Shown here in pieces: positions 1 through 64,000 of a DNA stretch of 64,000 nt. The translations under genes were made by a program, and so were the position numbers. The stretch comes from Gemmatirosa kalamazoonensis (lineage in GTDB: Bacteria; Gemmatimonadota; Gemmatimonadetes; Gemmatimonadales; Gemmatimonadaceae): contig NZ_CP007128.1 in assembly GCF_000522985.1 (NCBI RefSeq), forward strand, positions 1,100,220 to 1,164,219, given 5' to 3'. Numbering within the stretch: the first letter of the stretch is position 1; every line of letters starts with the position of its first letter. Below the pieces are notes generated by a model. It searched no databases. It saw nothing but the letters and a program-made list of their open reading frames with translations, and had not been told where the DNA came from.

Positions 1-855
1 CACGTGCGCGCCGACCCCGTGCAGCTCGAGCAGGTGCTCGTGAACCTCGTGGTGAACGCGCGCGATGCGGTGGCCGAGCGCCCCGACCGCGCCGACGGCT
101 CGGTGACGGTGGAGACGGCGATGACGACGCTCGCCCCCGACGCCGCCGCGCGGCTCGGCCTCCCGGTCGGGCGCTACGCGTGCCTCACCGTGCGCGACAC
201 CGGCGTGGGGATGGACGAGGCGACGCGGCAGCACGCGTTCGAGCCGTTCTTCACGACGAAACCGTTAGGCCGGGGGACGGGGCTCGGGCTCGCGATGGTG
301 TACGGCATCGTCACGCAGTCCGGCGGGACGGTGCGCGTGGAGAGCGCGCCCGGGCGCGGGAGCACGTTCCGCGCGCTGCTGCCGTGGGCCGACGAGATCG
401 TGGAGCGCGCGCCGACGACGGAGAGCGCCGCGGCGCCGCGCGGGCGCGAGACCGTGCTGCTCGTGGAGGACGAGGCCGCGGTGCGCGGCATCGCGCGCCG
501 CATCCTGGAGCGCGCCGGCTACACCGTGTACGAGGCGCGCCACGGCGCCGACGCGCTGCTCGTGTGGCGCGAGCAGGGCGGCGCGCGCGGCAAGATCGAC
601 GTGCTGCTCACCGACATCCGCATGCCGGAGCTCGACGGGCGCGAGCTCGCCGCCGCGCTGCGTCGCGAGCGGCCCGGGCTCCCGGTGGTGTACGTCTCCG
701 GCTACGCGGAGCCCGAGCCGTCGCGCGACACGCGCGACGCGCGCGACGCGCGGCCGGCGCGCGATGGTGAGCGGTTCGTGGCGAAGCCGTTCGTCGCGCC
801 GGATCTGCAGCGCGCGCTGCGGCAGGTGCTCGACGCGGCGGAGAACGCGGCCTGA
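1..855 (+). CDS. Hybrid sensor histidine kinase, C-terminal part (partial)
   Basis: The reading frame is open from base 1, so the gene begins before the window. What is visible is the ATPase half of a histidine kinase followed by a response-regulator receiver domain. Counting from the GTG at base 4, the N box (VNLVVNARD) is at residues 13-21, the G1 box DTGVGMD at 65-71 and the G2 box GRGTGLG at 89-95. The receiver domain starts near residue 150, with the acidic pair in VEDE, the likely phospho-acceptor Asp204 in LLTDIRMPE and the conserved Lys261 in VAKPF. The order HATPase then receiver is typical of hybrid kinases that pass phosphate to a separate partner. The input domain and dimerisation helix are outside the window, so the signal is unknown. 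Confidence 0.93.
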   Translation, partial: HVRADPVQLEQVLVNLVVNARDAVAERPDRADGSVTVETAMTTLAPDAAARLGLPVGRYACLTVRDTGVGMDEATRQHAFEPFFTTKPLGRGTGLGLAMVYGIVTQSGGTVRVESAPGRGSTFRALLPWADEIVERAPTTESAAAPRGRETVLLVEDEAAVRGIARRILERAGYTVYEARHGADALLVWREQGGARGKIDVLLTDIRMPELDGRELAAALRRERPGLPVVYVSGYAEPEPSRDTRDARDARPARDGERFVAKPFVAPDLQRALRQVLDAAENAA

Positions 856-871
856 CGGCGGCCGCGCCGCG

Positions 872-1213
872 TCACGCGACTTCGGAGCGCGGCCGCCGAG
901 CCTCGACGACGTAGCTCGCGCGGACGAGCCGGGCCAGCGCGGAGCGCACGGCATCGGTGCGCTCCGTGTCCCACCCCTGCGCCAGCCCGACCGATCGCAC
1001 GAGCGCGCCCGCGACCTGCCGGGTGTCGGCGAGCGTGAGTCCCGCGCCGACCGCCGCGCGCACGTACCCCGTCAACGCGGACCGCATCAGCTCCGTGTTG
1101 GGCTGGCGCGCAGCGGCAAGGTGGGCGGCGAGCCGCTCGAGCGCGGCGTGGAGCGCCTCGGGCGTCGGTGGATCGGTCGGCTGGAGCGGTGCGTCGGGCA
1201 TCGAGTCGGACAT
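872..1213 (-). CDS. Small hypothetical protein
   Basis: A 113-residue acidic/alanine-rich helical protein I do not recognise. It begins with a proline-rich stretch (residues 6-18), followed by what look like four amphipathic helices ending in ARRPRSEVA. It converges on the histidine kinase gene with a 16-base gap. The competing plus-strand frame over this stretch is an upstream extension of the HEAT-repeat gene and has poor composition. No membrane segment or signal peptide is visible. Confidence 0.6.
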   Translation of the reverse strand: MSDSMPDAPLQPTDPPTPEALHAALERLAAHLAAARQPNTELMRSALTGYVRAAVGAGLTLADTRQVAGALVRSVGLAQGWDTERTDAVRSALARLVRASYVVEARRPRSEVA

Positions 1214-1409
1214 CGTGCGGCGGGGAGAGCGTCACCCCCGAGTATCGGCCGCGATCGCACCGGCTGGACCGGCCCGGCGTGACGTTCTCGTGGAGTGCGG
1301 GGGCTGCCGCCTAACGGCCGCCGGCGAACGGCCGCCGCCGAGCGCCGGTGGGCGGATCTCAAGATCGCGGGAAGACGCGACGAGACTGTCGGCTGTCACC
1401 CACTCCTCA

Positions 1410-2843
1410 ATGCCCTCGATGGCCGCTCACGAGCTTCTCCACGCGCTGACCGAGACCCTGGCGGCGTTCGCCGATCCGATGGCGACGCAGCCGGACCGCG
1501 TCGCCGCCCTGCGCGCCGCCGCGCGGGCCGCCCGGCACGGCAGCCTCGAGATCAGCGACGGCGGCGGCCAGGTGACGGTGGACGGTCAGCTCGCGCCCGC
1601 CCTCGCGCTCGGCGAGGACGCGGTGATGCGCGCGATGCGGGCGCACGGGATCCGGCGGCTCGTCGTGCGGCGCCATGCCGGCGCGCGCGACATCGCGCAG
1701 CTCGCGGGACTGCTCGCGCGCCAGCCGTCGGGGAGCGCCGCGGAGAGCGGCGTCGCGCTCGTGCGCGAGCTGGACGAGCTGCGGCTGTGGAGCGTGCGCC
1801 TCGTGCCCACCGAGGACGCCAGCGACGCGCCGCTCCCCGACGCGGTGGAGGCGGCGCTGAAGCGGCTCGTCGGCGTGAACGGCGCGGCCGTGTCGGACGC
1901 GGTGCAGGCGCTCGTGAGCGCGCTCACCGACGCGGTGAAGCGCGACCCGGCGCAGCGCGCGCGCACCGTCGCGCACGCGATCGCCCGCGCGCTCGTCGAC
2001 GCACCCGAGGTGGCGCGCGAGGCGGTGCGCGAGGCGCTGCGCGCACAGGCGGCGACGGTGCCGATCCTCGTCGCGCTCGCGGACGCCGTGGTGGCGACGG
2101 ACGAGCGCACGCGGCAGGACGCGCGCACCGTGTTCGAGGCGGCCGGTCCGGCCGGGCCGCAGGGGCTCGTCGCGCTGCTCGCGTCGGCGAGCACGATCCG
2201 GCAGCGCCGGCGGTGCTTCGACGCACTGATCGCGGTCGGCGGCGCGGTGCCGGCGCTCACCGCCGCGCTGTTCGACGCGCAGTGGTACGTCGTGCGGAAC
2301 GCGGCGCAGCTCCTCGGCGAGCTGCGGGCGGAGGAGGCGTGCGGGGCGCTGGAGCGTACGCTGCACCACGCGGACACGCGGGTGCAGGTGGCCGCCGCGG
2401 CGGCGCTGGAGCAGATCGACACCGTCACGGCGCGCGCCGCGCTGCAGACGATGGCCGCCGACCAGTCGCCCGAGGTGCGACGCATCGCGGCGCGCGCGTT
2501 CGGCGGCGATACCGACGGCGCGGGCGGCCCGATCGCGCCGGGCGCCCAGCCGGTGCAGCGGCTCATCGCCGCGCTCGACCGCGAGACGGACCCGGAGACG
2601 TTCCTGGAGCAGATCCGCGCCCTCGGCGCCGTCGGGACGCCGGACGCGATCCAGCGGCTGCTGCGTCTCGTGAGCGGCTCGGCCCACCCGCCGCAGCCGC
2701 TGGCGGCGCGCCTCGCCGCCCTCGACGCGCTCGTGCACGCGCGCGGCTCGGCGGCGGTGCCGATGCTCCGCGAGCTGCGGCAGGACCGCGACCCCGCGAT
2801 GCGCGCCGCGGCGCGCCGCTGGGTGTCGTCGGTCGCTGCCTGA
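1410..2843 (+). CDS. HEAT-repeat protein
   Basis: About 477 residues from the ATG at 1410; the open frame extends upstream but the extension is low-complexity and Arg/Ser-rich, so I start here (a second ATG lies at 1419). The second half consists of HEAT/armadillo-type helical repeats: recurring units such as VGGAVPALTAALFDAQWYVV, AEEACGALERTLHHADTRVQ and SPEVRRIAARAFG. The N-terminal half is alpha-helical without an evident catalytic motif. Such proteins usually act as binding scaffolds, and in bacteria are often linked to signalling. The following gene begins 122 bases downstream, after a purine-rich inverted repeat that probably acts as terminator. Confidence 0.85.
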   Translation: MPSMAAHELLHALTETLAAFADPMATQPDRVAALRAAARAARHGSLEISDGGGQVTVDGQLAPALALGEDAVMRAMRAHGIRRLVVRRHAGARDIAQLAGLLARQPSGSAAESGVALVRELDELRLWSVRLVPTEDASDAPLPDAVEAALKRLVGVNGAAVSDAVQALVSALTDAVKRDPAQRARTVAHAIARALVDAPEVAREAVREALRAQAATVPILVALADAVVATDERTRQDARTVFEAAGPAGPQGLVALLASASTIRQRRRCFDALIAVGGAVPALTAALFDAQWYVVRNAAQLLGELRAEEACGALERTLHHADTRVQVAAAAALEQIDTVTARAALQTMAADQSPEVRRIAARAFGGDTDGAGGPIAPGAQPVQRLIAALDRETDPETFLEQIRALGAVGTPDAIQRLLRLVSGSAHPPQPLAARLAALDALVHARGSAAVPMLRELRQDRDPAMRAAARRWVSSVAA

Positions 2844-2844
2844 C

Positions 2845-2958
2845 GGAGAGGGCAAGAGGGCAGGAGGGCAAGAGGGCAGGAGGGCGAGAGGGCGGGAGGG
2901 GCCTGATGTTTGCGGGCAGCCTCCTTCCCTCCTGACCTCCCGCCCTCCTGCCGTCCCG
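2845..2958. repeat. Purine-rich tandem and inverted repeat, likely terminator
   Basis: Repeated AGAGGGCAGG-type units follow the HEAT gene stop codon. Their complement (CCTCCCGCCCTCCTGCC type) appears after a 20-base centre, so the transcript can fold into a long hairpin. It fills nearly the whole intergenic gap. Confidence 0.6.
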
Positions 2959-2965
2959 CTCGTAG

Positions 2966-3352
2966 ATGTCCGATCTGGGCCTCCCGGCCGAGCTGCTCGA
3001 GCTGCTCTGCCGGCAGGTGGATCCCCTGGCCGAAGTCGAGGTGCTCCTTCTGCTGCATCGCACGCCGGAGCGTGCGTGGCGGGCGGAGGCGGCCGCGGCC
3101 GAGCTGCGCGTCGACGCGCGAACGACGGCGCGTCATCTTGCGGCGCTCGTGGCGGGGCGGCTGCTGCAGTCGGAGGACGACCCGCCGGCGTACCGCTACG
3201 CGCCGGCCTCGCCGTCGCTGCACGCGGCGGTGGAGCAGCTGCGCGTGCTGTACGACACGCGTCCCGTGTCGCTCGTGCGTCTGCTGTACGAGGGGCCGTC
3301 GCGGGCGGTTCGCTCGTTCGCCGACGCGTTCCGGATCCGGAGGGCGGAGTGA
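2966..3352 (+). CDS. Small winged-helix-like protein
   Basis: 128 residues. Residues about 18-75 have the pattern of a winged helix-turn-helix: a helix ending LLLLHRTPERAW, a recognition-type helix around AAELRVDARTTARHLAALVA, and a wing region ending YRYAPAS. The C-terminal helix (AVEQLRVLYDTRPVSLVRLL) could mediate dimerisation. It is followed 13 bases later by two small membrane protein genes, so the three probably form one unit in which this protein regulates or co-acts with the DUF5985 pair. The target is unknown. Confidence 0.75.
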   Translation: MSDLGLPAELLELLCRQVDPLAEVEVLLLLHRTPERAWRAEAAAAELRVDARTTARHLAALVAGRLLQSEDDPPAYRYAPASPSLHAAVEQLRVLYDTRPVSLVRLLYEGPSRAVRSFADAFRIRRAE

Positions 3353-3365
3353 GGTCCGAGCCGTG

Positions 3366-3623
3366 ATGGCCCTCGTCGTCTACCTGCTCTGCGCCCTCAC
3401 GAGCGCGGCGTGCGCGGTGCTCCTGTGGCGCGGCTACCGGCGGTCGCGGGCGCGGCTGCTGCTCTGGAGCTCGCTGTGCTTCTGGGGCTTCTGCCTGAAC
3501 AACGTGCTGCTCATCGTCGACGTGCGGACGCCGGACGTGGATCTCTCGCTCTGGCGCTCGGTGCCGGCGGCGGCCGGGCTGGCGCTGCTGCTCTACGGCC
3601 TGGTGTGGGACGCCGATGCCTGA
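3366..3623 (+). CDS. DUF5985 family membrane protein
   Basis: 85 residues with three predicted membrane helices (about 2-20, 28-47 and 62-80). The general pattern matches the small DUF5985 inner-membrane proteins: an Arg-rich loop GYRRSRARLLLWSS after helix 1, then FWGFCLNN in helix 2. The 3' end overlaps the next gene by eight bases, and the next product is a paralogue. The function of the family is unknown. Confidence 0.75.
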   Translation: MALVVYLLCALTSAACAVLLWRGYRRSRARLLLWSSLCFWGFCLNNVLLIVDVRTPDVDLSLWRSVPAAAGLALLLYGLVWDADA

Positions 3624-3882
3624 CGAGCGCGCGGTGATCCTGCTCGCGGGGGCGATGGTGACGGCGTACGCGACGGCCGCGCTGTTCTTCGTGCGCTTCT
3701 GGCGGCAGTCCCGCGACCGTCTGTTCGCGCTGTTCGCGGCGGCGTTCGTGCTGCTGGGGGCGCAGCGGCTGGCGCTCGCGCTGCTGCCGGAGGGGCCGAC
3801 GTCGGTGGTGTGGCCGTACGTGGTGCGGCTCGCGGCGTTCCTGCTGATCCTGGCCGCGGTGGTGGATAAGAATCGGCGGTGA
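3616..3882 (+). CDS. DUF5985 family membrane protein (paralogue)
   Basis: 88 residues, three predicted membrane helices, and the same layout as the preceding protein (RFWRQSRDRLFALFAAAFVLL after helix 1, AQRLALAL in helix 2). The eight-base overlap implies translational coupling, and the two may form a heteromer. The gene ends at the edge of the composite repeat, so the unit is closed by repeat DNA. Confidence 0.78.
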   Translation: MPDERAVILLAGAMVTAYATAALFFVRFWRQSRDRLFALFAAAFVLLGAQRLALALLPEGPTSVVWPYVVRLAAFLLILAAVVDKNRR

Positions 3883-3883
3883 G

Positions 3884-4246
3884 GCGGGATGATCCACTGC
3901 GGGACGATCCACTGCGGGACGACTGACGGCGGGACGACTGACGGCGGGACGCTAGACTGCGGGACGATCCACCGCGGGACGATCGACGGCGGGACGATCG
4001 ACCGCGGGTACCCCAGCGGCGCGTACCTAGTCCCTAGGGGGGCTCCCCCCCTTCGCCCAAGGTGCTAGGCGCCGGACGCGCCGCCGTACCATTCCGACGC
4101 CGACCCGATCCCTGAGAACGCGATGGGATCCCGCCGTCGATCGTCCCGCCGTCAGTCGTCCCGCCGTCGATCGTCCCGCCGTCGATCGTCCCGCCGTCAG
4201 TCGTCCCGCCGTCAGTCATCCCGCCGTCAGTCGTCCCGCCGTTTAG
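3884..4246. repeat. Composite dispersed repeat, copy 1
   Basis: Non-coding. A left array of 15-base units (GCGGGACGATCGACG and variants) runs 3884-4011. A palindromic core bounded by CGTACC at 4022-4027 and 4085-4090 follows, with G6-CT-C7 at 4037-4051. An array of the same units in inverted orientation runs 4127-4246. Because the unit is 15 bases, open frames with pentapeptide periodicity run through it, but they show no other sign of coding. It fills the gap between the DUF5985 cluster and the aminopeptidase gene. Confidence 0.85.
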
Positions 4247-4285
4247 ATCCCGATCCGTGCCCCCCTCCCGCCCCCCGCCGCCCTC

Positions 4286-6865
4286 ATGGCGCCCGGCGTC
4301 AGCCGCGCGCTCGCCGACTACCGCGCCGTCCGCGTCGCCGAGGTCCGCTACGAGCTGCGCCTCGACGTCAGCGCCACCGGCGACGCCGCCCGCGCGTCGA
4401 ACGGCGCGCCGCGCGCCGCGCCCGACACGGTGCGCGGCCACGTCGTCGTCCGATTCCGCCGCGCCGCGCCGGGCGACGTCATCCTCGACTTCCGCGGCCC
4501 GCGGCTCGCGAACGTGCGCGCCGACGGCGTCGCGTTAGGCACCGGCGCGTACACCGCGAACGGCGCGCACGTGCGCGTCCCCGAGCGTGCGCTGCGCTCG
4601 GCCGTCGGCGGCGAGAGCGTCCTCGAGTTCGACTTCTCGGCGCTCGCCGCACCGGCGGGGGCGAGCGTCATCCGCGTGCACGACGCGGCCGACCGGAGCG
4701 ACTACCTGTACACGCTCCTCGTCCCCGCCGACGCGAACCAGCTCTTTCCCTGCTTCGACCAGCCCGACCTGAAGGCGCGCACGACGCTCACGCTCGTCGT
4801 GCCGCGCGGCTGGAGCGCGGTGTCGAACGGCACGCTCGCCGACAGCGCGGCCGACGAGCGCACGACGACGTTCCGCTTCGCCGAGTCGCGGCCGATCAGC
4901 ACGTACCTCATCGGGTTCGCCGCCGGACCGTGGGCGCGCGTCGAGCGCACCGCGGAGGGGCGCCCGGTGACGCTCTACGTGCGCCGCTCGCGCCTCCAGG
5001 AGCTCGGCGCCGACGCCGACAGCATCATCGCCGCGAACGCGCGCGCCGCGCGGTGGCTCGAGACGTGGTTCGGCGTGCCGTTCCCGTTCCCGAAGCTCGA
5101 CGTCGTGCTCGCGCCGGCGTTCCCGTTCGGGGGCATGGAGCACCCGGGGGCGATCTTCTACAACGAGAACTCGTTCATCTACCGCGAGCGTCCCACCCGC
5201 CCGCAGCTGTTGGGCAGGGCGTCGACGATCTATCACGAGGTCGCGCACCAGTGGTTCGGCGACCTCGTGACGATGCGCTGGTTCGACGACCTGTGGCTCA
5301 AGGAGGGGTTCGCGACGTACATGGCGGCGAAGGTGCAGGCCGGGCTCGACCCCGCGTCCGACGCGTGGAAGACGTTCTACCTGCGCAACAAGCCGATCGC
5401 GTACAACGTCGATCGCACGTTGGGCACCGTGCCCGTGTGGCAGGCGCTCGACAACCTCGACCAGGCGAAGAGCGCGTACGGCCCGATCGTCTACAACAAG
5501 GCGCCGGGGGTGCTGAAGCAGCTCGACGCGCTCGTCGGCGACACCGCGTTCCGGCGCGGATTGCACGACTTCCTCTCGGCGCACGCGTACGCGAACGCGA
5601 CGTGGCGCGACCTGCTCGCGTCGGTCGGCACCGCGGCCGGTCGATCGTTAGGCACGTGGGGCGAGGCGTACTTCCTTCGCCCGGGGATGCCGGTCGTGAC
5701 GCAGACGCGCGGCACCGACGGCGTGACGCTCGCGCAGCGCGCGTCGCAGCCGTCGCTCTCCGGCGCCGCGCCGTGGCCGATCAAGACGGAGGTGCTGTTC
5801 GCCGGCGGCGGGCGCGAGGTGCGCGTGCCGGTGGAGCTGCGCGCGGCGACGACGCGCGTGCCGACCCCCGCGGCGGTGCCGCGCCCCGACGTCGTCTTCG
5901 CGAACGCCGGTGACCTCGCGTACGCGGGCGTGGTGCTCGACTCGGCCAGCGCGCGGTGGGCGTTATCGTTTGCGGGGACCGTCGGCGATCCGCTGCTCCG
6001 CGCGATGCTGTGGGGCACGCTGTGGGACGAGGTGCGCGACGCGCGGCTCGACCCCGCGCGCTTCGTGGAGTCCGTCGTCGCGGCGCTGCCCGACGAGCGC
6101 GACGAGGAGATCGTGCCGTTCCTGCTCGGCCGCCTGACGCGCGCCGTGAACGCGTACCTCGCGCCGGCGCGCCGCGACCGGCTGCTGCCCGCCGTCGAGC
6201 GCGCGCTCCGCGCGGGGGCCGACGACGGCGCCCGCAGCTACGGCGTGCGCAAGGCGCATCTCGACGCGCTCGTCGCCGTCGCCGGCACCCCCGCGGCGCT
6301 CGCCGCGCTCGACTCGCTGCTCGACCGGCCGGAGGCCGCCGGCGCGCCGCTCCGCGCGCCGACGCGGTGGGCGATCGTGACGCGGCTCGTGGCCGCGAAC
6401 GCGTCGGACGCCGAGCGACGGCTGGCCGAGGAGACGGCGCGCGACACGACGGACCCCGGACGCCGGTCGGCGTTCGTCGCCGGCGCGGCGCACCCCACCG
6501 CGGCGGCGCGGCGCGCGTACTTCTCCCGCTACCTCGACGATCCGTCGCTGAACGAGGAGTGGGCGACGGGGAGCCTCGGCGCGTTCGACGATCCGCGCGC
6601 CGCGGCGCTGTCGCAGCCGTACCTGCGCGCCGCGCTCGACACGCTGCCGTGGCTGCAGCGCAACCGGCGCATCTTCTACGTCAACACGTGGACCGACGCG
6701 TTCCTGTCGGGGCAGACGAGCGCCGAGTCGTTAGGCATCGTGCGCGCGTTCCTCGCGGCGCGGCGCGACCTGCCGGCGGACCTGCGCCGGAAGGTGCTAC
6801 AGGGGGCGGACGAGCTGGAGCGGACCGTCGCGATCCGGCGGCGGTGGGGAAGCATGAGTCGTTAG
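4286..6865 (+). CDS. M1 family aminopeptidase
   Basis: 859 residues; a stop in frame at 4244 and the first ATG at 4286 fix the start within a short interval. It should hydrolyse N-terminal residues from peptides using one zinc ion. The zinc site HEVAH is at residues 317-321 with the third ligand Glu340 in LKEGF. The substrate-recognition motif is GGMEHPG near residue 282, where the usual Asn after GGME is His. The N-terminal beta domain and a long helical ERAP1-like C-terminal domain (from about residue 530) complete the family layout. I see no signal peptide, so it is probably cytoplasmic. The stop TAG lies inside a GTTAGGC word. Confidence 0.95.
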   Translation: MAPGVSRALADYRAVRVAEVRYELRLDVSATGDAARASNGAPRAAPDTVRGHVVVRFRRAAPGDVILDFRGPRLANVRADGVALGTGAYTANGAHVRVPERALRSAVGGESVLEFDFSALAAPAGASVIRVHDAADRSDYLYTLLVPADANQLFPCFDQPDLKARTTLTLVVPRGWSAVSNGTLADSAADERTTTFRFAESRPISTYLIGFAAGPWARVERTAEGRPVTLYVRRSRLQELGADADSIIAANARAARWLETWFGVPFPFPKLDVVLAPAFPFGGMEHPGAIFYNENSFIYRERPTRPQLLGRASTIYHEVAHQWFGDLVTMRWFDDLWLKEGFATYMAAKVQAGLDPASDAWKTFYLRNKPIAYNVDRTLGTVPVWQALDNLDQAKSAYGPIVYNKAPGVLKQLDALVGDTAFRRGLHDFLSAHAYANATWRDLLASVGTAAGRSLGTWGEAYFLRPGMPVVTQTRGTDGVTLAQRASQPSLSGAAPWPIKTEVLFAGGGREVRVPVELRAATTRVPTPAAVPRPDVVFANAGDLAYAGVVLDSASARWALSFAGTVGDPLLRAMLWGTLWDEVRDARLDPARFVESVVAALPDERDEEIVPFLLGRLTRAVNAYLAPARRDRLLPAVERALRAGADDGARSYGVRKAHLDALVAVAGTPAALAALDSLLDRPEAAGAPLRAPTRWAIVTRLVAANASDAERRLAEETARDTTDPGRRSAFVAGAAHPTAAARRAYFSRYLDDPSLNEEWATGSLGAFDDPRAAALSQPYLRAALDTLPWLQRNRRIFYVNTWTDAFLSGQTSAESLGIVRAFLAARRDLPADLRRKVLQGADELERTVAIRRRWGSMSR

Positions 6866-6885
6866 GCATCCGATTCGGAGGAGAC

Positions 6886-8430
6886 ATGCGAACGCTCGTC
6901 GCCGCACTCGCCGCCGTGCTCCTGTCCTCGGCCGCCCGCGCGCAGCCCCGCGAGCGGCCCAACATCCTGTTCATCATGACCGACGACCACGCGGCGCACG
7001 CCATCGGCGCCTACGGGTCCAAGGTCAACGAGACCCCGAACCTCGACCGGATCGCGCGCGAGGGGGCGCTGCTCACGAGCGTCTTCGCGACGAACTCCAT
7101 CTGCACGCCGAGCCGCGCCGCGATCCTCACCGGGCAGTACTCGCACCTGAACGGCGTCACCGTGTTCAACCGCTTCGACAGCGGGCGCATGACGGTCGCG
7201 CGGCTGCTGCAGGCGGCCGGCTACTACACGGGGATGATCGGCAAGTGGCACCTCGGCAGCGACCCCGTGGGCTTCGACCGGTGGGAGATCCTCCCCGGGC
7301 AGGGCGCGTACTTCGACCCCGTGTTCTACAGCGCGACCGCGGAGACGACGTACACCGGGCGGTACGCGACCGACGTCATCACCGAGCGCGCGCTCGATTT
7401 CCTCGCGCACCGGCCGCGTGGGAAGCCGTTCTTCCTCATGATGCACCACAAGGCGCCGCACCGGCCGTGGGAGCCCGAGGCGTCGCACGCGGCGCACTTC
7501 GCCGACCGGCACATCCCCGAGCCGGTGACGTTCTGGGACGGCTATCAGACGCGCACCGACGCGCTGCACGAGAACCGGCAGCGTGTGGCCACGGACCTGA
7601 CCAACCGCGACCTGAAGCGCGCCCCACCGCCCGGCCTGACGGATTCGGCGCGCGCCGCGTGGTGGGCCGCGCGGCCCGACACCGTCGTCGTCACCCGCGA
7701 CGGCCGCGCCGTCACGCTCACCGGCGACGCGCTCACGCGGTGGAAGTACCAGCGCTACATGCAGGACTATCTCGCCACCGTCGAGTCGGTGGACGAGAGC
7801 GTGGGACGCGTGCTCGCGTACCTCGACCGCGCCGGCCTCGCGCGCAACACGCTCGTCATCTACACGAGCGACCAGGGCTTCTTCCTCGGCGACCACGGGC
7901 TGTTCGACAAGCGGTTCATGTACGAGGAGTCGATCCGCATGCCGTTCCTCGTGCGCTGGCCGGCGGGCGGCATCCGCGCCGGCACGCGCAGCGACGCCAT
8001 GGCGCTGAACGTCGACTTCGCGCCGACGTTCCTCGACGCGGCGGGGCTCCCGCCGTCGCCCGACATGCAGGGGCGGTCGCTGCTCCCCGTACTGCGCGGC
8101 CGGCCGCCGCGCGACTGGCGCACGTCGATGTACTACCGCTACTACCACGACCCGGGCGACCACAACACCCGCGCGCACTACGGCGTGCGCACGGCGACGC
8201 ACAAGCTGATCTACTTCTGGAAGAAGGATCAGTGGGAGCTGTTCGACCTCGTGCACGACCCGTACGAGCTGCACAATCTGTACGGCGAGCCCGGACAGGA
8301 GGCGCTCACCGCGTCGCTGAAGGCGGAGCTGGCGCGGCTCAAGCGCGCCGTGCGCGACGACGACCAGCTCGCGGACGTGCAGCTGCCTAACGGCGTCGAC
8401 GGCTCGGTCGCGAAGCTGCGTGGGAAATGA
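6886..8430 (+). CDS. Secreted sulfatase (type I, formylglycine-dependent)
   Basis: 514 residues with a strong ribosome site (GGAGGAG) and a signal peptide (cut after SAARAQ, residue about 20). Type I sulfatases cleave sulfate esters with a formylglycine made from Cys; here the C-x-P-S-R signature is CTPSR with Cys73. The metal-binding ITDDHAAHAIG-type start (IMTDDHAAH) and the GMIGKWHLG motif are present. The C-terminal part (MYYRYYHDP, YELHNLYGEP) resembles the DUF4976 end of N-acetylglucosamine-6-sulfatase and mucin-desulfating enzymes. Substrate is not determined. It lies 20 bases after the aminopeptidase. Confidence 0.93.
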   Translation: MRTLVAALAAVLLSSAARAQPRERPNILFIMTDDHAAHAIGAYGSKVNETPNLDRIAREGALLTSVFATNSICTPSRAAILTGQYSHLNGVTVFNRFDSGRMTVARLLQAAGYYTGMIGKWHLGSDPVGFDRWEILPGQGAYFDPVFYSATAETTYTGRYATDVITERALDFLAHRPRGKPFFLMMHHKAPHRPWEPEASHAAHFADRHIPEPVTFWDGYQTRTDALHENRQRVATDLTNRDLKRAPPPGLTDSARAAWWAARPDTVVVTRDGRAVTLTGDALTRWKYQRYMQDYLATVESVDESVGRVLAYLDRAGLARNTLVIYTSDQGFFLGDHGLFDKRFMYEESIRMPFLVRWPAGGIRAGTRSDAMALNVDFAPTFLDAAGLPPSPDMQGRSLLPVLRGRPPRDWRTSMYYRYYHDPGDHNTRAHYGVRTATHKLIYFWKKDQWELFDLVHDPYELHNLYGEPGQEALTASLKAELARLKRAVRDDDQLADVQLPNGVDGSVAKLRGK

Positions 8431-8436
8431 ATGCGA

Positions 8437-8540
8437 CCTTCCGTTTGGACGGGATGCACAGGATGGACAGGATGACAACCACCAAAGCCACTATTGTCGT
8501 TCGTTCTCATCCTGTCGGTCCTGTGCATCCTGTCCGAAGG
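8437..8540. repeat. Long palindrome built on the GGATGCACAGGAT word
   Basis: The left arm (8437-8483) and right arm (8505-8540) are near-complements; the right side reads CATCCTGTCGGTCCTGTGCA. It begins just after the sulfatase stop and overlaps the possible 5' end of the esterase frame. It probably acts as a terminator or an RNA stability hairpin. Confidence 0.75.
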
Positions 8541-9368
8541 AACGGCACGAGCAGGATCCTGTCCGCCGCGCTGGCGCTCTGCGCCGCCGAACTCGCGCCT
8601 GCGCAGCCGTCGTCCACGACGGGTGCCACGACGGAGGTCACCGTCCCCAGCACGACGTACCCGCGCGGCCGTCACGCGTGGGTGTACACGCCCGCCGGCT
8701 ATCCGGCGTCCTGTCGCGGCGCGTGCGATCTGATCGTCGCGTTCGACGGTGCGATGTACCTCGGCGCGATGCCGCTGCCGGCGATCCTCGACTCGCTCGT
8801 CGCCGCGGGACGCACGCCGCCGACGGTGGCGGTGCTGTTCGACAACGGCGCGCCGCCCGGCCGCATCGCCGATCTCGCGAACTCGCGCCGCTTCGCCGCG
8901 TTCGTGGCCGAGGAGCTGGTGCCGTGGACGCGCGCGCACTACGCGGTGACGCGCGCCGCCGATCGCACGATCGTCGCCGGCAGCAGCGCGGGCGGGCTCG
9001 CCGCGGCATACGTCGCGCTCGCGTATCCCGCGGTGTTCGGCAACGTGCTGTCGCAGAGCGGCGCGTTCTGGCGCGGCGACGAGGGCTCGAACGCTCCGCC
9101 GTACGAGTCGCTCACGCGGCGCTACGCCGAGTCGCCGAAGGCGGACGTGCGCTTCTTCCTCGACGTCGGATCCGAGGAGACGGTCGGTGCCATGGGCGGC
9201 GCGGCGCCCGCGTTGCTCGACGCGAACCGCCGTCTGCGCGCGGTGCTCGAGCGGAAGGGATACGCGGTCGCGTACCACGAGGTCCCCGGCGGCACGCACT
9301 CGCCCGAGTCGTGGCGCGCGCGGCTGCCGGTGGGGATCGTGACGCTCGCGCCGGCGTCGGGCCGATGA
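8523..9368 (+). CDS. Secreted alpha/beta-hydrolase esterase (Fes/esterase D type)
   Basis: 281 residues from the GTG at 8523. The frame also offers an ATG at 8427 overlapping the sulfatase stop (ATGA), but that would translate the palindrome, so I prefer the start just before the signal peptide (cut near LAPAQ). The nucleophile elbow GSSAGG near residue 153 and GGTHSPESW near the C-terminus (His) fit the putative esterase family PF00756, which includes enterochelin and acetyl esterases. The substrate is unknown. It is closely coupled to the next gene by an ATGA overlap. Confidence 0.85.
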   Translation: MHPVRRNGTSRILSAALALCAAELAPAQPSSTTGATTEVTVPSTTYPRGRHAWVYTPAGYPASCRGACDLIVAFDGAMYLGAMPLPAILDSLVAAGRTPPTVAVLFDNGAPPGRIADLANSRRFAAFVAEELVPWTRAHYAVTRAADRTIVAGSSAGGLAAAYVALAYPAVFGNVLSQSGAFWRGDEGSNAPPYESLTRRYAESPKADVRFFLDVGSEETVGAMGGAAPALLDANRRLRAVLERKGYAVAYHEVPGGTHSPESWRARLPVGIVTLAPASGR

Positions 9369-9835
9369 CCGACGACAGCTGGTTCGCGAGCCTCGTCTGC
9401 CCGGTGTCGTTCGAGCGGGCGAGACGGGACGTCGTGCGGCTGACCGCGTTCTTCGTGGCGCTGCTCGCGGCGGCCTATCTGGTCACGCGGGCGAGCTGGA
9501 TCCCCGTCGTCCTTCTCGTCGACTTCCTCGCGCGCGGCTCCGGCCGGCGCGCGTGGAGTCCCCTCGGCCGCACCGCGCAGTGGCTCGCGACGCGGTCGCG
9601 CCGGCCGCCGGTGCTCATCGACCTCGCGCCGAAGCAGTTCGCCGCGCGCGTCGGTGCCGTGCTCACGCTCGGGATGGTCGCGACGCACTGGGTCTGGCCG
9701 CTCGTCGCGGTCGGACTGGCGGGCGTGTTGTGCGTGTTCGCGCTGCTGGAGAGCGTGGGCAACGTCTGCGTGGGGTGTCTCCTCTACACCCACCTCATGG
9801 TGCCGCTGGTGCGACGTCGCCCGCCGACGGCCTAG
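9365..9835 (+). CDS. DUF4395 membrane protein
   Basis: 156 residues. It starts SWFASLVCPVSFERARRDVV and has four membrane helices in two pairs (about 24-55 and 95-140), ending with the Cys-containing segment SVGNVCVGCLLYTHLM. Both the N-terminal CPVS Cys and the C-terminal C-x2-C are features of DUF4395 proteins, which often neighbour thioredoxin-like genes; none is seen here. The start overlaps the esterase stop (ATGA). The function is unknown. Confidence 0.82.
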   Translation: MTDDSWFASLVCPVSFERARRDVVRLTAFFVALLAAAYLVTRASWIPVVLLVDFLARGSGRRAWSPLGRTAQWLATRSRRPPVLIDLAPKQFAARVGAVLTLGMVATHWVWPLVAVGLAGVLCVFALLESVGNVCVGCLLYTHLMVPLVRRRPPTA

Positions 9836-9876
9836 GGTGTAGCTTCGGGCCGTCTCGCTCCCCATCACCGGACGTC

Positions 9877-11826
9877 ATGCGACCCAGAGAGCTCACCGCG
9901 CGCGGCCTGATACTCGGCGCGCTCATCACGACCGTCTTCACCGCGGCGAACGTGTACCTCGGCCTGAAGGTCGGGCTCACGTTCGCGTCGTCGATCCCGG
10001 CGGCGGTGATGTCGATGGCGATCCTGAGCGCCGTCAAGGACTCGTCGATCCTCGAGAACAACATCGTGCAGACCGTCGCCTCGGCGGCCGGCACGCTCTC
10101 GGCCATCATCTTCGTGCTGCCGGGGCTCGTGATCGTCGGCTGGTGGACGCAGTTCCCGTTCTGGCAGTCGTTCCTCATCTGCCTGAGCGGCGGCGTGCTC
10201 GGCGTGCTGTTCACGATCCCGCTGCGGCGGGCGCTCGTCACGACGTCGGACCTCCCGTATCCCGAGGGCGTCGCGGCGGCGGAGGTGCTGAAGGTCGGAT
10301 CCGGCACGCGCGGCGAGACGAAGGACGACACCGGCGAGGCACGCGAGGGACTGGTCGCCGTCATCCTCGGGTCCGTCGCGTCGTCGGGGCTCGCGGTGCT
10401 CACCGGCACGCGCGTGCTCGCGGGAGAGCTGAACGGCTTCTTCCGACTCGGCGCGACCGCATCGACGGGCTACAACATCGCGTGGTCGCTCGCGCTGCTC
10501 GGCGCGGGCCACCTCGTCGGGCTCTCGGTCGGCATGGCGATGCTCGTCGGGCAGATCATCTCGTGGGTGATCGCGGTGCCGGTGCTCACGTCGATGCACG
10601 CGCCCGAGGCCGGGCAGTCGCTCGCCGCGTACACGACGGCGATCTGGCGGACGCAGGTGCGGTTCATCGGCGCCGGCACCATCGCCGTCGCCGCGATCTA
10701 CACGCTCGGCCGCCTCGCGCGGCCCGTCGTCGGTGGGCTCGTGAGCACGCTGCGCGCGTCGCGCGCGACGGAGACCGGCGACGACAGCGACCGCGACCTC
10801 TCGCCGCCGTGGATCCTCGCGCTCACCGCGGGGTGTCTCGTGGTCGCCGCGTACCTCGCGTACACGTTCGTGCGCGCGACCGTGCTCGCGCCGAGCGCGG
10901 TACCGCTGACGCTCATCGCGGTGCCGTTCGTGCTCGTCGCCGGCTTCCTCATCGCCGGCGTGTGCGGCTACATGGCGGGGCTCATCGGCGCGTCGAACAG
11001 CCCGATCTCCGGCGTCGGCATCCTCTCGATCGTACTGTGCGCGTCGGTGCTCGTGCTCGCGGTCACGCCGACGGACACGACGCGGCTGCCGCTCGTCGCG
11101 TTCGCGCTGTTCGTGACGGCGATCGTGTTCGCGTGCGCGACGATCTCGAACGACAACCTGCAGGACCTGAAGACGGGGCAGCTCGTCGGCGCGTCGCCGA
11201 TGCGGCAGCAGATCGCGCTCATCGTCGGCGTCGCGGCCGGCGCGGCGGTGATCCCGTCGGTGCTCAACCTGCTCGCGAAGGCGTACGGCTTCGCCGGCGC
11301 GGCGAACGTCGGCGTCGTCGCGCCGAACCCGCTCCCGGCGCCGCAGGCGACGCTCATCTCCGCGCTCGCGCAGGGCGTCATCGGCGGGCACCTCGAGTGG
11401 ACGATGATCGGCATCGGCGCGCTCGTCGGCGTGGCGCTCATCGCGATCGACGCCGCGTTGGGGGCCGCCGGCAAGCTGCGCATCCCGCCGCTCGCCGTCG
11501 GCATCGGCATCTATCTCCCGATGTCGGCGACGTTCGCGGTCATCATCGGCGCCGTGCTCGCCCACTGGTACGACGGCCGCGTGCGCTCGGCGCCGAACCC
11601 GGAGCGCGCCGAGCGGTTAGGCACCCTCGTCGCGTCGGGGCTCATCGTCGGCGAGAGCCTGTGGGGCGTGATCAACGCGGGCCTCATCGTCGGCCTGTCG
11701 AAGGACGCGCCGATCGGGATCGTGCCCGAGGACTTCGCGCTGGCCCCGTGGCTCGGCGCGTTGGGCTTCGTGGGCGCGGTCGTGTGGCTGTACGGGTGGA
11801 TGCTCCGTCGCGCGCGCGCGGCCTGA
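9877..11826 (+). CDS. OPT family oligopeptide transporter
   Basis: 649 residues with about 15 membrane helices. The N-terminal signature (ALITTVFTAANVYLGLKVGL) and the long segments AAAEVLKVGSG, SISNDNLQDLKTGQLVGASP-like (at 11140-11200) and the closing GESLWGVINAGLI place it in the OPT superfamily, which imports oligopeptides or metal-chelate complexes with protons. It follows the DUF4395 gene by 41 bases and probably has its own translation start at ATG 9877. The substrate is not predictable from sequence alone. A TTA leucine codon within GTTAGGC occurs near the C-terminus. Confidence 0.94.
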   Translation: MRPRELTARGLILGALITTVFTAANVYLGLKVGLTFASSIPAAVMSMAILSAVKDSSILENNIVQTVASAAGTLSAIIFVLPGLVIVGWWTQFPFWQSFLICLSGGVLGVLFTIPLRRALVTTSDLPYPEGVAAAEVLKVGSGTRGETKDDTGEAREGLVAVILGSVASSGLAVLTGTRVLAGELNGFFRLGATASTGYNIAWSLALLGAGHLVGLSVGMAMLVGQIISWVIAVPVLTSMHAPEAGQSLAAYTTAIWRTQVRFIGAGTIAVAAIYTLGRLARPVVGGLVSTLRASRATETGDDSDRDLSPPWILALTAGCLVVAAYLAYTFVRATVLAPSAVPLTLIAVPFVLVAGFLIAGVCGYMAGLIGASNSPISGVGILSIVLCASVLVLAVTPTDTTRLPLVAFALFVTAIVFACATISNDNLQDLKTGQLVGASPMRQQIALIVGVAAGAAVIPSVLNLLAKAYGFAGAANVGVVAPNPLPAPQATLISALAQGVIGGHLEWTMIGIGALVGVALIAIDAALGAAGKLRIPPLAVGIGIYLPMSATFAVIIGAVLAHWYDGRVRSAPNPERAERLGTLVASGLIVGESLWGVINAGLIVGLSKDAPIGIVPEDFALAPWLGALGFVGAVVWLYGWMLRRARAA

Positions 11827-11855
11827 CGCCCCCCCCCGCGACGCCGCCCCGCACC

Positions 11856-12458
<603 letters not shown>

Positions 12459-12578
12459 GCGGCAGTGCCGATGGGGTGGGAAGCGAATGTGTGGAACGCG
12501 GTGTATCGTGAGGTTCCGCGTTAGGCCGTGGTTCAGCGTACGCAGTCCAATGAGCGTTCGGCAGACCAGGAGAACTCC
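12459..12578. other. Junction region with an isolated GTTAGGC core-like word
   Basis: The gap between the channel gene and the lower-GC gene cluster contains GTTAGGC near 12520 preceded by a 7-base inverted repeat (AACGCGG ... CCGCGTT) with a 14-base loop. It could be the outer boundary of a gene-cassette insertion or a small terminator. The stem is too short for a normal attC site. Confidence 0.3.
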
Positions 12579-13121
12579 ATGCCACGTCTCTGGAAGAAGG
12601 GCCGCGGGAAGCTCGGCGTCCTCGCGCCGCTGCACGGCGCGTGGGTCGCTGAGGCGGAGTCACCGCGTGGGCCACTGCGCTGCTATCGACAGCTCGCTCC
12701 GGTACTGGGCGGCAAATACTTGCAGCTCGATGTCCGCTGGGAGTTCGGGTCCGCGACCGCGGGCGCGGCATACGAGGAGCGCGCGCTGATCGGCGAGGGC
12801 GCCGACGGGGCCGTGGGTTTCTGGTCGTTTACGTCGGACGGCAAGCGCTCGGAGGGGACGCTCGCCGACGTCACGGACCTGCACGCGGAAGCCGTGGGCT
12901 TCGAAGCCGACATGCCTGCGGGGCGGGCGCGGATGGCCTACTGGCCCGCGGAGGACGGCGGGTTCCACTGGGTGGTGGAGGCCAAGACGAAGGCGGGCTG
13001 GCGTCGATTCACCGAACACCACTACCGTGCGGCCCCGGTGAGCTCTGGCGTTAGGCGGTCCTCCGAACGGCACGATGGCAACGTCGCCGCTGAATCTCTC
13101 GCACCGCTCACGACACCATGA
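12579..13121 (+). CDS. Hypothetical protein (DUF1579-like beta fold)
   Basis: About 180 residues from ATG 12579, chosen because of the upstream AGGAGA; the frame also opens at 12528. The sequence alternates beta strands (LHGAWVAEAESPRG, YLQLDVRWEFG, AVGFWSFTSDGKRSEG) in a pattern like lipocalin-type DUF1579 proteins. After about residue 155 (TEHHYRAAP) the frame runs through a GTTAGGC at 13050 and becomes unstructured, which suggests that the original 3' end was replaced at that junction. It overlaps the next gene by four bases. Base composition is lower in GC than in the flanking genes. Confidence 0.65.
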   Translation: MPRLWKKGRGKLGVLAPLHGAWVAEAESPRGPLRCYRQLAPVLGGKYLQLDVRWEFGSATAGAAYEERALIGEGADGAVGFWSFTSDGKRSEGTLADVTDLHAEAVGFEADMPAGRARMAYWPAEDGGFHWVVEAKTKAGWRRFTEHHYRAAPVSSGVRRSSERHDGNVAAESLAPLTTP

Positions 13122-13891
13122 CCGCACCACCCATTTCCATTCGTCAGGTGGAGCTGGCGGCGATCTCCGGGATGCGCGAAGCGTATCGCGCGGAGCAGGA
13201 CTGCCAGGTCGTCCACGATTCGATTCACACTCGTCGCGGCTGGACACGCGAGTTCGCAATCGCCGAGGGCGATCGCGTGGTGGCGTACGCCTCGCTTGCC
13301 GTCGATGGGCCATGGCGCGATGAGCCAACCCTCTATGAGCTCTACGTCGTGCCTGACCGGCGGTCACGAGCGTTCGCGATCTTCGAGGCGTTTCTCGAGG
13401 CGACCAAGCCGCGGCGGTTCGAAGTCCAGTCGAACGACCTGCTCCTGACGACGCTTGCAGTCACCTTCGCCCGAGAGCTCGCAACCGAGAAGGTGGTTTT
13501 TCGCGACGATGAGACGACGTCACACACGATCCCGGGCGCCACGCTGCGATGCCTCACACCTGCAGCGGAAATCCAGGAGGCGATGAGCGAGCGTGCCGGC
13601 GGCGGTGAGTGGGCGCTCGAAGTGGCTGGAATCGCCGTCGGAAAGGGTGGACTCCTCTTTCACTACAACCCGCCGTACGCCGACATCTATATGGAGGTCG
13701 ACGAGCCGCATCGGCGCCGGGGCTACGGCGGCTATCTCGTCCAAGAGCTGAAACGCCTGTGTCGCGAGCTCGGTGCGGTGCCCGGAGCGAGGTGCGATCC
13801 GACGAACGCCGCGTCACGGCGAACGCTTCAGCGCGCTGGGCTCGTCCCATACGCGCACATCCTGATCGGGTCGTTTCATCAGGATCGCTAG
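13118..13891 (+). CDS. GNAT family acetyltransferase
   Basis: 257 residues. Residues about 200-245 carry the acetyl-CoA-binding signature of GNAT enzymes (EPHRRRGYGGYLVQELK, then the ASRRTLQRAGL helix). The N-terminal half (residues 1-120) looks like a degenerate second GNAT domain. The acetyl acceptor is unknown. The start overlaps the previous stop (ATGA). Codon use is clearly less GC-rich than the genes on either side, consistent with recent arrival, and GNAT genes are common cargo of integron cassettes. Confidence 0.85.
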   Translation: MTAPPISIRQVELAAISGMREAYRAEQDCQVVHDSIHTRRGWTREFAIAEGDRVVAYASLAVDGPWRDEPTLYELYVVPDRRSRAFAIFEAFLEATKPRRFEVQSNDLLLTTLAVTFARELATEKVVFRDDETTSHTIPGATLRCLTPAAEIQEAMSERAGGGEWALEVAGIAVGKGGLLFHYNPPYADIYMEVDEPHRRRGYGGYLVQELKRLCRELGAVPGARCDPTNAASRRTLQRAGLVPYAHILIGSFHQDR

Positions 13892-13952
13892 CCGCTGCCG
13901 CCGCCGCGGAGCCGCGCGACACGACGCTAGCGAACATCACCACGAGCCCGCA

Positions 13953-14633
13953 ATGACGATAAGCCGCGTCAGCCAGATCGTGTTGGCGGTCAGCTTGGTG
14001 CTGTTCCCACTCTCGATCCTGACCTACTGGCTGCTTTATCCGGCCTATGGTCTGCTCGATTCCGTGGCGACGCTCCGCGCGATCGACGGACACGCCGCGC
14101 GTACCGCGACGGCGGACGTCTTCGTTTTCACCGGCGCGTTTCTCGCGGCTCCGGCGACGCTCGCCCTGATGCGCGTCCTCAACGCACGGTCTCCGAGACT
14201 CGCCGCGATCGGCGGCGCGCTGCACTTGATCGGTTGGATCGCGATCATCGGGGTCGTGATGGGAGACGTCATTGCCGTGCAGATGGTCAACGGCGGCACT
14301 CCGTCGCCCGACATCGTGCAACTGTATCGACACATCATGAGCAGTCCGCCAGTGATCGCGCTCAACATCATCGCGACGCTTCACGTGATCGGAGGGACGG
14401 TACTCGGCGTCGCGCTTTGGCGGACGCGCGTCGTGCCATCGTGGGCCGCCGTCGCGGCGACGTTTGCCCAGCCGACCCACCTCGTCTCGAATGTCGCGGG
14501 CATCCTCTGGATCGACGCGATGACGTGGATCGCGTTGGCGGCGGCGTTCGCGTTCGTCGCCACGGTGGTGCTTCGGCCTTTCGGGGACGCCGCGGGATCG
14601 ACGCCTCCTCGCGCGGCGCCTAACGTTGCATGA
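13953..14633 (+). CDS. Integral membrane protein of unknown function
   Basis: 226 residues with about six membrane helices (near 5-30, 55-75, 88-110, 135-155, 160-180, 190-212) and few charges. The pattern resembles small DUF4386-type proteins, but I cannot assign it firmly. Its last codons (CCT-AAC-GTT-GCA-TGA) lie inside the left core of the attC-like site that follows, as is usual for cassette genes whose stop codon overlaps attC. GC content is below the window average. Confidence 0.75.
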   Translation: MTISRVSQIVLAVSLVLFPLSILTYWLLYPAYGLLDSVATLRAIDGHAARTATADVFVFTGAFLAAPATLALMRVLNARSPRLAAIGGALHLIGWIAIIGVVMGDVIAVQMVNGGTPSPDIVQLYRHIMSSPPVIALNIIATLHVIGGTVLGVALWRTRVVPSWAAVAATFAQPTHLVSNVAGILWIDAMTWIALAAAFAFVATVVLRPFGDAAGSTPPRAAPNVA

Positions 14634-14720
14634 ACCTGACAGGCGGGTCTCGGTAGCGGCGCGGCTGCGCCCTCGCCGCATTTTATTGTGTTCGCCTGCA
14701 GGTCATGCTCGGCGTTAGGC
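14618..14720 (+). other. Integron attC recombination site
   Basis: 103 bases with full attC architecture. The outer cores are GCCTAAC (14618-14624) and GTTAGGC (14714-14720). Inside them, after an unpaired spacer (TT versus CCGA), the left arm GCATGAACCTGACAGGCG pairs with the right arm CGCCTGCAGGTCATGC except for two extra bases (A and A) on the left arm, as expected for the extrahelical bases that direct integrase. The 47-base centre contains a smaller GC hairpin. The site overlaps the stop of the preceding gene and ends 22 bases before the next start. No integrase gene is in the window. Confidence 0.8.
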
Positions 14721-14742
14721 CGCCATCCACATCGTCGAACGC

Positions 14743-15261
14743 ATGCCGGATACTCCGATCCTCCGTCACTTCTGGCTCGTCGTGCTGGCCGTGATGCTCG
14801 TGAACCTCGTGATCTGGCGGCAGCGCCTGAAGGCGGTCGTGGCGACGGGGCAAGCGACCCGCGAGGAGGCGCGCGAATTTCTGAGGGGCGTGGCGATCGT
14901 CGTCGCGGTGTTCTCGCTGGCGGGGGAAGGCATCGTCCTGGCGCCCGGGTGGCCGAACCCCCTGTGCTTCTATTCGGAGCCGTGGTCGGCACCCGGCGCG
15001 TTGGCCATGTGGGCGCTCACCGCGCTCGCCTGGGGCGGGTTGCTGGCATGGGTATGGCTCGGCGCCGGGGCAGAACGGCTCGCACGCCTCGGCGCCGTGC
15101 TGGTGGCCAAGCCGATGCCGGGGCGTACGTACTCGGCGCGCCAGGTGCGGCTGTACGTCACCGGGATGATCGCCGTCATCGCGATCGGACTCGCGATCGA
15201 GTTCACGGTCATGCCGAAACTTCCGCGCTGCGTCAGCACCCACGGCCTGACGACTGGTTGA
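14743..15261 (+). CDS. Small integral membrane protein
   Basis: 172 residues with four hydrophobic segments (about 9-26, 48-68, 83-105 and 138-157). I do not recognise a family. The gene starts 22 bases after the attC right core, the normal position of a cassette gene. It ends with an unusual hydrophilic tail (CVSTHGLTTG), and the following 120 bases hold no clear second attC, so this cassette may have lost its site. Confidence 0.7.
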   Translation: MPDTPILRHFWLVVLAVMLVNLVIWRQRLKAVVATGQATREEAREFLRGVAIVVAVFSLAGEGIVLAPGWPNPLCFYSEPWSAPGALAMWALTALAWGGLLAWVWLGAGAERLARLGAVLVAKPMPGRTYSARQVRLYVTGMIAVIAIGLAIEFTVMPKLPRCVSTHGLTTG

Positions 15262-15383
15262 AGCTGCTTCTTTCATGACACCTACCCACATGCTCGGTCT
15301 CGTCGCTGCGTGGGCCGCGGAACGGCTCGGCGCGGCGAACTACGATCCGCTCCATAACGCCTGAGCGCCGACGCCTGACGGAC
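15262..15383. other. Intergenic gap in the cassette-like cluster
   Basis: It contains only a 29-codon open frame (15275-15364) that looks like a protein-end fragment (ERLGAANYDPLHNA). I see no intact attC, promoter or terminator. It may be the remnant of a degraded cassette. Confidence 0.3.
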
Positions 15384-15845
15384 ATGACTCTGAAGCGGAT
15401 GGACAACGTGGGCATCGTCGTCGAATCCCTCGATGCCGCGATCTCGTTCTTCTCCGAGCTCGGCCTGAGGCTCGAGGGCCGAGCCATGATCGAAGGCGAG
15501 TGGGCCGGGCGCGTCACCGGACTCGGGTCCCAGCGCGTCGAGATCGCGATGCTGGTCACCCCGGACGGCCACGGTCGGCTCGAGCTCTCGCGATTCCTCG
15601 CCCCACCCGTCGTCGCGGATCACCGCGGCGCGCCGGTGAACGCGCTCGGCTACCTGCGCGTCATGTTCACCGTCGACGACATCGACGACACGCTCGCCCG
15701 GCTCCGCACGCGCGGCGCGCAGCTCGTCGGCGACGTCGTTCAGTACGAGCAGGCGTACCGGCTCTGCTACATTCGCGGACCCGAAGGAATTCTCATCGGG
15801 CTCGCGGAGGAGCTCGGCCACGGCGCGCCGGCACCACGAAGCTGA
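15384..15845 (+). CDS. VOC (glyoxalase/bleomycin-resistance fold) protein
   Basis: 153 residues with two beta-alpha-beta-beta-beta modules of the vicinal oxygen chelate fold: the N-terminal module begins MDNVGIVVESLDAAISFFSEL and the second begins LGYLRVMFTVDDIDDTLARL. The closing motif YIRGPEGILIGLAEEL provides the usual metal-ligand Glu position. VOC proteins range from lyases to drug-binding proteins; the substrate is unknown. The gene sits at the downstream edge of the low-GC cluster and may be cassette cargo or native. Confidence 0.85.
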   Translation: MTLKRMDNVGIVVESLDAAISFFSELGLRLEGRAMIEGEWAGRVTGLGSQRVEIAMLVTPDGHGRLELSRFLAPPVVADHRGAPVNALGYLRVMFTVDDIDDTLARLRTRGAQLVGDVVQYEQAYRLCYIRGPEGILIGLAEELGHGAPAPRS

Positions 15846-15856
15846 GGCTCCAGCAG

Positions 15857-16339
15857 ATGCGAGACCGCAGAGCGTTTCTGACGTTCCCGGCGCTCGTGGC
15901 GCTCCTGGCGCTCGCCGCCGGCGGGTGCGCCGCGGGCGCTCGCACCCGCGCGCCCGCGTCTCGGCCGGCCCTCGGCCCGGGGACGGAGTCGATCGTGGCG
16001 GCGCCCGGCGGACCGGTCGGGCTCTGCGAGCCGCGCGACGGACCGACGCGGGTCTGCGGGTGGGCGCCGGCCGCGCAGGTGGAGCGCTGGCTCGGCGAGG
16101 TCGACCGGCTGATGCGCGAGCCGGCGCGATTGCAGGCGCGCAGCACGCGGGACCTTCGCCTCTCGGACTCGGTGACGGTGCACGTCACGCGGAACGGCGC
16201 CGGCGCCGAGCGGCCCTACCAGCTCGTCTTCGCCGACGGCCGGCGGCATCTCGCGCGCGGCGCGCCGCTCACGACCGACGCCGGCGCCGACTTCCTCGTC
16301 CGGCTGCGCGACGCCGTCGCGCGCGCCCGCAGCCACTGA
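15857..16339 (+). CDS. Putative lipoprotein
   Basis: 160 residues from ATG 15857. A lipoprotein signal (LLALAAGGC, lipobox LAAGGC with Cys about 24) implies outer- or inner-membrane anchoring. The mature part has a Cys-containing loop (GLCEPRDGPTRVCGWAP) that might form a disulfide, and a C-terminal helix. No family is recognised. Confidence 0.7.
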   Translation: MRDRRAFLTFPALVALLALAAGGCAAGARTRAPASRPALGPGTESIVAAPGGPVGLCEPRDGPTRVCGWAPAAQVERWLGEVDRLMREPARLQARSTRDLRLSDSVTVHVTRNGAGAERPYQLVFADGRRHLARGAPLTTDAGADFLVRLRDAVARARSH

Positions 16340-16393
16340 GGCCGGCCGCCGGATGCCTAACGAATCCGCCGCCGCCTGACGATGCGTGCCCGG

Positions 16394-16801
16394 CTACCGC
16401 GCCGGATGCTCGTGGAGGAGCATCCACGACGTGCCGAACCGGTCCCGGAGCTGGGCGAAGCGCGACGCGAAGAACGTCGTCTCCAGCTTCATGAAGATCT
16501 GCCCGCCGTCGGCGAGCAGGGCGTAGACGCGCTCCGCCTCCGCCGCCGTGTCCAGCGTGAGCGTCACGTACGCGCTCCGCATCGGCTCGGCCCCCGGGAT
16601 GTCGGCGCCCATCAGCACCGCGTTGCCCAGCTCGAGCCGGGCGTGCAGTACCTTGTCCCGCCACGCCTCCGGAAGTCGCCCGCTCATCGGACCGTTCGCG
16701 TGCGTCGTCAGCCCCGTCACCTTGCCGCCGAGGTGCTGCTCGTAGAATCGGAACGCGTCCTCGCAGGTCCCGTCGTAGTTCACGTAGATATCGGTTCTCA
16801 T
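16394..16801 (-). CDS. VOC family protein, PhnB/YjdN-like
   Basis: 135 residues from the ATG at 16801, which has a GAGG site upstream; the frame is open further but unconserved. The sequence VNYDGTCEDAFRFYEQHLGG is the typical N-terminus of PhnB-like (3-demethylubiquinone methyltransferase-like) VOC proteins, followed by HARLELGNAVLMGADIPG and the C-terminal FGTSWMLLHEHP. Function within the family is uncertain. Confidence 0.88.
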   Translation of the reverse strand: MRTDIYVNYDGTCEDAFRFYEQHLGGKVTGLTTHANGPMSGRLPEAWRDKVLHARLELGNAVLMGADIPGAEPMRSAYVTLTLDTAAEAERVYALLADGGQIFMKLETTFFASRFAQLRDRFGTSWMLLHEHPAR

Positions 16802-16938
16802 CGCATCCTCGTGGGAGTGGCCTGGCCGTCGGATCTCGGGGGGGGCGCCGCTGCGGCCCCCCATGTCACGTCGAACGACAGCCGCCGAAATCGACACACC
16901 TGGATGATCGCGCCGGCGCGGCCCATTCTCACGTGCCC

Positions 16939-17361
16939 ATGACCACTTCACGCGTCGACGACATGGAGCGTGTCCTCGTCGGCTCGGCCGACCCCGAGAT
17001 CGTCGCGCTCGAGACGCGTCTCCGCGCCGCGCAGCTCGACGCCGACGTCGCCGCGCTCGACCTGCTGATCGCCGAGGAGCTGCTGTTCACGGGGCCCGAC
17101 GGACAGTTAGGCACCAAGGCGCAGGACCTCGCGGCGCACGGCTCCGGCGTCGTGCGCTTCCGCGCGCACGAGCCCGAGGAGCTCCGCATCCGCCGCGTCG
17201 GCGCCGACGTCGCCGTGGTCGCGCTCCGTGCGCGGCTCGCGGTGGAGGTGGCCGGCGCGCTCGTGCGCGGCACGTATCGCTACACGCGCGTCTGGGCGCG
17301 CGAGGCGGGTGGGCCGTGGCGCGTCGTCGGCGGCCACGTGAGCGAGGTGCCGGCCACGTGA
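16939..17361 (+). CDS. NTF2-like (DUF4440) protein
   Basis: 140 residues from ATG 16939 (a GTG at 16933 is possible). The pattern, a long N-terminal helix (LETRLRAAQLDADVAALDLL), a strand-turn ELLFTGPDGQLGTK, then a beta sheet ending YTRVWAREAGGPWRVVGGH, is the cone-shaped SnoaL/DUF4440 fold. Such proteins act as small isomerases, cyclases or scaffolds; no catalytic residue can be assigned. The stop overlaps the next start (GTGA). Confidence 0.85.
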   Translation: MTTSRVDDMERVLVGSADPEIVALETRLRAAQLDADVAALDLLIAEELLFTGPDGQLGTKAQDLAAHGSGVVRFRAHEPEELRIRRVGADVAVVALRARLAVEVAGALVRGTYRYTRVWAREAGGPWRVVGGHVSEVPAT

Positions 17362-17891
17362 GCGCGCGCCGTGCCTTCATCCTCGCCGTTCTCTGCGCGG
17401 CGTGCGGCGGCGACCGGCGCCCGCGCGCCACGGACTCGGCACGCCCGACGCCCGCCACGCGCGTGGTCCCGACGTCGGGCGCCGCGCCGGCGCCGTTAGG
17501 CGAGGGCGACTTCGCCGTCGGGGAGCTGCACGAAGGGCTCGACACCGCCGCGGTGCGCCGGCTGCTCGGCGCCCCCGACTCGGTGAAGGTCGAGGACAAC
17601 CCGTACGATCCCGGCGGCAAGCTCCGTACGTGGCGCTACCGCGACGTCGCCATCGAGCTCGCGGACGAGACGGTGTACGGCATCGCGCTCGACGGGCCCG
17701 GCGTCGCCACCGCGCGCGGGCTGCGCGTCGGTGATCCCGCGGACCGCGTGCGTGCGCTCTACGGCGCCGCGGCGGCGGACGGCGACGACTGGGAGTACAC
17801 GGATCCCGCGAACCCCGGCATGCACGTGGTCCGCGTGACCGTGAAGAACGGTCGCGTCGCCGCGATCTACGTCGGCTCCATCCTGGACTGA
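17358..17891 (+). CDS. Putative lipoprotein (SmpA/OmlA-like fold)
   Basis: 177 residues from the GTG at 17358. A short lipoprotein signal (FILAVLCAAC, Cys near residue 15) precedes a Pro/Ala-rich linker. Residues about 55-100 (GLDTAAVRRLLGAPDSVKVE then KLRTWRYRDVAIEL) resemble the beta-lactamase-inhibitor-like/SmpA pattern in which a threshold helix is followed by a strand pair. A second similar module begins GLRVGDPADRVRALYG. The function is unknown. Confidence 0.72.
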   Translation: MSARRAFILAVLCAACGGDRRPRATDSARPTPATRVVPTSGAAPAPLGEGDFAVGELHEGLDTAAVRRLLGAPDSVKVEDNPYDPGGKLRTWRYRDVAIELADETVYGIALDGPGVATARGLRVGDPADRVRALYGAAAADGDDWEYTDPANPGMHVVRVTVKNGRVAAIYVGSILD

Positions 17892-17893
17892 GG

Positions 17894-18460
17894 GTGCGCG
17901 ACGCCGACCTGCCCCCGCCACGCGTCGCCGTCGCGGCCGACGTCCCCGCGCTCCGTGCGCTCATCGACGACTCGGCGCGCGGCCTGAGCGTCGGGTTCTA
18001 CACGCCCGCGGAGATCGACGCCGCCGCGACGTACGTGTTCGGGGTCGACACGCAGCTCGTCGCCGACGGCACGTACTTCGTCGTCGACGCGCCCGATGGA
18101 CCCGCGGCGGCGGGTGGCTGGAGCGCGCGGCGCACGCTCTACGGCGGCGACCAGATGAAGGCGGCCGAGGACCCGCGGCTCGATCCGGCGACCGAGCCGG
18201 CCCGGATCCGCGCGTTCTTCGTGCACCCCCGGTGGGCGCGCCGCGGCCTCGCGCGCGCGATCTACGCCGCGTGCGCCGAGGCCGCGTGGGCGGCGGGCTT
18301 CCGCGCGTTCGAGCTCATGGCCACGTTGCCAGGCGAGCCGTTCTACCGCGCGCTCGGCTTCGAGGTGGTCGAGCGCGTGACCACCCCACTCCCCGGCGGC
18401 GTCGACGTGCCGTTCGCGCGCATGCGGCGGCCGATCGACCCGCCGGACGATTCACCGTGA
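17894..18460 (+). CDS. GNAT family acetyltransferase
   Basis: 188 residues starting at the GTG at 17894, two bases after the previous stop. The acetyl-CoA-binding region IRAFFVHPRWARRGLARAIY is intact, followed by FELMATLPGEPFYRALGFE, which contains the usual C-terminal GNAT strand-helix. The substrate is unknown. It is part of a tight run of small genes (16.9-19.4 kb), all on the plus strand. Confidence 0.9.
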   Translation: MRDADLPPPRVAVAADVPALRALIDDSARGLSVGFYTPAEIDAAATYVFGVDTQLVADGTYFVVDAPDGPAAAGGWSARRTLYGGDQMKAAEDPRLDPATEPARIRAFFVHPRWARRGLARAIYAACAEAAWAAGFRAFELMATLPGEPFYRALGFEVVERVTTPLPGGVDVPFARMRRPIDPPDDSP

Positions 18461-18467
18461 GCCCGCC

Positions 18468-18845
18468 ATGTCACTCCCCCCACCCGACCCGCGATCGCTC
18501 GAGGGAACGCTCCGCACGTGGGCGCTCGCCTACCCCACCGCCACGGAGGATTTCCCGTGGGGGGAGCGCGCCATCAAGGTCGGCGGCAAGGCGTTCCTGT
18601 TCCTCCGCGGCGCCGGCCCGACGGTGAGCTTCTCCGTGAAGCTCCCGCACTCCGCGGCCGAGGCGCTCGAGCTGCCGTACGTGGAGCCCACCGGGTACGG
18701 GCTCGGGCGGCACGGCTGGGTGACGGCCACCGTCGACGCGGGGCGCGACGCGCCGCTGGACACGTTCCGCGCGTGGATCGACGAGAGCTTCCGCGCCGTC
18801 GCGCCGAAGCGGGTCATCGCCTCGCTGCCGCCGGCGTCTCGTTAG
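18468..18845 (+). CDS. MmcQ/YjbR family protein
   Basis: 125 residues; LAYPTATEDFPWGERAIKVG and KAFLFLR match the YjbR (cyaY-like fold) family, as does the closing DESFRAVAPKRVIASL. These are small DNA-binding-fold proteins of unclear role. The stop TAG is part of a GTTAGGC word. The gene lies eight bases after the GNAT gene. Confidence 0.9.
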   Translation: MSLPPPDPRSLEGTLRTWALAYPTATEDFPWGERAIKVGGKAFLFLRGAGPTVSFSVKLPHSAAEALELPYVEPTGYGLGRHGWVTATVDAGRDAPLDTFRAWIDESFRAVAPKRVIASLPPASR

Positions 18846-18853
18846 GCACGGCG

Positions 18854-19429
18854 TTGGCCGCGCATCTCCTCCTCGTCCGCCACGGCCGCTCGGCGCACGT
18901 GCACGGCGGAGCGCTGCTCGACCGGGAGGGGATGGAGCGATGGCGCACCGCGTACGACGCGGCGGGGATCGCCGACGCGCCGCCGGCCGCGCTCGTGCAC
19001 GAGGCGGCGCTCGCCGACCGCATCGTGGCGAGCGACATGCCGCGCGCCGTGGCGTCGGCCGAGCGGCTGGCGGGCGGCCGCGCGGTGACGGCGTCGCCGC
19101 TGCTCCGCGAGGTGCCGCTGCCGATCCCGACGTGGCTCCCCGGGCGGGCGCCGCTCGTGGTGTGGGGCGCGCTCATCTCGCTGCGCTGGGGGATCGACAT
19201 CGCGCGCGGCCGCGACGCGCTGCCCGAGTGGCTCGAGCAGGCGCGCGCCGCGGCCGCGTGGTGCGACGACGCGTGCGGCGCCGACGGCACGGTGGTCGTG
19301 GTCACGCACGGCGTCTTTCGCCGGCTGCTGGCGCGCCGGCTCGCCGCCACCGGGTGGCGCGCGGCGCCGGGGCGGCGGAGCTACGCGCCGTGGAGCGTCT
19401 GGCGCCTATCGCGCCCGAGTGCGGCCTAG
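18854..19429 (+). CDS. Histidine phosphatase superfamily protein
   Basis: 191 residues from a TTG start at 18854; no ATG lies closer to the conserved N-terminus. The RHG motif (LLVRHGRS) begins at residue 7, and the second catalytic His is in VVVVTHGVFRRLL. This fits a phosphoglycerate-mutase-like phosphatase. The middle region has an additional hydrophobic stretch (VVWGALISLRWGIDIARG). The substrate is unknown. Confidence 0.85.
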   Translation: MAAHLLLVRHGRSAHVHGGALLDREGMERWRTAYDAAGIADAPPAALVHEAALADRIVASDMPRAVASAERLAGGRAVTASPLLREVPLPIPTWLPGRAPLVVWGALISLRWGIDIARGRDALPEWLEQARAAAAWCDDACGADGTVVVVTHGVFRRLLARRLAATGWRAAPGRRSYAPWSVWRLSRPSAA

Positions 19430-19614
19430 TGCGCGCCCGCCAGCTCGTCGACCTCCGCCCCGCAGATCTCGAGGATCACGCGGTGGAACCGCTCCTCCCT
19501 CTCGCCGAGCCACGGCTGGAGCTGGAGCTGCCGGGCGTGCGCGATGGTCTGCGCCGCGCGCCGGAAGAAGTGGCGGTACCGCGGATCGTTCCAGATGTGG
19601 GCGGTGGTCGGCAT
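19426..19614 (-). CDS. Small hypothetical protein
   Basis: 62 residues, converging with a four-base overlap on the phosphatase gene. Sequence MPTTAHIWNDPRYRHFFRRA followed by a helix rich in Gln/Leu and charged residues. The composition (His, Trp, Tyr and Phe present, balanced charge) looks like a real protein rather than a shadow frame. No known family. Confidence 0.5.
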   Translation of the reverse strand: MPTTAHIWNDPRYRHFFRRAAQTIAHARQLQLQPWLGEREERFHRVILEICGAEVDELAGAH

Positions 19615-19697
19615 GACGGGAGCCGCTGGGGGTAGGCGGTGCGGCTCGCGAACACGAGGTCCGCGAACGGTTCGGCGGGGCCTCGGTAGCACCATAT

Positions 19698-20456
19698 GTG
19701 CCGGCGCCCCGTGGCGCTGTGGCGAGCGACACGGCAACCCCGAGGTGGCGTACGTCCCGCACATTCCTGTCGGCCGAGTGGCGGCAGCTCGTCATGCTCG
19801 ACTACGACGTCGATCCGGGGATCCTGCGGCCGCTGGTCCCGGCGGGCGTCGCGCTCGACCTGCTGGACGGGCGCGCGCTCGTCACCGTCGTCGGCTTCCG
19901 CTTCCTGCGCACCCGCGTGCTCGGCGTCCCGATCCCGCTGCACCGCGACTTCGACGAGGTGAACCTGCGGTTCTACGTGCGGCGCGAGCTGGCGGGGGGC
20001 GAGGTGCGCCACGGCGTCACGTTCGTGCGCGAGCTCGTCCCCCGGCTCGCGATCGCGCTCGTCGCGCGGGCTTTGTTCAACGAGCCCTATCGCGCGGTGC
20101 CGATGCGCAGCTCGACGACCGGCCGACTGTCGTACGAGTGGCGCAGCGATGGCCTCTGGCAGTCGGTGTCGGCGACGCCGAGTGGCGAGCCGGCGGAGCC
20201 GCCGGCGGGGTCGCAGGCGGCGTTCGTCACGCGGCGTCACTGGGGGTACACCCGCCAGCGCGACGGCCGCACGATCGAGTACGAGGTGCGGCACCCGGTC
20301 TGGCGGGTGTGGCGCGCCGAGGCGCCGCGGCTCTCGGCCGACGTCGCCGGGCTGTGGGGCGAGGCGTTCGTGGCGCCGCTCGCCGGCGCGCCGTCGGGGG
20401 CATCGATCGCCGACGGGTCGGCGGTGACCGTGTCGGCGCCGCGGTGGATCCGGTAG
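19698..20456 (+). CDS. DUF2071 (YqjF-like) protein
   Basis: 252 residues from a GTG start; the conserved part begins about residue 20 (RTFLSAEWRQLVMLDYDVDP) and continues with RPLVPAGVALDLLDG and the RELVPRLAIALVARALFNEP segment. These match YqjF-like DUF2071 proteins, which have an acetoacetate-decarboxylase-like fold. No catalytic Lys can be assigned. It converges with the monooxygenase gene, with stops two bases apart. Confidence 0.85.
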   Translation: MPAPRGAVASDTATPRWRTSRTFLSAEWRQLVMLDYDVDPGILRPLVPAGVALDLLDGRALVTVVGFRFLRTRVLGVPIPLHRDFDEVNLRFYVRRELAGGEVRHGVTFVRELVPRLAIALVARALFNEPYRAVPMRSSTTGRLSYEWRSDGLWQSVSATPSGEPAEPPAGSQAAFVTRRHWGYTRQRDGRTIEYEVRHPVWRVWRAEAPRLSADVAGLWGEAFVAPLAGAPSGASIADGSAVTVSAPRWIR

Positions 20457-20458
20457 CG

Positions 20459-21952
20459 CTAGGCAGGCGGCCCGAACCACGTGGTCAGCGCGTCGACGAG
20501 CCCCGCCGCGGTCCGGTCTCCGACCCACGCCACGTGTCCGTCGGGCCGCACGAGCACGGCCGCGGGCGCCGGGACCGTCCCGATCGCGGGCAGCTCCCAG
20601 GGGCCGGCGTACGTGCCCCGGATCGACCGGACGCGATCCGCCCACGGTGCGATGTCCAGGCCGTCGGCATCGCCGAGGTCGAGCAGCACCGGCCGGGCAT
20701 CGTGCAGGAGGGTGAAGACCCGCTGTGGCCCATCGGCGGTCGTCAGGTCGAGGTCGGGCATCCGGCGGCCGAGCAGGGGATGGCCGTCGCCGAGGTCGTA
20801 GTGAATGTCGAGCCCGGACATCCGCGCGCCGAGTCGTCTGCGCGGCTCGTCCATCGCGAGGAGCTCGGCCACGACGTCGCGCAGCGCCTCGGTGCGGTCG
20901 TCCGGACGGAGCAGCGCGACCTGCGCCATGGTGTGGCGCAGCACCCGCGCGGCGACGGGGTGTCGCTCCGCGTGGTAGGTGTCGAGGAGGCTCTCCGGCG
21001 ACGTCTTCCGGACGACCTGGGCGAGCTTCCATCCCAGGTTCACCGCGTCCTGCACGCCGGTGTTGAGCCCCTGCCCGCCGATCGGGGAGTGCACGTGCGC
21101 GGCGTCGCCGGCGAGCAGCACGCGCCGGTCGCGGTAGGTCGCGGCCTGCCGGGCCATGTCGGTGAACCTGGAGAGCCAGGTCAGGCTGTGGACCCCGAAG
21201 TCGGTCCCGCACGCGGCGACGAGCGCCTCGCTGAGATCGCGCAGCGTCGGCTCACCGGCCGCCCCGACGCGCGGCTCGGGGACCATGACCCGGATCGGTC
21301 CCTCGTCCTTGAACACCACCTGGCCGTCACGGATCTCGTAGTGCTCCCGGCCGAACGCATGGGTGCCGAGCGCGGAGCGGTGGATGCCGAGCGGGGGCGT
21401 CTCGGTCATCTCGACCGCGGCGATCAGGCTGCTCTGCGTCGCGTCCCAGCCGGGGAAGTCGATGCCGGCCGTCTTGCGGACCACGCTGCGTCCCCCGTCG
21501 CACCCGACGAGGTACTCCGCCCGCAGCGCGGTGCCGTCGGACAGCTCGACGGTCACGCCGCCGTCGTCCTGGGTGAAGCCGGTGACGTCGCGCTCGCGAT
21601 GGAACGGCACGCCCAGCTCGGCGACCCAGCCGGCCAGGATGCGCTCGATGTGGTTCTGCCACAGACCGAGGCCATAGGGGTGCCGCGTGGGGAAGTCGCT
21701 GATGTCCAGGCGGATCTGCGCGAACCCGCCGACCTGGGCCACCTGTCCCTCCGAGAGGAACCGGTCGGCGATCCCACGCATGTCGAGGATCTCGATCGTG
21801 CGGGACTGCAGGCCGCCCGCGCGCGAGCCGGCGAGACCCTGGTTGGCGCGGCGCTCGACGATGCCGACGTCGATCCCCGCCACCGCCAGCTCGCCCGCCA
21901 GCATCAGCCCCGTCGGACCACCGCCGGCGATCACCACTGCATGCTCGGTCAT
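20459..21952 (-). CDS. FAD-dependent class A monooxygenase, rifampicin monooxygenase (Rox)-like
   Basis: 497 residues with a strong Shine-Dalgarno (GGAGGAG). The FAD-binding GGGPTGLMLAGELA is at residues 10-23, the central DG motif is EYLVGCDGGRS, and the second FAD site is VLLAGDAAHVHSPIGGQGLN. The overall pattern, including GTDFGVHSLTWLSRFTDMAR and the thioredoxin-like C-terminal domain ending VRPDGHVAWVGDR, is that of aromatic hydroxylases of the Rox group, which oxidise and inactivate rifamycins. The assignment to rifamycin rests mainly on the upstream rifamycin-associated-element-like palindrome. The gene contains none of the GTTAGGC words common elsewhere, so it may be acquired. Confidence 0.8.
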   Translation of the reverse strand: MTEHAVVIAGGGPTGLMLAGELAVAGIDVGIVERRANQGLAGSRAGGLQSRTIEILDMRGIADRFLSEGQVAQVGGFAQIRLDISDFPTRHPYGLGLWQNHIERILAGWVAELGVPFHRERDVTGFTQDDGGVTVELSDGTALRAEYLVGCDGGRSVVRKTAGIDFPGWDATQSSLIAAVEMTETPPLGIHRSALGTHAFGREHYEIRDGQVVFKDEGPIRVMVPEPRVGAAGEPTLRDLSEALVAACGTDFGVHSLTWLSRFTDMARQAATYRDRRVLLAGDAAHVHSPIGGQGLNTGVQDAVNLGWKLAQVVRKTSPESLLDTYHAERHPVAARVLRHTMAQVALLRPDDRTEALRDVVAELLAMDEPRRRLGARMSGLDIHYDLGDGHPLLGRRMPDLDLTTADGPQRVFTLLHDARPVLLDLGDADGLDIAPWADRVRSIRGTYAGPWELPAIGTVPAPAAVLVRPDGHVAWVGDRTAAGLVDALTTWFGPPA

Positions 21953-22032
21953 CACGTCGCTCCTCCGATGTCCGTGGCTCTCACGTCGGCCGGACCGTCC
22001 GACCGAGGCCGGCGACTCTACGGGGGCCCCCC

Positions 22033-22050
22033 GGGCTTGCCGCAAGCCCC
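22033..22050 (-). promoter_or_regulatory. Rifamycin-associated-element-like palindrome
   Basis: On the minus strand the sequence GGGGCTTGCGGCAAGCCC (an inverted repeat of GGGCTTG and CAAGCCC around a 3-base centre) lies about 80 bases upstream of the Rox-like gene. It matches, as I recall it, the rifamycin-associated element found upstream of rifamycin-inactivating genes in Actinobacteria. TTGCGG within it can serve as -35 for a promoter whose -10 (TAGAGT, 22015-22020) is 19 bases away. Confidence 0.7.
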
Positions 22051-22065
22051 GGGGCGGGCTATAAG
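22037..22065 (+). promoter_or_regulatory. Promoter toward the S9 peptidase
   Basis: TTGCCG (22037-22042) and TATAAG (22060-22065) are separated by 17 bases, a good sigma-70-type arrangement. Its -35 lies in the same palindrome as that of the divergent monooxygenase promoter, so both genes could respond to one signal. The leader to ATG 22203 would be about 130 bases. Confidence 0.5.
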
Positions 22066-22202
22066 CTGGACGTGGCGAGGAGGCGCTGCCCTCCTGCCGC
22101 TCCGCTGCGCGGTGGACGAACCCGCGCCCGACACGGCCCCGGAGTGAGCGATCCTCCGCGCGTGAGCCCGTGAAACGCTCCGCCCTCCCCTGCCCCCGGT
22201 CC

Positions 22203-24275
22203 ATGCGCCCGACCGCATCGCTCGCCTCGCTCGTCCTGCTGCTGTCGACGTCCCTCGCTGCACAGCCGGCGCGCCGCGCCCCCACCGTCGACGACCTGCT
22301 CGGCATGTCGACGCTCGCCGGCGCGGCGATCTCGCCGGACGGCAAATGGGTCGCGTATGGCGTGACGACCGCCGACACGAAGCAGAACGCGTACGTCACG
22401 CGGCTGTGGGTGGCCGACGTCGCGACCGGCGCGCGCCGGCAGCTCACGAGCGGCGACCGGAGCGTCGGCGCGTACCGCTGGTCGCCCGACTCGCGGTGGA
22501 TCGGCTTCACGAGCGATCGCGTGGGCGGCCGGTCGCAGCTGTTCGCGATCCACCCCGACGGCGGCGAGGCGGTGCAGCTCACCGACGCGGAGGCGGGCGT
22601 GCAGGGGTACGCGTGGTCGCCCGACGGCCGCACGGTCGCGTTCACGAGTGCGCCACCGCCGGACACGGTGAAGGCGCGGCGCGAGCGCTACGGCGATTAC
22701 GAGGTGGTGCGCACCGAGTACGCGTACGCGCACCTCTTCACGGCCGACGTCGACAGCGCGATGGCGGGCCTCGCCGCCCCGCGAAAGGGACGGCAGCGCA
22801 CGCGCGGCACGACGATGAGCGTGCAGGGCTTCGAGTGGTCGCCCGACGGCACGCGCATCGCCTTCGCGGCGACGACGAACCCCGATCTCGTGCAGGGCGC
22901 GACCGCCGACATCTACGTGCTGTCGCTCGGCGACGACCGGGTGCGCCGAGTCGTGTCGCAGCCGGGGCCCGACGGCGACCCGCACTGGTCGCCCGACGGC
23001 CGCTCGCTCGTGATCACCTCGGCGATGGGCCAGGACCGCTACTTCGCGCGCCTCTCGCGCCTCGCCGTGGTGCCGGCCGACGCGGAGGGCGCGACGCCGC
23101 GATCGATCACCGACGGGGTCGACGAGGACGCGGCGTTCGTCGCGTGGCGGCCGGAGGGGATCTACTTCGCGGCGTCGGAGCGCACGGCGTCGCACCTGTT
23201 CCGCGTCGACCCGGCCACCGCGCGCGTGACGCGCGTCTCCGCGCCTAACGATTTCATGGGCGGCGCATGGACGGTGTCGGCGACCGGGCGCGCGGCGACG
23301 ATCGTCTCCTCGCCGACGGCGCTCCCGGAAGTGGCGGTGGTGGATCTCGCCGGGCGCGGGCCGTTCGCGCCGCGCACGCTGACGGCGATGAGCGACCAGG
23401 TGCGCGGCCTCGCGTTGGGCACGCGCGAGCTGATCACGTGGAAGAGCCAGGACGGCGCGACGATCGAGGGCGTGCTCGTGAAGCCGGCGGGGTGGGCGCC
23501 TAACGAGAAGCGTCCGCTGCTCGTCGTCATCCACGGCGGCCCGACGGGGATCGACCGGCCGACGCTCATGGACACCCGCAACTATCCGGTCGACGTGTTC
23601 GCGGCGCGCGGCGCGCTCGTGCTGAAGGTGAACTACCGCGGCTCGTCGGGCTACGGCGCGGCGTTCCGCCGGCTGAACGAGCGCAACCTCGGCGTCGGCG
23701 ACGCGTGGGACGTGCTGAGCGGCGTCGACACGCTGATCGCGCGCGGGTGGGTCGACTCCACGCGCATGGGCGCCATGGGCTGGAGCCAGGGCGGCTACAT
23801 CTCGGCGTTCCTCACCACGACGACGACGCGCTTCAAGGCGATCAGCGTCGGCGCGGGGATCAGCGACTGGGCGACGTACTACTACAACACCGACATCACG
23901 CCGTTCACGATCAACTACCTCGGCGCCGACCCGGTGGCCGACGCGGAGATCTACCGCAAGACGTCGCCGATCTCGTACGCGATGGGCGCGAAGACGCCGA
24001 CGCTCATCCAGCACGGCGAGCTCGATCGCCGCGTGCCGATCGCGAACGCGTACGAGCTGCGCCAGGCGCTCGTCGACCGCGGCGTGCCGGTGGAGATGGT
24101 CGTGTACAAGGGGTTCGGCCACGGCGTCACGAAGCCGCGCGAGCAGCGAGCGGTGATGGAGCACAATCTCGCGTGGTTCGGGCACTGGGTGTTCGGCGAT
24201 TCGGCGAGCGACGTGCGCGCCGTGCTCACGAGCGGCGGTCAGGGAGCCCAATCCGACGCGACGCGGCAGCCGTAG
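22203..24275 (+). CDS. S9 family serine peptidase (prolyl oligopeptidase/acylaminoacyl type), secreted
   Basis: 690 residues from ATG 22203, chosen because a signal peptide (SLVLLLSTSLAAQ) begins there; a GTG at 22170 would add 11 residues. The N-terminal part is a TolB-like beta propeller with repeated WSPDGR/WSPDSR blades (for example YRWSPDSRWIGFTSDR). The C-terminal hydrolase domain has the nucleophile Ser528 in GWSQGG and the catalytic His640 in GFGHGV. It probably degrades short peptides in the periplasm. The palindrome-linked promoter shared with the monooxygenase is 140-170 bases upstream. Confidence 0.94.
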   Translation: MRPTASLASLVLLLSTSLAAQPARRAPTVDDLLGMSTLAGAAISPDGKWVAYGVTTADTKQNAYVTRLWVADVATGARRQLTSGDRSVGAYRWSPDSRWIGFTSDRVGGRSQLFAIHPDGGEAVQLTDAEAGVQGYAWSPDGRTVAFTSAPPPDTVKARRERYGDYEVVRTEYAYAHLFTADVDSAMAGLAAPRKGRQRTRGTTMSVQGFEWSPDGTRIAFAATTNPDLVQGATADIYVLSLGDDRVRRVVSQPGPDGDPHWSPDGRSLVITSAMGQDRYFARLSRLAVVPADAEGATPRSITDGVDEDAAFVAWRPEGIYFAASERTASHLFRVDPATARVTRVSAPNDFMGGAWTVSATGRAATIVSSPTALPEVAVVDLAGRGPFAPRTLTAMSDQVRGLALGTRELITWKSQDGATIEGVLVKPAGWAPNEKRPLLVVIHGGPTGIDRPTLMDTRNYPVDVFAARGALVLKVNYRGSSGYGAAFRRLNERNLGVGDAWDVLSGVDTLIARGWVDSTRMGAMGWSQGGYISAFLTTTTTRFKAISVGAGISDWATYYYNTDITPFTINYLGADPVADAEIYRKTSPISYAMGAKTPTLIQHGELDRRVPIANAYELRQALVDRGVPVEMVVYKGFGHGVTKPREQRAVMEHNLAWFGHWVFGDSASDVRAVLTSGGQGAQSDATRQP

Positions 24276-24314
24276 CGACGGGCACCCGACACGAGCGACC
24301 GTGTCGTCTGCGGA

Positions 24315-25082
24315 ATGGGTGTGACGTCGAAGGTCATCGTCATCACCGGCGCGAGCGGTGGCATCGGGGCGGCGGTCGCGCGGCGGTTGGGCGCGGACGG
24401 GCACCGGCTCGTGCTCGGCGCGCGTCGGGTGGCGGAGCTCGAACGCGTGGCGGCGGAGGCGCGCTCGCGCGGGGCGCCCGACGCGCGCGCCGTGGCGACC
24501 GATGTCACGCGCCGCGACGACGTCCTGCGGCTGCGCGACGCGGCGCTCGACGCGTTCGGCGGGTTCGACGTGTGGATCAACAACGCGGGGCGCGGCATCA
24601 CGCGTCTGGTGCTCGACCTCACCGACGCGGACGTCGACGACATGATCGCGGTGAACGTGAAGTCGGCGCTGTACGGCATGCAGGCCGCGGTGCCGCACTT
24701 CGTCGAGCGCGGCGCCGGTCATCTGATCAACGTGTCGTCCACGCTCGGCCGCGTGCCGATCTCGCCGTTCCGCTCCGCGTACAGCGCGGCGAAGGCGGCG
24801 CTCGCGTCGCTGACGACGAGCCTCCGCCTGGATCTCGCCGAGCGTCACCCCGGCGTCCACGTGTCGCTCGTGCTCCCCGGCGTGGTGACGACGGACTTCG
24901 CGCAGAACGTGCGCGGCACGCCGATCGCGCCGGTGACCGGCGGCGTGCGCGCGCAGACGGCGGAGGAGGTGGCGGAGGTGTTCGCGGATCTCGTCGCGCA
25001 CCCCGCGGCCGAGCGGTACACGAATCCGCGCTCGGTGGAGGCGGCGCGGGAGTATTACGCCCAGTTGTACGGCGGGGAGTGA
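24315..25082 (+). CDS. Short-chain dehydrogenase/reductase
   Basis: 255 residues. Cofactor motif TGASGGIG begins at residue 11; NNAG follows near 92, the catalytic Ser in NVSSTLGR near 141, and Y-x3-K (YSAAK) at 156-160. This is a complete classical SDR, NADP preference suggested by the Arg pair (ARRVAEL) after strand 2. The substrate is unknown. The gene ends at the edge of repeat copy 2. Confidence 0.95.
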   Translation: MGVTSKVIVITGASGGIGAAVARRLGADGHRLVLGARRVAELERVAAEARSRGAPDARAVATDVTRRDDVLRLRDAALDAFGGFDVWINNAGRGITRLVLDLTDADVDDMIAVNVKSALYGMQAAVPHFVERGAGHLINVSSTLGRVPISPFRSAYSAAKAALASLTTSLRLDLAERHPGVHVSLVLPGVVTTDFAQNVRGTPIAPVTGGVRAQTAEEVAEVFADLVAHPAAERYTNPRSVEAAREYYAQLYGGE

Positions 25083-25084
25083 AA

Positions 25085-25419
25085 CGGCGGGATGTCTGAG
25101 GGCGGGACGATCGACTGCGGGACGCCGTACTGCGGGACGCCGTACTGCGGGACGACATACCGCGGGATCGCTCGCGCGGGATCGTAGTTACCAGGGGGGC
25201 TCCCCCCCCTTCGCCCAAGGTTGCCAGGCGACGATCGAGTCGCGGTACCAATCCGACGCGCACCGGATCCGAGGAACGCGGCGCGATCCGCGAATCCGCT
25301 GATCCGCGACCCAGAACCCCCGGAGGGTGGCCCTCCGGAGAGAAATGCGCCCGCGCGCCGAACCTGCGTCTGTCGCGATCCCGCCGGTCGACGGTCCCCC
25401 GTCAGCCGTCCCGCCGTTT
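25085..25419. repeat. Composite dispersed repeat, copy 2
   Basis: 15-base units (GCGGGACG...) occupy 25085-25180. The palindromic core has a degenerate left end (near 25187) and an intact GGTACC at 25244-25249, with G6-CT-C8 starting at 25194. A conserved module of about 130 bases follows, containing GATCCGCGACCC and the stem CCGGAGGG-TGG-CCCTCCGG (near 25320), then inverted 15-base units near 25385-25419. It overlaps the last six codons of the MFS gene. Confidence 0.85.
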
Positions 25420-26595
25420 CGGTCCGGCCACGTACATGACTCCTGCCACCACCAGCGTCCCGAACCCCACGCCGCACACCCCTGCCCACCCCCACCCCGC
25501 CCACGCCACCGCGCCCGCCACCGAGCCGAGCGCCCCGCCCACGAAGTACGTCACCATGAACACCGTGTTCAGCCGCGAGTGCAGCGGCGCCGGCAGCGCG
25601 TAGATCCGCGACTGGTTCGACACCTGCGCCGCCTGCGTCCCCGCATCGAGCAGCACGACGCCGGCGGCGATCCCCCACAGCGTGTCGCCGGCGAGGAGGA
25701 ACAGCACCCACGCCACCGCGTTCACCGCGATCGCCGCCCCCACCGCGCGCCGTGGCGTGCCGCGGTCGGCGAAGCGCCCGGCGATCGGCGCCGCGAGCGC
25801 GCCGGTGATGCCTAACAGCCCGAACGCGCCCGCGACCGCCGATCCGTAGTGGAGCGGCGGCGTGTCGAGACGGAACGCGAGCGTCGTCCAGAACGCGCTG
25901 AACGCGGCGAAGAACAGCGCGCCGAGCGACGCCGCGTCGCGCAGCACCGGCTGCTCGCGCGCGAGCGTGACGAGCGAGCGGAGGAGCGCGCCGTACGACG
26001 TCGGCGCGTCGGCGTCGCGTGCCGCGGCCGGAGGCGTGCGCGGGAGCCAGCGCGCGAGGGCGAGCGCGAGCGCCAGCATCAGCGCCGCCGCGACGAGGAA
26101 CATCGCGCGCCAGCCGACGAGTCGCCCCACCGCGCCGGAGACGACGCGCGCCGCGAGGATGCCGACGAGGATCCCCGACACGACGCGTCCCACGACGCGG
26201 CCGCGCGCCGCCGGTGGCGCGAGTCCCGCCGCGAGCGGCACGAGGATCTGCGGCACCACCGTCGTCGCACCGATCAGCGCACCGCTCGCCGCGAGCAGCG
26301 GCAGCGTCGGCGCCGCGCTCGCCGCGACGAGTGCGACCGTGACGGCGGCGAGCAGCGCGAGCACGAGCCGCCGGCGCTCCACGAGGTCGCCGAGCGGCAC
26401 GAACAGCAGCAGCCCCACCGCGTAGCCGACCTGGGTCGACGTCGCCACCGCGCTCACGCGCGCGGCCGAAACGCCGAACGTGCGCGCGATGTCGGGCAGC
26501 AGCGGCTGGTTGTAGTACAGGTTCGCGACCGAGAGTCCCGCGGCGAGCGCGAGCAGCCATAGAAACGCGCCCGTGAGGCGCGGCGCGTTAGGCAT
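25402..26595 (-). CDS. MFS transporter
   Basis: 397 residues, 12 predicted membrane helices. The loop 2-3 motif (VPLGDLVERRRLVLALL) and the helix-5 region (GRVVGRVVSGILVGILAARV) are those of drug:proton antiporter-type MFS proteins similar to YnfM/arabinose efflux proteins. Start ATG CCT AAC contains a GCCTAAC word. The C-terminal residues (GPKRRDG) are encoded inside repeat copy 2, so the native C-terminus may have been changed by repeat insertion. Confidence 0.92.
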   Translation of the reverse strand: MPNAPRLTGAFLWLLALAAGLSVANLYYNQPLLPDIARTFGVSAARVSAVATSTQVGYAVGLLLFVPLGDLVERRRLVLALLAAVTVALVAASAAPTLPLLAASGALIGATTVVPQILVPLAAGLAPPAARGRVVGRVVSGILVGILAARVVSGAVGRLVGWRAMFLVAAALMLALALALARWLPRTPPAAARDADAPTSYGALLRSLVTLAREQPVLRDAASLGALFFAAFSAFWTTLAFRLDTPPLHYGSAVAGAFGLLGITGALAAPIAGRFADRGTPRRAVGAAIAVNAVAWVLFLLAGDTLWGIAAGVVLLDAGTQAAQVSNQSRIYALPAPLHSRLNTVFMVTYFVGGALGSVAGAVAWAGWGWAGVCGVGFGTLVVAGVMYVAGPKRRDG

Positions 26596-26698
26596 CCGCG
26601 GATGAGGTCGCGTACGGTCGATGTTGACAGGTTGTCACGGGACTCCGAGTCTGGACGCATCGCGACACGGGTCGCGACCCGCTCCGGAGGGCGGGCCC

Positions 26699-27787
26699 AT
26701 GAGCCATGCCACGCCTGCCGCGGATCGCGGCCTGCCGATGACCGACGGGTACCGCCCGCCACCGGGATGGGAGGCGGCGGCGAGCCTGCAGGAGGAGCTG
26801 TTCCTGCGGCGCGTCGTGGAGGTGCTCGACCGCCGCCTCGAGGAGATGGAGGCGCGCACGCGCGCCGAATCGATCGCGTTGCGCCAGGAGACCGAGCAGC
26901 GCATCGACGCGTGGAAGTCGCGCTGGCGGCGGCGGCTCGGCGGCGGGCTCGCGTTCATCGGCGCGGTGAACCTCGCCGGCGCGTGGAAGGCGTACACGTA
27001 CGTCACGACGCAGGGTGCCGCGCTGCGCGCCGAGGCCGCGCGCGTCCACCTGCTCAGCGACTCGGTGGCCGCGTTCCAGGCGAGCGCGAAGCACGACGTC
27101 GAGGACATCCAGTCGCACCTGCGCGAGGCGGCGGAGCAGGCCGAGGGCGCGCGCCGCGAGCGCCAGGACCAGGAGCGCGCGACGATCGACATGATGAACG
27201 GCCTCTCGTCGGCGTATCGCGACATGGTCTCGTCGTCGCAGGCCGGCGTGCAGAGCGCGCTGAACCGCACCGCCGACCTCACGCGCTCCGTCGACACGCT
27301 GAGTCACCACCTCGGCGACACGCGCGTCGCGTCGGGCCACGTGCTCGACTCCATGCGGACGTTAGGCAACAGCATCGCCGCGAACGTCGACAGCCTGCGC
27401 GGGCAAGTGCAGGGCGTGTGGAACGTGGTGCTGCGGCAGCAGCCCGGCGTGTGGCAGCGCATCGGCCTGAGCGGGCTCGAAGCGAACGTCCGCGTGATCC
27501 ACCGCGGCGGCAAGCGCGTCTCGATGCAGATCCGCGAGCCTAACGTCTCCGCGTCGAGCATCTGGGAGACGACGGAGCTGTCGTACGCCGGCCCCGACTC
27601 GGTGCGCTGGAAGTGCTTCTGGGGAAAACGCCACCGCTACGCGCTCGGCATCCTGTGGGGGATCAAGCAGCACCAGTCGATCGTGTTCTGGAAGCCGAAC
27701 CCGTATCCGGACCTCGTGCAGGTGCAGCTCGCCGTGGCCGACGGCGAGCCGCCGCCGGGCGCGGAGGCGCCGCACTGCCCCCGGTGA
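26699..27787 (+). CDS. Membrane-anchored coiled-coil protein
   Basis: 362 residues from ATG 26699 (a possible start for the same frame at 26621 is less convincing). An N-terminal helix (residues 30-75, LDRRLEEMEARTRAESIALR) precedes one membrane segment (about 83-100, GGGLAFIGAVNLAGAWKAY). A long coiled coil follows (about 105-240), with periodic Ala/Leu and phrases like LREAAEQAEGARRERQDQER. The C-terminal 110 residues form a beta-rich domain ending in CPR. No family is recognised. Confidence 0.8.
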   Translation: MSHATPAADRGLPMTDGYRPPPGWEAAASLQEELFLRRVVEVLDRRLEEMEARTRAESIALRQETEQRIDAWKSRWRRRLGGGLAFIGAVNLAGAWKAYTYVTTQGAALRAEAARVHLLSDSVAAFQASAKHDVEDIQSHLREAAEQAEGARRERQDQERATIDMMNGLSSAYRDMVSSSQAGVQSALNRTADLTRSVDTLSHHLGDTRVASGHVLDSMRTLGNSIAANVDSLRGQVQGVWNVVLRQQPGVWQRIGLSGLEANVRVIHRGGKRVSMQIREPNVSASSIWETTELSYAGPDSVRWKCFWGKRHRYALGILWGIKQHQSIVFWKPNPYPDLVQVQLAVADGEPPPGAEAPHCPR

Positions 27788-27792
27788 GCGCG

Positions 27793-28554
27793 TCACCCGT
27801 CACGCGTCACACGCTGTCGCAGCCAGTCGAAGATCCGCCGCTCCCACGGCTCCGCGTCGCGCACGAGATCTTCCGGGTGCCACTGCACGCCTAACGCGGG
27901 CCACGCCGGGTCGTGCGACTCCACCGCTTCCACCACACCGTCGTCGCACCACGCGGCGGCGGTGAGCGGCGGTGCGACGCGCGCGATCGCCTGGTGGTGG
28001 TAGGAGTTCACGTCGAGCGACGTCGCGTCGAGCACCCGCGCGAGCGCGCTCGCCGGCGCGACGGTGATCGGGTGGACGCGGGCGCGGCGGTCGGCCATGC
28101 GGTCGTGCCGCGCGCCGCACGCCGCGTCGTCGCCGAGGTGCTGCGCGAGCGTGCCGCCCAACGCGACGTTGAGGAGCTGCGCGCCGCGGCAGATCGCGAG
28201 CGTCGGCACGCGGCGTCGCTGCGCGGCGCGGGCGAGCGCCACCTCCCACCGGTCGCGCCGCTCGGCGAACGGCCCCGCGGCCGCGTGCGGCGTCTCGCCG
28301 TAGTGCGCGGGGTCGATGTCCTCGCCGCCGGAGAGCAGCAGCGCGTCCACCGCGTCGAGCGCCGCGTCCGCCTGGGCCGGGTCCGACGGCGGGAGGAGCA
28401 CCGGGAGCATCCCGGCGGCGCGCAGCGCGTCGAGGTACGCCGCGTCGACGACCGCGGCATCGATCGGCGCGGGGCCGCCATCGTTCACGCGGGTCACCGT
28501 CGCGGTGACGCCGACGATGGGCGGGCGCGTGGGGCGGCGAGTGGAGGCGGTCAT
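27793..28554 (-). CDS. Gamma-glutamyl-gamma-aminobutyrate hydrolase-like class I glutamine amidotransferase
   Basis: 253 residues. It shows the family landmarks LLLSGGEDIDPAHYGE, the nucleophile Cys in AICRGAQLLNVALGG (near residue 120) and the catalytic His-x-Glu in GVQWHPED near residue 226. PuuD-type enzymes release GABA or glutamate from gamma-glutamyl compounds. It converges with the coiled-coil gene, five bases between the stops. Confidence 0.93.
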   Translation of the reverse strand: MTASTRRPTRPPIVGVTATVTRVNDGGPAPIDAAVVDAAYLDALRAAGMLPVLLPPSDPAQADAALDAVDALLLSGGEDIDPAHYGETPHAAAGPFAERRDRWEVALARAAQRRRVPTLAICRGAQLLNVALGGTLAQHLGDDAACGARHDRMADRRARVHPITVAPASALARVLDATSLDVNSYHHQAIARVAPPLTAAAWCDDGVVEAVESHDPAWPALGVQWHPEDLVRDAEPWERRIFDWLRQRVTRDG

Positions 28555-28566
28555 GTCGCGGAATCC

Positions 28567-28908
28567 TAACGACGATCGACCGCGGGATCGCGCTGCGGCG
28601 AGCGGCGGCGCGGCGCGCGTTCGGCGCGCGGGCGCGTGGCTCCCCGAGGGGCCACCCTCCTGGAGGCTTGGATCGCGGATCAGCGGATGCGCGAATCCGC
28701 CGATCCGCTTACCAAACGCGAGGAGCCTTCCCTCGGGAGGCGTCGTGAGCCGGCGCCGCGATGCATCCAGTGGGATCCGGTCCGCGTCGGATCGGTACCG
28801 TGGCGTGCAGCGCGTGTAGCACCTTGGGCGAAGGGGGGGGAGCCCCCCTAGGACCTAGGGACCGCGCCCGACCTCGATCGTCCCGCCGTCAGGTGTCCCG
28901 CCGTCGCT
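28567..28908. repeat. Composite dispersed repeat, copy 3 (reverse orientation)
   Basis: The same elements as copies 2 and 5 but inverted. Unit-like sequence lies near 28570. The conserved module (28630-28745) includes GGATCAGCGGATGCGCGAAT and the stem around GGAGGGTGGCCCC on the other strand. GGTACC is at 28794-28799, the core palindrome at 28833-28848, a degenerate GGGACC at 28858-28863, and inverted 15-base units run to 28908. It separates the GATase gene from the AAA ATPase gene and carries no credible gene. Confidence 0.85.
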
Positions 28909-29813
28909 CACAAGTGTTTGAGGAACCGTTCCGGCGCCTCCAGAAACGCCCGCGTCAACGTCACGTGCGGCAGCTCGGCGTAGGGCACCTCGCGCACCGG
29001 CGGGTCGTCGAACGCGTAGATGCGCGCGCCGGGATAGGCGAGCAGGATCGGTGAGTGGGTGGCGATCACGCACTGCGCGCCGTGGCGCACCGCGCGGTCG
29101 ACGATGGCGAGGAGCGCGAGCTGGCGGCGCGGGGAGAGCGGCGCTTCCGGCTCGTCGAGCAGGTACAGGCCGTCGTGCATGCGCGTCGCGAAGAGGTCGA
29201 GGAAGCTCTCCCCGTGCGACCGCGCGTCGACGCGCGGGAGCAGACGCGCCGCGGCCTCGGCGTCGGCGTCCGGCTCGTCGGCGCTCCACGCGTCGCGATC
29301 GCCGGGCGCACGGGCGCGGCGCTCCCGCTCCTCGCGCGCCACGCGCGCCGTCGTCAGCGCCCGGCGCCGCAGGTGGCCGAAGAAGTCCTCGGCCCGGAGG
29401 AAGAAGCCGCGCCGCGTACGCACCGACCAGGCGAGGCGCAGCACGGCGGCGAGCGCGCGCGGGCCGGCGAGCGTCGCGTCGTCGACCGCGTCGGCGGCGC
29501 CCAACGTCGGCAGCTCCGCGGCGACCGCGATCGCCTCGAGCAGCGTCGACTTGCCCGACCCGTTCTCGCCGACGAAGCAGACGACCGGCGCGTCGAGGTC
29601 GAGCGCGTCGAGCGCGCGGACGGCGGGCACGTCGAACGGGTAGACGCCCGACGCGCGCGCGGCGTCCGCGGTCGGCTTCCACGAGAGGCGCAGGAGGTGG
29701 GGCGCGCGCGGCACGCCCGCAAGCTCGCGCCGCGCCGCGCGCCGCGGCAGCCCCCGCGGCACTCGGGCGCCGCCTAACGACCGCCCAACGGCTCCCCGTG
29801 CGGCGGCGTTCAT
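28908..29813 (-). CDS. AAA family ATPase (ABC-type/OLD-like single-domain)
   Basis: 301 residues from ATG 29813; the frame remains open further upstream but only through repeat DNA and the antisense of neighbours. Walker A is GENGSGKST near residue 84, Walker B LYLLDEPEAPLS near 221 and the switch His in CVIATHSPILL near 257. This is the compact AAA_21-like ATPase without a nuclease domain, common as a stand-alone protein. The stop is at the end of repeat copy 3. Its role is unknown; it could be a defence or repair component. Confidence 0.88.
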   Translation of the reverse strand: MNAAARGAVGRSLGGARVPRGLPRRAARRELAGVPRAPHLLRLSWKPTADAARASGVYPFDVPAVRALDALDLDAPVVCFVGENGSGKSTLLEAIAVAAELPTLGAADAVDDATLAGPRALAAVLRLAWSVRTRRGFFLRAEDFFGHLRRRALTTARVAREERERRARAPGDRDAWSADEPDADAEAAARLLPRVDARSHGESFLDLFATRMHDGLYLLDEPEAPLSPRRQLALLAIVDRAVRHGAQCVIATHSPILLAYPGARIYAFDDPPVREVPYAELPHVTLTRAFLEAPERFLKHL

Positions 29814-29840
29814 GCCGCAGTTGGGCCGACCGCGTGCCGC

Positions 29841-29894
29841 CGTTGGGCACCCGTTGGGCACCCGTTGGGCACCCGTAGGGCACCTGTTAGGCCC
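29841..29894. repeat. 11-base tandem repeat of CGTTGGGCACC
   Basis: Four head-to-tail copies (29841, 29852, 29863 and, with TAGGGC, 29874), followed by TGTTAGGCCCC. The repeat lies in the divergent gap between the AAA ATPase and the ribbon-helix-helix-like gene, upstream of the latter's promoter. It repeats the GTTRGGC word that is over-represented across the window. Confidence 0.8.
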
Positions 29895-29899
29895 CCCCG

Positions 29900-29927
29900 T
29901 TGCAAATTGGACGCATTCGAGTACGTT
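29900..29927 (+). promoter_or_regulatory. Candidate promoter for the RHH/histone-tail gene
   Basis: TTGCAA (29900-29905) and TACGTT (29922-29927) with a 16-base spacer lie in an unusually AT-rich stretch, about 48 bases before ATG 29975. It is the best match in the gap. Confidence 0.4.
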
Positions 29928-29974
29928 TTCCGGCACGGAAGCGACGACGCGCCCTACACACAGGAGACCGACCC

Positions 29975-30310
29975 ATGCCCACCGCCGAGCGCTACTCTCG
30001 TTACCGGGAAGACCAGACCACGATCTGGGTGAGCAAGACCGCCGCGGACTTCCTGTCCCGTGAGCGCAACTCCCCCGGCGAGGGCGCCGCGGCCGTGCTC
30101 GACCGCGTGCTGAACGAGTACCGCAAGCTGCGCCGCGCGGGCGGTGGCGGTGCGACCGGTGGTGCCGCGAGCGGCGGCGCCACGAAGGCTGCGTCGAAGG
30201 GTGGCGCCACGAAGGGCGCGGCGAAGTCCGGCGGCGCCGGCACGCGCGGCACGCGTTCGGCCTCGCGCGGCGCGTCGAAGGGCGGCGCGAAGACCGGGCG
30301 CCGGGCCTAA
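29975..30310 (+). CDS. Small DNA-binding-like protein with histone H1-like tail
   Basis: 111 residues with AGGAGA upstream. The N-terminal 50 residues (RYREDQTTIWVSKTAADFLS then GAAAVLDRVLNEYRKLRRA) have a strand followed by two helices, as in ribbon-helix-helix proteins. The remaining 60 residues are a disordered Gly/Ala/Lys/Ser/Arg tail (GGATKAASKGGATKGAAKSG type), like bacterial histone H1 or HU tails. It probably binds and compacts or bridges DNA. The stop TAA lies in GCCTAAC, and a strong hairpin terminator follows. Confidence 0.75.
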   Translation: MPTAERYSRYREDQTTIWVSKTAADFLSRERNSPGEGAAAVLDRVLNEYRKLRRAGGGGATGGAASGGATKAASKGGATKGAAKSGGAGTRGTRSASRGASKGGAKTGRRA

Positions 30311-30328
30311 CGGACCCGCAGCGCATCG

Positions 30329-30382
30329 CGCGACGACGCCCCCCGCGACGGTCACACGGCCGCCGCGGGGGGCGTCGTCGCG
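30329..30382 (+). terminator. GC-rich hairpin terminator
   Basis: An 18-base stem (GCGACGACGCCCCCCGCG and its complement) with a 16-base loop between the RHH-like gene and the nuclease gene. There is no U run, which is usual in such GC-rich genomes. Confidence 0.8.
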
Positions 30383-30408
30383 TTCGCGCGTCCCCGGACG
30401 GAGCGCTC

Positions 30409-31868
30409 ATGTCCGACTTCGATCTGCACGCCGCCGCCGCGCGCGCGCGCTGGCCGAGCGCGGGTTCGCCGTCGCGCCGAGCGACGCCGCCCTGCGCGAG
30501 GTCGCCGCGACGCCGCCGGCGCCTGCCGCGCCGCCTCCTGCGGTCCGCGATCTGCGCGAGCTGCCGTGGTCGTCGATCGACAACGCGGAGTCGAAAGACC
30601 TCGACCAGGTGGAGTGGGCCGAGCGCGCCGACGACGGCGCGGTGCGCGTGCTCGTCGGCATCGCCGACGTCGACGCGCTCGTGCCGCGCGGGTCCGCCGT
30701 CGACGCCGACGCGGCGCACAACGCGACGTCGGTGTACGCCGGCGCCGACGTGTTCCCGATGCTCCCGCTCGCGCTCTCCGCCGACCGCACCTCGCTGCTC
30801 GAGGGCGAGGACCGGCTCGCGATCGTCGTGGAGCTGCGCGTCGCCGCCGACGGCACCGTCGAGCGTGCCGACGTCTATCGCGCGCTCCTGCGCAACCGCG
30901 CGAAGCTCGCCTACGATGACGTCGGCGCGTGGCTGGAGCGCGGCGGCGCGCCGCCCGAGAGTGTGGCGCGCGTCCCCGAGCTCTCCGCGCAGATCCTCCT
31001 GCAGTACGACGCCGCGCGACGGCTGCAGGCGGAGCGCGACCGCGCCGGCGCGCTCGACTTCGAGACGATCGAGGCGCGCCCCGTCACGAAGGGCGGCGCC
31101 GTCGTCGGCCTCGCCGTCGTGCACAAGAACGCCGCGCGCGAGCTGATCGAGGACTTCATGATCGCCGCGAACGTCGCCATCGCGCGCTTCCTCGAAGCGC
31201 ACGGCTCGTCCGGCATTCGCCGCGTCGTGCGCGAGCCGGAGCGGTGGGCGCGCATCGTCGAGATCGCGCGTCGGTACGGCGACGCGCTCCCCGACGCGCC
31301 CGACTCGCGCGCGCTCGCCGCGTTCCTGGCGCGCCGCCGCGCCGCCGATCCGCTGCGCTTCCCCGACCTCTCGCTGTCGATCGTGAAGCTGATGGGTCCC
31401 GGCGAGTACGCGCTCGACCGCCCCGGCCACGACCCCGGCGGCCACTTCGGCCTCGCCGCCGAGGACTACTCGCACGCGACGGCGCCGAACCGCCGCTACG
31501 CGGATCTCGTCACGCAGCGCCTCGTGAAGGCGGTGCTCGCCGGCGCGCCGCAGCCCTACACCGACGACGAGCTCGGGTCACTCGCCGCGCACTGCACCGA
31601 GCGCGAGGACGCCGCCCGCGCCGTCGAGCGCACGGTGCGCAAGACGGCCGCCGCGCTGCTGCTCGCGTCGCGCATCGGCGACACGTTCGACGCGATCGTC
31701 ACCGGCGCCGCGCGCAAGGGCACGTTCGTGCGTCTCCTCGATCCGCCGGCCGAGGGACGCGTCGTGCGCGGCGAGGCCGGGATGGACGTCGGCGAACGCG
31801 TGCGCGTGCGGCTGCTCTCCGTCGATCCCGAGCGCGGGTACGTCGACTTCGAGGGTACCGAGGGATAG
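30409..31868 (+). CDS. RNB-domain ribonuclease (RNase II/R family) with apparent frameshift
   Basis: ATG 30409 starts MSDFDLHAAAARA, but the rest of the enzyme is in another frame, entered at LAERGFAVAP near 30450. Removing one GC from the (GC)6 tract at 30439-30450 joins them into about 485 residues. The catalytic RNB motif SSIDNAESKDLDQVEWA with its Asp cluster, then VLVGIADVDALVP and the RRYADLVTQR signature, define a 3'-5' exoribonuclease; a C-terminal S1-like strand set follows. N-terminal cold-shock domains are absent. Sequencing error, pseudogene or a slippage switch are all possible. Confidence 0.8.
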
Positions 31869-31895
31869 CCCGGTCTATTGTCGCCATTCGAGTTT

Positions 31896-31978
31896 TAACC
31901 GCGGAGGACGCAGAGTGCCGCAGAGGACTGCGCACACAAAGGCAGTGCTCTGCGCCCTCTGCGTCCTCCCGCGGTTCA
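31896..31978. repeat. Palindrome of the AACCGCGGAGGACGCAGAG type
   Basis: The left arm (31896-31925) and right arm (31950-31978) are near-complements with imperfect centre. It separates the convergent nuclease and PPK2 genes and can act as a bidirectional terminator. The same word family occurs at 45666-45744 and partly at 35672-35805. Confidence 0.8.
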
Positions 31979-31995
31979 ATGTCTCTGGTCGCGCG

Positions 31996-32820
31996 TCACG
32001 CCTCACCCGTGAGCGCCTGCCGCCATTTCGCGACGAGCTCCGGCCTGGCCACGGGCGGACGGTAGTCGAGCCGCTCGAGCGTGCGCACGAGGAGGTCCGC
32101 GATGAGCCAGTCCCGCGCGCGCTTGTCGTCCGCCGGCACGACGTACCACGGCGCCCACGTGGTGCTCGTCTGCGCGAGCGCGTCCCGGTACGCGGCGGTG
32201 TACTCGCTCCACAGCGCGCGGTCGTCGAGGTCGCCCTCGCGGAACTTCCAGTTCTTCGACGGGTCGTCCACGCGCTCGAGCAGTCGCTGCCGCTGTTCCT
32301 CGCGCGAGATGTGGAGGCACAGCTTCACCTGCACGACGCCCTCGTCGGCGAGCAGCTGCTCGAACGCGTTGATGTGGGCGTAGCGTCGTCGCCACGTCGA
32401 CTCGGGGACGAGCCCGCGCACGCGCGCGACGAGCACGTCCTCGTAGTGCGAGCGGTTGAAGATCCCGACGATGCCGTGCGGCGGCACCACCGCGTGCACG
32501 CGCCAGAGGAAATCGTGGCGCCGGTCGAGCGGCGTCGGCGCCTCGAAGCGCGCGACCTGCGACCCTTGCGGGTTGAGCGCGGAGAACACGCGCCGGATGA
32601 CGCCGTCCTTGCCGGACGCGTCGCGTCCCTGGAGCACGACCATGAGCGCGCGACGCCCGTCGGCGTAGAGCGATGCCTGCAGCTCGCCGAGCCGGTCGAG
32701 CAGCTCGTGCGTCGCGTCGCGCAGGTCGTCGCGGTCGGGCGCCCAACGCGGCGGCGCGGCGTCACGGTCGTCGAGGTCGGGACGCTCGCCGAGGGGAACG
32801 GGTGCGAGGTGCTTGGTCAT
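31996..32820 (-). CDS. Polyphosphate kinase 2 family protein
   Basis: 274 residues. Walker A GRDASGKDG is at residues 65-73, followed by RRVFSALNPQGSQVARFEAP and the lid-type region NRSHYEDVLVARV. The conserved KNWKFREGDLDDR near residue 192 and WYVVPADDKRARDWLIA complete the PPK2 pattern. These enzymes transfer phosphate between polyphosphate and nucleoside mono- or diphosphates, so the protein supports energy and nucleotide balance. Its subclass cannot be told from sequence alone. Confidence 0.93.
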   Translation of the reverse strand: MTKHLAPVPLGERPDLDDRDAAPPRWAPDRDDLRDATHELLDRLGELQASLYADGRRALMVVLQGRDASGKDGVIRRVFSALNPQGSQVARFEAPTPLDRRHDFLWRVHAVVPPHGIVGIFNRSHYEDVLVARVRGLVPESTWRRRYAHINAFEQLLADEGVVQVKLCLHISREEQRQRLLERVDDPSKNWKFREGDLDDRALWSEYTAAYRDALAQTSTTWAPWYVVPADDKRARDWLIADLLVRTLERLDYRPPVARPELVAKWRQALTGEA

Positions 32821-32858
32821 CGCGAAGGCCGTGACGGTGAGACGTGGCGCGTTCGAAT

Positions 32859-32928
32859 GGTACCGCGGCGCCGAGTGGACGGATCTATTATGGGCGTGGG
32901 GGGGGGAGCCCCCCGGGACCTAGGTACC
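32859..32928. repeat. GGTACC-bounded palindromic mini-element, solo copy 4 (reverse)
   Basis: Seventy bases between GGTACC at 32859-32864 and at 32923-32928, with G9-AG-C6 at its centre (32898-32914). The 15-base arrays and the long conserved module found beside other copies are absent here, which suggests that the roughly 70-bp core is the minimal unit. Confidence 0.85.
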
Positions 32929-32969
32929 ACGCGTCACACGTCACGCGCCACGCGTCACCGTGCTCCGGC

Positions 32970-33425
32970 ATGCCGCACTTCACCTACGTGCTCGCCCTGC
33001 TGTTCACCGAGGACCGCCGCCGCGTGGTGCTCATGCACAAGACACGCCCGGCGTGGCAGGCCGGCCGCGTGAATGCACTCGGCGGCAAGCTGCTGCCCGG
33101 CGAGAGCGCGCTCGACGCGGCGCGGCGCGAGGTGCGCGAGGAGGCCGGGGTCGACGTCGCGACGTGGGAGGAGTTCCTCGTCTGGGACGACCCCGTCTAC
33201 CGCATGCACGCCGTGCGCGCGTTCGACGCGGCCGCCCATGGCGCGCGCACCGCCGAGGACCAGGCGGTGTTCCTCGCCGACGCCGCGGCGCTGCCGCCCA
33301 ACGTGATCGACAACCTGCGCTGGCTCGTCCCGCTCGCGCTCGACCGCGACGTCGCCGCGCCGGTCGCCGTCCGCAGCGCGGCGCCCGAGGGCTCGGGGCT
33401 CACCGAGCCGCCGCCTAACGGTTGA
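32970..33425 (+). CDS. Nudix hydrolase (8-oxo-dGTP diphosphatase type)
   Basis: 151 residues. The Nudix box GGKLLPGESALDAARREVRE with EEAG completing it covers residues 38-60. The N-terminus (FTYVLALLFTEDRRRVVLMH) and the preceding W-x-x-GR-x-N-ALGGK pattern resemble MTH1-like pyrophosphatases that clean oxidised nucleotides. It overlaps the start of the next gene by four bases (TTGA), implying coupling. Confidence 0.92.
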   Translation: MPHFTYVLALLFTEDRRRVVLMHKTRPAWQAGRVNALGGKLLPGESALDAARREVREEAGVDVATWEEFLVWDDPVYRMHAVRAFDAAAHGARTAEDQAVFLADAAALPPNVIDNLRWLVPLALDRDVAAPVAVRSAAPEGSGLTEPPPNG

Positions 33426-34078
33426 GCGTCGCGGCCGTCTTCTTCGACGTCGGCGAGACGCTCGTCGACGAGTCGCGTCTCTGGCGGCTGTGGGCCGACT
33501 GGCTCGGCGTGCCGCGTGACGCGTTCCTCGACGCGCTCTACGCGGTGATCGCGCGCGGCGAGCACCACCGCCGCGTGTTCGACGTCGTGCGCCCCGATCT
33601 CGCGCCGTTCGACGTCGACGCGGCCCGCCGCGTGCGCGCCGCCGCGGGGTGGCCCGAGGACCGGTTCACCGCCGACGACGTCTACCCCGACGCGGTCCCC
33701 AGCCTGCGCGCGCTCGCCGAGCGCGGGTACGTCGTCGGCATCGCGGGCAACCAGCCGGCGTGGACCGAGGCGATGCTGCGCGGGCTCGACGCGCGCATCG
33801 ACGTCGTCGCGTCCAGCGAGCGGTGGGGCGTCGAGAAGCCGTCGCCCGCGTTCTTCGCGCATCTCGCCGGCTCGGTCGCCCTCCCGCCGTCGGCGATCGT
33901 CTACGTCGGCGACCGTCTCGACAACGACGTGCTCCCCGCGCTCGACGCCGGCATGGCGGGCATCCTGCTGCGCCGCGGGCCGTGGGGCACCGCGCACGCG
34001 CTCCACCCCGACGCCGCGCGCGCCACCGCAATCATCGACGGGCTCGCCGAGCTGCCTAACCTCGTTGGGCGCCTCTAG
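33422..34078 (+). CDS. HAD family hydrolase
   Basis: 218 residues from a TTG start overlapping the Nudix stop. Motif I FFDVGETLVD has nucleophile Asp9; as in some HAD proteins, the second acidic residue is Glu rather than Asp (DVGET). Motif III Lys is in VEKPSPAFF and motif IV in YVGDRLDNDV. An alpha-helical cap sits at residues about 18-85. It is probably a small-molecule phosphatase or haloacid dehalogenase-like enzyme. Confidence 0.92.
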   Translation: MSVAAVFFDVGETLVDESRLWRLWADWLGVPRDAFLDALYAVIARGEHHRRVFDVVRPDLAPFDVDAARRVRAAAGWPEDRFTADDVYPDAVPSLRALAERGYVVGIAGNQPAWTEAMLRGLDARIDVVASSERWGVEKPSPAFFAHLAGSVALPPSAIVYVGDRLDNDVLPALDAGMAGILLRRGPWGTAHALHPDAARATAIIDGLAELPNLVGRL

Positions 34079-35076
34079 AGAATTCCCCTGCCGAACGCGG
34101 AGGCGAGCAGGTCCACCGCGAGCTCCGCGGTGTGGTTGTGCCGGTCCAGGATGGGATTGATCTCCACGAGGTCCATCCCGACCAGCGCGCCGGTGTCGCT
34201 GATCATCTCCATCGCGAGGTGCGCCTCGCGCATCGTCGCGCCGCCGCGCACCGGCGTGCCGACCCCCGGTGCCTCCGCCGGATCGACCCAGTCCGCGTCG
34301 CACGACACGTGGATCCCGCCCGTGCCGCGCGAGGCGATCTCGATCGCGTCGCTCATCACGGCGCGCAGCCCGCGCTCGTCGATGTCGCGCATCGTGAACG
34401 CGGCGATCCCCGCCTGCCGGATGAACGCCTTCTCGGGCGGGTCGAGGTCGCGCAGGCCGACGAACGCGAGGTTCTCCGCGCGCACGGCCGGGTACACGCT
34501 CGACACGTGCGACAGGCGCGGGTCGCCGCTGCCTAACAGGTGCGCCACCGGCATGCCGTGCACGTTGCCGCTGTGGCTCGTCTCCGGCGTGTGCAGGTCG
34601 CCGTGCGCGTCGAGCCAGATGAGGCCGAGCCGCTGCCCGCGTTCCCCGAGCGCCGTCGCCACGCCGGCGACGGATCCCGCGCCTAACGAATGGTCGCCGC
34701 CGAGGACGAGCGGCACCGCGCCGAGGCGGACCGTCGTCGCGGTGAGCGCGGCCAGCTCCTCGCAGACGAGCGCGATCGACGGCAGGAAGTCACGGCCCGT
34801 GCCCCCTTCGCCGGCCGGCCCGAGCGTCGTGCGGTCGGGGACGCGCACGTTGCCACAGTCCTCGACGGTGTAGCCGAGCTGCGCGAGCCGGTCGGCGAGC
34901 CCGGCGAGCCGCAGCGCCGACGGCCCCATGTCGACCCCGCGGCGGCTCGCCCCGAGGTCCATCGGGACGCCGATGATGCGCACCGCATCGACCTTGCGGG
35001 GCACGACGGCGGCGGGCGACGGGGCGGTGGCGGGCATGGCGACGGGCATGGTGACGGGCGGCGTGGTGGTCGACAT
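34075..35076 (-). CDS. rocF: Arginase
   Basis: 333 residues from ATG 35076 (an ATG at 35112 would add a basic 12-residue extension). All manganese-ligand motifs are present: [21 protein letters not shown] and SCDADWVDP, plus LVEINPILD near the C-terminus. It should hydrolyse arginine to ornithine and urea in the cytoplasm. The gene is transcribed divergently from an Lrp/AsnC regulator 139 bases away, a common pairing for arginine catabolism. It converges with the HAD gene with a four-base overlap. Confidence 0.94.
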
Positions 35077-35187
35077 CGGAGTGCGGCGGCGCGGTGCGGG
35101 TGAGCGCGGCACGAGCGGGAGCGAGAGGATCGTGCCGCGCGGCGTCCAGCGACAAGCCCACCGAGTGCGCAGGATGTCCTAGCGTTC

Positions 35188-35215
35188 TGGCGATCTGCCA
35201 GCGACGATTGGCGAT
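35188..35215. promoter_or_regulatory. Candidate Lrp-type operator
   Basis: TGGC-GATCT-GCCA (35188-35200) is an inverted repeat, and TGGCGAT recurs directly at 35209-35215, immediately before the Lrp start. It is the only symmetrical motif seen in the arginase/Lrp divergent gap. Confidence 0.4.
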
Positions 35216-35671
35216 ATGTCAGACCGCCGGCCGCCCACCCCGCCCTCGCTCGACGCCGTCGACCACCGGCTCATCGCCCTGCTGCGCGACAACGCCCGCA
35301 CCTCGGTGGCCCGGCTCGCCGAGGCCCTCGGCGTGTCGCGCGGCACGGTGCAGAACCGCGTCGACCGACTCGTCGCCGGCGGCGTGCTGCTCGGCTTCAC
35401 GGTGCGCACCGCCCCGGAGGCCGCCGCGCACCGGGTGCGCGCGGTGACGATGATCGCCGTCGAGGGGGAGCGCTCCGAGGCGATCCTCCACACCCTGCGC
35501 GGCTTCCCCGAGGTCCGCGCGCTCCACACGACGAACGGGCGCTGGGACATCGTGGCCGAGCTGGGCACCGACACGCTCGCGTCGTTCGACGAGGTGCTGC
35601 GCCGCATCCGGCTCATCAAAGGGGTCGCGAGCTCGGAAACGAGTCTGCTGCTGTCGACGCACAAGCTGTGA
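35216..35671 (+). CDS. Lrp/AsnC family transcriptional regulator
   Basis: 151 residues. N-terminal helix-turn-helix LAEALGVSRGTVQNRVDRLV (residues about 34-53) and a C-terminal RAM-like ligand-sensing domain (MIAVEGERSEAILHTLRGFP, then WDIVAELGTDTLASFDEVL). Such proteins sense amino acids. Because the gene is divergent from arginase, arginine or ornithine is a plausible ligand. No Shine-Dalgarno is visible; the start abuts the TGGCGAT repeat. Confidence 0.92.
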   Translation: MSDRRPPTPPSLDAVDHRLIALLRDNARTSVARLAEALGVSRGTVQNRVDRLVAGGVLLGFTVRTAPEAAAHRVRAVTMIAVEGERSEAILHTLRGFPEVRALHTTNGRWDIVAELGTDTLASFDEVLRRIRLIKGVASSETSLLLSTHKL

Positions 35672-35805
35672 CGTCTCACAGAGGACTGCCTCTTCGAACA
35701 GCAACAGATCTGGGGATGAAAGGATCCTGAGGGGTCCTGGGATCCTTTCATCCCCAGGTATTTGCTGTTGGTGTTCTCCGCGTCCTCCGCGCCTCCGCGT
35801 GAGAC
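35672..35805. repeat. Large imperfect palindrome between convergent genes
   Basis: An inner stem (GATGAAAGGATCC and GGATCCTTTCATC, 35715-35753) is embedded in a wider stem (GAACAGCAACAG and CTGTTGGTGTTC), with GTCTCAC and GTGAGAC at the outer ends. A CCGCGTCCTCCGCG word links it to the AACCGCGGAGGACGC family. It probably terminates both the Lrp and lipoprotein genes. Confidence 0.8.
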
Positions 35806-35809
35806 CGGC

Positions 35810-36313
35810 CTAACGCTGCTTTCTGGCCACGAACGTCCCGTCGTACCGCGACGTCCCGAGCTGCACCCACGCGGTGCCCGCCACGCTGTCGCCGGCGAAC
35901 GGCCCGTCGAAGTGCAGCGTCCGGCCGCCGCCGAACGTGCTGAAGCCGAACGTCACCGAGTTCTCGACCACGAACAGCGTCGTGAACGACGTGAAGCTCT
36001 CCGACGGGTCGCAGCGGCCGGGCGCGGTGCACAGCACGTCGGTGAGCCGCACGTCGGGGAAGCCGATGTGCGCCGGGTCGGTCGCCACGACCGTGTCGCC
36101 GACGACGAGCGTTCCCGTCAACGTCGCCTCCGACGGCTCCGTCGTCGACGAGCGCCGGACGTCCGGCACGAACGTCGGGAACGTCGCCCGCAGCGCGTAC
36201 GTGCCGACCATCTTGTGCGTGACGTGTGCCGGGCCCGCGGGCGCGTCCGCGTCGCCACCGCACGCGCCTAACGCGAGGGACGCCGCGAGACCGAGCCGCA
36301 CCGTCCTACGCAC
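35810..36313 (-). CDS. Putative lipoprotein
   Basis: 167 residues from a GTG at 36313. Signal VRLGLAASLALGACGGD contains the lipobox LALGAC. The mature part is beta-rich with a Cys pair (VLCTAPGRCDPS) and ends TSRYDGTFVARKQR. The gene follows the O-antigen ligase gene with an eight-base overlap, so the two are co-transcribed. No family is recognised. Confidence 0.7.
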   Translation of the reverse strand: MRRTVRLGLAASLALGACGGDADAPAGPAHVTHKMVGTYALRATFPTFVPDVRRSSTTEPSEATLTGTLVVGDTVVATDPAHIGFPDVRLTDVLCTAPGRCDPSESFTSFTTLFVVENSVTFGFSTFGGGRTLHFDGPFAGDSVAGTAWVQLGTSRYDGTFVARKQR

Positions 36314-38024
36314 CGCCCGCCCGCCGTCGCGCGGTCGACGTCGGCCGGCGACACCCCGATGCGAGCCGGCGCGCCGCATCCGCCTCCGGGTACAGCGAGC
36401 GCGCGGCGAGCGCCGCCTCGCATCGACGCCGTCCGCTCGCGATCTCCGCCTGCCGCACCCGCACGCGGTAGCTCCCCGGGTCGAGCCGCGCCGCCATCGC
36501 GATCGCGCTCGCGTTCCCCGTGCTGAACAGCCCCATCGCGATCGTCTGGCCGAGGCTGCGCACCGCACTCGCGATCAGCAGCAGCGCGAGCGCCAGCGCG
36601 CCTAACCGCCGCAGCCCGCGCGGCGGCCGCAGCACGCGTCCCGCCATCGTCGGCGACCCCGATCGCTCGGCGAGCGCGCCGAACGCGGTCCACGCCACGA
36701 ACGCCGGCGCGGCGAGCAGGATCACCGCGTCGAACGTCCCCACGACCACCGTCGCGAGCAGCGTCGCGCCGAGCACGCCGCCGGCAAGCGCTTCCTCCGC
36801 CTGACGCGCGCGCCACGCCGCGGCGTGCGCCCACACGGCGAGGCCGAGCAGCACGCCGCCTAACGCGAGCAGCGCCGCCGGTCCGCGCTCGCTCAGCACC
36901 GCCACCCAGTCGCTGCTCGGCCACGGGTTCGCCGTCATGTTGCCGTCGACGAGCGACGGGTCGCCGTCGGGCGCGTAGCGCGGGTAGCGCACCGACCAGT
37001 TCCCCGTGCCGACGCCGAGCAGCGGGTGCGCCGCGGTCATCTTCACGGAGTTCGTGTACTGCTTGAGCCGTCCCTTCCCGCTGCCGCTGCGGTAGTCGAC
37101 GACGCCGCGCACCGACTCGAGGTACGGGTTGTCGCTGTTCGTCTTCCAGTTCAGCGTGTTGGGCACGGTGAGCGCGCCCGCGGCGCCGACGCCGATCGCC
37201 GCGGCCAGCATCGCCGCGCGCATCACGCCCGGCCGCGCACCCGGAAGCTTGCCCGCGCGCCACAGCCCGATCGCGAGCGGCGGGATCGACGCGGCGGTGG
37301 CGAGGTACGCGCCGCGGCTGCGCGACAACACGAGCGCCGCCGTCGTCGCCGCGAGCCCGAGCGCCGCGCCGAGCGCGCCCGGCACGCCGCGCGCGCGCAG
37401 CACCGTGTACACGAGCAGCGGCCCGCCGATGGCCGAGAGGTGCGCGACGAAGTTGCGGTTGCCGAACGTGCCGCCCGGCGCGCGGTTCAGGCTGAAGAAG
37501 TCGGTGCGCACGCCGTACGCCTGCAAGAGCGACGTCGCCGCCGCGATCGCGCACGCAGCGCCCGCGATCGCTACCACTTGATCGCCGATGCCGCGCGTCG
37601 CGAGGTGGCGCGCCGACCAGAACAGCGCCGCGCCGGCGAGCGAGATCGACAGCGCGCGCGCCGCGAGCCACGGGTTCGGCGCCGCGAAGCACGACGCGAG
37701 CGACAGCGCGAGGAACAGCACGAGCGCGAGGTCCACCCAGGTGAGCCCCTGCGACACCGGGCGCGCGCTCAGGAACGGCTCCCCGCCGCCGATCGGGCGC
37801 GCCCCAGCCACCGACGCCGGCAGCGGTCGGCGCCCGATGCACAGCGCCGCGCAGAGCGCCGCGCACAGGTGCACGACGAGCTCCTTCGGCAGGAAGAAGC
37901 GGTCGAGCTCGAAGATCTTGTACGACGTGACGGCGAGCGGAACGGCGACCGCCCCGACCTGGAGCGTGCGGAGCGCGAGCCGATCCGAGCTGGTGATGGC
38001 TGGAGCGAGGCCGGAAGACGTCAC
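36306..38024 (-). CDS. O-antigen ligase family (Wzy_C) membrane protein
   Basis: 572 residues from a GTG start, with about 12 membrane helices. The ligase/polymerase signature is in the periplasmic loop: RSRGAYLATAAS precedes it, and YTNSVKMTAAHPLLGVGTGN carries the HPxxGxGxGNW pattern. The C-terminal part is soluble and repeat-like (RVRVRQAEIASGRRRCEAAL) and may be a TPR tail. Such proteins join or polymerise surface polysaccharide units. No other polysaccharide gene is adjacent. Confidence 0.88.
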   Translation of the reverse strand: MTSSGLAPAITSSDRLALRTLQVGAVAVPLAVTSYKIFELDRFFLPKELVVHLCAALCAALCIGRRPLPASVAGARPIGGGEPFLSARPVSQGLTWVDLALVLFLALSLASCFAAPNPWLAARALSISLAGAALFWSARHLATRGIGDQVVAIAGAACAIAAATSLLQAYGVRTDFFSLNRAPGGTFGNRNFVAHLSAIGGPLLVYTVLRARGVPGALGAALGLAATTAALVLSRSRGAYLATAASIPPLAIGLWRAGKLPGARPGVMRAAMLAAAIGVGAAGALTVPNTLNWKTNSDNPYLESVRGVVDYRSGSGKGRLKQYTNSVKMTAAHPLLGVGTGNWSVRYPRYAPDGDPSLVDGNMTANPWPSSDWVAVLSERGPAALLALGGVLLGLAVWAHAAAWRARQAEEALAGGVLGATLLATVVVGTFDAVILLAAPAFVAWTAFGALAERSGSPTMAGRVLRPPRGLRRLGALALALLLIASAVRSLGQTIAMGLFSTGNASAIAMAARLDPGSYRVRVRQAEIASGRRRCEAALAARSLYPEADAARRLASGCRRPTSTARRRAGGA

Positions 38025-38420
38025 GTGCGCGGCGCGAGTGAGACGGATGGGGCCGGTCAGGGCCGGGGCCGTCTAATCTTAGCGCCCGTCGCTGGCGCGG
38101 GGTGCGTGCCACGGCGCCACGGCCGCGCACGGCGGATCTGACCGCTTAGTCAGAGAGGGCCGCGAATCGGCCGCTCGAATGCGACATGCGTCACACGATG
38201 ACGGCTACCTTCAAAGACGTGACGACGACGACGGGCCGCGACGCTGGCCGACGTCGAGCAAGGATGGCGGGATACGATCCGGTGCGCTCACCCGGAAACG
38301 TTCCGACCGTCGACCACATCAGTGCGCTCATCCGTCGAGCGCCCCGCTGCCACTCGCGCCCCCGCTGTGGTGCGAGCCCGCCATACGCGCCCACCCGCGC
38401 CGACTTGGAGGTTGTACCCC
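38025..38420. other. Divergent gap between O-antigen ligase and transglycosylase genes
   Basis: 396 bases without a credible gene. A TAAGAT -10-like sequence on the minus strand (around 38078) could belong to the ligase promoter, but no -35 is evident. On the plus strand the Shine-Dalgarno TTGGAGG lies at 38406-38412. No repeat element is present. Confidence 0.3.
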
Positions 38421-39197
38421 ATGGCCAAGAAGCCGTCGCTCATCGGTCAGCTCACGCTCGGCATCGCCTCGGTCGCGGCGATCGTCGTCGCGGCGAGCCA
38501 GGTGAAGCCGGTGTTCGTCGCGCAGGCGCCGGTGGTCCAGCGCCTCGTGGCCGCGTCGTGGCGCGATTCGGCCGCGGCCCGCGCCCCGTGGGCGCTCGCC
38601 GACGGTGACTCGGCGGTGGCGACGGTGCAGTTCGAGCGCGACCGCAAGGCGTTCGCGAACGACCTCGTCGCCACGGGACGCATCGACAGCACGCGGGCGA
38701 ACGACATCGCGACGTACGCGGTTCGCGAGGCGTACAAGAAGCACCTGCCGCCGGCGCTCGTCTTCGGCGTGCTGCTCACCGAGAACTCGACGTTCAAGTC
38801 GAAGGCGAAGTCGAACGTCGGCGCGGTGGGGCTGATGCAGGTCTACCCGAAGGTGTGGGTGCCGACGCTCGGCAAGATCTTCGGCAAGAACCTGCGCGAC
38901 GACGAGACGAACCTGCGCTACGGCGTCCACATTCTCAGCCACTACGTGTACACGGCCGCGAAGAAGGCCGACGACGCGACGCAGAACCCGACCGACGTGG
39001 TGCGCACGGGGCTCCTGCGCTACAACGGCTGCGTGCACGGCACGAACACGCCGAACTGCAAGACGTACCCGGACAAGGTGCTGGCGGCGGTGGAGCAGTA
39101 CGCGGTGGCGCAGTGCGGCACGGACGTGAACGGCTGCATCGCGCAGCCGATGCGCCTGCGCCTCGACGAGACGCAGAAGGACCAGGCTGGACTCTGA
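38421..39197 (+). CDS. Lytic transglycosylase (SLT domain)
   Basis: 258 residues from ATG 38421. An uncleaved-looking membrane segment at residues 8-26 anchors it to the inner membrane. The catalytic Glu121 is in LLTENSTFKSKAKS, followed by GAVGLMQVYPKVW and RYNGCVHG near residue 215, the standard pattern for SLT transglycosylases that cleave peptidoglycan. Two Cys pairs near the C-terminus (GCVHGTNTPNC and CGTDVNGC) suggest periplasmic disulfides. Confidence 0.92.
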   Translation: MAKKPSLIGQLTLGIASVAAIVVAASQVKPVFVAQAPVVQRLVAASWRDSAAARAPWALADGDSAVATVQFERDRKAFANDLVATGRIDSTRANDIATYAVREAYKKHLPPALVFGVLLTENSTFKSKAKSNVGAVGLMQVYPKVWVPTLGKIFGKNLRDDETNLRYGVHILSHYVYTAAKKADDATQNPTDVVRTGLLRYNGCVHGTNTPNCKTYPDKVLAAVEQYAVAQCGTDVNGCIAQPMRLRLDETQKDQAGL

Positions 39198-39199
39198 CC

Positions 39200-39369
39200 G
39201 CGCTGATCACGACGCGGGCGATACGGCGCTGACGGTGAGGCGCGATGAGGCGCAAACGACGCTCACACCGCTCGACTGCGCAGCACGGCGCAGTGCCGCG
39301 GTCTGAGCGTCGTTTGCGCCTCATCGCGCCGTATCGACCGCGCAGTATCGCCCGCGTCGTGATCAGCGC
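39200..39369. repeat. 170-base palindrome after the transglycosylase gene
   Basis: Arms of about 70 bases: the left begins GCGCTGATCACGACGCGGGC three bases after the stop codon and the right is its complement ending at 39369, with an inner stem GAGGCGCAAACGACGCTCA. The central loop is about 35 bases. It separates the convergent transglycosylase and phosphoribosyltransferase-hydrolase genes and is the longest perfect-like hairpin in the window. Confidence 0.85.
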
Positions 39370-39384
39370 CGTTCAGCGGAGCGC

Positions 39385-40749
39385 CTAACGCTGAGAATCC
39401 GATCGCATCCTCGCCCACGCTCGGCGTATGGGCCCGCGGTCCAGCGCGTGCCGCTCGAGCCAGACCACGGCGTGCTCCGCCGCGGCGCCGAGCGCGCCCG
39501 GCTCCTCGAACGTGTGGCCGGCGCCTGGCACCACCGTCAGGCAGCTCCCCCGCGGCAGCGCGGGAAGCGCGTCGCCGTTGCACCGCAGCGTGGGCTCGTC
39601 CGCACCGCCGACGAGGAGCAGCGTCGGAGCGCACACGCGCCACAGCGCCTCGCCGGCGAGATCGACGCGGCCACCGCGCGAGACGACCGCCGACACGCAC
39701 GCCGTCCGCTCGGTCGCCGCGACGAGCGCCGCCGCCGCGCCCGTGCTCGCGCCGACGAGCGCGACGCGGTGCGCGCCGGGCAGCCCCTCGTGCGCCGCCC
39801 AGTCGCACACGGCCACGAGCCGGCGCGCGAGCCGTGCGACGTCGAACCGCTCCGCCGCGGTCGCCGCGTCGGCCGCCTGCTCCTCCGCGGTGAGCAGGTC
39901 CACGCGCGCCGTGGCGAAGCCGGCGAGGCGCAGCCGCCCGGCGACGTACCGGTTGCGGTAGCTCCCGCGGCTGCTCCCGCCGCCGTGTGCGAGCACGACG
40001 AGCCCGCGCGCTCCGGCCGGCGCCTCGACGTCCGCCTCGATCGCGCCGCCGTCGACCGCGATGCGCGTGGCGCCCGATGCGCCGGACGGCGCGACGACGG
40101 ACGCGCCGTCCGGCACCCGACCGAGCAGCGCGAGCACCTCGGCGTCGCTCACGTCGGGGAACGCGTCGTACCAGTCGGACACGGCGCGGAACGCCTCCAC
40201 ACGGTGGACGGCCACGAGGTCGTCCACCTCGGTCGCCAGGGCGCGCGCGCGCGTGGCGTCCGCCGCCGGCACCGCCGCGACGAGGCGCGCCGGCGTCGCC
40301 GCGCGGAGCGCGCGCACCGCGGCGCGCAGCGTCGACCCGGTCGCGAGCCCGTCGTCCACCAGGACCACCGTGCGCCCGCGCACGTCGGGCGCCGCGTGGC
40401 CACCGCGGTACAGCCGTGCGCGGCGCGCGAGCTCCGCGCGCTCGCGCGCCGCCACGCACGCCACGACGTGCGTCGGCACGCCGATGAACCACGCGACGTC
40501 GTCGCACACCGGGCGCCACGTGTCCCCCTCCGCGATCGCGCCTAACGCGACCTCCTCGATCCCCGGCACGCCGAGCTTCCGCGCGACCGCCACGTCGAGC
40601 GGCACGCCGAGCGCATCGGCCACGACGCGCGCCACGGGCACGCCGCCGCGCGCCATCCCGAGCACGAGCACGTCGTCGCGGCCGGCGTACGCGCCGAGCG
40701 ACTCGGCGAGCGCACGTCCGGCGTGCGTCCGATCGCGGAACACCGGCAC
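39385..40749 (-). CDS. Phosphoribosyltransferase domain fused to alpha/beta hydrolase
   Basis: 454 residues. Residues 1-215 are a type I phosphoribosyltransferase: LVLGMARGGVPVARV near 29 and the PRPP loop VVLVDDGLATGSTL near 126. Residues about 235-440 are a dienelactone-hydrolase-like alpha/beta hydrolase with the Ser elbow GASTGA and the His in VPGAGHTFEEPGALG. Fusions of this kind exist in many bacteria but their substrate is unknown. The shortness of the linker indicates two independent domains in one cytoplasmic protein. Confidence 0.9.
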   Translation of the reverse strand: MPVFRDRTHAGRALAESLGAYAGRDDVLVLGMARGGVPVARVVADALGVPLDVAVARKLGVPGIEEVALGAIAEGDTWRPVCDDVAWFIGVPTHVVACVAARERAELARRARLYRGGHAAPDVRGRTVVLVDDGLATGSTLRAAVRALRAATPARLVAAVPAADATRARALATEVDDLVAVHRVEAFRAVSDWYDAFPDVSDAEVLALLGRVPDGASVVAPSGASGATRIAVDGGAIEADVEAPAGARGLVVLAHGGGSSRGSYRNRYVAGRLRLAGFATARVDLLTAEEQAADAATAAERFDVARLARRLVAVCDWAAHEGLPGAHRVALVGASTGAAAALVAATERTACVSAVVSRGGRVDLAGEALWRVCAPTLLLVGGADEPTLRCNGDALPALPRGSCLTVVPGAGHTFEEPGALGAAAEHAVVWLERHALDRGPIRRAWARMRSDSQR

Positions 40750-40755
40750 GTGGCC

Positions 40756-40914
40756 TCAGTTGATGGCGATCTTGCCCGGCGCGGTCCCGCCGCTCCCTCC
40801 GGTGGCGCCCTGGAGCTGCGCCTTCGCGCTCGCGCCGCCGTCGGGCGGTGCGGTGGGGGTGGAGCAGGCGGCCGCGGCGATCAGCGAGAGGAGTAGCAGA
40901 GCGAGGCGTCGCAT
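40756..40914 (-). CDS. Small lipoprotein
   Basis: 52 residues from ATG 40914. Signal MRRLALLLLSLIAAAACSTP with lipobox AAAC, then a low-complexity Gly/Ala/Pro stretch ending GKIAIN. Upstream of the phosphoribosyltransferase fusion gene by seven bases, so probably co-transcribed. No function is evident. Confidence 0.6.
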   Translation of the reverse strand: MRRLALLLLSLIAAAACSTPTAPPDGGASAKAQLQGATGGSGGTAPGKIAIN

Positions 40915-41002
40915 GAGAGTCTCCGGGCGAGTCGTGGTCGAAGGCGTGGCGTGGTGCGCCATTCGAGCAGACGTATTTCCGCGCCGGATCACGACACGCG
41001 GC

Positions 41003-41656
41003 TCACCCGCCCGCCGCGAACCCCCTGCCTAACGCCATCACCGTCTTCCCGTGCAGCGGCGAGTTCTCGTGTCCGACGAGCAGCCGGGTGATCGCCGCCG
41101 CCTCGGTGAGCTCCAGGCGCGGCGCGGTGACGCCGGCGGGGAGGTCGAACGTGAACGTCGACTCGTGCGACTCGCCCGGCCGGAGCGGGGCGCTCAGCGC
41201 GGTGCCGCCGCGCGTTCCGGGATTCCACGCGTGCCCCGCGGCGTCGACGACGCGGACGCGACGCGCGTTCGGGTAGATCGGGTCGTCGCCGCGCCACGGC
41301 GCGACGCTGTGCTCGTCGAAGTGGGTGCGCACCGTGACCGTGTAGCGATCGCCCGCCGCCGTCGGCGTCACGCGCACGCGCGTCACCGTGTAGGCGAGGT
41401 GGCAGTCGACCTCGCAGAACACCTTCGGCTCGCCCGGGCCGAGCACGCGGTCGCGTCCCGCGGCGCCGAGCGCGACGAGCGCCGCGGCGTAGGCGCCGAT
41501 GACGGCGACGGTGCCGCCGGCGGCGAGCGCGACGTGGCGCCGGCGGTCGACGAGCGCGAACGCGACGGCGGCCAGCATGCCGATGCCGACCAGCGCCACC
41601 GTCCCGAGGAACGTCAGGACCTGGAGCTGGGCCTGGAGCTGGAGGGGGAGCGTCAT
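41003..41656 (-). CDS. Membrane protein with exported beta domain
   Basis: 217 residues. Two N-terminal membrane helices (about 11-33 and 41-64) are followed by a beta-sandwich-like domain (YTVTRVRVTPTAAGDRYTVT, then ESTFTFDLPAGVTAPRLELT). A Cys pair (FCEVDCHLAY) sits at the start of the outer domain. It is reminiscent of DUF4352/immunoglobulin-like domains. It lies 10 bases after the isoprenyl transferase gene. Confidence 0.68.
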   Translation of the reverse strand: MTLPLQLQAQLQVLTFLGTVALVGIGMLAAVAFALVDRRRHVALAAGGTVAVIGAYAAALVALGAAGRDRVLGPGEPKVFCEVDCHLAYTVTRVRVTPTAAGDRYTVTVRTHFDEHSVAPWRGDDPIYPNARRVRVVDAAGHAWNPGTRGGTALSAPLRPGESHESTFTFDLPAGVTAPRLELTEAAAITRLLVGHENSPLHGKTVMALGRGFAAGG

Positions 41657-41666
41657 CGGCGGCGCC

Positions 41667-42323
41667 TCAGGCGGAGATGCGGCCGAAGCGGCGGTCGCGG
41701 CGGCGGAAGTCGGCGATCGCGGCGGCGAGGTCGCGCGCCGTGACGTCGGGCCACAGCCGTTCGGTGAACCACAGCTCGGCGTACGCGGACTCCCAGAGCA
41801 GGAAGTCGCTCAGCCGCTGCTCCCCGCCGGTGCGGACGAGGAGGTCGACGTCGGGCCACGAGGCGAGCGTGCCGTCGAGGGCCGCGCGCTGGATCTCGTG
41901 GCGTGCGGAGTAGTCGATGGCGAGACGCAGCGCGAGCGCGGTGCCGCCCGCGGTGCTCGACTCGGCCCGCTCGATCGCGGCGACGAGCGGCGCGGGCAGC
42001 CGGTCGCGCCGGCCGATGACGGTGAGGCGTACGCCGCGCTCGGCGAGCGTGCGGCACTCGCGCTCGAGGTACTCGGCGAACAGGCGCAGGAGCGCGGTGA
42101 CCTCGGCGGCCGGGCGCTGGAGGTTGTCGCTGGACAGCGCGTAGAGCGTGAGCATGGAGACGCCGAGCGACGGCGCGGCTTCGACGATGCGGCGGACGGC
42201 GCGGGCGCCGGCGCGATGGCCGGCGGGCCGGGGGAGCGCGCGCCGGGTGGCCCACCGCCCGTTGCCGTCCATGATGACGCCCACATGGAACGAAGTACTC
42301 TGTCCTACAAAGTCAGCAGCCAC
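41667..42323 (-). CDS. uppS: Cis-isoprenyl diphosphate synthase (UppS family)
   Basis: 218 residues from a GTG start, somewhat shorter than the usual 240-250. The catalytic Asp19 is in [31 protein letters not shown] and the C-terminal [20 protein letters not shown] are all standard. It condenses isopentenyl diphosphate onto farnesyl diphosphate to make the undecaprenyl carrier for wall and O-antigen synthesis. The shortness means that chain length could differ from C55. Confidence 0.93.
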
Positions 42324-42354
42324 GAAAAGTCTCCGATGGTCTGTCGGGTCTGCG

Positions 42355-42822
42355 CTACCGACCGCGGGCGGCGCGGATCAGCGCCTCCATGTGGTCCAGG
42401 TAGCGGTCGAGGGCGAGCCGCCCGTCGGGCGTGATGCGGTACTCCGTACGCGGGACGCGTCCGTCGAACGACTTCGTGCACGCGACGTAGCCGGCCTCCT
42501 CGAGCTTCCGGGCATGCACGCTGACGTTGCCGTCCGTCGCGCCGAGGAGCGCCTTGAGGTCGGTGAACGTCGCGCTTGGCCGCGCGGCGAGCGCGCTCAG
42601 GATGCCGAGTCGCACGCGCTCGTGGACGAGCCGGTCGAGCTCCGCCGGCGCGGCCGCGGCGCCGGACGTCGCGGACGGCGGCGCGGCGTGGGCGCCGGTG
42701 GTGATCGGCGGCAGCGGCGACGGCGCAGCGTAGCGGCCGGCCGCGGCGGACAGGTCCGCGCGGCGCACGCGCGGGGTCGGCTCGGGCGTGTCGGACGTCG
42801 GCCGGCGCTTGGGTGCGGGCAT
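42355..42822 (-). CDS. Winged-helix transcriptional regulator (HTH_27-like)
   Basis: 155 residues. An N-terminal disordered Pro/Ala-rich stretch (1-60) is followed by a winged helix: [40 protein letters not shown], then the wing [20 protein letters not shown]. This is the pattern of ArsR-like HTH_27 regulators. It is two bases after the membrane protein gene below, with which it forms a regulator/membrane pair. Confidence 0.9.
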
Positions 42823-42824
42823 GG

Positions 42825-43439
42825 TCAGCCTCCGTAGCGTCGGGCGATGAGCAGCCCGAAGACGATGTGCAGCACGCCGAAGCCGCCCACGAGGCACCAT
42901 TCCGCCCACGCCTGCGGCGCCGCCGCCGCGACGACGCCGAGGGCCATGAACGCGAGCCCCATGAGCGGGACCGGACGCACCGAGAACGCGCCGCCGCAGA
43001 CGACCCCGGCCCCGTACATCAGGAGCCAGACGGCCGGCAGCGCGGCGCCAGCATGTAGACGAAACAGCAGTGCGGTGAGCACCGCGCCGGCGACGACGGG
43101 CGGCGCGAACGCGAGCGCGAAGCGCCGCCCCGGCCCGGTGTCGAGGGCCCCGGTCGCGGTCCCGGCCTTCCGGATGGTCGCCACGGCGCCGATCGCGACG
43201 GCGATCACCGCCTCGGCCGTCCACACGGCGAGCCAGCGCGCCTCGCTCGGCTGACGGGCGGCGATGGCGCCGGCGCCGACCGCGCTGACCCCCATCGCGA
43301 CCCCGCCCCAGCCCGGGACGGCGGTGAACTCCCCCGCGCGCGCCATGACGTCGCGGATGTACCGGATCTGCTCGGCGGCCCGGTCGTGCAGCACGACGGG
43401 CGGCTCCGGACGGCGCGCGGGCTCGGGACGGGGGGACAT
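42825..43439 (-). CDS. Small multi-pass membrane protein of a regulator pair
   Basis: 204 residues. A hydrophilic N-terminus ([20 protein letters not shown]) precedes five to six membrane helices rich in Gly/Ala/Val. Proteins of this type are often found with HTH_27 regulators and may sense or export a small molecule. The N-terminal '[14 protein letters not shown]' motif is typical of that partner class. A sigma-70 promoter and a palindromic operator lie directly upstream. Confidence 0.82.
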
Positions 43440-43446
43440 GGGAGAG

Positions 43447-43475
43447 ACGATAGTGGAAGGGCCAGGACGCGTCAA
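43447..43475 (-). promoter_or_regulatory. Promoter of the membrane protein/HTH_27 pair
   Basis: TTGACG (43470-43475 on the minus strand) and TATCGT (43447-43452) with an ideal 17-base spacer, about 15 bases before the start codon. Confidence 0.6.
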
Positions 43476-43476
43476 G

Positions 43477-43495
43477 CACTTTACGTTGCAAAGTG
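43477..43495. promoter_or_regulatory. Operator palindrome CACTTT-N7-AAAGTG
   Basis: A perfect 6-base inverted repeat in an AT-richer patch, starting two bases upstream of the -35 box of the regulator-pair promoter and lying in the divergent gap before the M13 peptidase gene. It is probably bound by the HTH_27 regulator in autoregulation. Confidence 0.6.
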
Positions 43496-43583
43496 AACGG
43501 CTCGGCCGCAGCGACCGCGATCGGCGGGGCGTATCCTGGATCGGACCGCCGTTCCCCGTACCGGCATCACCTCCCGGAGCACC

Positions 43584-45650
43584 ATGTCACACCCCGCTCG
43601 CCGGGCGCTCGCCGCGCTCGCCCTCCTCGCCGCCGCCGCCGCCCGCCCGGCCGAGGCCCAGCGCGCCCTCGGCATCGACACCACGAACTTCGACCGCGCG
43701 GTCCGCCCGCAGGACGACTTCTTCCGCTTCGTGAACGGCCGCTGGCTCGCGCGCACGGAGATCCCGGCCGACGCCTCGAGCTGGGGCGCGTTCAACGAGC
43801 TGTCCGAGGCGAGCCGCAACGCGCTCCACCGCATCCTCGACGAGGCGGCCTCCGACCGCCCCGCCGCGACGGTCGTCTCCAACACGCCGAGCGCCGCGCG
43901 CGCCACGCCGGGCGAGCGCAAGAAGGTCGGCGATCTGTACGCGAGCTTCCTCGACACCGCCCGCATCGAGGCGCGGGGCATCGCGCCGCTCGCCCCCGAG
44001 CTCCGCCGGATCGCCGCGCTGCAGACCGCCGGCCAGCTGCCGGGCACGCTCGCGCATCTCGCGCGCGTCGGCGTCGGCGGCCCGCTGAGCGTCGGCGTCG
44101 GCACGGACCAGAAGAACTCGCGCGAGAACGTGCTGCAGGTGAGTCAGTCCGGCCTCGGCCTCCCCGACCGCGACTACTACCTGTCGAGCGACGCGAAGCT
44201 CGCCGCGACGCGCAAGGCGTACGAGGCGTACGTCGCGCGGCTGCTCTCCCTCGCCGGCCAGCCCGACCCCGCCGGCGCCGCGGCGCGCGTGCTCGCGCTC
44301 GAGACGGCGATCGCCGAGAAGCACTGGGACCGCGCGAAGAACCGCGACCGCAACGCGACGTACAACCGCATGACCGTCGCCGAGCTGGCCGCGCTCGCGC
44401 CGCACCTCGACGTCGCCGCGTACCTGAAGGCGGCGGGGCTCGCGAAGGCCACCGACGTGATCGTGCGGCAGCCCGACTACGTGAAGTCGCTCGACGCGAT
44501 CGTCGCCGGCACGCCGGCGTCGACGTGGCGCGAGTATCTCGCGTTCCACCTCGTCGACAACTACGCGTCGGTGCTGCCTGACGCGTTCCAGCAGGCGCGG
44601 TTCGACTTCCGCGGCCGCACGCTGAACGGCCAGCAGGAGCCGCCCGCGCGGTGGAAGCGCGCCGTCGACGGCACGCAGGGGATCCTCGGCGAGGCCGCGG
44701 GGAAGCTCTACGTCGAGTCGTACTTCCAGCCCGCGGCGAAGGCGCGCATGGACGAGATGGTGCGCAACCTCCGCAAGGCGTACGAGATCGGCATCGACTC
44801 GCTCGAGTGGATGAGCCCCGAGACGAAGGCGGCGGCGAAGGCGAAGCTCGCGAAGTTCACGGTGAAGATCGCGTACCCCGACCACTGGCGCGACTACTCG
44901 GGGCTCGACGTGCGGCGCGACGACGCGTTCGGCAACGTGATGCGCGCGCAGGCGTTCGAGTACGACGAGATGACGTCGCGCCTCGGCAAGCCGGTCGACA
45001 AGACGCGCTGGGGGATGACGCCGCAGACGGTGAACGCGTACTACAACGCGACGAACAACGAGATCGTCTTCCCGGCCGCGATCCTGCAGCCGCCGTTCTT
45101 CGACGTGAACGCCGACGACGCGGTGAACTACGGCGCGATCGGCGCCGTGATCGGCCACGAGATCGGCCACGGCTTCGACGACCAGGGTCGCAAGTCCGAC
45201 GGCGACGGCAACCTCCGCGACTGGTGGACGTCGGCCGATGCGCAGGCGTTCGAGGCGCGCGCGTCGAAGCTCGGCGCGCAGTACGAGGCGATCTACCCGC
45301 TCGAGGGGCTGCACATCAACGGCCGCCTCACGATGGGCGAGAACATCGGCGACCTGTCGGGGCTCGCGCAGGCCTACCGCGCGTACCGGATCTCGCTCGG
45401 CGGCAAGGAGCCCCCGGTGATCGGCGGCTTCACGGGCGAGCAGCGCTTCTTCCTCGGCTTCGCGCAGATCTGGCGCACGAAGTTCCGCGAGGAGGCACTG
45501 CGCCAGCGGCTGCTCTCCGACCCGCACTCGCCGGGGATGCAGCGCGCGTTCGTGCCGCTCGTGAACAACGACGCGTTCCTGAAGGCGTTCGACGTGAAGC
45601 CGGGGGACCAGATGTGGCGCGATCCGGCGGAGCGGGTGAAGATCTGGTAA
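43584..45650 (+). CDS. pepO: M13 family metallopeptidase (PepO-like), secreted
   Basis: 688 residues. A signal peptide (cut near PAEAQ, residue 26) precedes the large helical domain. The zinc motif HEIGH is at 525-529 (in [14 protein letters not shown]), with the third ligand Glu in ENIGDLSGL and the substrate-binding NAYYN sequence near 486. The C-terminus (DPAERVKIW) is the family's conserved end. It cleaves small peptides in the periplasm. CCCGGAGC precedes the ATG. Confidence 0.96.
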
Positions 45651-45665
45651 GGGCGCTCATCTTTC

Positions 45666-45744
45666 TAACCGCAGAGGACGCAGAGGACGCAGAGGAGAAC
45701 CAATTCTTGTTGGTCTCCTCTGCGTCCTCTGCGTCCTCCGCGGT
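45666..45744. repeat. Palindrome of the AACCGCAGAGGACGCAGAG type
   Basis: Left arm 45666-45696 with repeated GCAGAGGAC units; right arm 45713-45744 is its complement. It separates the M13 gene from the arginase-like gene and ends three bases before one potential start of the latter, so the arginase-like gene probably starts later at 45765. Confidence 0.85.
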
Positions 45745-45764
45745 TCATGCTCTTCTCTTTCCCG

Positions 45765-46586
45765 ATGACCGCTCACCTGATCCGCGTCCCGTACGACTCG
45801 GGACATCGCGGTGCGCGCATGGGCGCGGGGCCGGACGTGCTCGGTCCTGCGCTCGCCGCGTCGTTAGGCGCTTCCGACGAGACGATCACACTGCCGGAGG
45901 GTTTCCGCACCGAGGCGACGGCGGGGTTCGCGCTCGCGCGCGCGCTCTCGACGCGGGTGCGCGACGCGCGCGACGCGGGGCGGCGCCCGATCGTGCTCGC
46001 CGGCAACTGCCTGTCGTCGTTAGGCACGGCGAGCGGCGTGGGTGGTGACGACCTCGCCGTGGTGTGGCTCGACGCGCACGGCGACCTCGAGACGCCGGAG
46101 ACGACGACGAGCGGCTTCGTCGACGGCATGGCGCTCGCCGCGCTGCTCGGCCGCTGCTGGCGGTCGATGACGGCATCGGTGCAGGGCTTCCGGCGGGTGC
46201 CCGGGTCGCGCGTGGTGCTCGTCGGCGCACGCGACCTCAGCGACGCCGAGCGCGCGCTCATCGCCGATGCGGGCGTGAGGTGGGTGCGGGCGGATGCGTT
46301 GGGCGCGCTCGACCCGGCGCTCGACGCGGTCGTCGCCGACGGCGCACGACGCGTCTACCTGCACGTGGACCTCGACGTGCACGATCCGGCCGCGCTGCCG
46401 GTGAACTCGTACCCCGCTCCCGGCGGACTCTCCGCGGCGGAGGTGCGCGACGTGGTGCGCCGCGTCGGCGCGCGGCTCGAGATCGCCGCCGCGGCGATGA
46501 CGGCGTACGATCCGTCGTGCGATCCGCGCGGGCTGGTGGTCGACGCGGCCCGCGCGCTCGCGCCGCTGCTCGCCGGATCCGCCTGA
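45765..46586 (+). CDS. Arginase-family (ureohydrolase) protein with altered metal site
   Basis: 273 residues from ATG 45765. DAHGDLETPETT and LHVDLDVHDP supply most of the manganese ligands, but where true arginases have GGDHS this protein has AGNCLSS, so one His ligand is lost and a Cys is placed there. Other members of the family carry such a change. It could be a formiminoglutamase-like or agmatinase-like enzyme. It converges with the response regulator gene. Confidence 0.82.
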   Translation: MTAHLIRVPYDSGHRGARMGAGPDVLGPALAASLGASDETITLPEGFRTEATAGFALARALSTRVRDARDAGRRPIVLAGNCLSSLGTASGVGGDDLAVVWLDAHGDLETPETTTSGFVDGMALAALLGRCWRSMTASVQGFRRVPGSRVVLVGARDLSDAERALIADAGVRWVRADALGALDPALDAVVADGARRVYLHVDLDVHDPAALPVNSYPAPGGLSAAEVRDVVRRVGARLEIAAAAMTAYDPSCDPRGLVVDAARALAPLLAGSA

Positions 46587-46592
46587 CGCGGC

Positions 46593-47342
46593 TCAACGCG
46601 CGGCGGACCGCTCGGCGAGCAGCGCCTCGAGCCGTGCGCGGCGCTCGCGGCTGAGCGGCACGCGCGCGCCCGACGCGAGCTCCACGCTGTGCTCGTACTT
46701 CGACACCGAGTGGACCGCGCGCACGCGGTCGAGCCGCACGATGGCCGAGCGGTGCGTGCGGAAGAAGCGGCCATCGAGGCGCGCCTCGAGCACGTGCATG
46801 CGCTCGCGCAGCAGCCGCCCGCGGCCGCCGTCGGTCGTGCCGTGCAGGCGCACGTAGTAGGTCTCCGCCTCGATCCACTCCACGTCGTCGAGCGGCACGA
46901 GCGTGGTGCGGTTGCGGTCGCGCACGAGAAGCGCCTCCGGGTGCGGGAGCGTCGCGCGCAGCGCCTCGGCCTCGCGCACGCGCTGCGCGGCACGCTCCAC
47001 GGCGAGCCGCAGCCGACCGCGGTCGAGCGGCTTCAGAACGTAGTCGAGCGCGTGCGCCTCGAACGCACGGAGCGCGTGCGCGTCGTACGCGGTGACGAAG
47101 ACCACGGCCGGCGGCGTCTCCTCCGGCGCGAGTCGCTCGAGCAGCGCGAACCCGTCGATCTCCGGCATCTCGACGTCGACGAACAGCAGGTCGGGACGTA
47201 CACGGCGGATCGCGTCGTGCGCGGCGAGCGCGTCGCCGCACTCGGCCACGACCGTCACGCCGCCCAACGCCGCGAGCTCGGCGCGCAGCCCCTCGCGCGC
47301 GAGCGGCTCGTCGTCGACCACGAGGGCGCGGAGATCGCTCAC
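46593..47342 (-). CDS. LytTR-type response regulator
   Basis: 249 residues from a GTG that overlaps the kinase stop. Receiver domain: acidic pair DD at 10-11, phospho-acceptor Asp56 in LLFVDVEMPE, Lys in VLKPL. The LytTR DNA-binding domain occupies residues about 145-240 (VEWIEAETYYVRLHG, FFRTHRSAIVRLDRVRAV). It is co-translated with the sensor kinase; together they form an AgrA/LytR-type two-component pair. Confidence 0.93.
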   Translation of the reverse strand: MSDLRALVVDDEPLAREGLRAELAALGGVTVVAECGDALAAHDAIRRVRPDLLFVDVEMPEIDGFALLERLAPEETPPAVVFVTAYDAHALRAFEAHALDYVLKPLDRGRLRLAVERAAQRVREAEALRATLPHPEALLVRDRNRTTLVPLDDVEWIEAETYYVRLHGTTDGGRGRLLRERMHVLEARLDGRFFRTHRSAIVRLDRVRAVHSVSKYEHSVELASGARVPLSRERRARLEALLAERSAAR

Positions 47343-48772
47343 GCGGCCTCGGCGCGCCGCAGTGGAAGCCGCAGCTCGGCGACCGCGCCGCCGTCGGGCC
47401 CTGCACGGAGGTCGAGCGACGCAGCCGTGCCGTACAGCGCGGCGAGCCGCGCGCGCGTGTTCGCGAGGCCGACGCCGCCGTCGGCCGGAGCGGCGCGCGG
47501 GCCGGGGCCGTCGTCGGTGACGGTGACGCGCAGGCTCCCGGACTCGCACCACGCGCGCAGCCGCACCACGCCGGCGCCGATGCGGCCGGCGACGCCGTGC
47601 TTCAAGGCGTTCTCGACGAGTGGCTGCAGGACGAGCCGCGGCACGAGCGCGTCGCGCGCCTCGGGCGATGCGTCGATCGTCGGCTGGAGCCGGTCGGGGA
47701 AGCGCACGCGCTCGACGTCGAGGTAGCGCGCCACGAACGCGAGCTCGTCGTCGAGGCGGACCGCGTCGCCGGCCGCGAGCACGTAGCGCAGCAGCTCCGC
47801 GAGGTCGCCGAGCACGCGCGCGGTGGCCGGCGCGTCGCCGCGTCGCGCGAGCACGAGCGCCGTGTTCAGGGCGTTGAACAGGAAGTGCGGCCGGAGCTGC
47901 GCGGTGAGCGCGGCGAGCCGCCCCTCCGTCGCGGCGGCGGTGAGCGCCGCCGTGCGCCGTGCGCTCTCGGTGGCGAGCCGCTCGGCGTCGGACGCGCGGG
48001 CGATCGCGGCGACGAGCACGCCGGCGAGCGCGTCGAGCGGCAGGTACGCGGCGAATGCCCACACCGCGGCGGCCACGAACGACGCCGGGCCTAACGGCAC
48101 GAACAGCGCGCGGGTAAGGGCGACGAGTGCGAGCCCGTGCACGCCCGCGACGCCGACGACGAGCGCGGCGTCGCGCGCGACCGCCGCCGCCGACAGCGGC
48201 CGTTCCGCGTCGCCGGCGCGTGCGCGGCGCACCACCCACGGCGCCGCACCGGCCCATGCGACGAGAGTGGCGAGCTGCCACCAGAGCGCGACCCACCACG
48301 CCACCGGCTGCGCGCGCGCCGCGAGCGTGGCCCACACCGGTGCGAGCCCGGCCGCGGCGCACGCGGTGAGCGCGGCGCCTAACAGCACGCGGCTCCCCGG
48401 CGTGCCCGCGCGCGGCAACGCGTCGCCGACGCGCCCGACGACCGCCGCGGTGGCGCGCCCCGCGTACGCCGCGACGAGCGCCGGCACGAGCGCGACGAGC
48501 ATCCCCGCCGATGGCGCGTCGGCGTGCATGACGGCGAGCGCGCCGAAGTGCGCCGCGAACAGCCCCGCCACCGCGGCGATCGCCGCCGCCCACCCCGGTG
48601 CGCCGGCGAACGCGCCCGCGAACGCGCCGAGCATGACGACGAGCGCCGGTCCCTGGACCTCGTCGGCGCCGAGGTCGAGCACGCCGGCGGCGAGCCCACC
48701 GCCGAGGGCGAGGGCGAGCGGAAGGAGCGGCAGGCGACGCGTGGTGGGCACGGCGGCAATGTGCGTGTCCAC
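47339..48772 (-). CDS. LytS-like sensor histidine kinase
   Basis: About 477 residues from the GTG at 48772; the exact start is uncertain because the frame is open further upstream. Eight or so membrane helices form the input domain (residues about 10-270). The phospho-acceptor His lies in AQLRPHFLFNALNTALVLAR near residue 290, the N box is VENALKHG and the G boxes are TDDGPGP and GVGLANTR. This is the LytS/YpdA layout that pairs with LytTR regulators. Stop and regulator start overlap by four bases. Confidence 0.9.
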   Translation of the reverse strand: MDTHIAAVPTTRRLPLLPLALALGGGLAAGVLDLGADEVQGPALVVMLGAFAGAFAGAPGWAAAIAAVAGLFAAHFGALAVMHADAPSAGMLVALVPALVAAYAGRATAAVVGRVGDALPRAGTPGSRVLLGAALTACAAAGLAPVWATLAARAQPVAWWVALWWQLATLVAWAGAAPWVVRRARAGDAERPLSAAAVARDAALVVGVAGVHGLALVALTRALFVPLGPASFVAAAVWAFAAYLPLDALAGVLVAAIARASDAERLATESARRTAALTAAATEGRLAALTAQLRPHFLFNALNTALVLARRGDAPATARVLGDLAELLRYVLAAGDAVRLDDELAFVARYLDVERVRFPDRLQPTIDASPEARDALVPRLVLQPLVENALKHGVAGRIGAGVVRLRAWCESGSLRVTVTDDGPGPRAAPADGGVGLANTRARLAALYGTAASLDLRAGPDGGAVAELRLPLRRAEAA

Positions 48773-48919
48773 GGCACTCGGCGCGACGACCGGGCGCGTC
48801 CGTGCAACGGCCGGCGCCGGTGGTGCAACGAGCGGTGCCGGGCTAGGTTGCGAGTTGGTAGCGAGCCGAGAATTAGCGGCCGCGCCGTGAGCCGCACCCG
48901 TAGGTCCGAGCAGGTCGTC
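48773..48919. other. Divergent gap upstream of the LytS-like kinase
   Basis: 147 bases between two opposite gene starts. I see no convincing -35/-10 pair and no palindrome beyond short GC repeats. Confidence 0.3.
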
Positions 48920-50331
48920 ATGCAGTTGTCCCGCGGCGCGTACGGCGCCGTCCATCCCGCCCCGCGCGCCGAGCCGCCGCGGGGCGTCGTGCCCAACGGG
49001 CTTCAGGTCGAGAGCTGGCGCCTGCTGTGGGAGGAGCACGCCGCCGACCCCGACGCGCAGGCGGCGCTCGGCGCGTGGGAGCGCGCGCGCGCGATCACGC
49101 GCTGCCCGAGGCGCGGGCGCTCGTGGAGCGGTTCGTGGCCGGCGCGATCGACCTCGCGACGTTCCGCCAGGAGCTCGACCGGCGCGCGAAGTCGGAGTGG
49201 CGCGCGCTCGCGCTGCGCGGGCCGGCGGGCGCGATGGTGCTGAACCAGCTCGCGAAGCACGCCGACGCCGACTCGCTCGCCGCCGCGCTGCGCGCCGTGC
49301 TCCCCGCCCCGCCCGACGCGCCGACGGCGTTGGAGCGGCTGCGCGCGTGGGTGCGCGCCGCGACGGCGCTCGTGTCCGACGCGCCTAACGCGGCGCCCGG
49401 CCGGCTCGTCGCGTTCGCGGCCGCGTGCTGGCACGTGCAGGCGCCGGAGCGGTGGCCCGCGTACCACCCGTCGGCGCGCGCGGCGCTCGCCGCCGAGGAA
49501 GGACTGTTCGCGCCGACCGGCGACGCCCCGTCGGACTATCTGGCATTCCGGCACGCGTTCCTCGCGCTCGCCGCGGCGGTCGGCATCGGCGACGCGCAGC
49601 TCGAGCGGCTGTGTCGCGCGCACGCCGGGCGCGTGGCCGACGATCCCGACTTCGACGAGACGCTCGACGAGCCCACGTCCGTGCGTCGCCGCGCGCCGCG
49701 TGTGACGCGCGTGCCACGGGTGACGCGCGCGGCGCGCGTGGCCGAGCGCCCGCCGGCGTACGCGCCGGCGGCGGAGCCGGCGACGGTCGCGGGGCCGGCG
49801 GACCGACCGGCGGTGCCGGGACACACGCAGGTGCAGTGGCTGCTCGCGCGACTCGGCCGCGCGCTCGGCTGTCGCGTGTGGATCGCGGCGAACGACCACG
49901 CGCGGACGTGGGAAGGCGAAGCGTTAGGCACCCTGTCGCTGCCGCGGCTGCCGCGGCTCGGGCTCGACGACGAGAGCGAGCGGCTGGTGCGGCTGATCGA
50001 CGTGGTGTGGATCAGCGGCCGGCACCGCGTGGCGGCGGCGTTCGAGGTGGAGCGCACGACGTCGGTGCACTCGGGGATCCTGCGCATGGCGGACCTCGCG
50101 GCGCTCGCGCCGAACCTGAGCTTCCCGATGTACGTCGTGGCGCCGCGCGACCGGCTGCCGAAGGTGCGGCGCGAGCTGGCGCGGCCGTCGCTGCAGGCGT
50201 TAGGCCTCGGCCGGCGGTGCGGCTTCTTCTCGGCGGAGTCGCTCGTCGCGTCGGCGGACGCGATCGCGCGGTTCGGCGGCGGGCCGGCGGCGATCGAGCG
50301 GCTGGCCGAGCGGGTGAGCGAGCCGGCGTAA
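48920..50331 (+). CDS. PD-(D/E)XK nuclease-like protein with apparent frameshift
   Basis: ATG 48920 starts MQLSRGAYGAVHPAPRAE and reads to ...GAWERAR; the remainder (DHALPEARALVERFVAG and on) is in the other frame. Deleting one GC in the (GC)6 tract near 49079-49091 joins them into about 469 residues. The N-terminal half is helical; the C-terminal domain has LIDVVWISGRHRVAAAFEVE, an Asp followed by Glu-x-Glu as in restriction-type nucleases, then TTSVHSGILRMADLAALAPN and YVVAPRDR. The usual Lys of the motif is Arg. It may be a defence or repair endonuclease; no partner methylase is nearby. Confidence 0.65.
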
Positions 50332-50379
50332 GCGCGTATTGCCCTCCGCGGCCGCCGGCGGTATGCTTCCACTCACCAG

Positions 50380-50727
50380 ATGACTGGAGCGGCCGTGAAG
50401 CGCGCACCGCCGGAGATGCTGCAGGGCACCGTCGACGTCCTCATCCTCCGCGCGCTCGCGTGGGAGCCGATGCACGGCTACGCCATCGCCCGCTGGCTCG
50501 ACGCGCGCAGCGACGGCGTCCTCGGCGTCGACGGCGCCGCGCTCTATCAGGCGCTCCATCGCCTCGAGCACCGCAAGTGGGTCGCGGCGTCGTGGGGGCT
50601 CTCGGAGAACAACCGCCGAGCGAAGTTCTACGCGCTCACCCCCGGCGGCCGCGCGCGCCTGCGCAGCGAGTCCGCGACGTGGGCGCGGTACGCGGAGGCC
50701 GTCTTCAAGGTGCTCAGCCCGGGCTGA
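50380..50727 (+). CDS. PadR family transcriptional regulator
   Basis: 115 residues. The sequence GTVDVLILRALAWEPMHGYA then GAALYQALHRLEHRKWVAAS is the standard PadR winged helix; the closing helix ESATWARYAEAVFKVLS dimerises. It is ten bases upstream of the permease gene, a pairing very common in Acidobacteria and Gemmatimonadota, where PadR probably controls the permease. Confidence 0.94.
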   Translation: MTGAAVKRAPPEMLQGTVDVLILRALAWEPMHGYAIARWLDARSDGVLGVDGAALYQALHRLEHRKWVAASWGLSENNRRAKFYALTPGGRARLRSESATWARYAEAVFKVLSPG

Positions 50728-50737
50728 CGGAGGCCAC

Positions 50738-53401
50738 ATGCCGGTGCGCGGTCGGCGGTTCCGTTTTCGCTTCCCGTGGCGCTCGCGCGGCGAGATCGCG
50801 CGCGACGTCGACGCGGAGCTCGCGTTCCATCTCGACATGCGGGCGCGCGACCTCGTCGCGGCCGGCCTCGCGCCCGACGAGGCGCGGCGCCAGGCCTGCG
50901 CGGAGTTCGGCGACCTCGCGTTCACACGCGACTACTGCCGCGATCTCGACGAGCGAGGCGAGCGCGTCGCCCGATGGACCGACCGCGTGGCGGAGTGGCG
51001 GCAGGACGCGCGCTACGCGTGGCGCGGCGTGCGCCGCAGTCCCGCGTTCGCCGCCGTGTCGCTCGTCACGCTGCTGCTCGCGCTCGGCGCGAACACGGCG
51101 ATCTTCGGCGTCACGCGCGCCGTGCTGCTCGCGCCGCTGCCGTACCGCGCGCCGGCGTCGCTCGTGGCGGTGTACGAGCGCGCGCCCGACGAGCCGGCGG
51201 GACGCATGCCGCTGTCGGTGCCGGATCTGCTCGACTACCGGGCCGCGCAGCGTACGCTCGCCGGCCTCGCCGCGTACACCGGCCGGACGGTGACGTGGCG
51301 TCCGCGGAGCGGCGATCCCGAGCTGTTCGATGCGCTCTCGGTGACGGCGAACACGTTCGCGATACTCGGCGCGCGGCCGCTGCTCGGTCGCGTGTTCGCG
51401 CCGGGCGACGACGCGGCGGGCGCGCCGCCGCGCGTCGTGCTGTCCTACGCGCTCTGGCGACGGGCGTTCGGCGCCGACGCCGCGGTCGTCGGCTCGACGA
51501 TCACGCTGAACGACCTGCCCTACACCATCGTCGGCGTGATGCCGCGCGGCTTCACGTTAGGCGGCTACGAGTCGGTGTGGACGCCGCTCGACCTCGCGCG
51601 CGACGCCGCGAACGCCGCGGTGACGCGCAAGCAGCACTATCTGCGCACGATCGCGCGGCTCGCGCCCGGGGTCACGCGCGCCGCCGCCGAGGCGGATCTG
51701 CGCGCCGAGTCGCGCCGCCTCGGCGCGCAGTACCCCGACGCGAACGGCGGCCGCCTCGCGCGGCTCGTACCGCTGCACGACGACCTTTCCGGCGACCTCC
51801 GCCCCGCGGTGCTGCTGCTCCAGGGCGCCGCGGCGCTGGTGCTGCTCATCGCCTGCGTGAACCTGGCGAACGTGACGCTGTCGCGCGCCGTCGCGCGGCG
51901 GCGGGAGCTGGCCCTGCGCGCCGCGTTAGGCGCGGGCCGAGGGCGCATCGTGCGACAGCTCCTCACGGAGAGCGTGCTGCTGGCGCTCGCGGGCGGCGCG
52001 TTGGGCAGCGGCACCGCGGTCGTCGCGACGCGCGCCCTGCTCGCGCTCAACCCCGACGCCCTTCCCGCGCTGTTCGACGTGCGCGTCGACGCGCGGGTGC
52101 TGCTGTTCGGCCTCGTGCTCTCCGCGCTCACCGGGATCCTGTTCGGCCTCCTCCCCGCGCTCGGCGCGGCGCGCGCCGGACCGCACGCGGCGCTGAAGGA
52201 CGGCGGCCGCGCCGGCGTCGGGCGCGGCGGCGAGCGGGCGCGCCGGGGGCTGGTCGTGGCGCAGGTGGCGCTCGCCGTCGTGCTGCTCGTCGGCGCCGGG
52301 CTGCTGCTCCGCAGCTTCGCCGAGCTGACGCGCGTGCGACTCGGGTTCGACCCGGCGCACGTGCTCACGGCGGAGGTACGCGTGAGCGGCGAGCGGTACG
52401 ACGATTCGTCGCGCGTGAACCGCTTCTACGACGCGGTGCTCGACGAGGTCCGGCGCGCGCCCGGCGTCGTCGCCGCGGGCGCGGCGAGCACGCTGCCGAC
52501 CGAGGGGAAGATCTTCAGCTCGCTCGTCGTCGAGGGCGCGCCGACGGAGCGCCCGGGAGACGTGGGCTTCACGCTCGTGCGCGGCGACTACTTCCGCGCG
52601 TTAGGCATCCCACTGCTCGCCGGCCGCGGCATCGACGCGCGCGACGGCGTGGGCGCGCCGGCCATCGTGGTCGTGAACGCGGCGGCCGCGCGCGCGTTCT
52701 TCCCCGGCGGCGACGCCGTCGGGCGGCACGTCCGGCTCGGCCCCGACCCGCACACGCCGTGGGCGACGGTGGTCGGCGTGGTCGGCGACGTGCGCGACCA
52801 GCGTGTCGACGTGCCGCCCGGGCCGGCGGTGTACATGAGCCACGCGCAGAACACGTGGATGCGATCGCTCGCGCTCACCGTGCGCACGGCCGGCGACCCG
52901 CGCGCGTCCGAGCGCCTCGTGCGCCGCGCGGTGCGCGACGCGGACCCGCAGCTCGCCGTGCGCGACGTGCGCCCGATGGAGGACGTGCTCGGCGCGAGCC
53001 TCGCCGCGCGGCGCCTCGCGCTCGGCCTCGTGGCATCGTTCGCAGCCGTCGCGCTGACGCTCGCGGCGGTGGGGATCTACGGCGTGCTCGCGTTCTCGGT
53101 CACGAGCCGCACGCGCGAGTTCGGCGTGCGGCTGACGCTCGGCGCGCGGCGGCGGAGCGTGATGCTGCTCGTCGTGCGGCAGGGGCTGGGGTGGTCGCTG
53201 CTCGGCCTCGCGCTCGGCGCGTTCGGCGCCGCGTTAGGCGGGCGGCTGCTCGACGGCGTATTGTACGGCGTGGGGCACGGGGATCTCGCGACGTTCGCGG
53301 CGGCGGGGGCGGGGCTGGTGGTCGTGGTGCTGGTGTCGTGCGCGGTGCCGGCGGTGCGGGCGATGCGGGTGGATCCGATCGAGAGCGTGCGGGCGGAGTG
53401 A
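50738..53401 (+). CDS. FtsX/MacB-like permease (ADOP family)
   Basis: 887 residues. The N-terminal cytoplasmic prefix (AELAFHLDMRARDLVAAGLA) is the permease-prefix domain. Then follow a membrane helix (AVSLVTLLLALGANTAIFGV), a MacB-type periplasmic domain, three further helices, a second periplasmic domain and three more, i.e. a duplicated FtsX arrangement. ADOP (orphan duplicated permeases) have no ABC ATPase in the operon, as here. It may transmit force or export a lipid or peptide. It ends at repeat copy 5. Confidence 0.93.
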   Translation: MPVRGRRFRFRFPWRSRGEIARDVDAELAFHLDMRARDLVAAGLAPDEARRQACAEFGDLAFTRDYCRDLDERGERVARWTDRVAEWRQDARYAWRGVRRSPAFAAVSLVTLLLALGANTAIFGVTRAVLLAPLPYRAPASLVAVYERAPDEPAGRMPLSVPDLLDYRAAQRTLAGLAAYTGRTVTWRPRSGDPELFDALSVTANTFAILGARPLLGRVFAPGDDAAGAPPRVVLSYALWRRAFGADAAVVGSTITLNDLPYTIVGVMPRGFTLGGYESVWTPLDLARDAANAAVTRKQHYLRTIARLAPGVTRAAAEADLRAESRRLGAQYPDANGGRLARLVPLHDDLSGDLRPAVLLLQGAAALVLLIACVNLANVTLSRAVARRRELALRAALGAGRGRIVRQLLTESVLLALAGGALGSGTAVVATRALLALNPDALPALFDVRVDARVLLFGLVLSALTGILFGLLPALGAARAGPHAALKDGGRAGVGRGGERARRGLVVAQVALAVVLLVGAGLLLRSFAELTRVRLGFDPAHVLTAEVRVSGERYDDSSRVNRFYDAVLDEVRRAPGVVAAGAASTLPTEGKIFSSLVVEGAPTERPGDVGFTLVRGDYFRALGIPLLAGRGIDARDGVGAPAIVVVNAAAARAFFPGGDAVGRHVRLGPDPHTPWATVVGVVGDVRDQRVDVPPGPAVYMSHAQNTWMRSLALTVRTAGDPRASERLVRRAVRDADPQLAVRDVRPMEDVLGASLAARRLALGLVASFAAVALTLAAVGIYGVLAFSVTSRTREFGVRLTLGARRRSVMLLVVRQGLGWSLLGLALGAFGAALGGRLLDGVLYGVGHGDLATFAAAGAGLVVVVLVSCAVPAVRAMRVDPIESVRAE

Positions 53402-53404
53402 GAG

Positions 53405-53830
53405 GCGGTTGCACGGCGGGACGATCGACGGCGGGACGCTGAACGGCGGGACGCTGAACAGCGGGACGCTGAACGGCGGGACGCTGAACGGCGGGACGCT
53501 GAACGGCGGGATGGATACGGCGGGACGATCGACCGCGGGACGGTCGACGGCGGGCGCGGTACCTAGGTCCCAGGGGGGCTCCCCCCCCTTCGCCCAAGGT
53601 GCTATGCGCGCAACGCGCGGCGGTACCAATCGAACGCGGACCGGATCCCACCATCGCAGCGCCGTCTCACGGCTCCGGCCCAGAGAAGCCCTTCGTGTTC
53701 GGTAACCGATCGACGGATTCGCGAATCGTTCGATCCGCGACCCAAACTCTGGGACGGTCGCCCCTCGAGGAGCCAGCCGCCCGCGCGCCGAAGACCCGCC
53801 CCGCCGTAGACGTCCCGCAGTACCTTCCGC
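53405..53830. repeat. Composite dispersed repeat, copy 5
   Basis: Nine or more 15-base units (GCGGGACGCTGAACG and variants) fill 53405-53550. The palindromic core lies between GGTACC at 53559-53564 and 53622-53627, with G6-CT-C8 at 53573-53588. The conserved module (53628-53810) includes ACCGGATCCC, GATCCGCGACCC and CCCGCGCGCCGAAGACC. Short inverted units (CGTCCCGCAG) lie at 53808-53820, just before the mutarotase start. Confidence 0.88.
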
Positions 53831-53832
53831 GC

Positions 53833-54648
53833 ATGCCCAGCCCCTTCACCCCGCTCCCCCTCGAGCGCGCCGGCGCCCGCGCCGCCGTCCTCCCATACGG
53901 CGCCCACGTCACCGCGTGGTCCACGGCCGACGGCGAGCAGCTCTACCTGAGCCCGCGTACCGCGTACGAGGAGGGAAGCGCGATCCGCGGCGGCGTGCCC
54001 GTGGTCTTCCCGCAGTTCTCCGATCGCGGCCCGCTGCCGAAGCACGGCTTCGCGCGCACCCGCGCGTGGGACGTCCTCGCGCACGCGGCGGACGCCGTGA
54101 CGCTCGCCCTGCGCGACGACGCTGCGACGCGGGCGCTGTGGCCGCACCCGTTCCGGGCCGAGCTGCGCGTGGTGCTCTCGGACGACACGCTCGCCGTCAC
54201 GCTCGCCGTCGAGAACCCCGGCGCCGACGCGATCGCGTTCACCGCGGCGCTCCACACGTACCTCCGTGTCGCCGACGTCGCCGACGTCGCGGTGGAGGGG
54301 CTCCGCGGCGTGCGCTACCAGGACAACACCGCGCGCGGCGCGGAGCGGCTGGACGACGCGGACGCGGTGCGGTTCGACGGCGAGGTGGACCGCGTCTACC
54401 TCGACGTGCCTAACGAGGTGACGGTGCGCGAGCCGGGGCGTGCGCGCGTCGTGCGGGCCGAGGGGTTCCGCGACGTCGTCGTGTGGAACCCCGGCGCCGA
54501 GCGGGCGCGCGGGATCGCCGACCTCGAGCCCGACGGGTGGCGCCGTTTCGTGTGCGTCGAGGCGGGCGCCGTCGTGCAGCCCGTGACGCTCGACGCCGGC
54601 GCGCGCTGGACCGGCACGCAGCGCATTGCCGTCGCGCCGGCGCGCTGA
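53833..54648 (+). CDS. D-hexose-6-phosphate mutarotase-like protein
   Basis: 271 residues from ATG 53833. The galactose-mutarotase-fold landmarks AIRGGVPVVFPQFSDRGPLP and KHGFARTRAW, ALHTYLRVADV with its catalytic His, and a C-terminal VCVEAGAV with catalytic Glu are present. Proteins like this interconvert anomers of glucose-6-phosphate and related sugars. The following gene starts 13 bases downstream. Confidence 0.92.
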   Translation: MPSPFTPLPLERAGARAAVLPYGAHVTAWSTADGEQLYLSPRTAYEEGSAIRGGVPVVFPQFSDRGPLPKHGFARTRAWDVLAHAADAVTLALRDDAATRALWPHPFRAELRVVLSDDTLAVTLAVENPGADAIAFTAALHTYLRVADVADVAVEGLRGVRYQDNTARGAERLDDADAVRFDGEVDRVYLDVPNEVTVREPGRARVVRAEGFRDVVVWNPGAERARGIADLEPDGWRRFVCVEAGAVVQPVTLDAGARWTGTQRIAVAPAR

Positions 54649-54661
54649 CAGGTTCCCGCCC

Positions 54662-55426
54662 ATGCCATTCCGCCCCTACATCCTCGCCGAAGCGCCGTGG
54701 AAGTTCGTCTCCGGCGCCGCGTACGACGTCGCCGTGCTGCCGTGGGGCGCCACGGAGGCGCACAACTTCCACCTCCCGTACGGCACCGACGTCATCGAGT
54801 CCGATTACATCGCCGCCGAGTCGGCGCGCGTCGCGTGGGAGCGTGGCGCGAAGGTCGTCGTGCTCCCGACCGTGCCGTTCGGCGTCAACACGACGCAGCT
54901 CGACATCCCGTTCTGCATCAACATGAACCCGTCGACGCAGGCCGCGCTGCTGCGCGACGTCGTGTCGGCGCTCGAGGGACAGGGCGTGCGGCGGCTCGTG
55001 CTGCTGAACAGCCACGGGGGCAACGACTTCAAGCAGATCATCCGCGAGCTGCAGCCGACGACGCGCGTCATGCTCGTGCAGATCAACTGGTGGACGGTGC
55101 TCGACCAGAAGCAGTACTTCGAGGACCTCGGCGACCACGCGGGCGAGCTCGAGACGAGCGTCATGCAGCACCTCGTCCCGGACCTCGTGCTTCCGTTAGG
55201 CGACGCGGGATCGGGGCGCGAGCGCAAGCCGAAGATCGCCGGGCTGCGCGAGCGGTGGGCGTGGACGCCGCGTCGGTGGACGCAGGTGACCGCGGACACC
55301 GGCATCGGCGACCCGAAGGCGGCGACGCCGGAGAAGGGCGCGCGCTTCTTCCGCGACGTCACCGAGCGGATCGGCGGCTTCCTCGTCGACCTCGCAGCGG
55401 CGAACCCGGACGACCTCTACGAGTGA
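54662..55426 (+). CDS. Creatininase/FapB-like amidohydrolase
   Basis: 254 residues from ATG 54662. The family's metal-binding segments are GATEAHNFHLPYGTDVIESD, LNSHGGNDFKQI and DHAGELETS. Creatininase-family enzymes cleave cyclic or linear amides, including formamides in riboflavin and F420-type pathways; the substrate here is open. It converges with the SARP-TPR regulator gene with an overlap of about ten bases. Confidence 0.9.
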   Translation: MPFRPYILAEAPWKFVSGAAYDVAVLPWGATEAHNFHLPYGTDVIESDYIAAESARVAWERGAKVVVLPTVPFGVNTTQLDIPFCINMNPSTQAALLRDVVSALEGQGVRRLVLLNSHGGNDFKQIIRELQPTTRVMLVQINWWTVLDQKQYFEDLGDHAGELETSVMQHLVPDLVLPLGDAGSGRERKPKIAGLRERWAWTPRRWTQVTADTGIGDPKAATPEKGARFFRDVTERIGGFLVDLAAANPDDLYE

Positions 55427-58400
55427 CCGGGGCGGGCGCGGCCTAACGCCGCATCCACGCGCGCACGATACACGCGCGCCGAATCGGCCTCGCCCGCGGC
55501 GGCGTACGCGCGGGCGAGCGCGTCCTGCAGCTCGGTGCGCGTGACGTAGAGGTTGGAGCCCTCCATGCCGCCGCGCAGCGCGGCGCGGAGCACCGGCACG
55601 GCGTCGCGCGCGCGGTGCTCGGCCACCAGCACGCGCGCCAGCTCGAGGTTCACGCGCGTGAACCCGTTGTTCGGCGAGTGGATCGCGGCGCGCAGCGCTC
55701 CCTCGGCGGCGGTGTAGTCGTGCCGCGCCGCGTAGGACAGCCCGCGCACGTACGACGCGAGCCGGCGGTCGCGGCCGAACGCGCTCGCGCGGCCCGCGGC
55801 CGCCACGCGGTCGGCGAGGCCGCCGAACGGCGTGGTGTCGCCGGCCGCGGCGTACGCGGTCGCCGCGAGCGCGAGCCCCCACGCGCGGCGCCGCGCGATC
55901 ACGCCCGGGAGGGCGAGCGGCGGATCGGCCGGGAACCCGAGGGGCGCTGCGGCGACCGCCTCGAACGCCGACGCCGCGTCGCGCGCGCGTCCCAGCTGGA
56001 GCAGGATCGCCGCGCGCAGCAGGCGCGCCGGCGACGCGCCGTCGACCGCGTGACCGCCCGAGCGCCGCGCCGAGTCGTCGAGGGCGACGACGCGATCGGC
56101 GGCGCCTAACGCGGCCGCGGCGCGTCCCTGGTGCCGCAGGCTGATCGCGAGCCACCAGAGCGCCTCGACGCGCGCGGCGAGCTCGCCGTCCGCAGCGCGG
56201 TCGGTGAGCAGGCGATCGGCCGTCGCGAAGTCGCCGGTGCGGATGGCGAGCCGCGCGCGGTACGTCGCGTCGGCGAGGTCGCGCCCCGCACGACGCGACG
56301 CCTCGCGCCGCGCCGCGAGCGCGTCGGCGATCCGGTCCTCGAGCTCGTACACGTCCGACAGCGTGCGCCACGCCTCCGCGTTCGCCGGCTGGCGCCGCGT
56401 CCAGTCGCGCGCCTCGCGCTCGGCGAGGTCGAGCGAATCGCCCTCGACGTACGCGCCGACGAGCGTGCCGAGCGCGGCGCAGGCGCGGCACGGCAGCCGC
56501 TGCCGCGCGGTGTCGTTAGGCGCCGCGTCGAGCGTCGACGCGTCGCGGGCCATGACGTTGCGCAGGTGTGGGATGGCGCGCCCGCGATCCCCCGCCCACA
56601 CGAGCGCCTGCCCGAGCCACAGCTCGCCGTCGGGCTCGAGCGGGTAGCGCGTGGCGAGCGACTCGGCGGTCGCCACCGCGCGCGGGTCGTTCGTCGCGGC
56701 GGCCCACGTCGTCGCCGCGAACAGCCGCTCGCGCTCGGGACCGCGGCGCGACAGTCGGAGCGCCTGCGCCATGAGCGGCAGCGCCACCGCGTCGCCGACG
56801 AGCCCCTGCGCCGTCACGCCCGCGTAGTACGCCGCCATCGCGAACGTGGAGTCGTCGGCGAGCGCGGCGCGGAACAGCCGCAGCGCCGCCGGGGTGTCGC
56901 CCTGGTTCAGCGCGCGGAGCCCCTCGTCGTAGAAGCGCCGCGCGACGAGCGACGTACTCGTCACCTCGGCGAGCGGCCGCTGCGGCGCGGTCTGTCCGAC
57001 GAGCGCCGCCACCCATCCCGTCGTCGAGTCGGCGAGCGCGAAGACGTCCGCCGCCGCCAGCACCCGCGCGCCGCGGATGATGCCGCCCGCGGGGTCGACG
57101 AGCCGGACGTCGAGACGTAGAGGGTGGCCCGACCCGCCGGAGAGGATCCCCTCGACGACGTCGGTCGCGCCGGCGCGCCGCGCGACGTCGGAGACGCGCA
57201 CCGTGTCGCCGCGGGCGTCGCGCGCCGTCAGCTCGTCGACGCGCTCGGCGCTCACCACCCCGATCCCCTGCAGCCGCGCGAGATCGGTCGACAGCAGCTC
57301 GCGCACGAGGCGCGGCGACAGCGACGTGTCGCGCGCCTGGATGCGAAGGGTGCCGACCGCGAGCACCGCGGGCGTGCGGGCGTGCGCGCGCGTCACGAGC
57401 GCCGCGCCGGCCGCGACGAGGGCGCCGACGGCCACGAGCGCCGTCGCGGCGACGGCCGCGGCGCGCCGCGACCGGCTCCGGTACCTAGGTCCTGGGGGGG
57501 CTCCCCCCCCTTCGCCCAGGATCACGTCGCCGGACGTCACCGGCGGTACCGAGCCGACGCGCGCCGGCTCCTCCGAACGCACCGCGGTCGCGCCCCCGAC
57601 CGCGACCTCGCGTCGCACCCGGTCGGCCAGCGCCTGCGTCTCCGCCGATGGCTCCGCCTCCAGCTCCGCCGCCATCCGCGCCGCGAACGACTCGTACGCC
57701 CGGAGCGCGCCCGCGCGGTCGCCCGTCGCGTGGAGCAGCATCATGAGCCGACGGAACGCGCGCTCGTCGAGCGGCGCCAGTCGCACGGTGTCGCGCGCCG
57801 AGTGCAGCGCCAGCGGCAGGTTGCCGACGCGCTCCGCGTCGTCGGTGAGCGCGTGGGCGCAGCCGAGCGCCATGCCGTGCAGCCGCGCGCGCTCACCGTC
57901 CACCCACCGCTCGAGCTCCGGGGCGACGCCCGCGACGTGGAAGCCGTCGAGCAGCGCACCGCCGTAGAGGCCGAGCGCGTCCTCGTACCGCCGCTCGGAC
58001 ACCGCGCGCTCGAACTCCGCCGCGTCGCACCACACCTGCCCCGCGCCCACGCCGATCGCGTCGTTGCCGCGCCGCGCGATCACGTCGGACCCCAGCGCCT
58101 GCCGGATCCCGTGCACCGCCTGGCGCAGCGAGTGGCGCGCCGCGTCGTCCGCCGACTCCGGCCAGAACAGCGCGAGCAGCGAGTCGCGGCGCGTCAGCCG
58201 GTCGGGCCCCTTGAGGACGAGATACGCGAACAGGGCGAGCCGCTTCGGCTGCACGAGCAGCACGCGCGCCTCGTCGCCGGCGGCGTCGCGCACGTCGATG
58301 GCGCCCAACAGGCGGCAGCGGACGACGAACGACGGCGGGCTCGGGCCCCGCGACGGCGCGCTCGAGGTGTCAACTCGCAAATGACGGCGGCGTGTCGGGC

Positions 58401-58452
58401 GGCGTGACGGGCGCGGACCACCATGGGGCCGCAGCACCGGACCAATACGCAC
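55417..58452 (-). CDS. SARP-like BTAD/TPR regulator with membrane anchor and periplasmic repeats
   Basis: 1,011 residues from the GTG at 58452, though the recognisable part begins near residue 43 (RCRLLGAIDVRDAAG), so the true start is uncertain. Residues about 45-125 are a winged-helix DNA-binding domain; 130-290 a BTAD helical domain (FHVAGVAPELERWVDGERAR). A palindromic element copy (residues about 303-330, LGEGGGAPPGPRYRSR) precedes one membrane helix (about 335-356). The rest contains FlgO/TolB-like and TPR units. It resembles regulators that combine BTAD and TPR domains, here probably sensing outside conditions and acting inside. Confidence 0.85.
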   Translation of the reverse strand: MRIGPVLRPHGGPRPSRRPTRRRHLRVDTSSAPSRGPSPPSFVVRCRLLGAIDVRDAAGDEARVLLVQPKRLALFAYLVLKGPDRLTRRDSLLALFWPESADDAARHSLRQAVHGIRQALGSDVIARRGNDAIGVGAGQVWCDAAEFERAVSERRYEDALGLYGGALLDGFHVAGVAPELERWVDGERARLHGMALGCAHALTDDAERVGNLPLALHSARDTVRLAPLDERAFRRLMMLLHATGDRAGALRAYESFAARMAAELEAEPSAETQALADRVRREVAVGGATAVRSEEPARVGSVPPVTSGDVILGEGGGAPPGPRYRSRSRRAAAVAATALVAVGALVAAGAALVTRAHARTPAVLAVGTLRIQARDTSLSPRLVRELLSTDLARLQGIGVVSAERVDELTARDARGDTVRVSDVARRAGATDVVEGILSGGSGHPLRLDVRLVDPAGGIIRGARVLAAADVFALADSTTGWVAALVGQTAPQRPLAEVTSTSLVARRFYDEGLRALNQGDTPAALRLFRAALADDSTFAMAAYYAGVTAQGLVGDAVALPLMAQALRLSRRGPERERLFAATTWAAATNDPRAVATAESLATRYPLEPDGELWLGQALVWAGDRGRAIPHLRNVMARDASTLDAAPNDTARQRLPCRACAALGTLVGAYVEGDSLDLAEREARDWTRRQPANAEAWRTLSDVYELEDRIADALAARREASRRAGRDLADATYRARLAIRTGDFATADRLLTDRAADGELAARVEALWWLAISLRHQGRAAAALGAADRVVALDDSARRSGGHAVDGASPARLLRAAILLQLGRARDAASAFEAVAAAPLGFPADPPLALPGVIARRRAWGLALAATAYAAAGDTTPFGGLADRVAAAGRASAFGRDRRLASYVRGLSYAARHDYTAAEGALRAAIHSPNNGFTRVNLELARVLVAEHRARDAVPVLRAALRGGMEGSNLYVTRTELQDALARAYAAAGEADSARVYRARVDAALGRARPGHS
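57480..57550. repeat. Palindromic mini-element copy 6, in frame inside a gene
   Basis: 71 bases between GGTACC at 57480-57485 and 57545-57550, with G7-CT-C8 in the centre (57494-57510). It is the same unit as at 32859 and 53559 and is read as a hydrophilic Gly/Pro-rich linker in the SARP-TPR gene. Confidence 0.85.
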
Positions 58453-58522
58453 CGCGGCGACGAGAACCGCCAGGGCGGCAGCCTGCCCTGCGGCCGCGGT
58501 CCATCACTCGGGGGAGACACGG

Positions 58523-59149
58523 ATGACGAAGAAGCAACTGCTGCTGGCCGTCGGCGCCCTGCTGCTCGGCGCCCTGCCGCCGAACGCGGCGAGCGCGCAG
58601 ACCATCGGGTTCGACGACCTGGTTCCCACCCAGTTCGCGGCGATACCGAACGGATATCACGGCTTCGACTGGCTGAACGTGTACGTGCTTGACACGACGA
58701 ACGACCCGTTCGGCGCGGTGGCGGCGGCGTCGATGCCGAACGTCGGCTTCCCCGGCAACGGTGCGCCGAGCGGCTTCGCCCTCGCGTCGCCGGGCACGTT
58801 CACCCTCGGCTCCATCGCCTTCATCGCGTGGGCGCCGTTCCCGGGCGTCCCACCCGCGGGGAGCACGACGGTCACCGGCTACAACGGCGCCGCGCAGCTC
58901 TTCCAGATGGACGTGCCGCTCGGCGCCAGCTACGCGACGACGGTGTTCAACTGGACCGGCATCGACCGCGTGACGTTCGACCAACACGGCGCGGGCTGGT
59001 ACGTGGCGGACGACGTCGTGATCGGACGGGTCGGCGGCCCGCCGCCCGGACCGGGCACCACCGCGCCGGAGCCGGCGAGCGTCGCGCTGTTAGGCACCGG
59101 GCTCGCCGCGCTCGGCGCGTGGGGCCGCCGGAGTCGGGTCCATGCGTAG
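58523..59149 (+). CDS. PEP-CTERM sorted secreted protein
   Basis: 208 residues. A signal peptide (MTKKQLLLAVGALLLGALPP, cut after NAASA) and a C-terminal APEPASVALLGTGLAALGAW plus RRSR tail give the PEP-CTERM sorting signal, so the protein is processed by exosortase and likely released or anchored outside. The mature part is beta-rich (YNGAAQLFQMDVPLG) and resembles a galactose-binding or lectin-like domain. Diverges from the SARP-TPR gene by about 70 bases. Confidence 0.88.
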   Translation: MTKKQLLLAVGALLLGALPPNAASAQTIGFDDLVPTQFAAIPNGYHGFDWLNVYVLDTTNDPFGAVAAASMPNVGFPGNGAPSGFALASPGTFTLGSIAFIAWAPFPGVPPAGSTTVTGYNGAAQLFQMDVPLGASYATTVFNWTGIDRVTFDQHGAGWYVADDVVIGRVGGPPPGPGTTAPEPASVALLGTGLAALGAWGRRSRVHA

Positions 59150-59873
59150 CCCGCGGCGGAGCCGGCTCGCGCTGCTGTGCGGCCTGGTCGTCGCCGCCCC
59201 TCCGGCGGCGGCGCAGATCGTCGGCGTCCCGACGCGGAGCGGGATCACCGGCACCACCATCGATTGGGCCACCCTCGGCCCGGATGGCACCGTGGTCCCG
59301 AGCGGCACGACGCTCGGCGTCGGCGGCGTGCAGGTCACGATGACGACGTCCGGCGGGGGACCGATGTCGCGCGAGGACCAGGCGCCGTGCGGGCAGGACA
59401 TGCTCGACTTCTTTCCGTGCGAGCACCTGCTGTCGACGAACCTCGTGCCGCTCACCGGGTTGGCGCCGCTGACGTTCACGTTCAGCCAGCCGATCGCCGC
59501 GTTCGGGCTGAACCTGTCGACGCACGGGCTGGGCGCGTTCGCCGCGTTCCTCGACGCGTACCGCGGCGGCACGTTCGTCGGCAGCACGTTCCTGTCGCCC
59601 CCGGGGTTCTCGCACGCGTCGAGCGACGGCAGCGCGCCGTTCATCGGCCTGCTCTCGCTCGGCGCGGCCACCGACTTCGACTCGCTCGTGCTGGACCAGA
59701 CGGGCGCGCCGCCGGCCGGCTGGTTCGCGGTGAACGGGCCCGTGTTCGCCGTGCGCGCGGCGCCGACCGCCGTGCCGGAGCCCGGGAGCCTAACGCTGTT
59801 AGGCATCGGGCTCGCGGCGCTCGCCGCGCGCGCCACCGCGGCCAGGCGTCCGGCTCCCGACGCGGCCGGGTAA
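59142..59873 (+). CDS. PEP-CTERM sorted secreted protein (second)
   Basis: 243 residues overlapping the preceding gene by eight bases. Signal peptide RLALLCGLVVAAPPAAAQ. C-terminal VPEPGSLTLLGIGLAALAAR with a basic tail. The mature domain (PLTFTFSQPIAAFGLNLSTH, then PGFSHASSDGSAPFIGLLSL) resembles the beta-sandwich of secreted exopolymer-associated proteins. A Cys pair (PCGQDMLDFFPC) may form a disulfide. Adjacent paralogue-like genes suggest joint export. Confidence 0.88.
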   Translation: MRSPRRSRLALLCGLVVAAPPAAAQIVGVPTRSGITGTTIDWATLGPDGTVVPSGTTLGVGGVQVTMTTSGGGPMSREDQAPCGQDMLDFFPCEHLLSTNLVPLTGLAPLTFTFSQPIAAFGLNLSTHGLGAFAAFLDAYRGGTFVGSTFLSPPGFSHASSDGSAPFIGLLSLGAATDFDSLVLDQTGAPPAGWFAVNGPVFAVRAAPTAVPEPGSLTLLGIGLAALAARATAARRPAPDAAG

Positions 59874-59924
59874 CTCGTGCACTTGGCTTCTCGCGCGCAG
59901 CGGAGCTGGGCGACGTCGCGCTGC

Positions 59925-60607
59925 TCACGGGTCCGGCGCGTTCGATCCGCCCGGCGCGCCGCGGGCCCGGGGCATGAGGTGGTCCAGTACCGCTGCGACG
60001 ACGGCGCGCACGTAGGGCTCGTCGATCGGTGTGCCGAGCCACAGGTACCGGTAGAACAGCGGCCCGGCGAGCAGCTCGAGCGCGAGCGTGACGTCGGCGT
60101 CGGCGCGCAGCGCGCCGCGGGCGATGCCTCGGCGCAGGACGGCGGCCATCGCGGCGCTCCAGGCCGCGGCCAGCCCCCGCGGACGGCTTCGGCGACGCGC
60201 GGGCTGCGCGCGATGGCCGCGACGAGCGCCGGGAGCAGCGACACCGTACCGGGGGCCGCGTACATCCCGCGCGTGACGGTCATGAGCGCGAGGACGTCCC
60301 CCTCGACGCTCCCTGTGTCGGGGAGCGGGATGGCGAGCACGAGCCGCTCGATCGCCTCGGCGGCGAGGAGCTCCTTCGTGGGCCACCGCCGGTAGATGGT
60401 GGTCTTGGCGACGCCGGCGCGTTCGGCGATCGCTTCGATGGCCAGCATGTCGTAGCCGGACTCCCGGATGAGCGCGACCGCGGCGGCGAGGATGGCCTCG
60501 TGGACCGTCGCGCTGCGGGGGCGGCCGCGCGGCCGGCCGTGTGGGCGGGCCGCTGGGCCCCGTACCTCTGGCGGCTCCTGGTCTTCGCGCCGGTGTCGGG
60601 GTGCCAT
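59925..60607 (-). CDS. TetR family transcriptional regulator with apparent frameshift
   Basis: Start ATG 60607 (minus). N-terminal HTH: AILAAAVALIRESGYDMLAI, then AGVAKTTIYRRWPTKELLAA. After ...ARSPRVAEAVRG the frame changes at a G5 run (60174-60178); the C-terminal ligand domain (GLAAAWSAAMAAVLRRGIAR and on to ALELLAGPLFYRYLWLG) is one base off. Inserting one G or removing two joins the halves into about 227 residues. It is divergent from the multicopper oxidase gene, a common arrangement for a repressor of an efflux or oxidative enzyme. Confidence 0.75.
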
Positions 60608-60681
60608 GGGGCGGAACTGAATGGGTCGCCGCGGCGGCGACAAGACGAGGTCGCCCAGCCGGACCGGCAGCGACGCGACGC

Positions 60682-60710
60682 TTGTTATTTTCGATACGAT
60701 AGCGTAGTGT
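60682..60710 (+). promoter_or_regulatory. Promoter of the multicopper oxidase with TetR-type operator
   Basis: TTGTTA (60682-60687) and TAGTGT (60705-60710) with a 17-base spacer in an AT-rich patch. TACG-ATAG-CGTA (60695-60706) is an inverted repeat within the spacer, a likely operator for the divergent TetR protein. Confidence 0.55.
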
Positions 60711-60812
60711 AATTTCCGCTGCACGGCCACGCCACGGTCCGACGACCTCGTCCCGCTGACGCCTAACGCCGCTGTCGGGCTGCCGGGATCCCGGCGGCGG
60801 CCAGGAGGTTCC

Positions 60813-62747
60813 ATGAGGCCGACATTGCTGCCGCTCGCAATGCTCACGCTCGCCGCGGCGCATCACGCCGCCCCGCCCGAGGTGGTGCCTAACGACAACC
60901 GCGTCGCCGCCGGGCATCTCGCGCACGGCGTGCTCACCCTCGAGCTCGAGGCGCGCGAGGCGACCTGGTATCCCGAGACGGACGCCGGTCCGGGGTTGCC
61001 GGTGTACGCGTTCGCCGAGGCGGGCAGGCCGCCGAGCATCCCGGGGCCGCTGATCCGCGTGCCGGCCGGCACGGAGCTGCACGTCACCGTGCGCAACACG
61101 CTGCCGAAGCGGCTCCGGCTCGCCGGGCTGCAGGAGCACCAGAGCGAGTCGCTCGACTCGGTCGACATCGCGCCGGGCGCGACGCAGGCGTTCCGCTTCC
61201 GCGTCGACGCGCCGGGGACGTACCTGTACGGCGGAAAGACCGAGGTCCTGCCGAGAGGGCGCCACGCGCCGCTCGTCGGTGCGTTCATCGTCGACCCCGC
61301 GGGGGCCACGCCGCCGAAGCACGAGCGCGTGCTCGTGATCAACTTCTTCTCCGACACCGTCGCCGCGTTAGGCGTCAAGTCCGAGGCGGCCGACCGTGTC
61401 CTCCGCCGCGAGCTGGCTCCGCCGGAGCGGTGGATCCTGTTCACCGTCAACGGCCTGTCGTGGCCGTACACCGAGCGACTGTCGTACGCGGTGGGCGACA
61501 CGGTCCGCTGGCGCATCGTCAACGGCACGCCGGCGCCGCACCCGATGCACCTGCACGGGTTCTACTTCGACGTCGACAGCAAGAGCGACGGGCCGCGCGA
61601 CACGATCTACGCGCCCGGCGAGCGGCGGAAGGCGGTCACGGAGGTGATCGAGCACCAGACGACGATGACGGTGACGTGGACGCCGACGCGGCCCGGCAAC
61701 TGGCTCTTCCACTGTCACCTCGTGCAGCACTTCGACGGCGCGCTGCGGCTCGGCCACGCGGCGGACGACGGCGCGACGCACGCCAGCCACGCCGAGTCCG
61801 AGATGGCCGGCCTGGTCATGGGAATCCACGTCGCGCCGCCCGACGGACGCGTGCGCGTCGTGTCGCGCACGCCGGAGCCCGCGCCGCGCCGCAAGCTGCG
61901 CCTCTACGTCACCGAGCGCGCGCACGTCTACGGCGATCAGCCCGGCTACAGCTACGTGCTGCAGGAGGGCCCCACACCGCCGGCGCCCGATTCGATCCGC
62001 ACCGTCAGCTCGACGCTCGTCCTCCGTCGGCACGAGCCGACCGAGATCACGGTCGTCAACCGCTCGCACGCGATGGCGGGCATCCACTGGCACGGGCTCG
62101 AGATCGAGAGCTACTACGACGGCGTCGTCGGCTGGAGCGGGTGGCAGCAGCGCGTCGCGCCGGCGATCGCGCCGAACGACTCGTTCGTCGTCCGCGTCAC
62201 GCCGCCGCGGGCCGGCACGTTCATGTACCACACGCACATGAGCGAGGCGGGACAGCTCACGTCGGGCCAGTCCGGCGCACTGCTCGTCACGCCGGAGCGC
62301 GCGCGCCTGGACACGACCGACCGCGTCTTCCTCATGACCTACGGCGGGCCGAACGCCGATTCGCCGGCGACGGTGAATGGTCTGGAGACGCCGCCGCCCG
62401 TGGAGCTGCGCGCCGGTGTGGCGTACCGCTTCCGGTTCATCAACATCTCGCCGATCGAGTACCGCCTCGTGCAGCTCCTCCGCGACAGCACGGTGCAGAC
62501 GTGGCGCGCGGTCGCGAAGGACGGCGCCGACCTCCCGCCGCAGCAGGCGGCCGTCCGGCGCGCGGTGCTCAGCTTCCGCCCGGGGGAGACGTACGACTTC
62601 GAGGTGCGGCGCGACCGCCCCGACTCGCTCACGCTCGTGATCACCGCGCCGCGCACGCTCTCGGTGCCGCTCGAGACCGTGCGGCGCGGCGTGACCGCCG
62701 CGACGATCCCGCTCCAGGTCACGCGCATCCCGGTCGTCGTGCGTTAG
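60813..62747 (+). CDS. Secreted multicopper oxidase with reversed cupredoxin order
   Basis: 644 residues with a signal peptide (TLLPLAMLTLAAAHHA). Both copper signatures are present, but in unusual order: HPMHLHGFYF (from His243) and FHCHLVQHFDGAL (from His300), normally C-terminal, come first, and IHWHGLEIES (His425) and MYHTHMSEAG (His473), normally N-terminal, come later. A further cupredoxin domain (residues about 60-165) without the ligands precedes them. It probably oxidises phenols or metal ions. AGGAGG precedes the start; the stop TAG is in GTTAGGC. Confidence 0.88.
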   Translation: MRPTLLPLAMLTLAAAHHAAPPEVVPNDNRVAAGHLAHGVLTLELEAREATWYPETDAGPGLPVYAFAEAGRPPSIPGPLIRVPAGTELHVTVRNTLPKRLRLAGLQEHQSESLDSVDIAPGATQAFRFRVDAPGTYLYGGKTEVLPRGRHAPLVGAFIVDPAGATPPKHERVLVINFFSDTVAALGVKSEAADRVLRRELAPPERWILFTVNGLSWPYTERLSYAVGDTVRWRIVNGTPAPHPMHLHGFYFDVDSKSDGPRDTIYAPGERRKAVTEVIEHQTTMTVTWTPTRPGNWLFHCHLVQHFDGALRLGHAADDGATHASHAESEMAGLVMGIHVAPPDGRVRVVSRTPEPAPRRKLRLYVTERAHVYGDQPGYSYVLQEGPTPPAPDSIRTVSSTLVLRRHEPTEITVVNRSHAMAGIHWHGLEIESYYDGVVGWSGWQQRVAPAIAPNDSFVVRVTPPRAGTFMYHTHMSEAGQLTSGQSGALLVTPERARLDTTDRVFLMTYGGPNADSPATVNGLETPPPVELRAGVAYRFRFINISPIEYRLVQLLRDSTVQTWRAVAKDGADLPPQQAAVRRAVLSFRPGETYDFEVRRDRPDSLTLVITAPRTLSVPLETVRRGVTAATIPLQVTRIPVVVR

Positions 62748-62770
62748 GCACCCTCATGCCCGGAGGATTG

Positions 62771-63367
62771 ATGTCCGCACCGACGGCACACCGCCGCGCG
62801 CTGCTCGCGCTCGCGCTCGTCGCCTGCGGGCGCGCGCCGAGCGCCATGCCGAACGAGGGGGCGAGCGTGAGCCCGGCGCGGAGCGGCCCGTTCGGCACCC
62901 CGCTCGTCCTCGCCGTCGACGAGGGCGAGCGCCGCGTCCGGCGCGCCGCGACGGCGGGCGGCGCGCCGTTCATCATCAAGGTCGACCGGCGGAACGGCGG
63001 CGCGCCGAACTTCATGATGGGCTACGAGGAGATCCGCCCGGGCGCCTCGATCTCGCCGCACGTCCACCCGGACGCGGACGAGATCATCTTCGTGCACAAG
63101 GGCGCCGGCGCAGCCGACGCCGGCGATCACACGGGCACGATCGGGCCCGGCTCGACGATCTACATCCCGCGCCGCACGCGCATCACGCTGCGCAACACCG
63201 GCGGCGAGCCGCTCGCGATCGCCTTCTTCTTCGATCACCCCGGGTTCGAGGAGTATCTGCGCGACACGTCCACGCCGGAGCGGCAGCCGGCGTCGCCGCT
63301 CTCGCCGGCGGAGCTCGCGGCGATCCGCGTCAGGCACCATGCGCACGTCGTGTACGAGCGGCCGTAG
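62771..63367 (+). CDS. Cupin domain lipoprotein
   Basis: 198 residues from ATG 62771, chosen because GGAGGATTG precedes it (an ATG at 62756 is also in frame). A lipoprotein signal (ALLALALVACGR, lipobox) is followed by a cupin domain with HVHPDADEIIFVHKG, containing the metal-binding His pair and Glu, then the second motif ending FFFDHPGFEEYL. It lies 23 bases after the oxidase gene and probably works with it. Confidence 0.85.
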   Translation: MSAPTAHRRALLALALVACGRAPSAMPNEGASVSPARSGPFGTPLVLAVDEGERRVRRAATAGGAPFIIKVDRRNGGAPNFMMGYEEIRPGASISPHVHPDADEIIFVHKGAGAADAGDHTGTIGPGSTIYIPRRTRITLRNTGGEPLAIAFFFDHPGFEEYLRDTSTPERQPASPLSPAELAAIRVRHHAHVVYERP

Positions 63368-63397
63368 CGCGGTGGCACACGTCCAACGATACCGCCC

Positions 63398-64000
63398 ATG
63401 ACGCACAGGACATGGGCCGCGAGGCTCGCTCTTCTCGCTGCCCTCTGCGCGGCCGGTGCGCGCGCCGCGGCGCAGGCGCGCGTGACGCTCACCTACCTCG
63501 GCACCGCCGGCTGGGAGATCAGCGACGGCCGGATCGTCGTCCTCGTCGACCCGTACCTCTCGCGGCTGCGCAGCGTCGCGCCGAACGACGACACGCTGCC
63601 GGGCGACTCGCGGCGGTTCTTCGCGCGTGAGGACACGGCACGGTCCGACACGGCCGTCATCGACGCGCACGTCCGGCGCGCCGATTTCATCCTCGTCACG
63701 CACTCGCACGTCGACCACGTGCTCGACGTGCCGTACATCGCGCGCCGGACCGGCGCGACGATCATCGGGACGGAGACCACGCGCAGCATCGCGCGCGCGT
63801 ACGGCGTGCCGGGGCGCCAGATCCTCGCCGTGCGCGGCGGCGAGGACTACCAGCTCGGCGCGCTGTCCGTGCGCGTGATCCCGAGCCTGCACGGCGTGCT
63901 CCGCAACGCGCCGTACGTCCGACCGAACCTCGACGGGCCGCCGCCCACGCCGATCGGGAGCGACGCCCGGGCGCCGCTCCGCGTCGCCGACTTCCGCGCC
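63398..64000 (+). CDS. Metallo-beta-lactamase-fold hydrolase, secreted (partial)
   Basis: 201 codons to the window edge, no stop yet. A signal peptide (WAARLALLAALCAAGARAAA) precedes the domain (TYLGTAGWEISDGRIVVLVD, then LVTHSHVDHVLDVPYIARR with the zinc-binding HSHVDH). The pattern is that of UlaG-like lactonases and related metal-dependent hydrolases. Starts 30 bases after the cupin gene, so the three genes probably form one operon. Confidence 0.88.
   Translation, partial: MTHRTWAARLALLAALCAAGARAAAQARVTLTYLGTAGWEISDGRIVVLVDPYLSRLRSVAPNDDTLPGDSRRFFAREDTARSDTAVIDAHVRRADFILVTHSHVDHVLDVPYIARRTGATIIGTETTRSIARAYGVPGRQILAVRGGEDYQLGALSVRVIPSLHGVLRNAPYVRPNLDGPPPTPIGSDARAPLRVADFRA

Follow-up and report, generated by a model that had tools for sequence, protein, structure and literature searches.

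A solitary intact integron attC site on the main chromosome of Gemmatirosa kalamazoonensis, probably the remnant of a decaying cassette cluster

The stretch of DNA analyzed here (the window; 64,000 nucleotides, C2:1100220–1164219) belongs to a 7.48-Mb genome in four contigs, among them C2 (5,311,527 bp), C3 (1,106,233 bp) and C4 (1,040,503 bp), and contains at positions 14618–14720 a genuine, full integron attC site. We consider it the last intact site of a decaying cassette cluster that has no adjacent integrase, with a probability of roughly 0.8. An intact attC left on its own in such a cluster is ordinary integron biology; the more surprising result is that the 7-mer forming its core box, GTTAGGC, is a dispersed motif repeated thousands of times in this genome.

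Architecture and folding of the attC site

Integron recombination uses the folded bottom strand of attC as its substrate, and the site is defined by R and L boxes and by extrahelical bases. The corresponding parts of the window site are the following.

14618–14720, plus strand: intact attC, recognized by architecture, fold and covariance score
14618–14624, plus strand: R'' box GCCTAAC
14628–14645, plus strand: L'' arm, GCATG-A-ACCTG-A-CAGGCG, with two extrahelical A's
14646–14692, plus strand: variable loop (VTS), 47 nt, with a stem of its own
14693–14708, plus strand: L' arm, CGCCTG-CAGGT-CATGC
14714–14720, plus strand: R' box GTTAGGC

The preliminary description of this DNA had proposed the two core boxes at these positions, paired inner arms with two extrahelical bases on one arm and an unpaired spacer, and an overlap with the stop codon of a gene; each of these features was recovered. 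The R'' and R' boxes are complementary at seven of seven positions and fit the RYYYAAC/GTTRRRY consensus, and one additional G-C pair adjoins them (G 3' of R'', C 5' of R'). The L'' and L' arms form 16 base pairs that leave two A's unpaired, both on the 5' arm (14633 or 14634, and 14639), with unpaired spacers of TT on the 5' side and TCGG on the 3' side. The TGA stop codon of the open reading frame at 13953–14633 is located at 14631–14633, within the L'' arm, and the gene and the attC have the same orientation.

Modeled as single-stranded DNA, the bottom strand forms a hairpin of -36 kcal/mol (z = -4.7) that was matched by none of 200 shuffles, and the top strand folds as well as the bottom strand. 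A scan for attC arms in 100 dinucleotide-shuffled versions of the window likewise yielded no equal. The site occurs once in the genome, as judged by a search for its half-site pattern; its DNA had no match in Rfam and none among plasmids and viral contigs.

Identification with a covariance model

A covariance model was built from 25 attCs, nine from the C3 array described below and 16 from arrays of other Gemmatimonadaceae, with the window site and its near-twin left out of the training, and the trained structure displayed strong covariation. The model assigned 51.1 bits to the window site (E = 4.9e-12 for the window and 5.7e-10 genome-wide), and the next unrelated match in the window scored 16.6 bits. 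For comparison, the attCs of the C3 array scored between 40 and 90 bits, and those of class 1 integron cassettes 53.7 (aadA1), 44.6 (qac) and 37.0 bits (cmlA1). Across the 7.5 Mb scanned, nothing fell between 25.5 and 40 bits, and the 25.5-bit match comes from the complementary strand of a genuine attC. Neither a low model score nor a genome devoid of other attCs and integrases thus speaks against the identification: the score lies within the class 1 range of 37–54 bits, and the genome contains, besides an intact intI, over 90 further attCs that reach 40 bits. Another palindrome resembling an attC, at 29772–29892 of the window, was rejected: it consists of an 11-bp tandem repeat with GCCCAAC/GTTGGGC boxes and scores about 15 bits.

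In common with class 1 and Gemmatimonadaceae array attCs, the window site overlaps a stop codon, has a similar covariance score and is built from R and L boxes, spacers that stay unpaired and a variable loop, with two bases extrahelical on the 5' (top-strand) arm. It differs from them in being solitary and in having its extrahelical bases separated by 5 bp rather than 6. Because the 7-base cores are so frequent in this genome, the identification rests on the pairing of the inner arms together with the extrahelical bases.

The resident integron and its relation to the window site

No integrase adjoins the window attC, in agreement with the preliminary description, and the intact intI of the genome is located on another replicon. 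The integron elements found in the rest of the genome, with attCs called by the covariance model, are as follows.

C3:856836–857774, minus strand: intact intI, 422.5 bits against a cut-off of 265
C3:810839–856168: array of 82 attCs
C2:687601–692813: cluster of eight attCs without an integrase, of the C3 array type
C3:880953–881829: two attCs
C4:384966–385060, minus strand: single attC that follows a small ORF, with GTTAGCC as the left edge

The chromosome yielded no further integron integrase of full length; other matches to the integrase profile are distant and below the cut-off. In the C3 integron (C3:810839–857774), the array lies 3' of intI with its attCs oriented as intI, whereas the usual layout is divergent. 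The C4 site looks like a one-cassette insertion between GTTAGCC and the attC, to judge by its sequence.

A 1.1-Mb replicon of Gemmatirosa kalamazoonesis KBS708 was reported to carry one of the largest 'plasmid' integrons (IntegronFinder 2.0, PMC9024848), and the C3 integron is almost certainly the one already published. Our analysis confirms its intI and large array; the window site, in contrast, is located on a different replicon, is of a different attC type and, being solitary, would fall under the default reporting threshold of IntegronFinder 2.0.

The preliminary description had left two options, a cluster lacking an integrase or the tail of an integron elsewhere in the genome. The first, as an integrase-less remnant, is retained; the second does not apply to the C3 array, because the window site is on another contig and has different L arms (GCATG-ACCTG-CAGGCG compared with GTT-CAGCTG-CGGAG in the resident array). 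The array attCs also have in common GAATCGTTGCAGCTGACG..CGCAGCTGAACTC, which the window attC does not contain. Given the dissimilar L arms, the window attC did not simply hop from C3. Its closest counterpart is a near-twin in another Gemmatimonadaceae genome (G057:C8:7709–7805, 84% identity over 122 nt), embedded in a run of about 12 attCs with different genes. The presence of this twin in a foreign array and the lack of relatives of the adjoining gene, ORF1, within the class suggest that the ORF1 cassette was probably imported.

Genes and cassette borders

The genes and candidate borders around the site are listed below.

12520–12526, plus strand: GTTAGGC after the TMEM175 gene, a weak candidate for the left cluster edge (9/12 match, background level)
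12579–13121, plus strand: small gene of a putative upstream (older) cassette, its frame continuing through the half-site
13037–13056, plus strand: half-deleted attC comprising part of L', spacer and R' box (GGTGAGCTCTGGC-GTTAGGC; 11/12 upstream match)
13051–14714, plus strand: predicted 1,664-bp cassette with the GNAT gene and ORF1, from TTAGGC of the half-site to G of the attC R' box
13118–13891, plus strand: GNAT acetyltransferase gene (Pfam PF00583), putative first gene of the ORF1 cassette
13953–14633, plus strand: ORF1, encoding a membrane protein of 226 aa that resembles DUF4386 below threshold
14743–15261, plus strand: ORF2, 172 aa, patchily distributed, 3' of the attC, a possible third cassette
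15384–15845, plus strand: VOC/glyoxalase-family gene, 88–89% identical to a homolog in genome G078

The half-site is located 1.66 kb upstream of the intact attC and is fused to the end of the preceding gene. The 12 bases 5' of its R' box match one attC of the C3 array at 11 positions. In a sample of about 275 GTTAGGC sites from outside the main array, matches of 11–12 of 12 occurred only in the C2 cluster, at the C4 attC, at C3 797161 (a weak attC-like site of 19.6 bits) and at the half-site, against a background of at most 9. Relatives of the gene at 12579–13121 stop just after ...HHYR, and the frame in the window extends to 13121. Taken together, the half-site and the frame running past the end of its relatives indicate that a small deletion probably removed the stop codon of this gene along with the 5' half of its attC. 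With the half-site as its left border, the next cassette would start at 13051 and hence have a length of 1,664 bp and two genes, GNAT and ORF1.

No relative of ORF1 was found in 294 other genomes of the class, nor in plasmids or viral contigs; its N-terminal part is matched, at 82% over 39 aa, by a sequence at a contig end in a Terriglobia MAG. ORF2 has no recognizable attC of its own and no relatives in viral contigs. The VOC homolog in G078 has a degraded attC-like site on either side (24.5 and 17.3 bits), which suggests that this gene formerly travelled as a cassette. The GNAT protein is 79% identical to one in genome G299 whose gene has no attC adjoining it. The region at 12.5–15.5 kb has a GC content of 64–69% compared with 74% across the window.

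At the DNA level, the VOC gene is about 80% identical to Rhizobium plasmid genes, a case of spread across phyla. In genome G302, GCCTAAC appears to provide the TAA stop of the TMEM175 gene.

Origin of the chromosomal cassette

According to the reading that we favor, the decayed cluster of two or three cassettes would run from the gene at 12579–13121 with its 5'-deleted attC to the cassette of GNAT and ORF1 with its intact attC, and would once have been larger, with ORF2 and the VOC gene perhaps being former cassettes. Besides the attC itself and the resident integron, the half-site, the lowered GC content, the absence of ORF1 from the class sample and the G078 homolog of the VOC gene speak for this reading. 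The bottom strand of the intact site would fold into a hairpin, IntI monomers would bind the R and L boxes, and the extrahelical bases would set the choice of strand. By analogy with other integrons, the window attC should be a substrate of the C3 integrase; IntI may have placed the cassette and, being intact on C3, could still excise or insert it in trans. Such a history would mean that cassettes have spread beyond the integron platform, as imported genes on the main chromosome whose sites are lost one by one, and the pairing of one intact with one half-deleted attC would capture this loss in progress.

Several observations weigh against a cluster. The model detects only one attC in the window. 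Clusters lacking an integrase (CALINs) are by default defined by at least two attC sites (PMC9024848), and the window falls outside this definition because it has one intact attC and the second is only a half-site; what it shares with CALINs is an attC and cassette-type genes away from intI. The GTTAGGC at 13050 might belong to the copies of this word scattered over the genome, although its upstream match is unusual. The GNAT homolog in G299 has no attC, and no empty site was found in relatives, many of which conserve TMEM175 without sharing its 3' neighbors.

We consider it rather unlikely that there was no former cluster and that IntI, acting in trans, placed one cassette at a GTT site of the genome. 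Loot et al. 2024 (cited in PMC11023631 and PMC12444791) reported cassette insertion at such non-canonical attG sites. The three other small groups outside the array (eight attCs on C2, one on C4 and two on C3) are compatible with this route, the C4 case in particular resembling a lone cassette between GTTAGCC and its attC, but the L arms of the window attC are unlike those of the resident array. The former cluster is favored because of the half-site at 13037–13056, which implies at least two consecutive cassettes.

Still less probable is that the site represents the tail of a chromosomal integron whose own integrase was lost long ago. In its favor, 48 of 79 Gemmatimonadaceae genomes have an integrase, and the window attC is of another type than the resident attCs; against it, no other full-length integron integrase was found on the chromosome. 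Finally, a chance palindrome, a transcription terminator or a repeat element mimicking an attC, which the abundance of the core 7-mer might suggest, is refuted on the present evidence by the inner arms, extrahelical bases and covariance score, by the near-twin in the cassette array of another genome, by the failure to call an intrinsic terminator at the site under the criterion of a stem plus T-run, and by the single genomic copy, which disposes of a REP or MITE repeat.

GTTAGGC as a genome-wide word

The window contains 60 copies of GTTAGGC/GCCTAAC. Genome-wide, GTTAGGC occurs 5,148 times and the reversed control word 314 times. In a 304-kb sample of C2, C3 and C4, where it was the most over-represented 7-mer, 277 copies were counted compared with 7.3 expected under an order-2 Markov model, a 38-fold excess. 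The word is a strict 7-mer, with only GTTGGGC clearly enriched (3.2-fold) among its one-base variants; it is preceded by C in 88% of copies, so that its usual form is CGTTAGGC. In the sampled frames, 98 of 110 TTA codons lie within G-TTA-GGC. We found no strand bias of the KOPS or Chi kind over 104 kb of C2 (55 copies on the plus and 53 on the minus strand), and such a signal is unsupported on this contig. No published description of the repetition of GTTAGGC was found among open-access papers.

Given this frequency, core boxes alone are weak evidence for an attC in this genome, and matches to them are nearly worthless for this purpose. The array is not the cause of the excess, because only 26 of the 82 R' boxes on C3 carry GTTAGGC. 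The bodies of the C3 cassettes (37 kb) contain three copies compared with about 33 expected from the genomic density; cassette genes are thus largely without the word.

The distribution of the word over the 79 Gemmatimonadaceae genomes is bimodal: 21 genomes in 11 of the 35 genera have 87–1,474 copies per Mb, and the rest have at most 28 per Mb, fewer than of the control word. Among the sampled genomes outside the family, a weak excess was seen only in G096. An intI is present in all 12 enriched genomes of at least 90% completeness compared with 30 of 49 others (Fisher p = 0.012, uncorrected for kinship).

Dispersed genome motifs include the DNA uptake sequences of Neisseriaceae and Pasteurellaceae and the HIP1 motif of cyanobacteria. 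Compared with these, GTTAGGC is similar in its density of about 0.7 copies per kb, its mostly coding location and its restriction to certain lineages; it differs in that single-base variants other than GTTGGGC are not enriched and in being identical to the integron R box. The strong genome-wide over-representation by which uptake sequences are recognized is also displayed by GTTAGGC. By this analogy, it is conceivable, though doubtful, that in part of the Gemmatimonadaceae GTTAGGC also serves as a dispersed signal akin to uptake sequences or HIP1 that potentially interacts with integrons, given that any cassette end may bear the word. Cassettes might then be imported preferentially via GTTAGGC, or the thousands of chromosomal copies might act as landing sites for IntI. 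The word may act as a genome-wide signal, uptake-like or of another kind, that has yet to be described for the phylum, and its scarcity in cassette bodies and rarity in sister genera offer a handle for telling native from imported DNA.

Within one genus (g23), two genomes have 1,345 and 1,474 copies of GTTAGGC per Mb (G273 and G314, respectively) and a third (G307) has only 2, a contrast that could reflect recent gain, loss or misclassification.

Follow-up and report, generated by a model that had tools for sequence, protein, structure and literature searches.

Rickettsia palindromic elements (RPE) are repeats inserted in-frame into protein genes, and Neisseria Correia elements are small non-autonomous repeats that lie near genes, can bring promoters and have terminal inverted repeats (TIRs) and a TA duplication. 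BrickBuilt of Porphyromonas gingivalis is a MITE confined to one species and joined to a tandem minisatellite that varies in copy number; its 19 copies are always intergenic and have 23-nt repeats inside, TIRs of 12 bp and target duplications of 4 bp; promoter activity has been measured in segments of this element, which has no self-encoded transposase (PMC4596501). REP sequences are GTAG- or CGTC-tagged palindromes of 20-40 bp; most lie between genes, at the ends of convergent or same-direction genes, and some are inside genes, DNA-repair genes among them (Di Nocera et al., PMC3733652). Gemmatimonadota are not mentioned in the main text of PMC3733652.

The repeat family of Gemmatirosa kalamazoonensis described here is a variant of MITE/REP-like small repeats by virtue of its array-core-array composite. 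Like RPE it has in-frame copies in genes, but its sequence is unrelated, its core is mostly intergenic and arrays are attached to it. Like Correia elements it is a small non-autonomous repeat near genes and, unlike them, it has no TIR longer than 6 bp and no target duplication was seen. With BrickBuilt it shares a species-restricted, MITE-like core that is combined with a tandem minisatellite and lacks a self-encoded transposase, whereas its 15-bp arrays flank the core in inverted order, no TIR or target duplication was found, and six copies lie in genes. The core is, like REPs, short and palindromic, mostly intergenic, at gene ends and in some copies within genes, and one type of its left end reads GTAG directly ahead of the hairpin; it differs from them in being ~90 bp long instead of 20-40 bp, in reading mostly CTAG and not GTAG, and in the absence of RAYT/Y1 from the genome.

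The core is a GC-rich hairpin repeat of ~90 bp, or up to ~110 bp counting a second CATTCCGACGC, in which the order is a GGTACCTAGGTACC-type dyad, a G6-CT-C8 dyad, TTCGCCCA-NNN-T, a spacer and GGTACCATTCCGACGC. It is thus larger than the ~70-bp element bounded by GGTACC that had been proposed at first, and ATTCCGACGC continues the conservation past the right GGTACC. The copies align as GGTACCTAGGTCCCA - GGGGGGCTCCCCCCCC - TTCGCCCA NNN T - spacer - GGTACCATTCCGACGC, with blocks far better conserved than the spacer, whose length is nearly fixed (21 or 22 nt from T to GGTACC in 77 of 82 copies). Both the A and the T of A-NNN-T are invariant in all 82 copies, in an alignment whose anchor accepted either A or G at its first position and left the T free, while the NNN is variable (AGG, TAG, GGA, TCA, TAA and others). 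The left end is mainly of two types, CTAG and GATCGTAG, which occur with different NNN; CTAG is present in most copies and GATCG(T/C/A)AG in 24 of the 82, so that by tags and length the core falls outside the 20-40 bp palindromes tagged GTAG or CGTC that define REPs. Of 39 copies that lack arrays or lie in genes, 14 have the second CATTCCGACGC, ~20 nt beyond the first, where shuffling predicts 4%.

The genome (four contigs, 7,479,215 bases; C2, 5,311,527; C3, 1,106,233; C4, 1,040,503) was searched with a sequence-only profile made from 30 copies. Results showed 82 strong places on C2, C3 and C4 and one marginal place (20 bits), with copies on the chromosome and on both megaplasmids. The exact 18-mer CCCCCCTTCGCCCAAGGT had 49 genome matches (27 and 22 on the two strands) and its reversed control pattern none, and therefore chance is excluded. 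Six of the strong places are the copies in the window, that is, the whole 64-kb stretch of DNA analysed, where the original prediction had located them correctly and in both orientations (Table 1). The prediction had put one copy within a gene; the copy at 57480 sits in a gene with a BTAD domain, covering about amino acids 234-271 in the linker just after that domain (100-227). The stretch TTCGCCCAAGGTGCTA, described as common to the six, is complete at 4022, 28794 and 53559, and the other three deviate from it (...AAGGTTGCC at 25187, TTCGCCCAGGATCACG at 57480 and CACGCCCATAATAGATCC at 32859). In copy 4 the last modelled base lies 21 nt ahead of the ATG of a PPK2 gene (31996-32820, minus strand); a PPK2 promoter conserved in relatives was considered and rejected, as nothing alike is present there.

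Table 1. Coordinates of the core copies and attached arrays in the window, and of composites shared between loci of the genome (contig coordinates)
Feature	Position	Strand	Remarks
Core copy 1	4022..4107	+	Profile match C2:1104246-1104326 plus left GTACC block
Copy 1 left array, 15-bp units of ACGGCGGGACGATCG type	3885..4011	+	
Copy 1 right inverted array	4129..4246	-	86% complementary to left array
Core copy 2	25179..25267	+	Between convergent genes 24315-25082(+) and 25402-26595(-)
Copy 2 left 15-bp array	25084..25166	+	
Copy 2 long right arm, shortened form	25268..25379	+	Common to seven other copies
Core copy 3	28776..28863	-	Genome profile match
Copy 3 left 15-bp units, about two	28879..28910	-	Directly after stop of gene 28908-29762(-)
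Copy 3 long right arm, with strong hairpin	28580..28775	-	
Core copy 4, divergent subfamily CACGCCCATAAT	32842..32928	-	Genome profile match
Core copy 5, best-scoring copy	53558..53645	+	Genome profile match
Copy 5 left 15-bp array	53413..53555	+	Begins 11 nt past stop codon of gene 50738-53401(+)
Copy 5 long right arm	53646..53800	+	
Core copy 6	57480..57568	+	Antisense, in-frame within BTAD-domain gene 55417-58293(-)
Shared composite	C2:920578/C2:1586580		353 bp, 93%
Shared composite	C2:1375993/C3:430865		426 bp, 89%
Shared composite	C2:222949/C4:697716		273 bp, 90%

Profile searches found no core match in 58 relatives or in 394 other genomes of the phylum, under stricter filters by which some weak matches were lost. 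Two core patterns had no match in 84,980 species, one had none in viral contigs, and the best-scoring copy had none in plasmid or phage collections, records of the G. kalamazoonensis genome itself being left out of these scans. Diverged copies in relatives were likewise rejected: lenient scoring of 20 relatives gave only 12-17-bit chance-level matches, with seven of the eight inspected inside genes, and one intergenic match (L254) was vaguely alike (GGGCGCGTACGCCCCCACGCCCAAGGT...GTACCGAC) at an E-value of 0.023 over the 20 genomes, which is chance level. The core family is new to the searches made here, and its kind, MITE/REP-like small repeats, is known.

Two features that the original prediction had missed are inverted 15-bp arrays and a strong bias of placement relative to genes. 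Tandem units of 15 bp adjoin four of the six window copies (4022, 25187, 28794 and 53559), in inverted orientation on the two sides wherever both sides exist, and the window has no other arrays of this unit. Genome-wide, 43 copies have 15-bp arrays (unit ACGGCGGGACG + 4) on at least one side, those on the right being inverted. Their gene settings are convergent in 16 cases, same-direction tandem in 16, opposite tandem in 7 and divergent in 4, against 2, 13, 4 and 14, respectively, for the 33 copies without such arrays. The split was automatic, with genes from our own gene caller and approximate starts; two of the 33 (window 28794 and C4:519814) carry the long right arm and belong with the array group, which leaves the picture unchanged. 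Array copies thus lie mostly 3′ of genes and array-less ones mostly 5′ (Fisher p=1.3e-4 for the convergent/divergent contrast), and the orientation bias in tandem pairs is modest (29:11 overall, p=0.006). Eight copies have in common a right arm that is ~190 bp long and contains a GCGGATTCGCGAATCCGC-type hairpin (L035, L036, L061, window 28580-28775 and 53646-53800 among them), the stem of which is extended in one copy (C2:5230909).

Array-less copies often occupy the entire gap between two genes, and in six of them the upstream reading frame terminates at a TAG within the element. Genes downstream of these copies encode PPK2, DksA-like, TerC, SDR, MaoC, BlaI-like, PAS/GAF, DUF1206 and other products; a shared regulon was rejected, their functions being unrelated, and no transposase appeared among the adjoining genes that were scanned with Pfam. 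Six further copies are located in-frame within genes, three in sense and three in antisense orientation. The one in hisIE gives an interdomain linker of 30 amino acids, compared with 12 in the 83%-identical protein of the sister genus (genome G015), and the one in a Cho/UvrC-like gene lies within a linker of variable length. Each in-gene copy could also be a replaced linker instead of a clean insertion. The Cho-like case resembles the REPs in DNA-repair genes (PMC3733652), but it is a single case.

Among 59 genomes of the family, 15-bp arrays of the core-associated unit were found only in G. kalamazoonensis. The first 100 places listed include 20 array loci, 19 of them with the core; in the exception (C2:875575-875915, L105) a 15-bp array is joined directly to its own inverted array of 14-bp units. 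Arrays can occur without the core and the core without arrays. One core lies between inverted 8-bp GTGGCTGC arrays (C2:627061), and a pure inverted GTGGCTGC array is present between convergent genes at L083:189-295. The longest array observed, of ~28 units of ACGGCGGGACGCCTG, lies left of a core copy at C2:1375551-1375974 and far exceeds the others. In addition to the 15-mer, the unit families of this genome include GAGGGCAG, GCAGAGGAC and GTGGCTGC; intergenic inverted arrays at window 45651-45746 and 31869-31995 and at L004:2455-2553 consist of CGCAGAGGA-type units (CCGCAGAGGACGCAGAGG ... CCTCTGCGTCCTCTGCGG), a family distinct from the 15-mer.

Long inverted repeats are present in 23 of 34 convergent gaps of G. 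kalamazoonensis (three samples) and in 72 of 84 of G015, compared with 7 of 59 and 16 of 137 divergent gaps, respectively, and in no convergent gap after shuffling. With a lower threshold, the more distant G021 shows shorter hairpins at 14 of 21 convergent gaps. The array-hairpin-array layout recurs in at least 15 intergenic regions of G015 with another unit, GCGGAGGACGGAACG, and most of these regions have a common hairpin core of different sequence. By their position, gene-end inverted arrays look like 3′-end or terminator structures. The window has an inverted repeat of this sort without core between convergent genes at 39197-39372 (85-bp arms, 87% complementary, 6-nt loop), one of many gene-end hairpins in the genome. 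On contig C1 of G015 (L194-L248; e.g. 3348-3441, 10282-10379 and 21860) there are further intergenic hairpin families, GGATGCGGATGCTCCGGAT... and GCAAGGATGAAGATC...GTTCGGGTCCGGCGC, unrelated to the core. Locus-specific matching of left and right arrays was looked for and rejected, since none was found. Insertion into hairpin tips as a general rule for array-less copies was also rejected: their flanks are not mutually inverted beyond chance, with C2:627061 as the sole exception.

Dispersal of the core was examined in the one element-bearing strain and in over 1.1 Mb of G015, the closest relative examined, which was searched with flanking proteins. At C2:936458 and C2:1773044 both flanking genes lie 25 and 28 nt apart in G015, free of the element, against ~150 and ~130 nt in G. 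kalamazoonensis; these are candidates for the empty sites that a mobile element predicts, with exact junctions that are unreadable because the sister genus has diverged (~50-85% protein identity). At C2:1463286 the orthologous gap of G015 is occupied by a separate inverted array, with different units and a different core. Within the genome, composites are shared by loci on different replicons or by loci separated by 666 kb, with 88.7-92.9% identity over 273-426 bp that stops inside or near the arrays. The composites at C2:1153777 and C2:1586580 are 98% identical in the left half and 77% in the right, and pairs that match on the left and differ on the right indicate that copies also exchange sequence by recombination or gene conversion. 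Some of the spread may have come about through recombination between repeats.

Classical marks of transposition were looked for without success. When 39 copies that are array-less or lie in genes were scanned over offsets and lengths, target duplications showed no clear excess (longest direct repeat 4.87, 4.96 expected), and GGTACC (6 bp) is the sole inverted match between the core ends. As in MITEs, the core is short, non-coding and dispersed in many copies (82, on three replicons); the TIRs of MITEs are missing from it, and the inverted 15-bp arrays that could serve instead in composites are absent from many copies. Genome-wide, the enzyme search covered Y1/RAYT and reverse transcriptase: the genome had no Y1/RAYT match (PF01797; controls positive in 5 of 14 genomes), and SINE-like spread by reverse transcriptase was rejected with no RVT_1 in the genome and positive controls. 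The original reading as a small non-autonomous mobile element is therefore largely right as regards dispersal, and non-autonomous fits because the core has no coding capacity and no self-encoded enzyme was seen; TIRs longer than 6 bp, target duplications, Y1/RAYT and reverse transcriptase do not accompany it. Taken together, the core is probably a species-specific, lineage-restricted, non-autonomous MITE/REP-like repeat, possibly carrying a promoter. This mobile-element reading is the best of those considered, even with the classical signatures missing.

How the core moves, and any function that it has, we can only infer. An enzyme acting in trans may move it, or it may spread by recombination, with its DNA dyads as the putative recognised feature. 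We read the invariant A and T around NNN as A-11 and T-7 of a putative -10 element. If CANNNT works as a -10 element, copies just 5′ of a gene and in the same orientation could therefore serve as its promoter or leader; this promoter step is weak, because no TTGACA-like -35 is recognisable and a scan found no sigma-70 hexamers at copy 4. Array-bearing copies occupy the loop of long gene-end hairpins resembling bidirectional terminators.

The strong G/C hairpin and the position ahead of start codons would also suit a structured RNA, either a riboswitch-like leader or a small RNA, yet this is very improbable: the window had no Rfam match at gathering scores, pairing counts among copies gave no covariation above shuffles, the folding z-scores of whole arms were just -1.9 and -0.1, and the downstream genes are unrelated. 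Rfam matches by E-value were to eukaryotic RNA families, mostly microRNAs, far below the gathering score, and were taken as chance. Since no compensatory pairing was seen, the dyads would be recognised as DNA and not as RNA structure, and from the aligned copies the constraint on the core looks like one on DNA sequence over RNA structure. The core might also be a fixed operator or promoter for a lineage-specific regulator, having arisen at many genes without transposition. Conserved blocks at near-constant spacing around a drifting spacer, the invariant A-NNN-T, and array-less copies mostly close upstream of a same-strand gene, with the start codon 26-47 nt past the core in 15 of 27, are what such a site would show. 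We consider it unlikely nonetheless, given in-frame copies inside genes, several of them antisense, downstream genes without a common function, entire composites duplicated between replicons, and many copies between convergent genes, where a promoter would have no gene to act on.

Alternatively, the core may be part of a termination hairpin, as a loop module of long 3′-end inverted arrays, copied along by recombination or gene conversion, with isolated copies as remnants. The 43 cores with inverted 15-bp arrays and the one between inverted 8-bp arrays, the long inverted repeats of convergent gaps in both genera and their absence from shuffled gaps, the same layout around a different core in G015, and composites whose halves are of different origin all speak for it; but arrays are missing from more than 30 copies, most of which lie 5′ of or inside genes, and these array-less copies include the most divergent variants, unlike remnants at 3′ ends, so we hold this explanation to be rather doubtful. 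A bolder version of the mobile-element reading would make the core a promoter-bearing element that targets DNA structure and enters the tips of long gene-end hairpins of inverted minisatellite arrays (15-bp, one 8-bp), moved by neither RAYT nor reverse transcriptase, the arrays being a lineage-wide terminator system whose units turn over in concert between genera. In its entirety this is improbable.

The repeat described here gives the phylum, which is rarely studied, a small-repeat family with many members. Unusually, this family combines copies in-frame within genes, copies at gene starts and copies at the centre of inverted 15-bp arrays at gene ends. In two genera, long inverted repeats lie between most of the convergent gene pairs sampled, often as arrays with genus-specific units, and these convergent-gap repeats offer a concrete route to how high-GC bacteria end transcription and how repeats stay alike within a genome.
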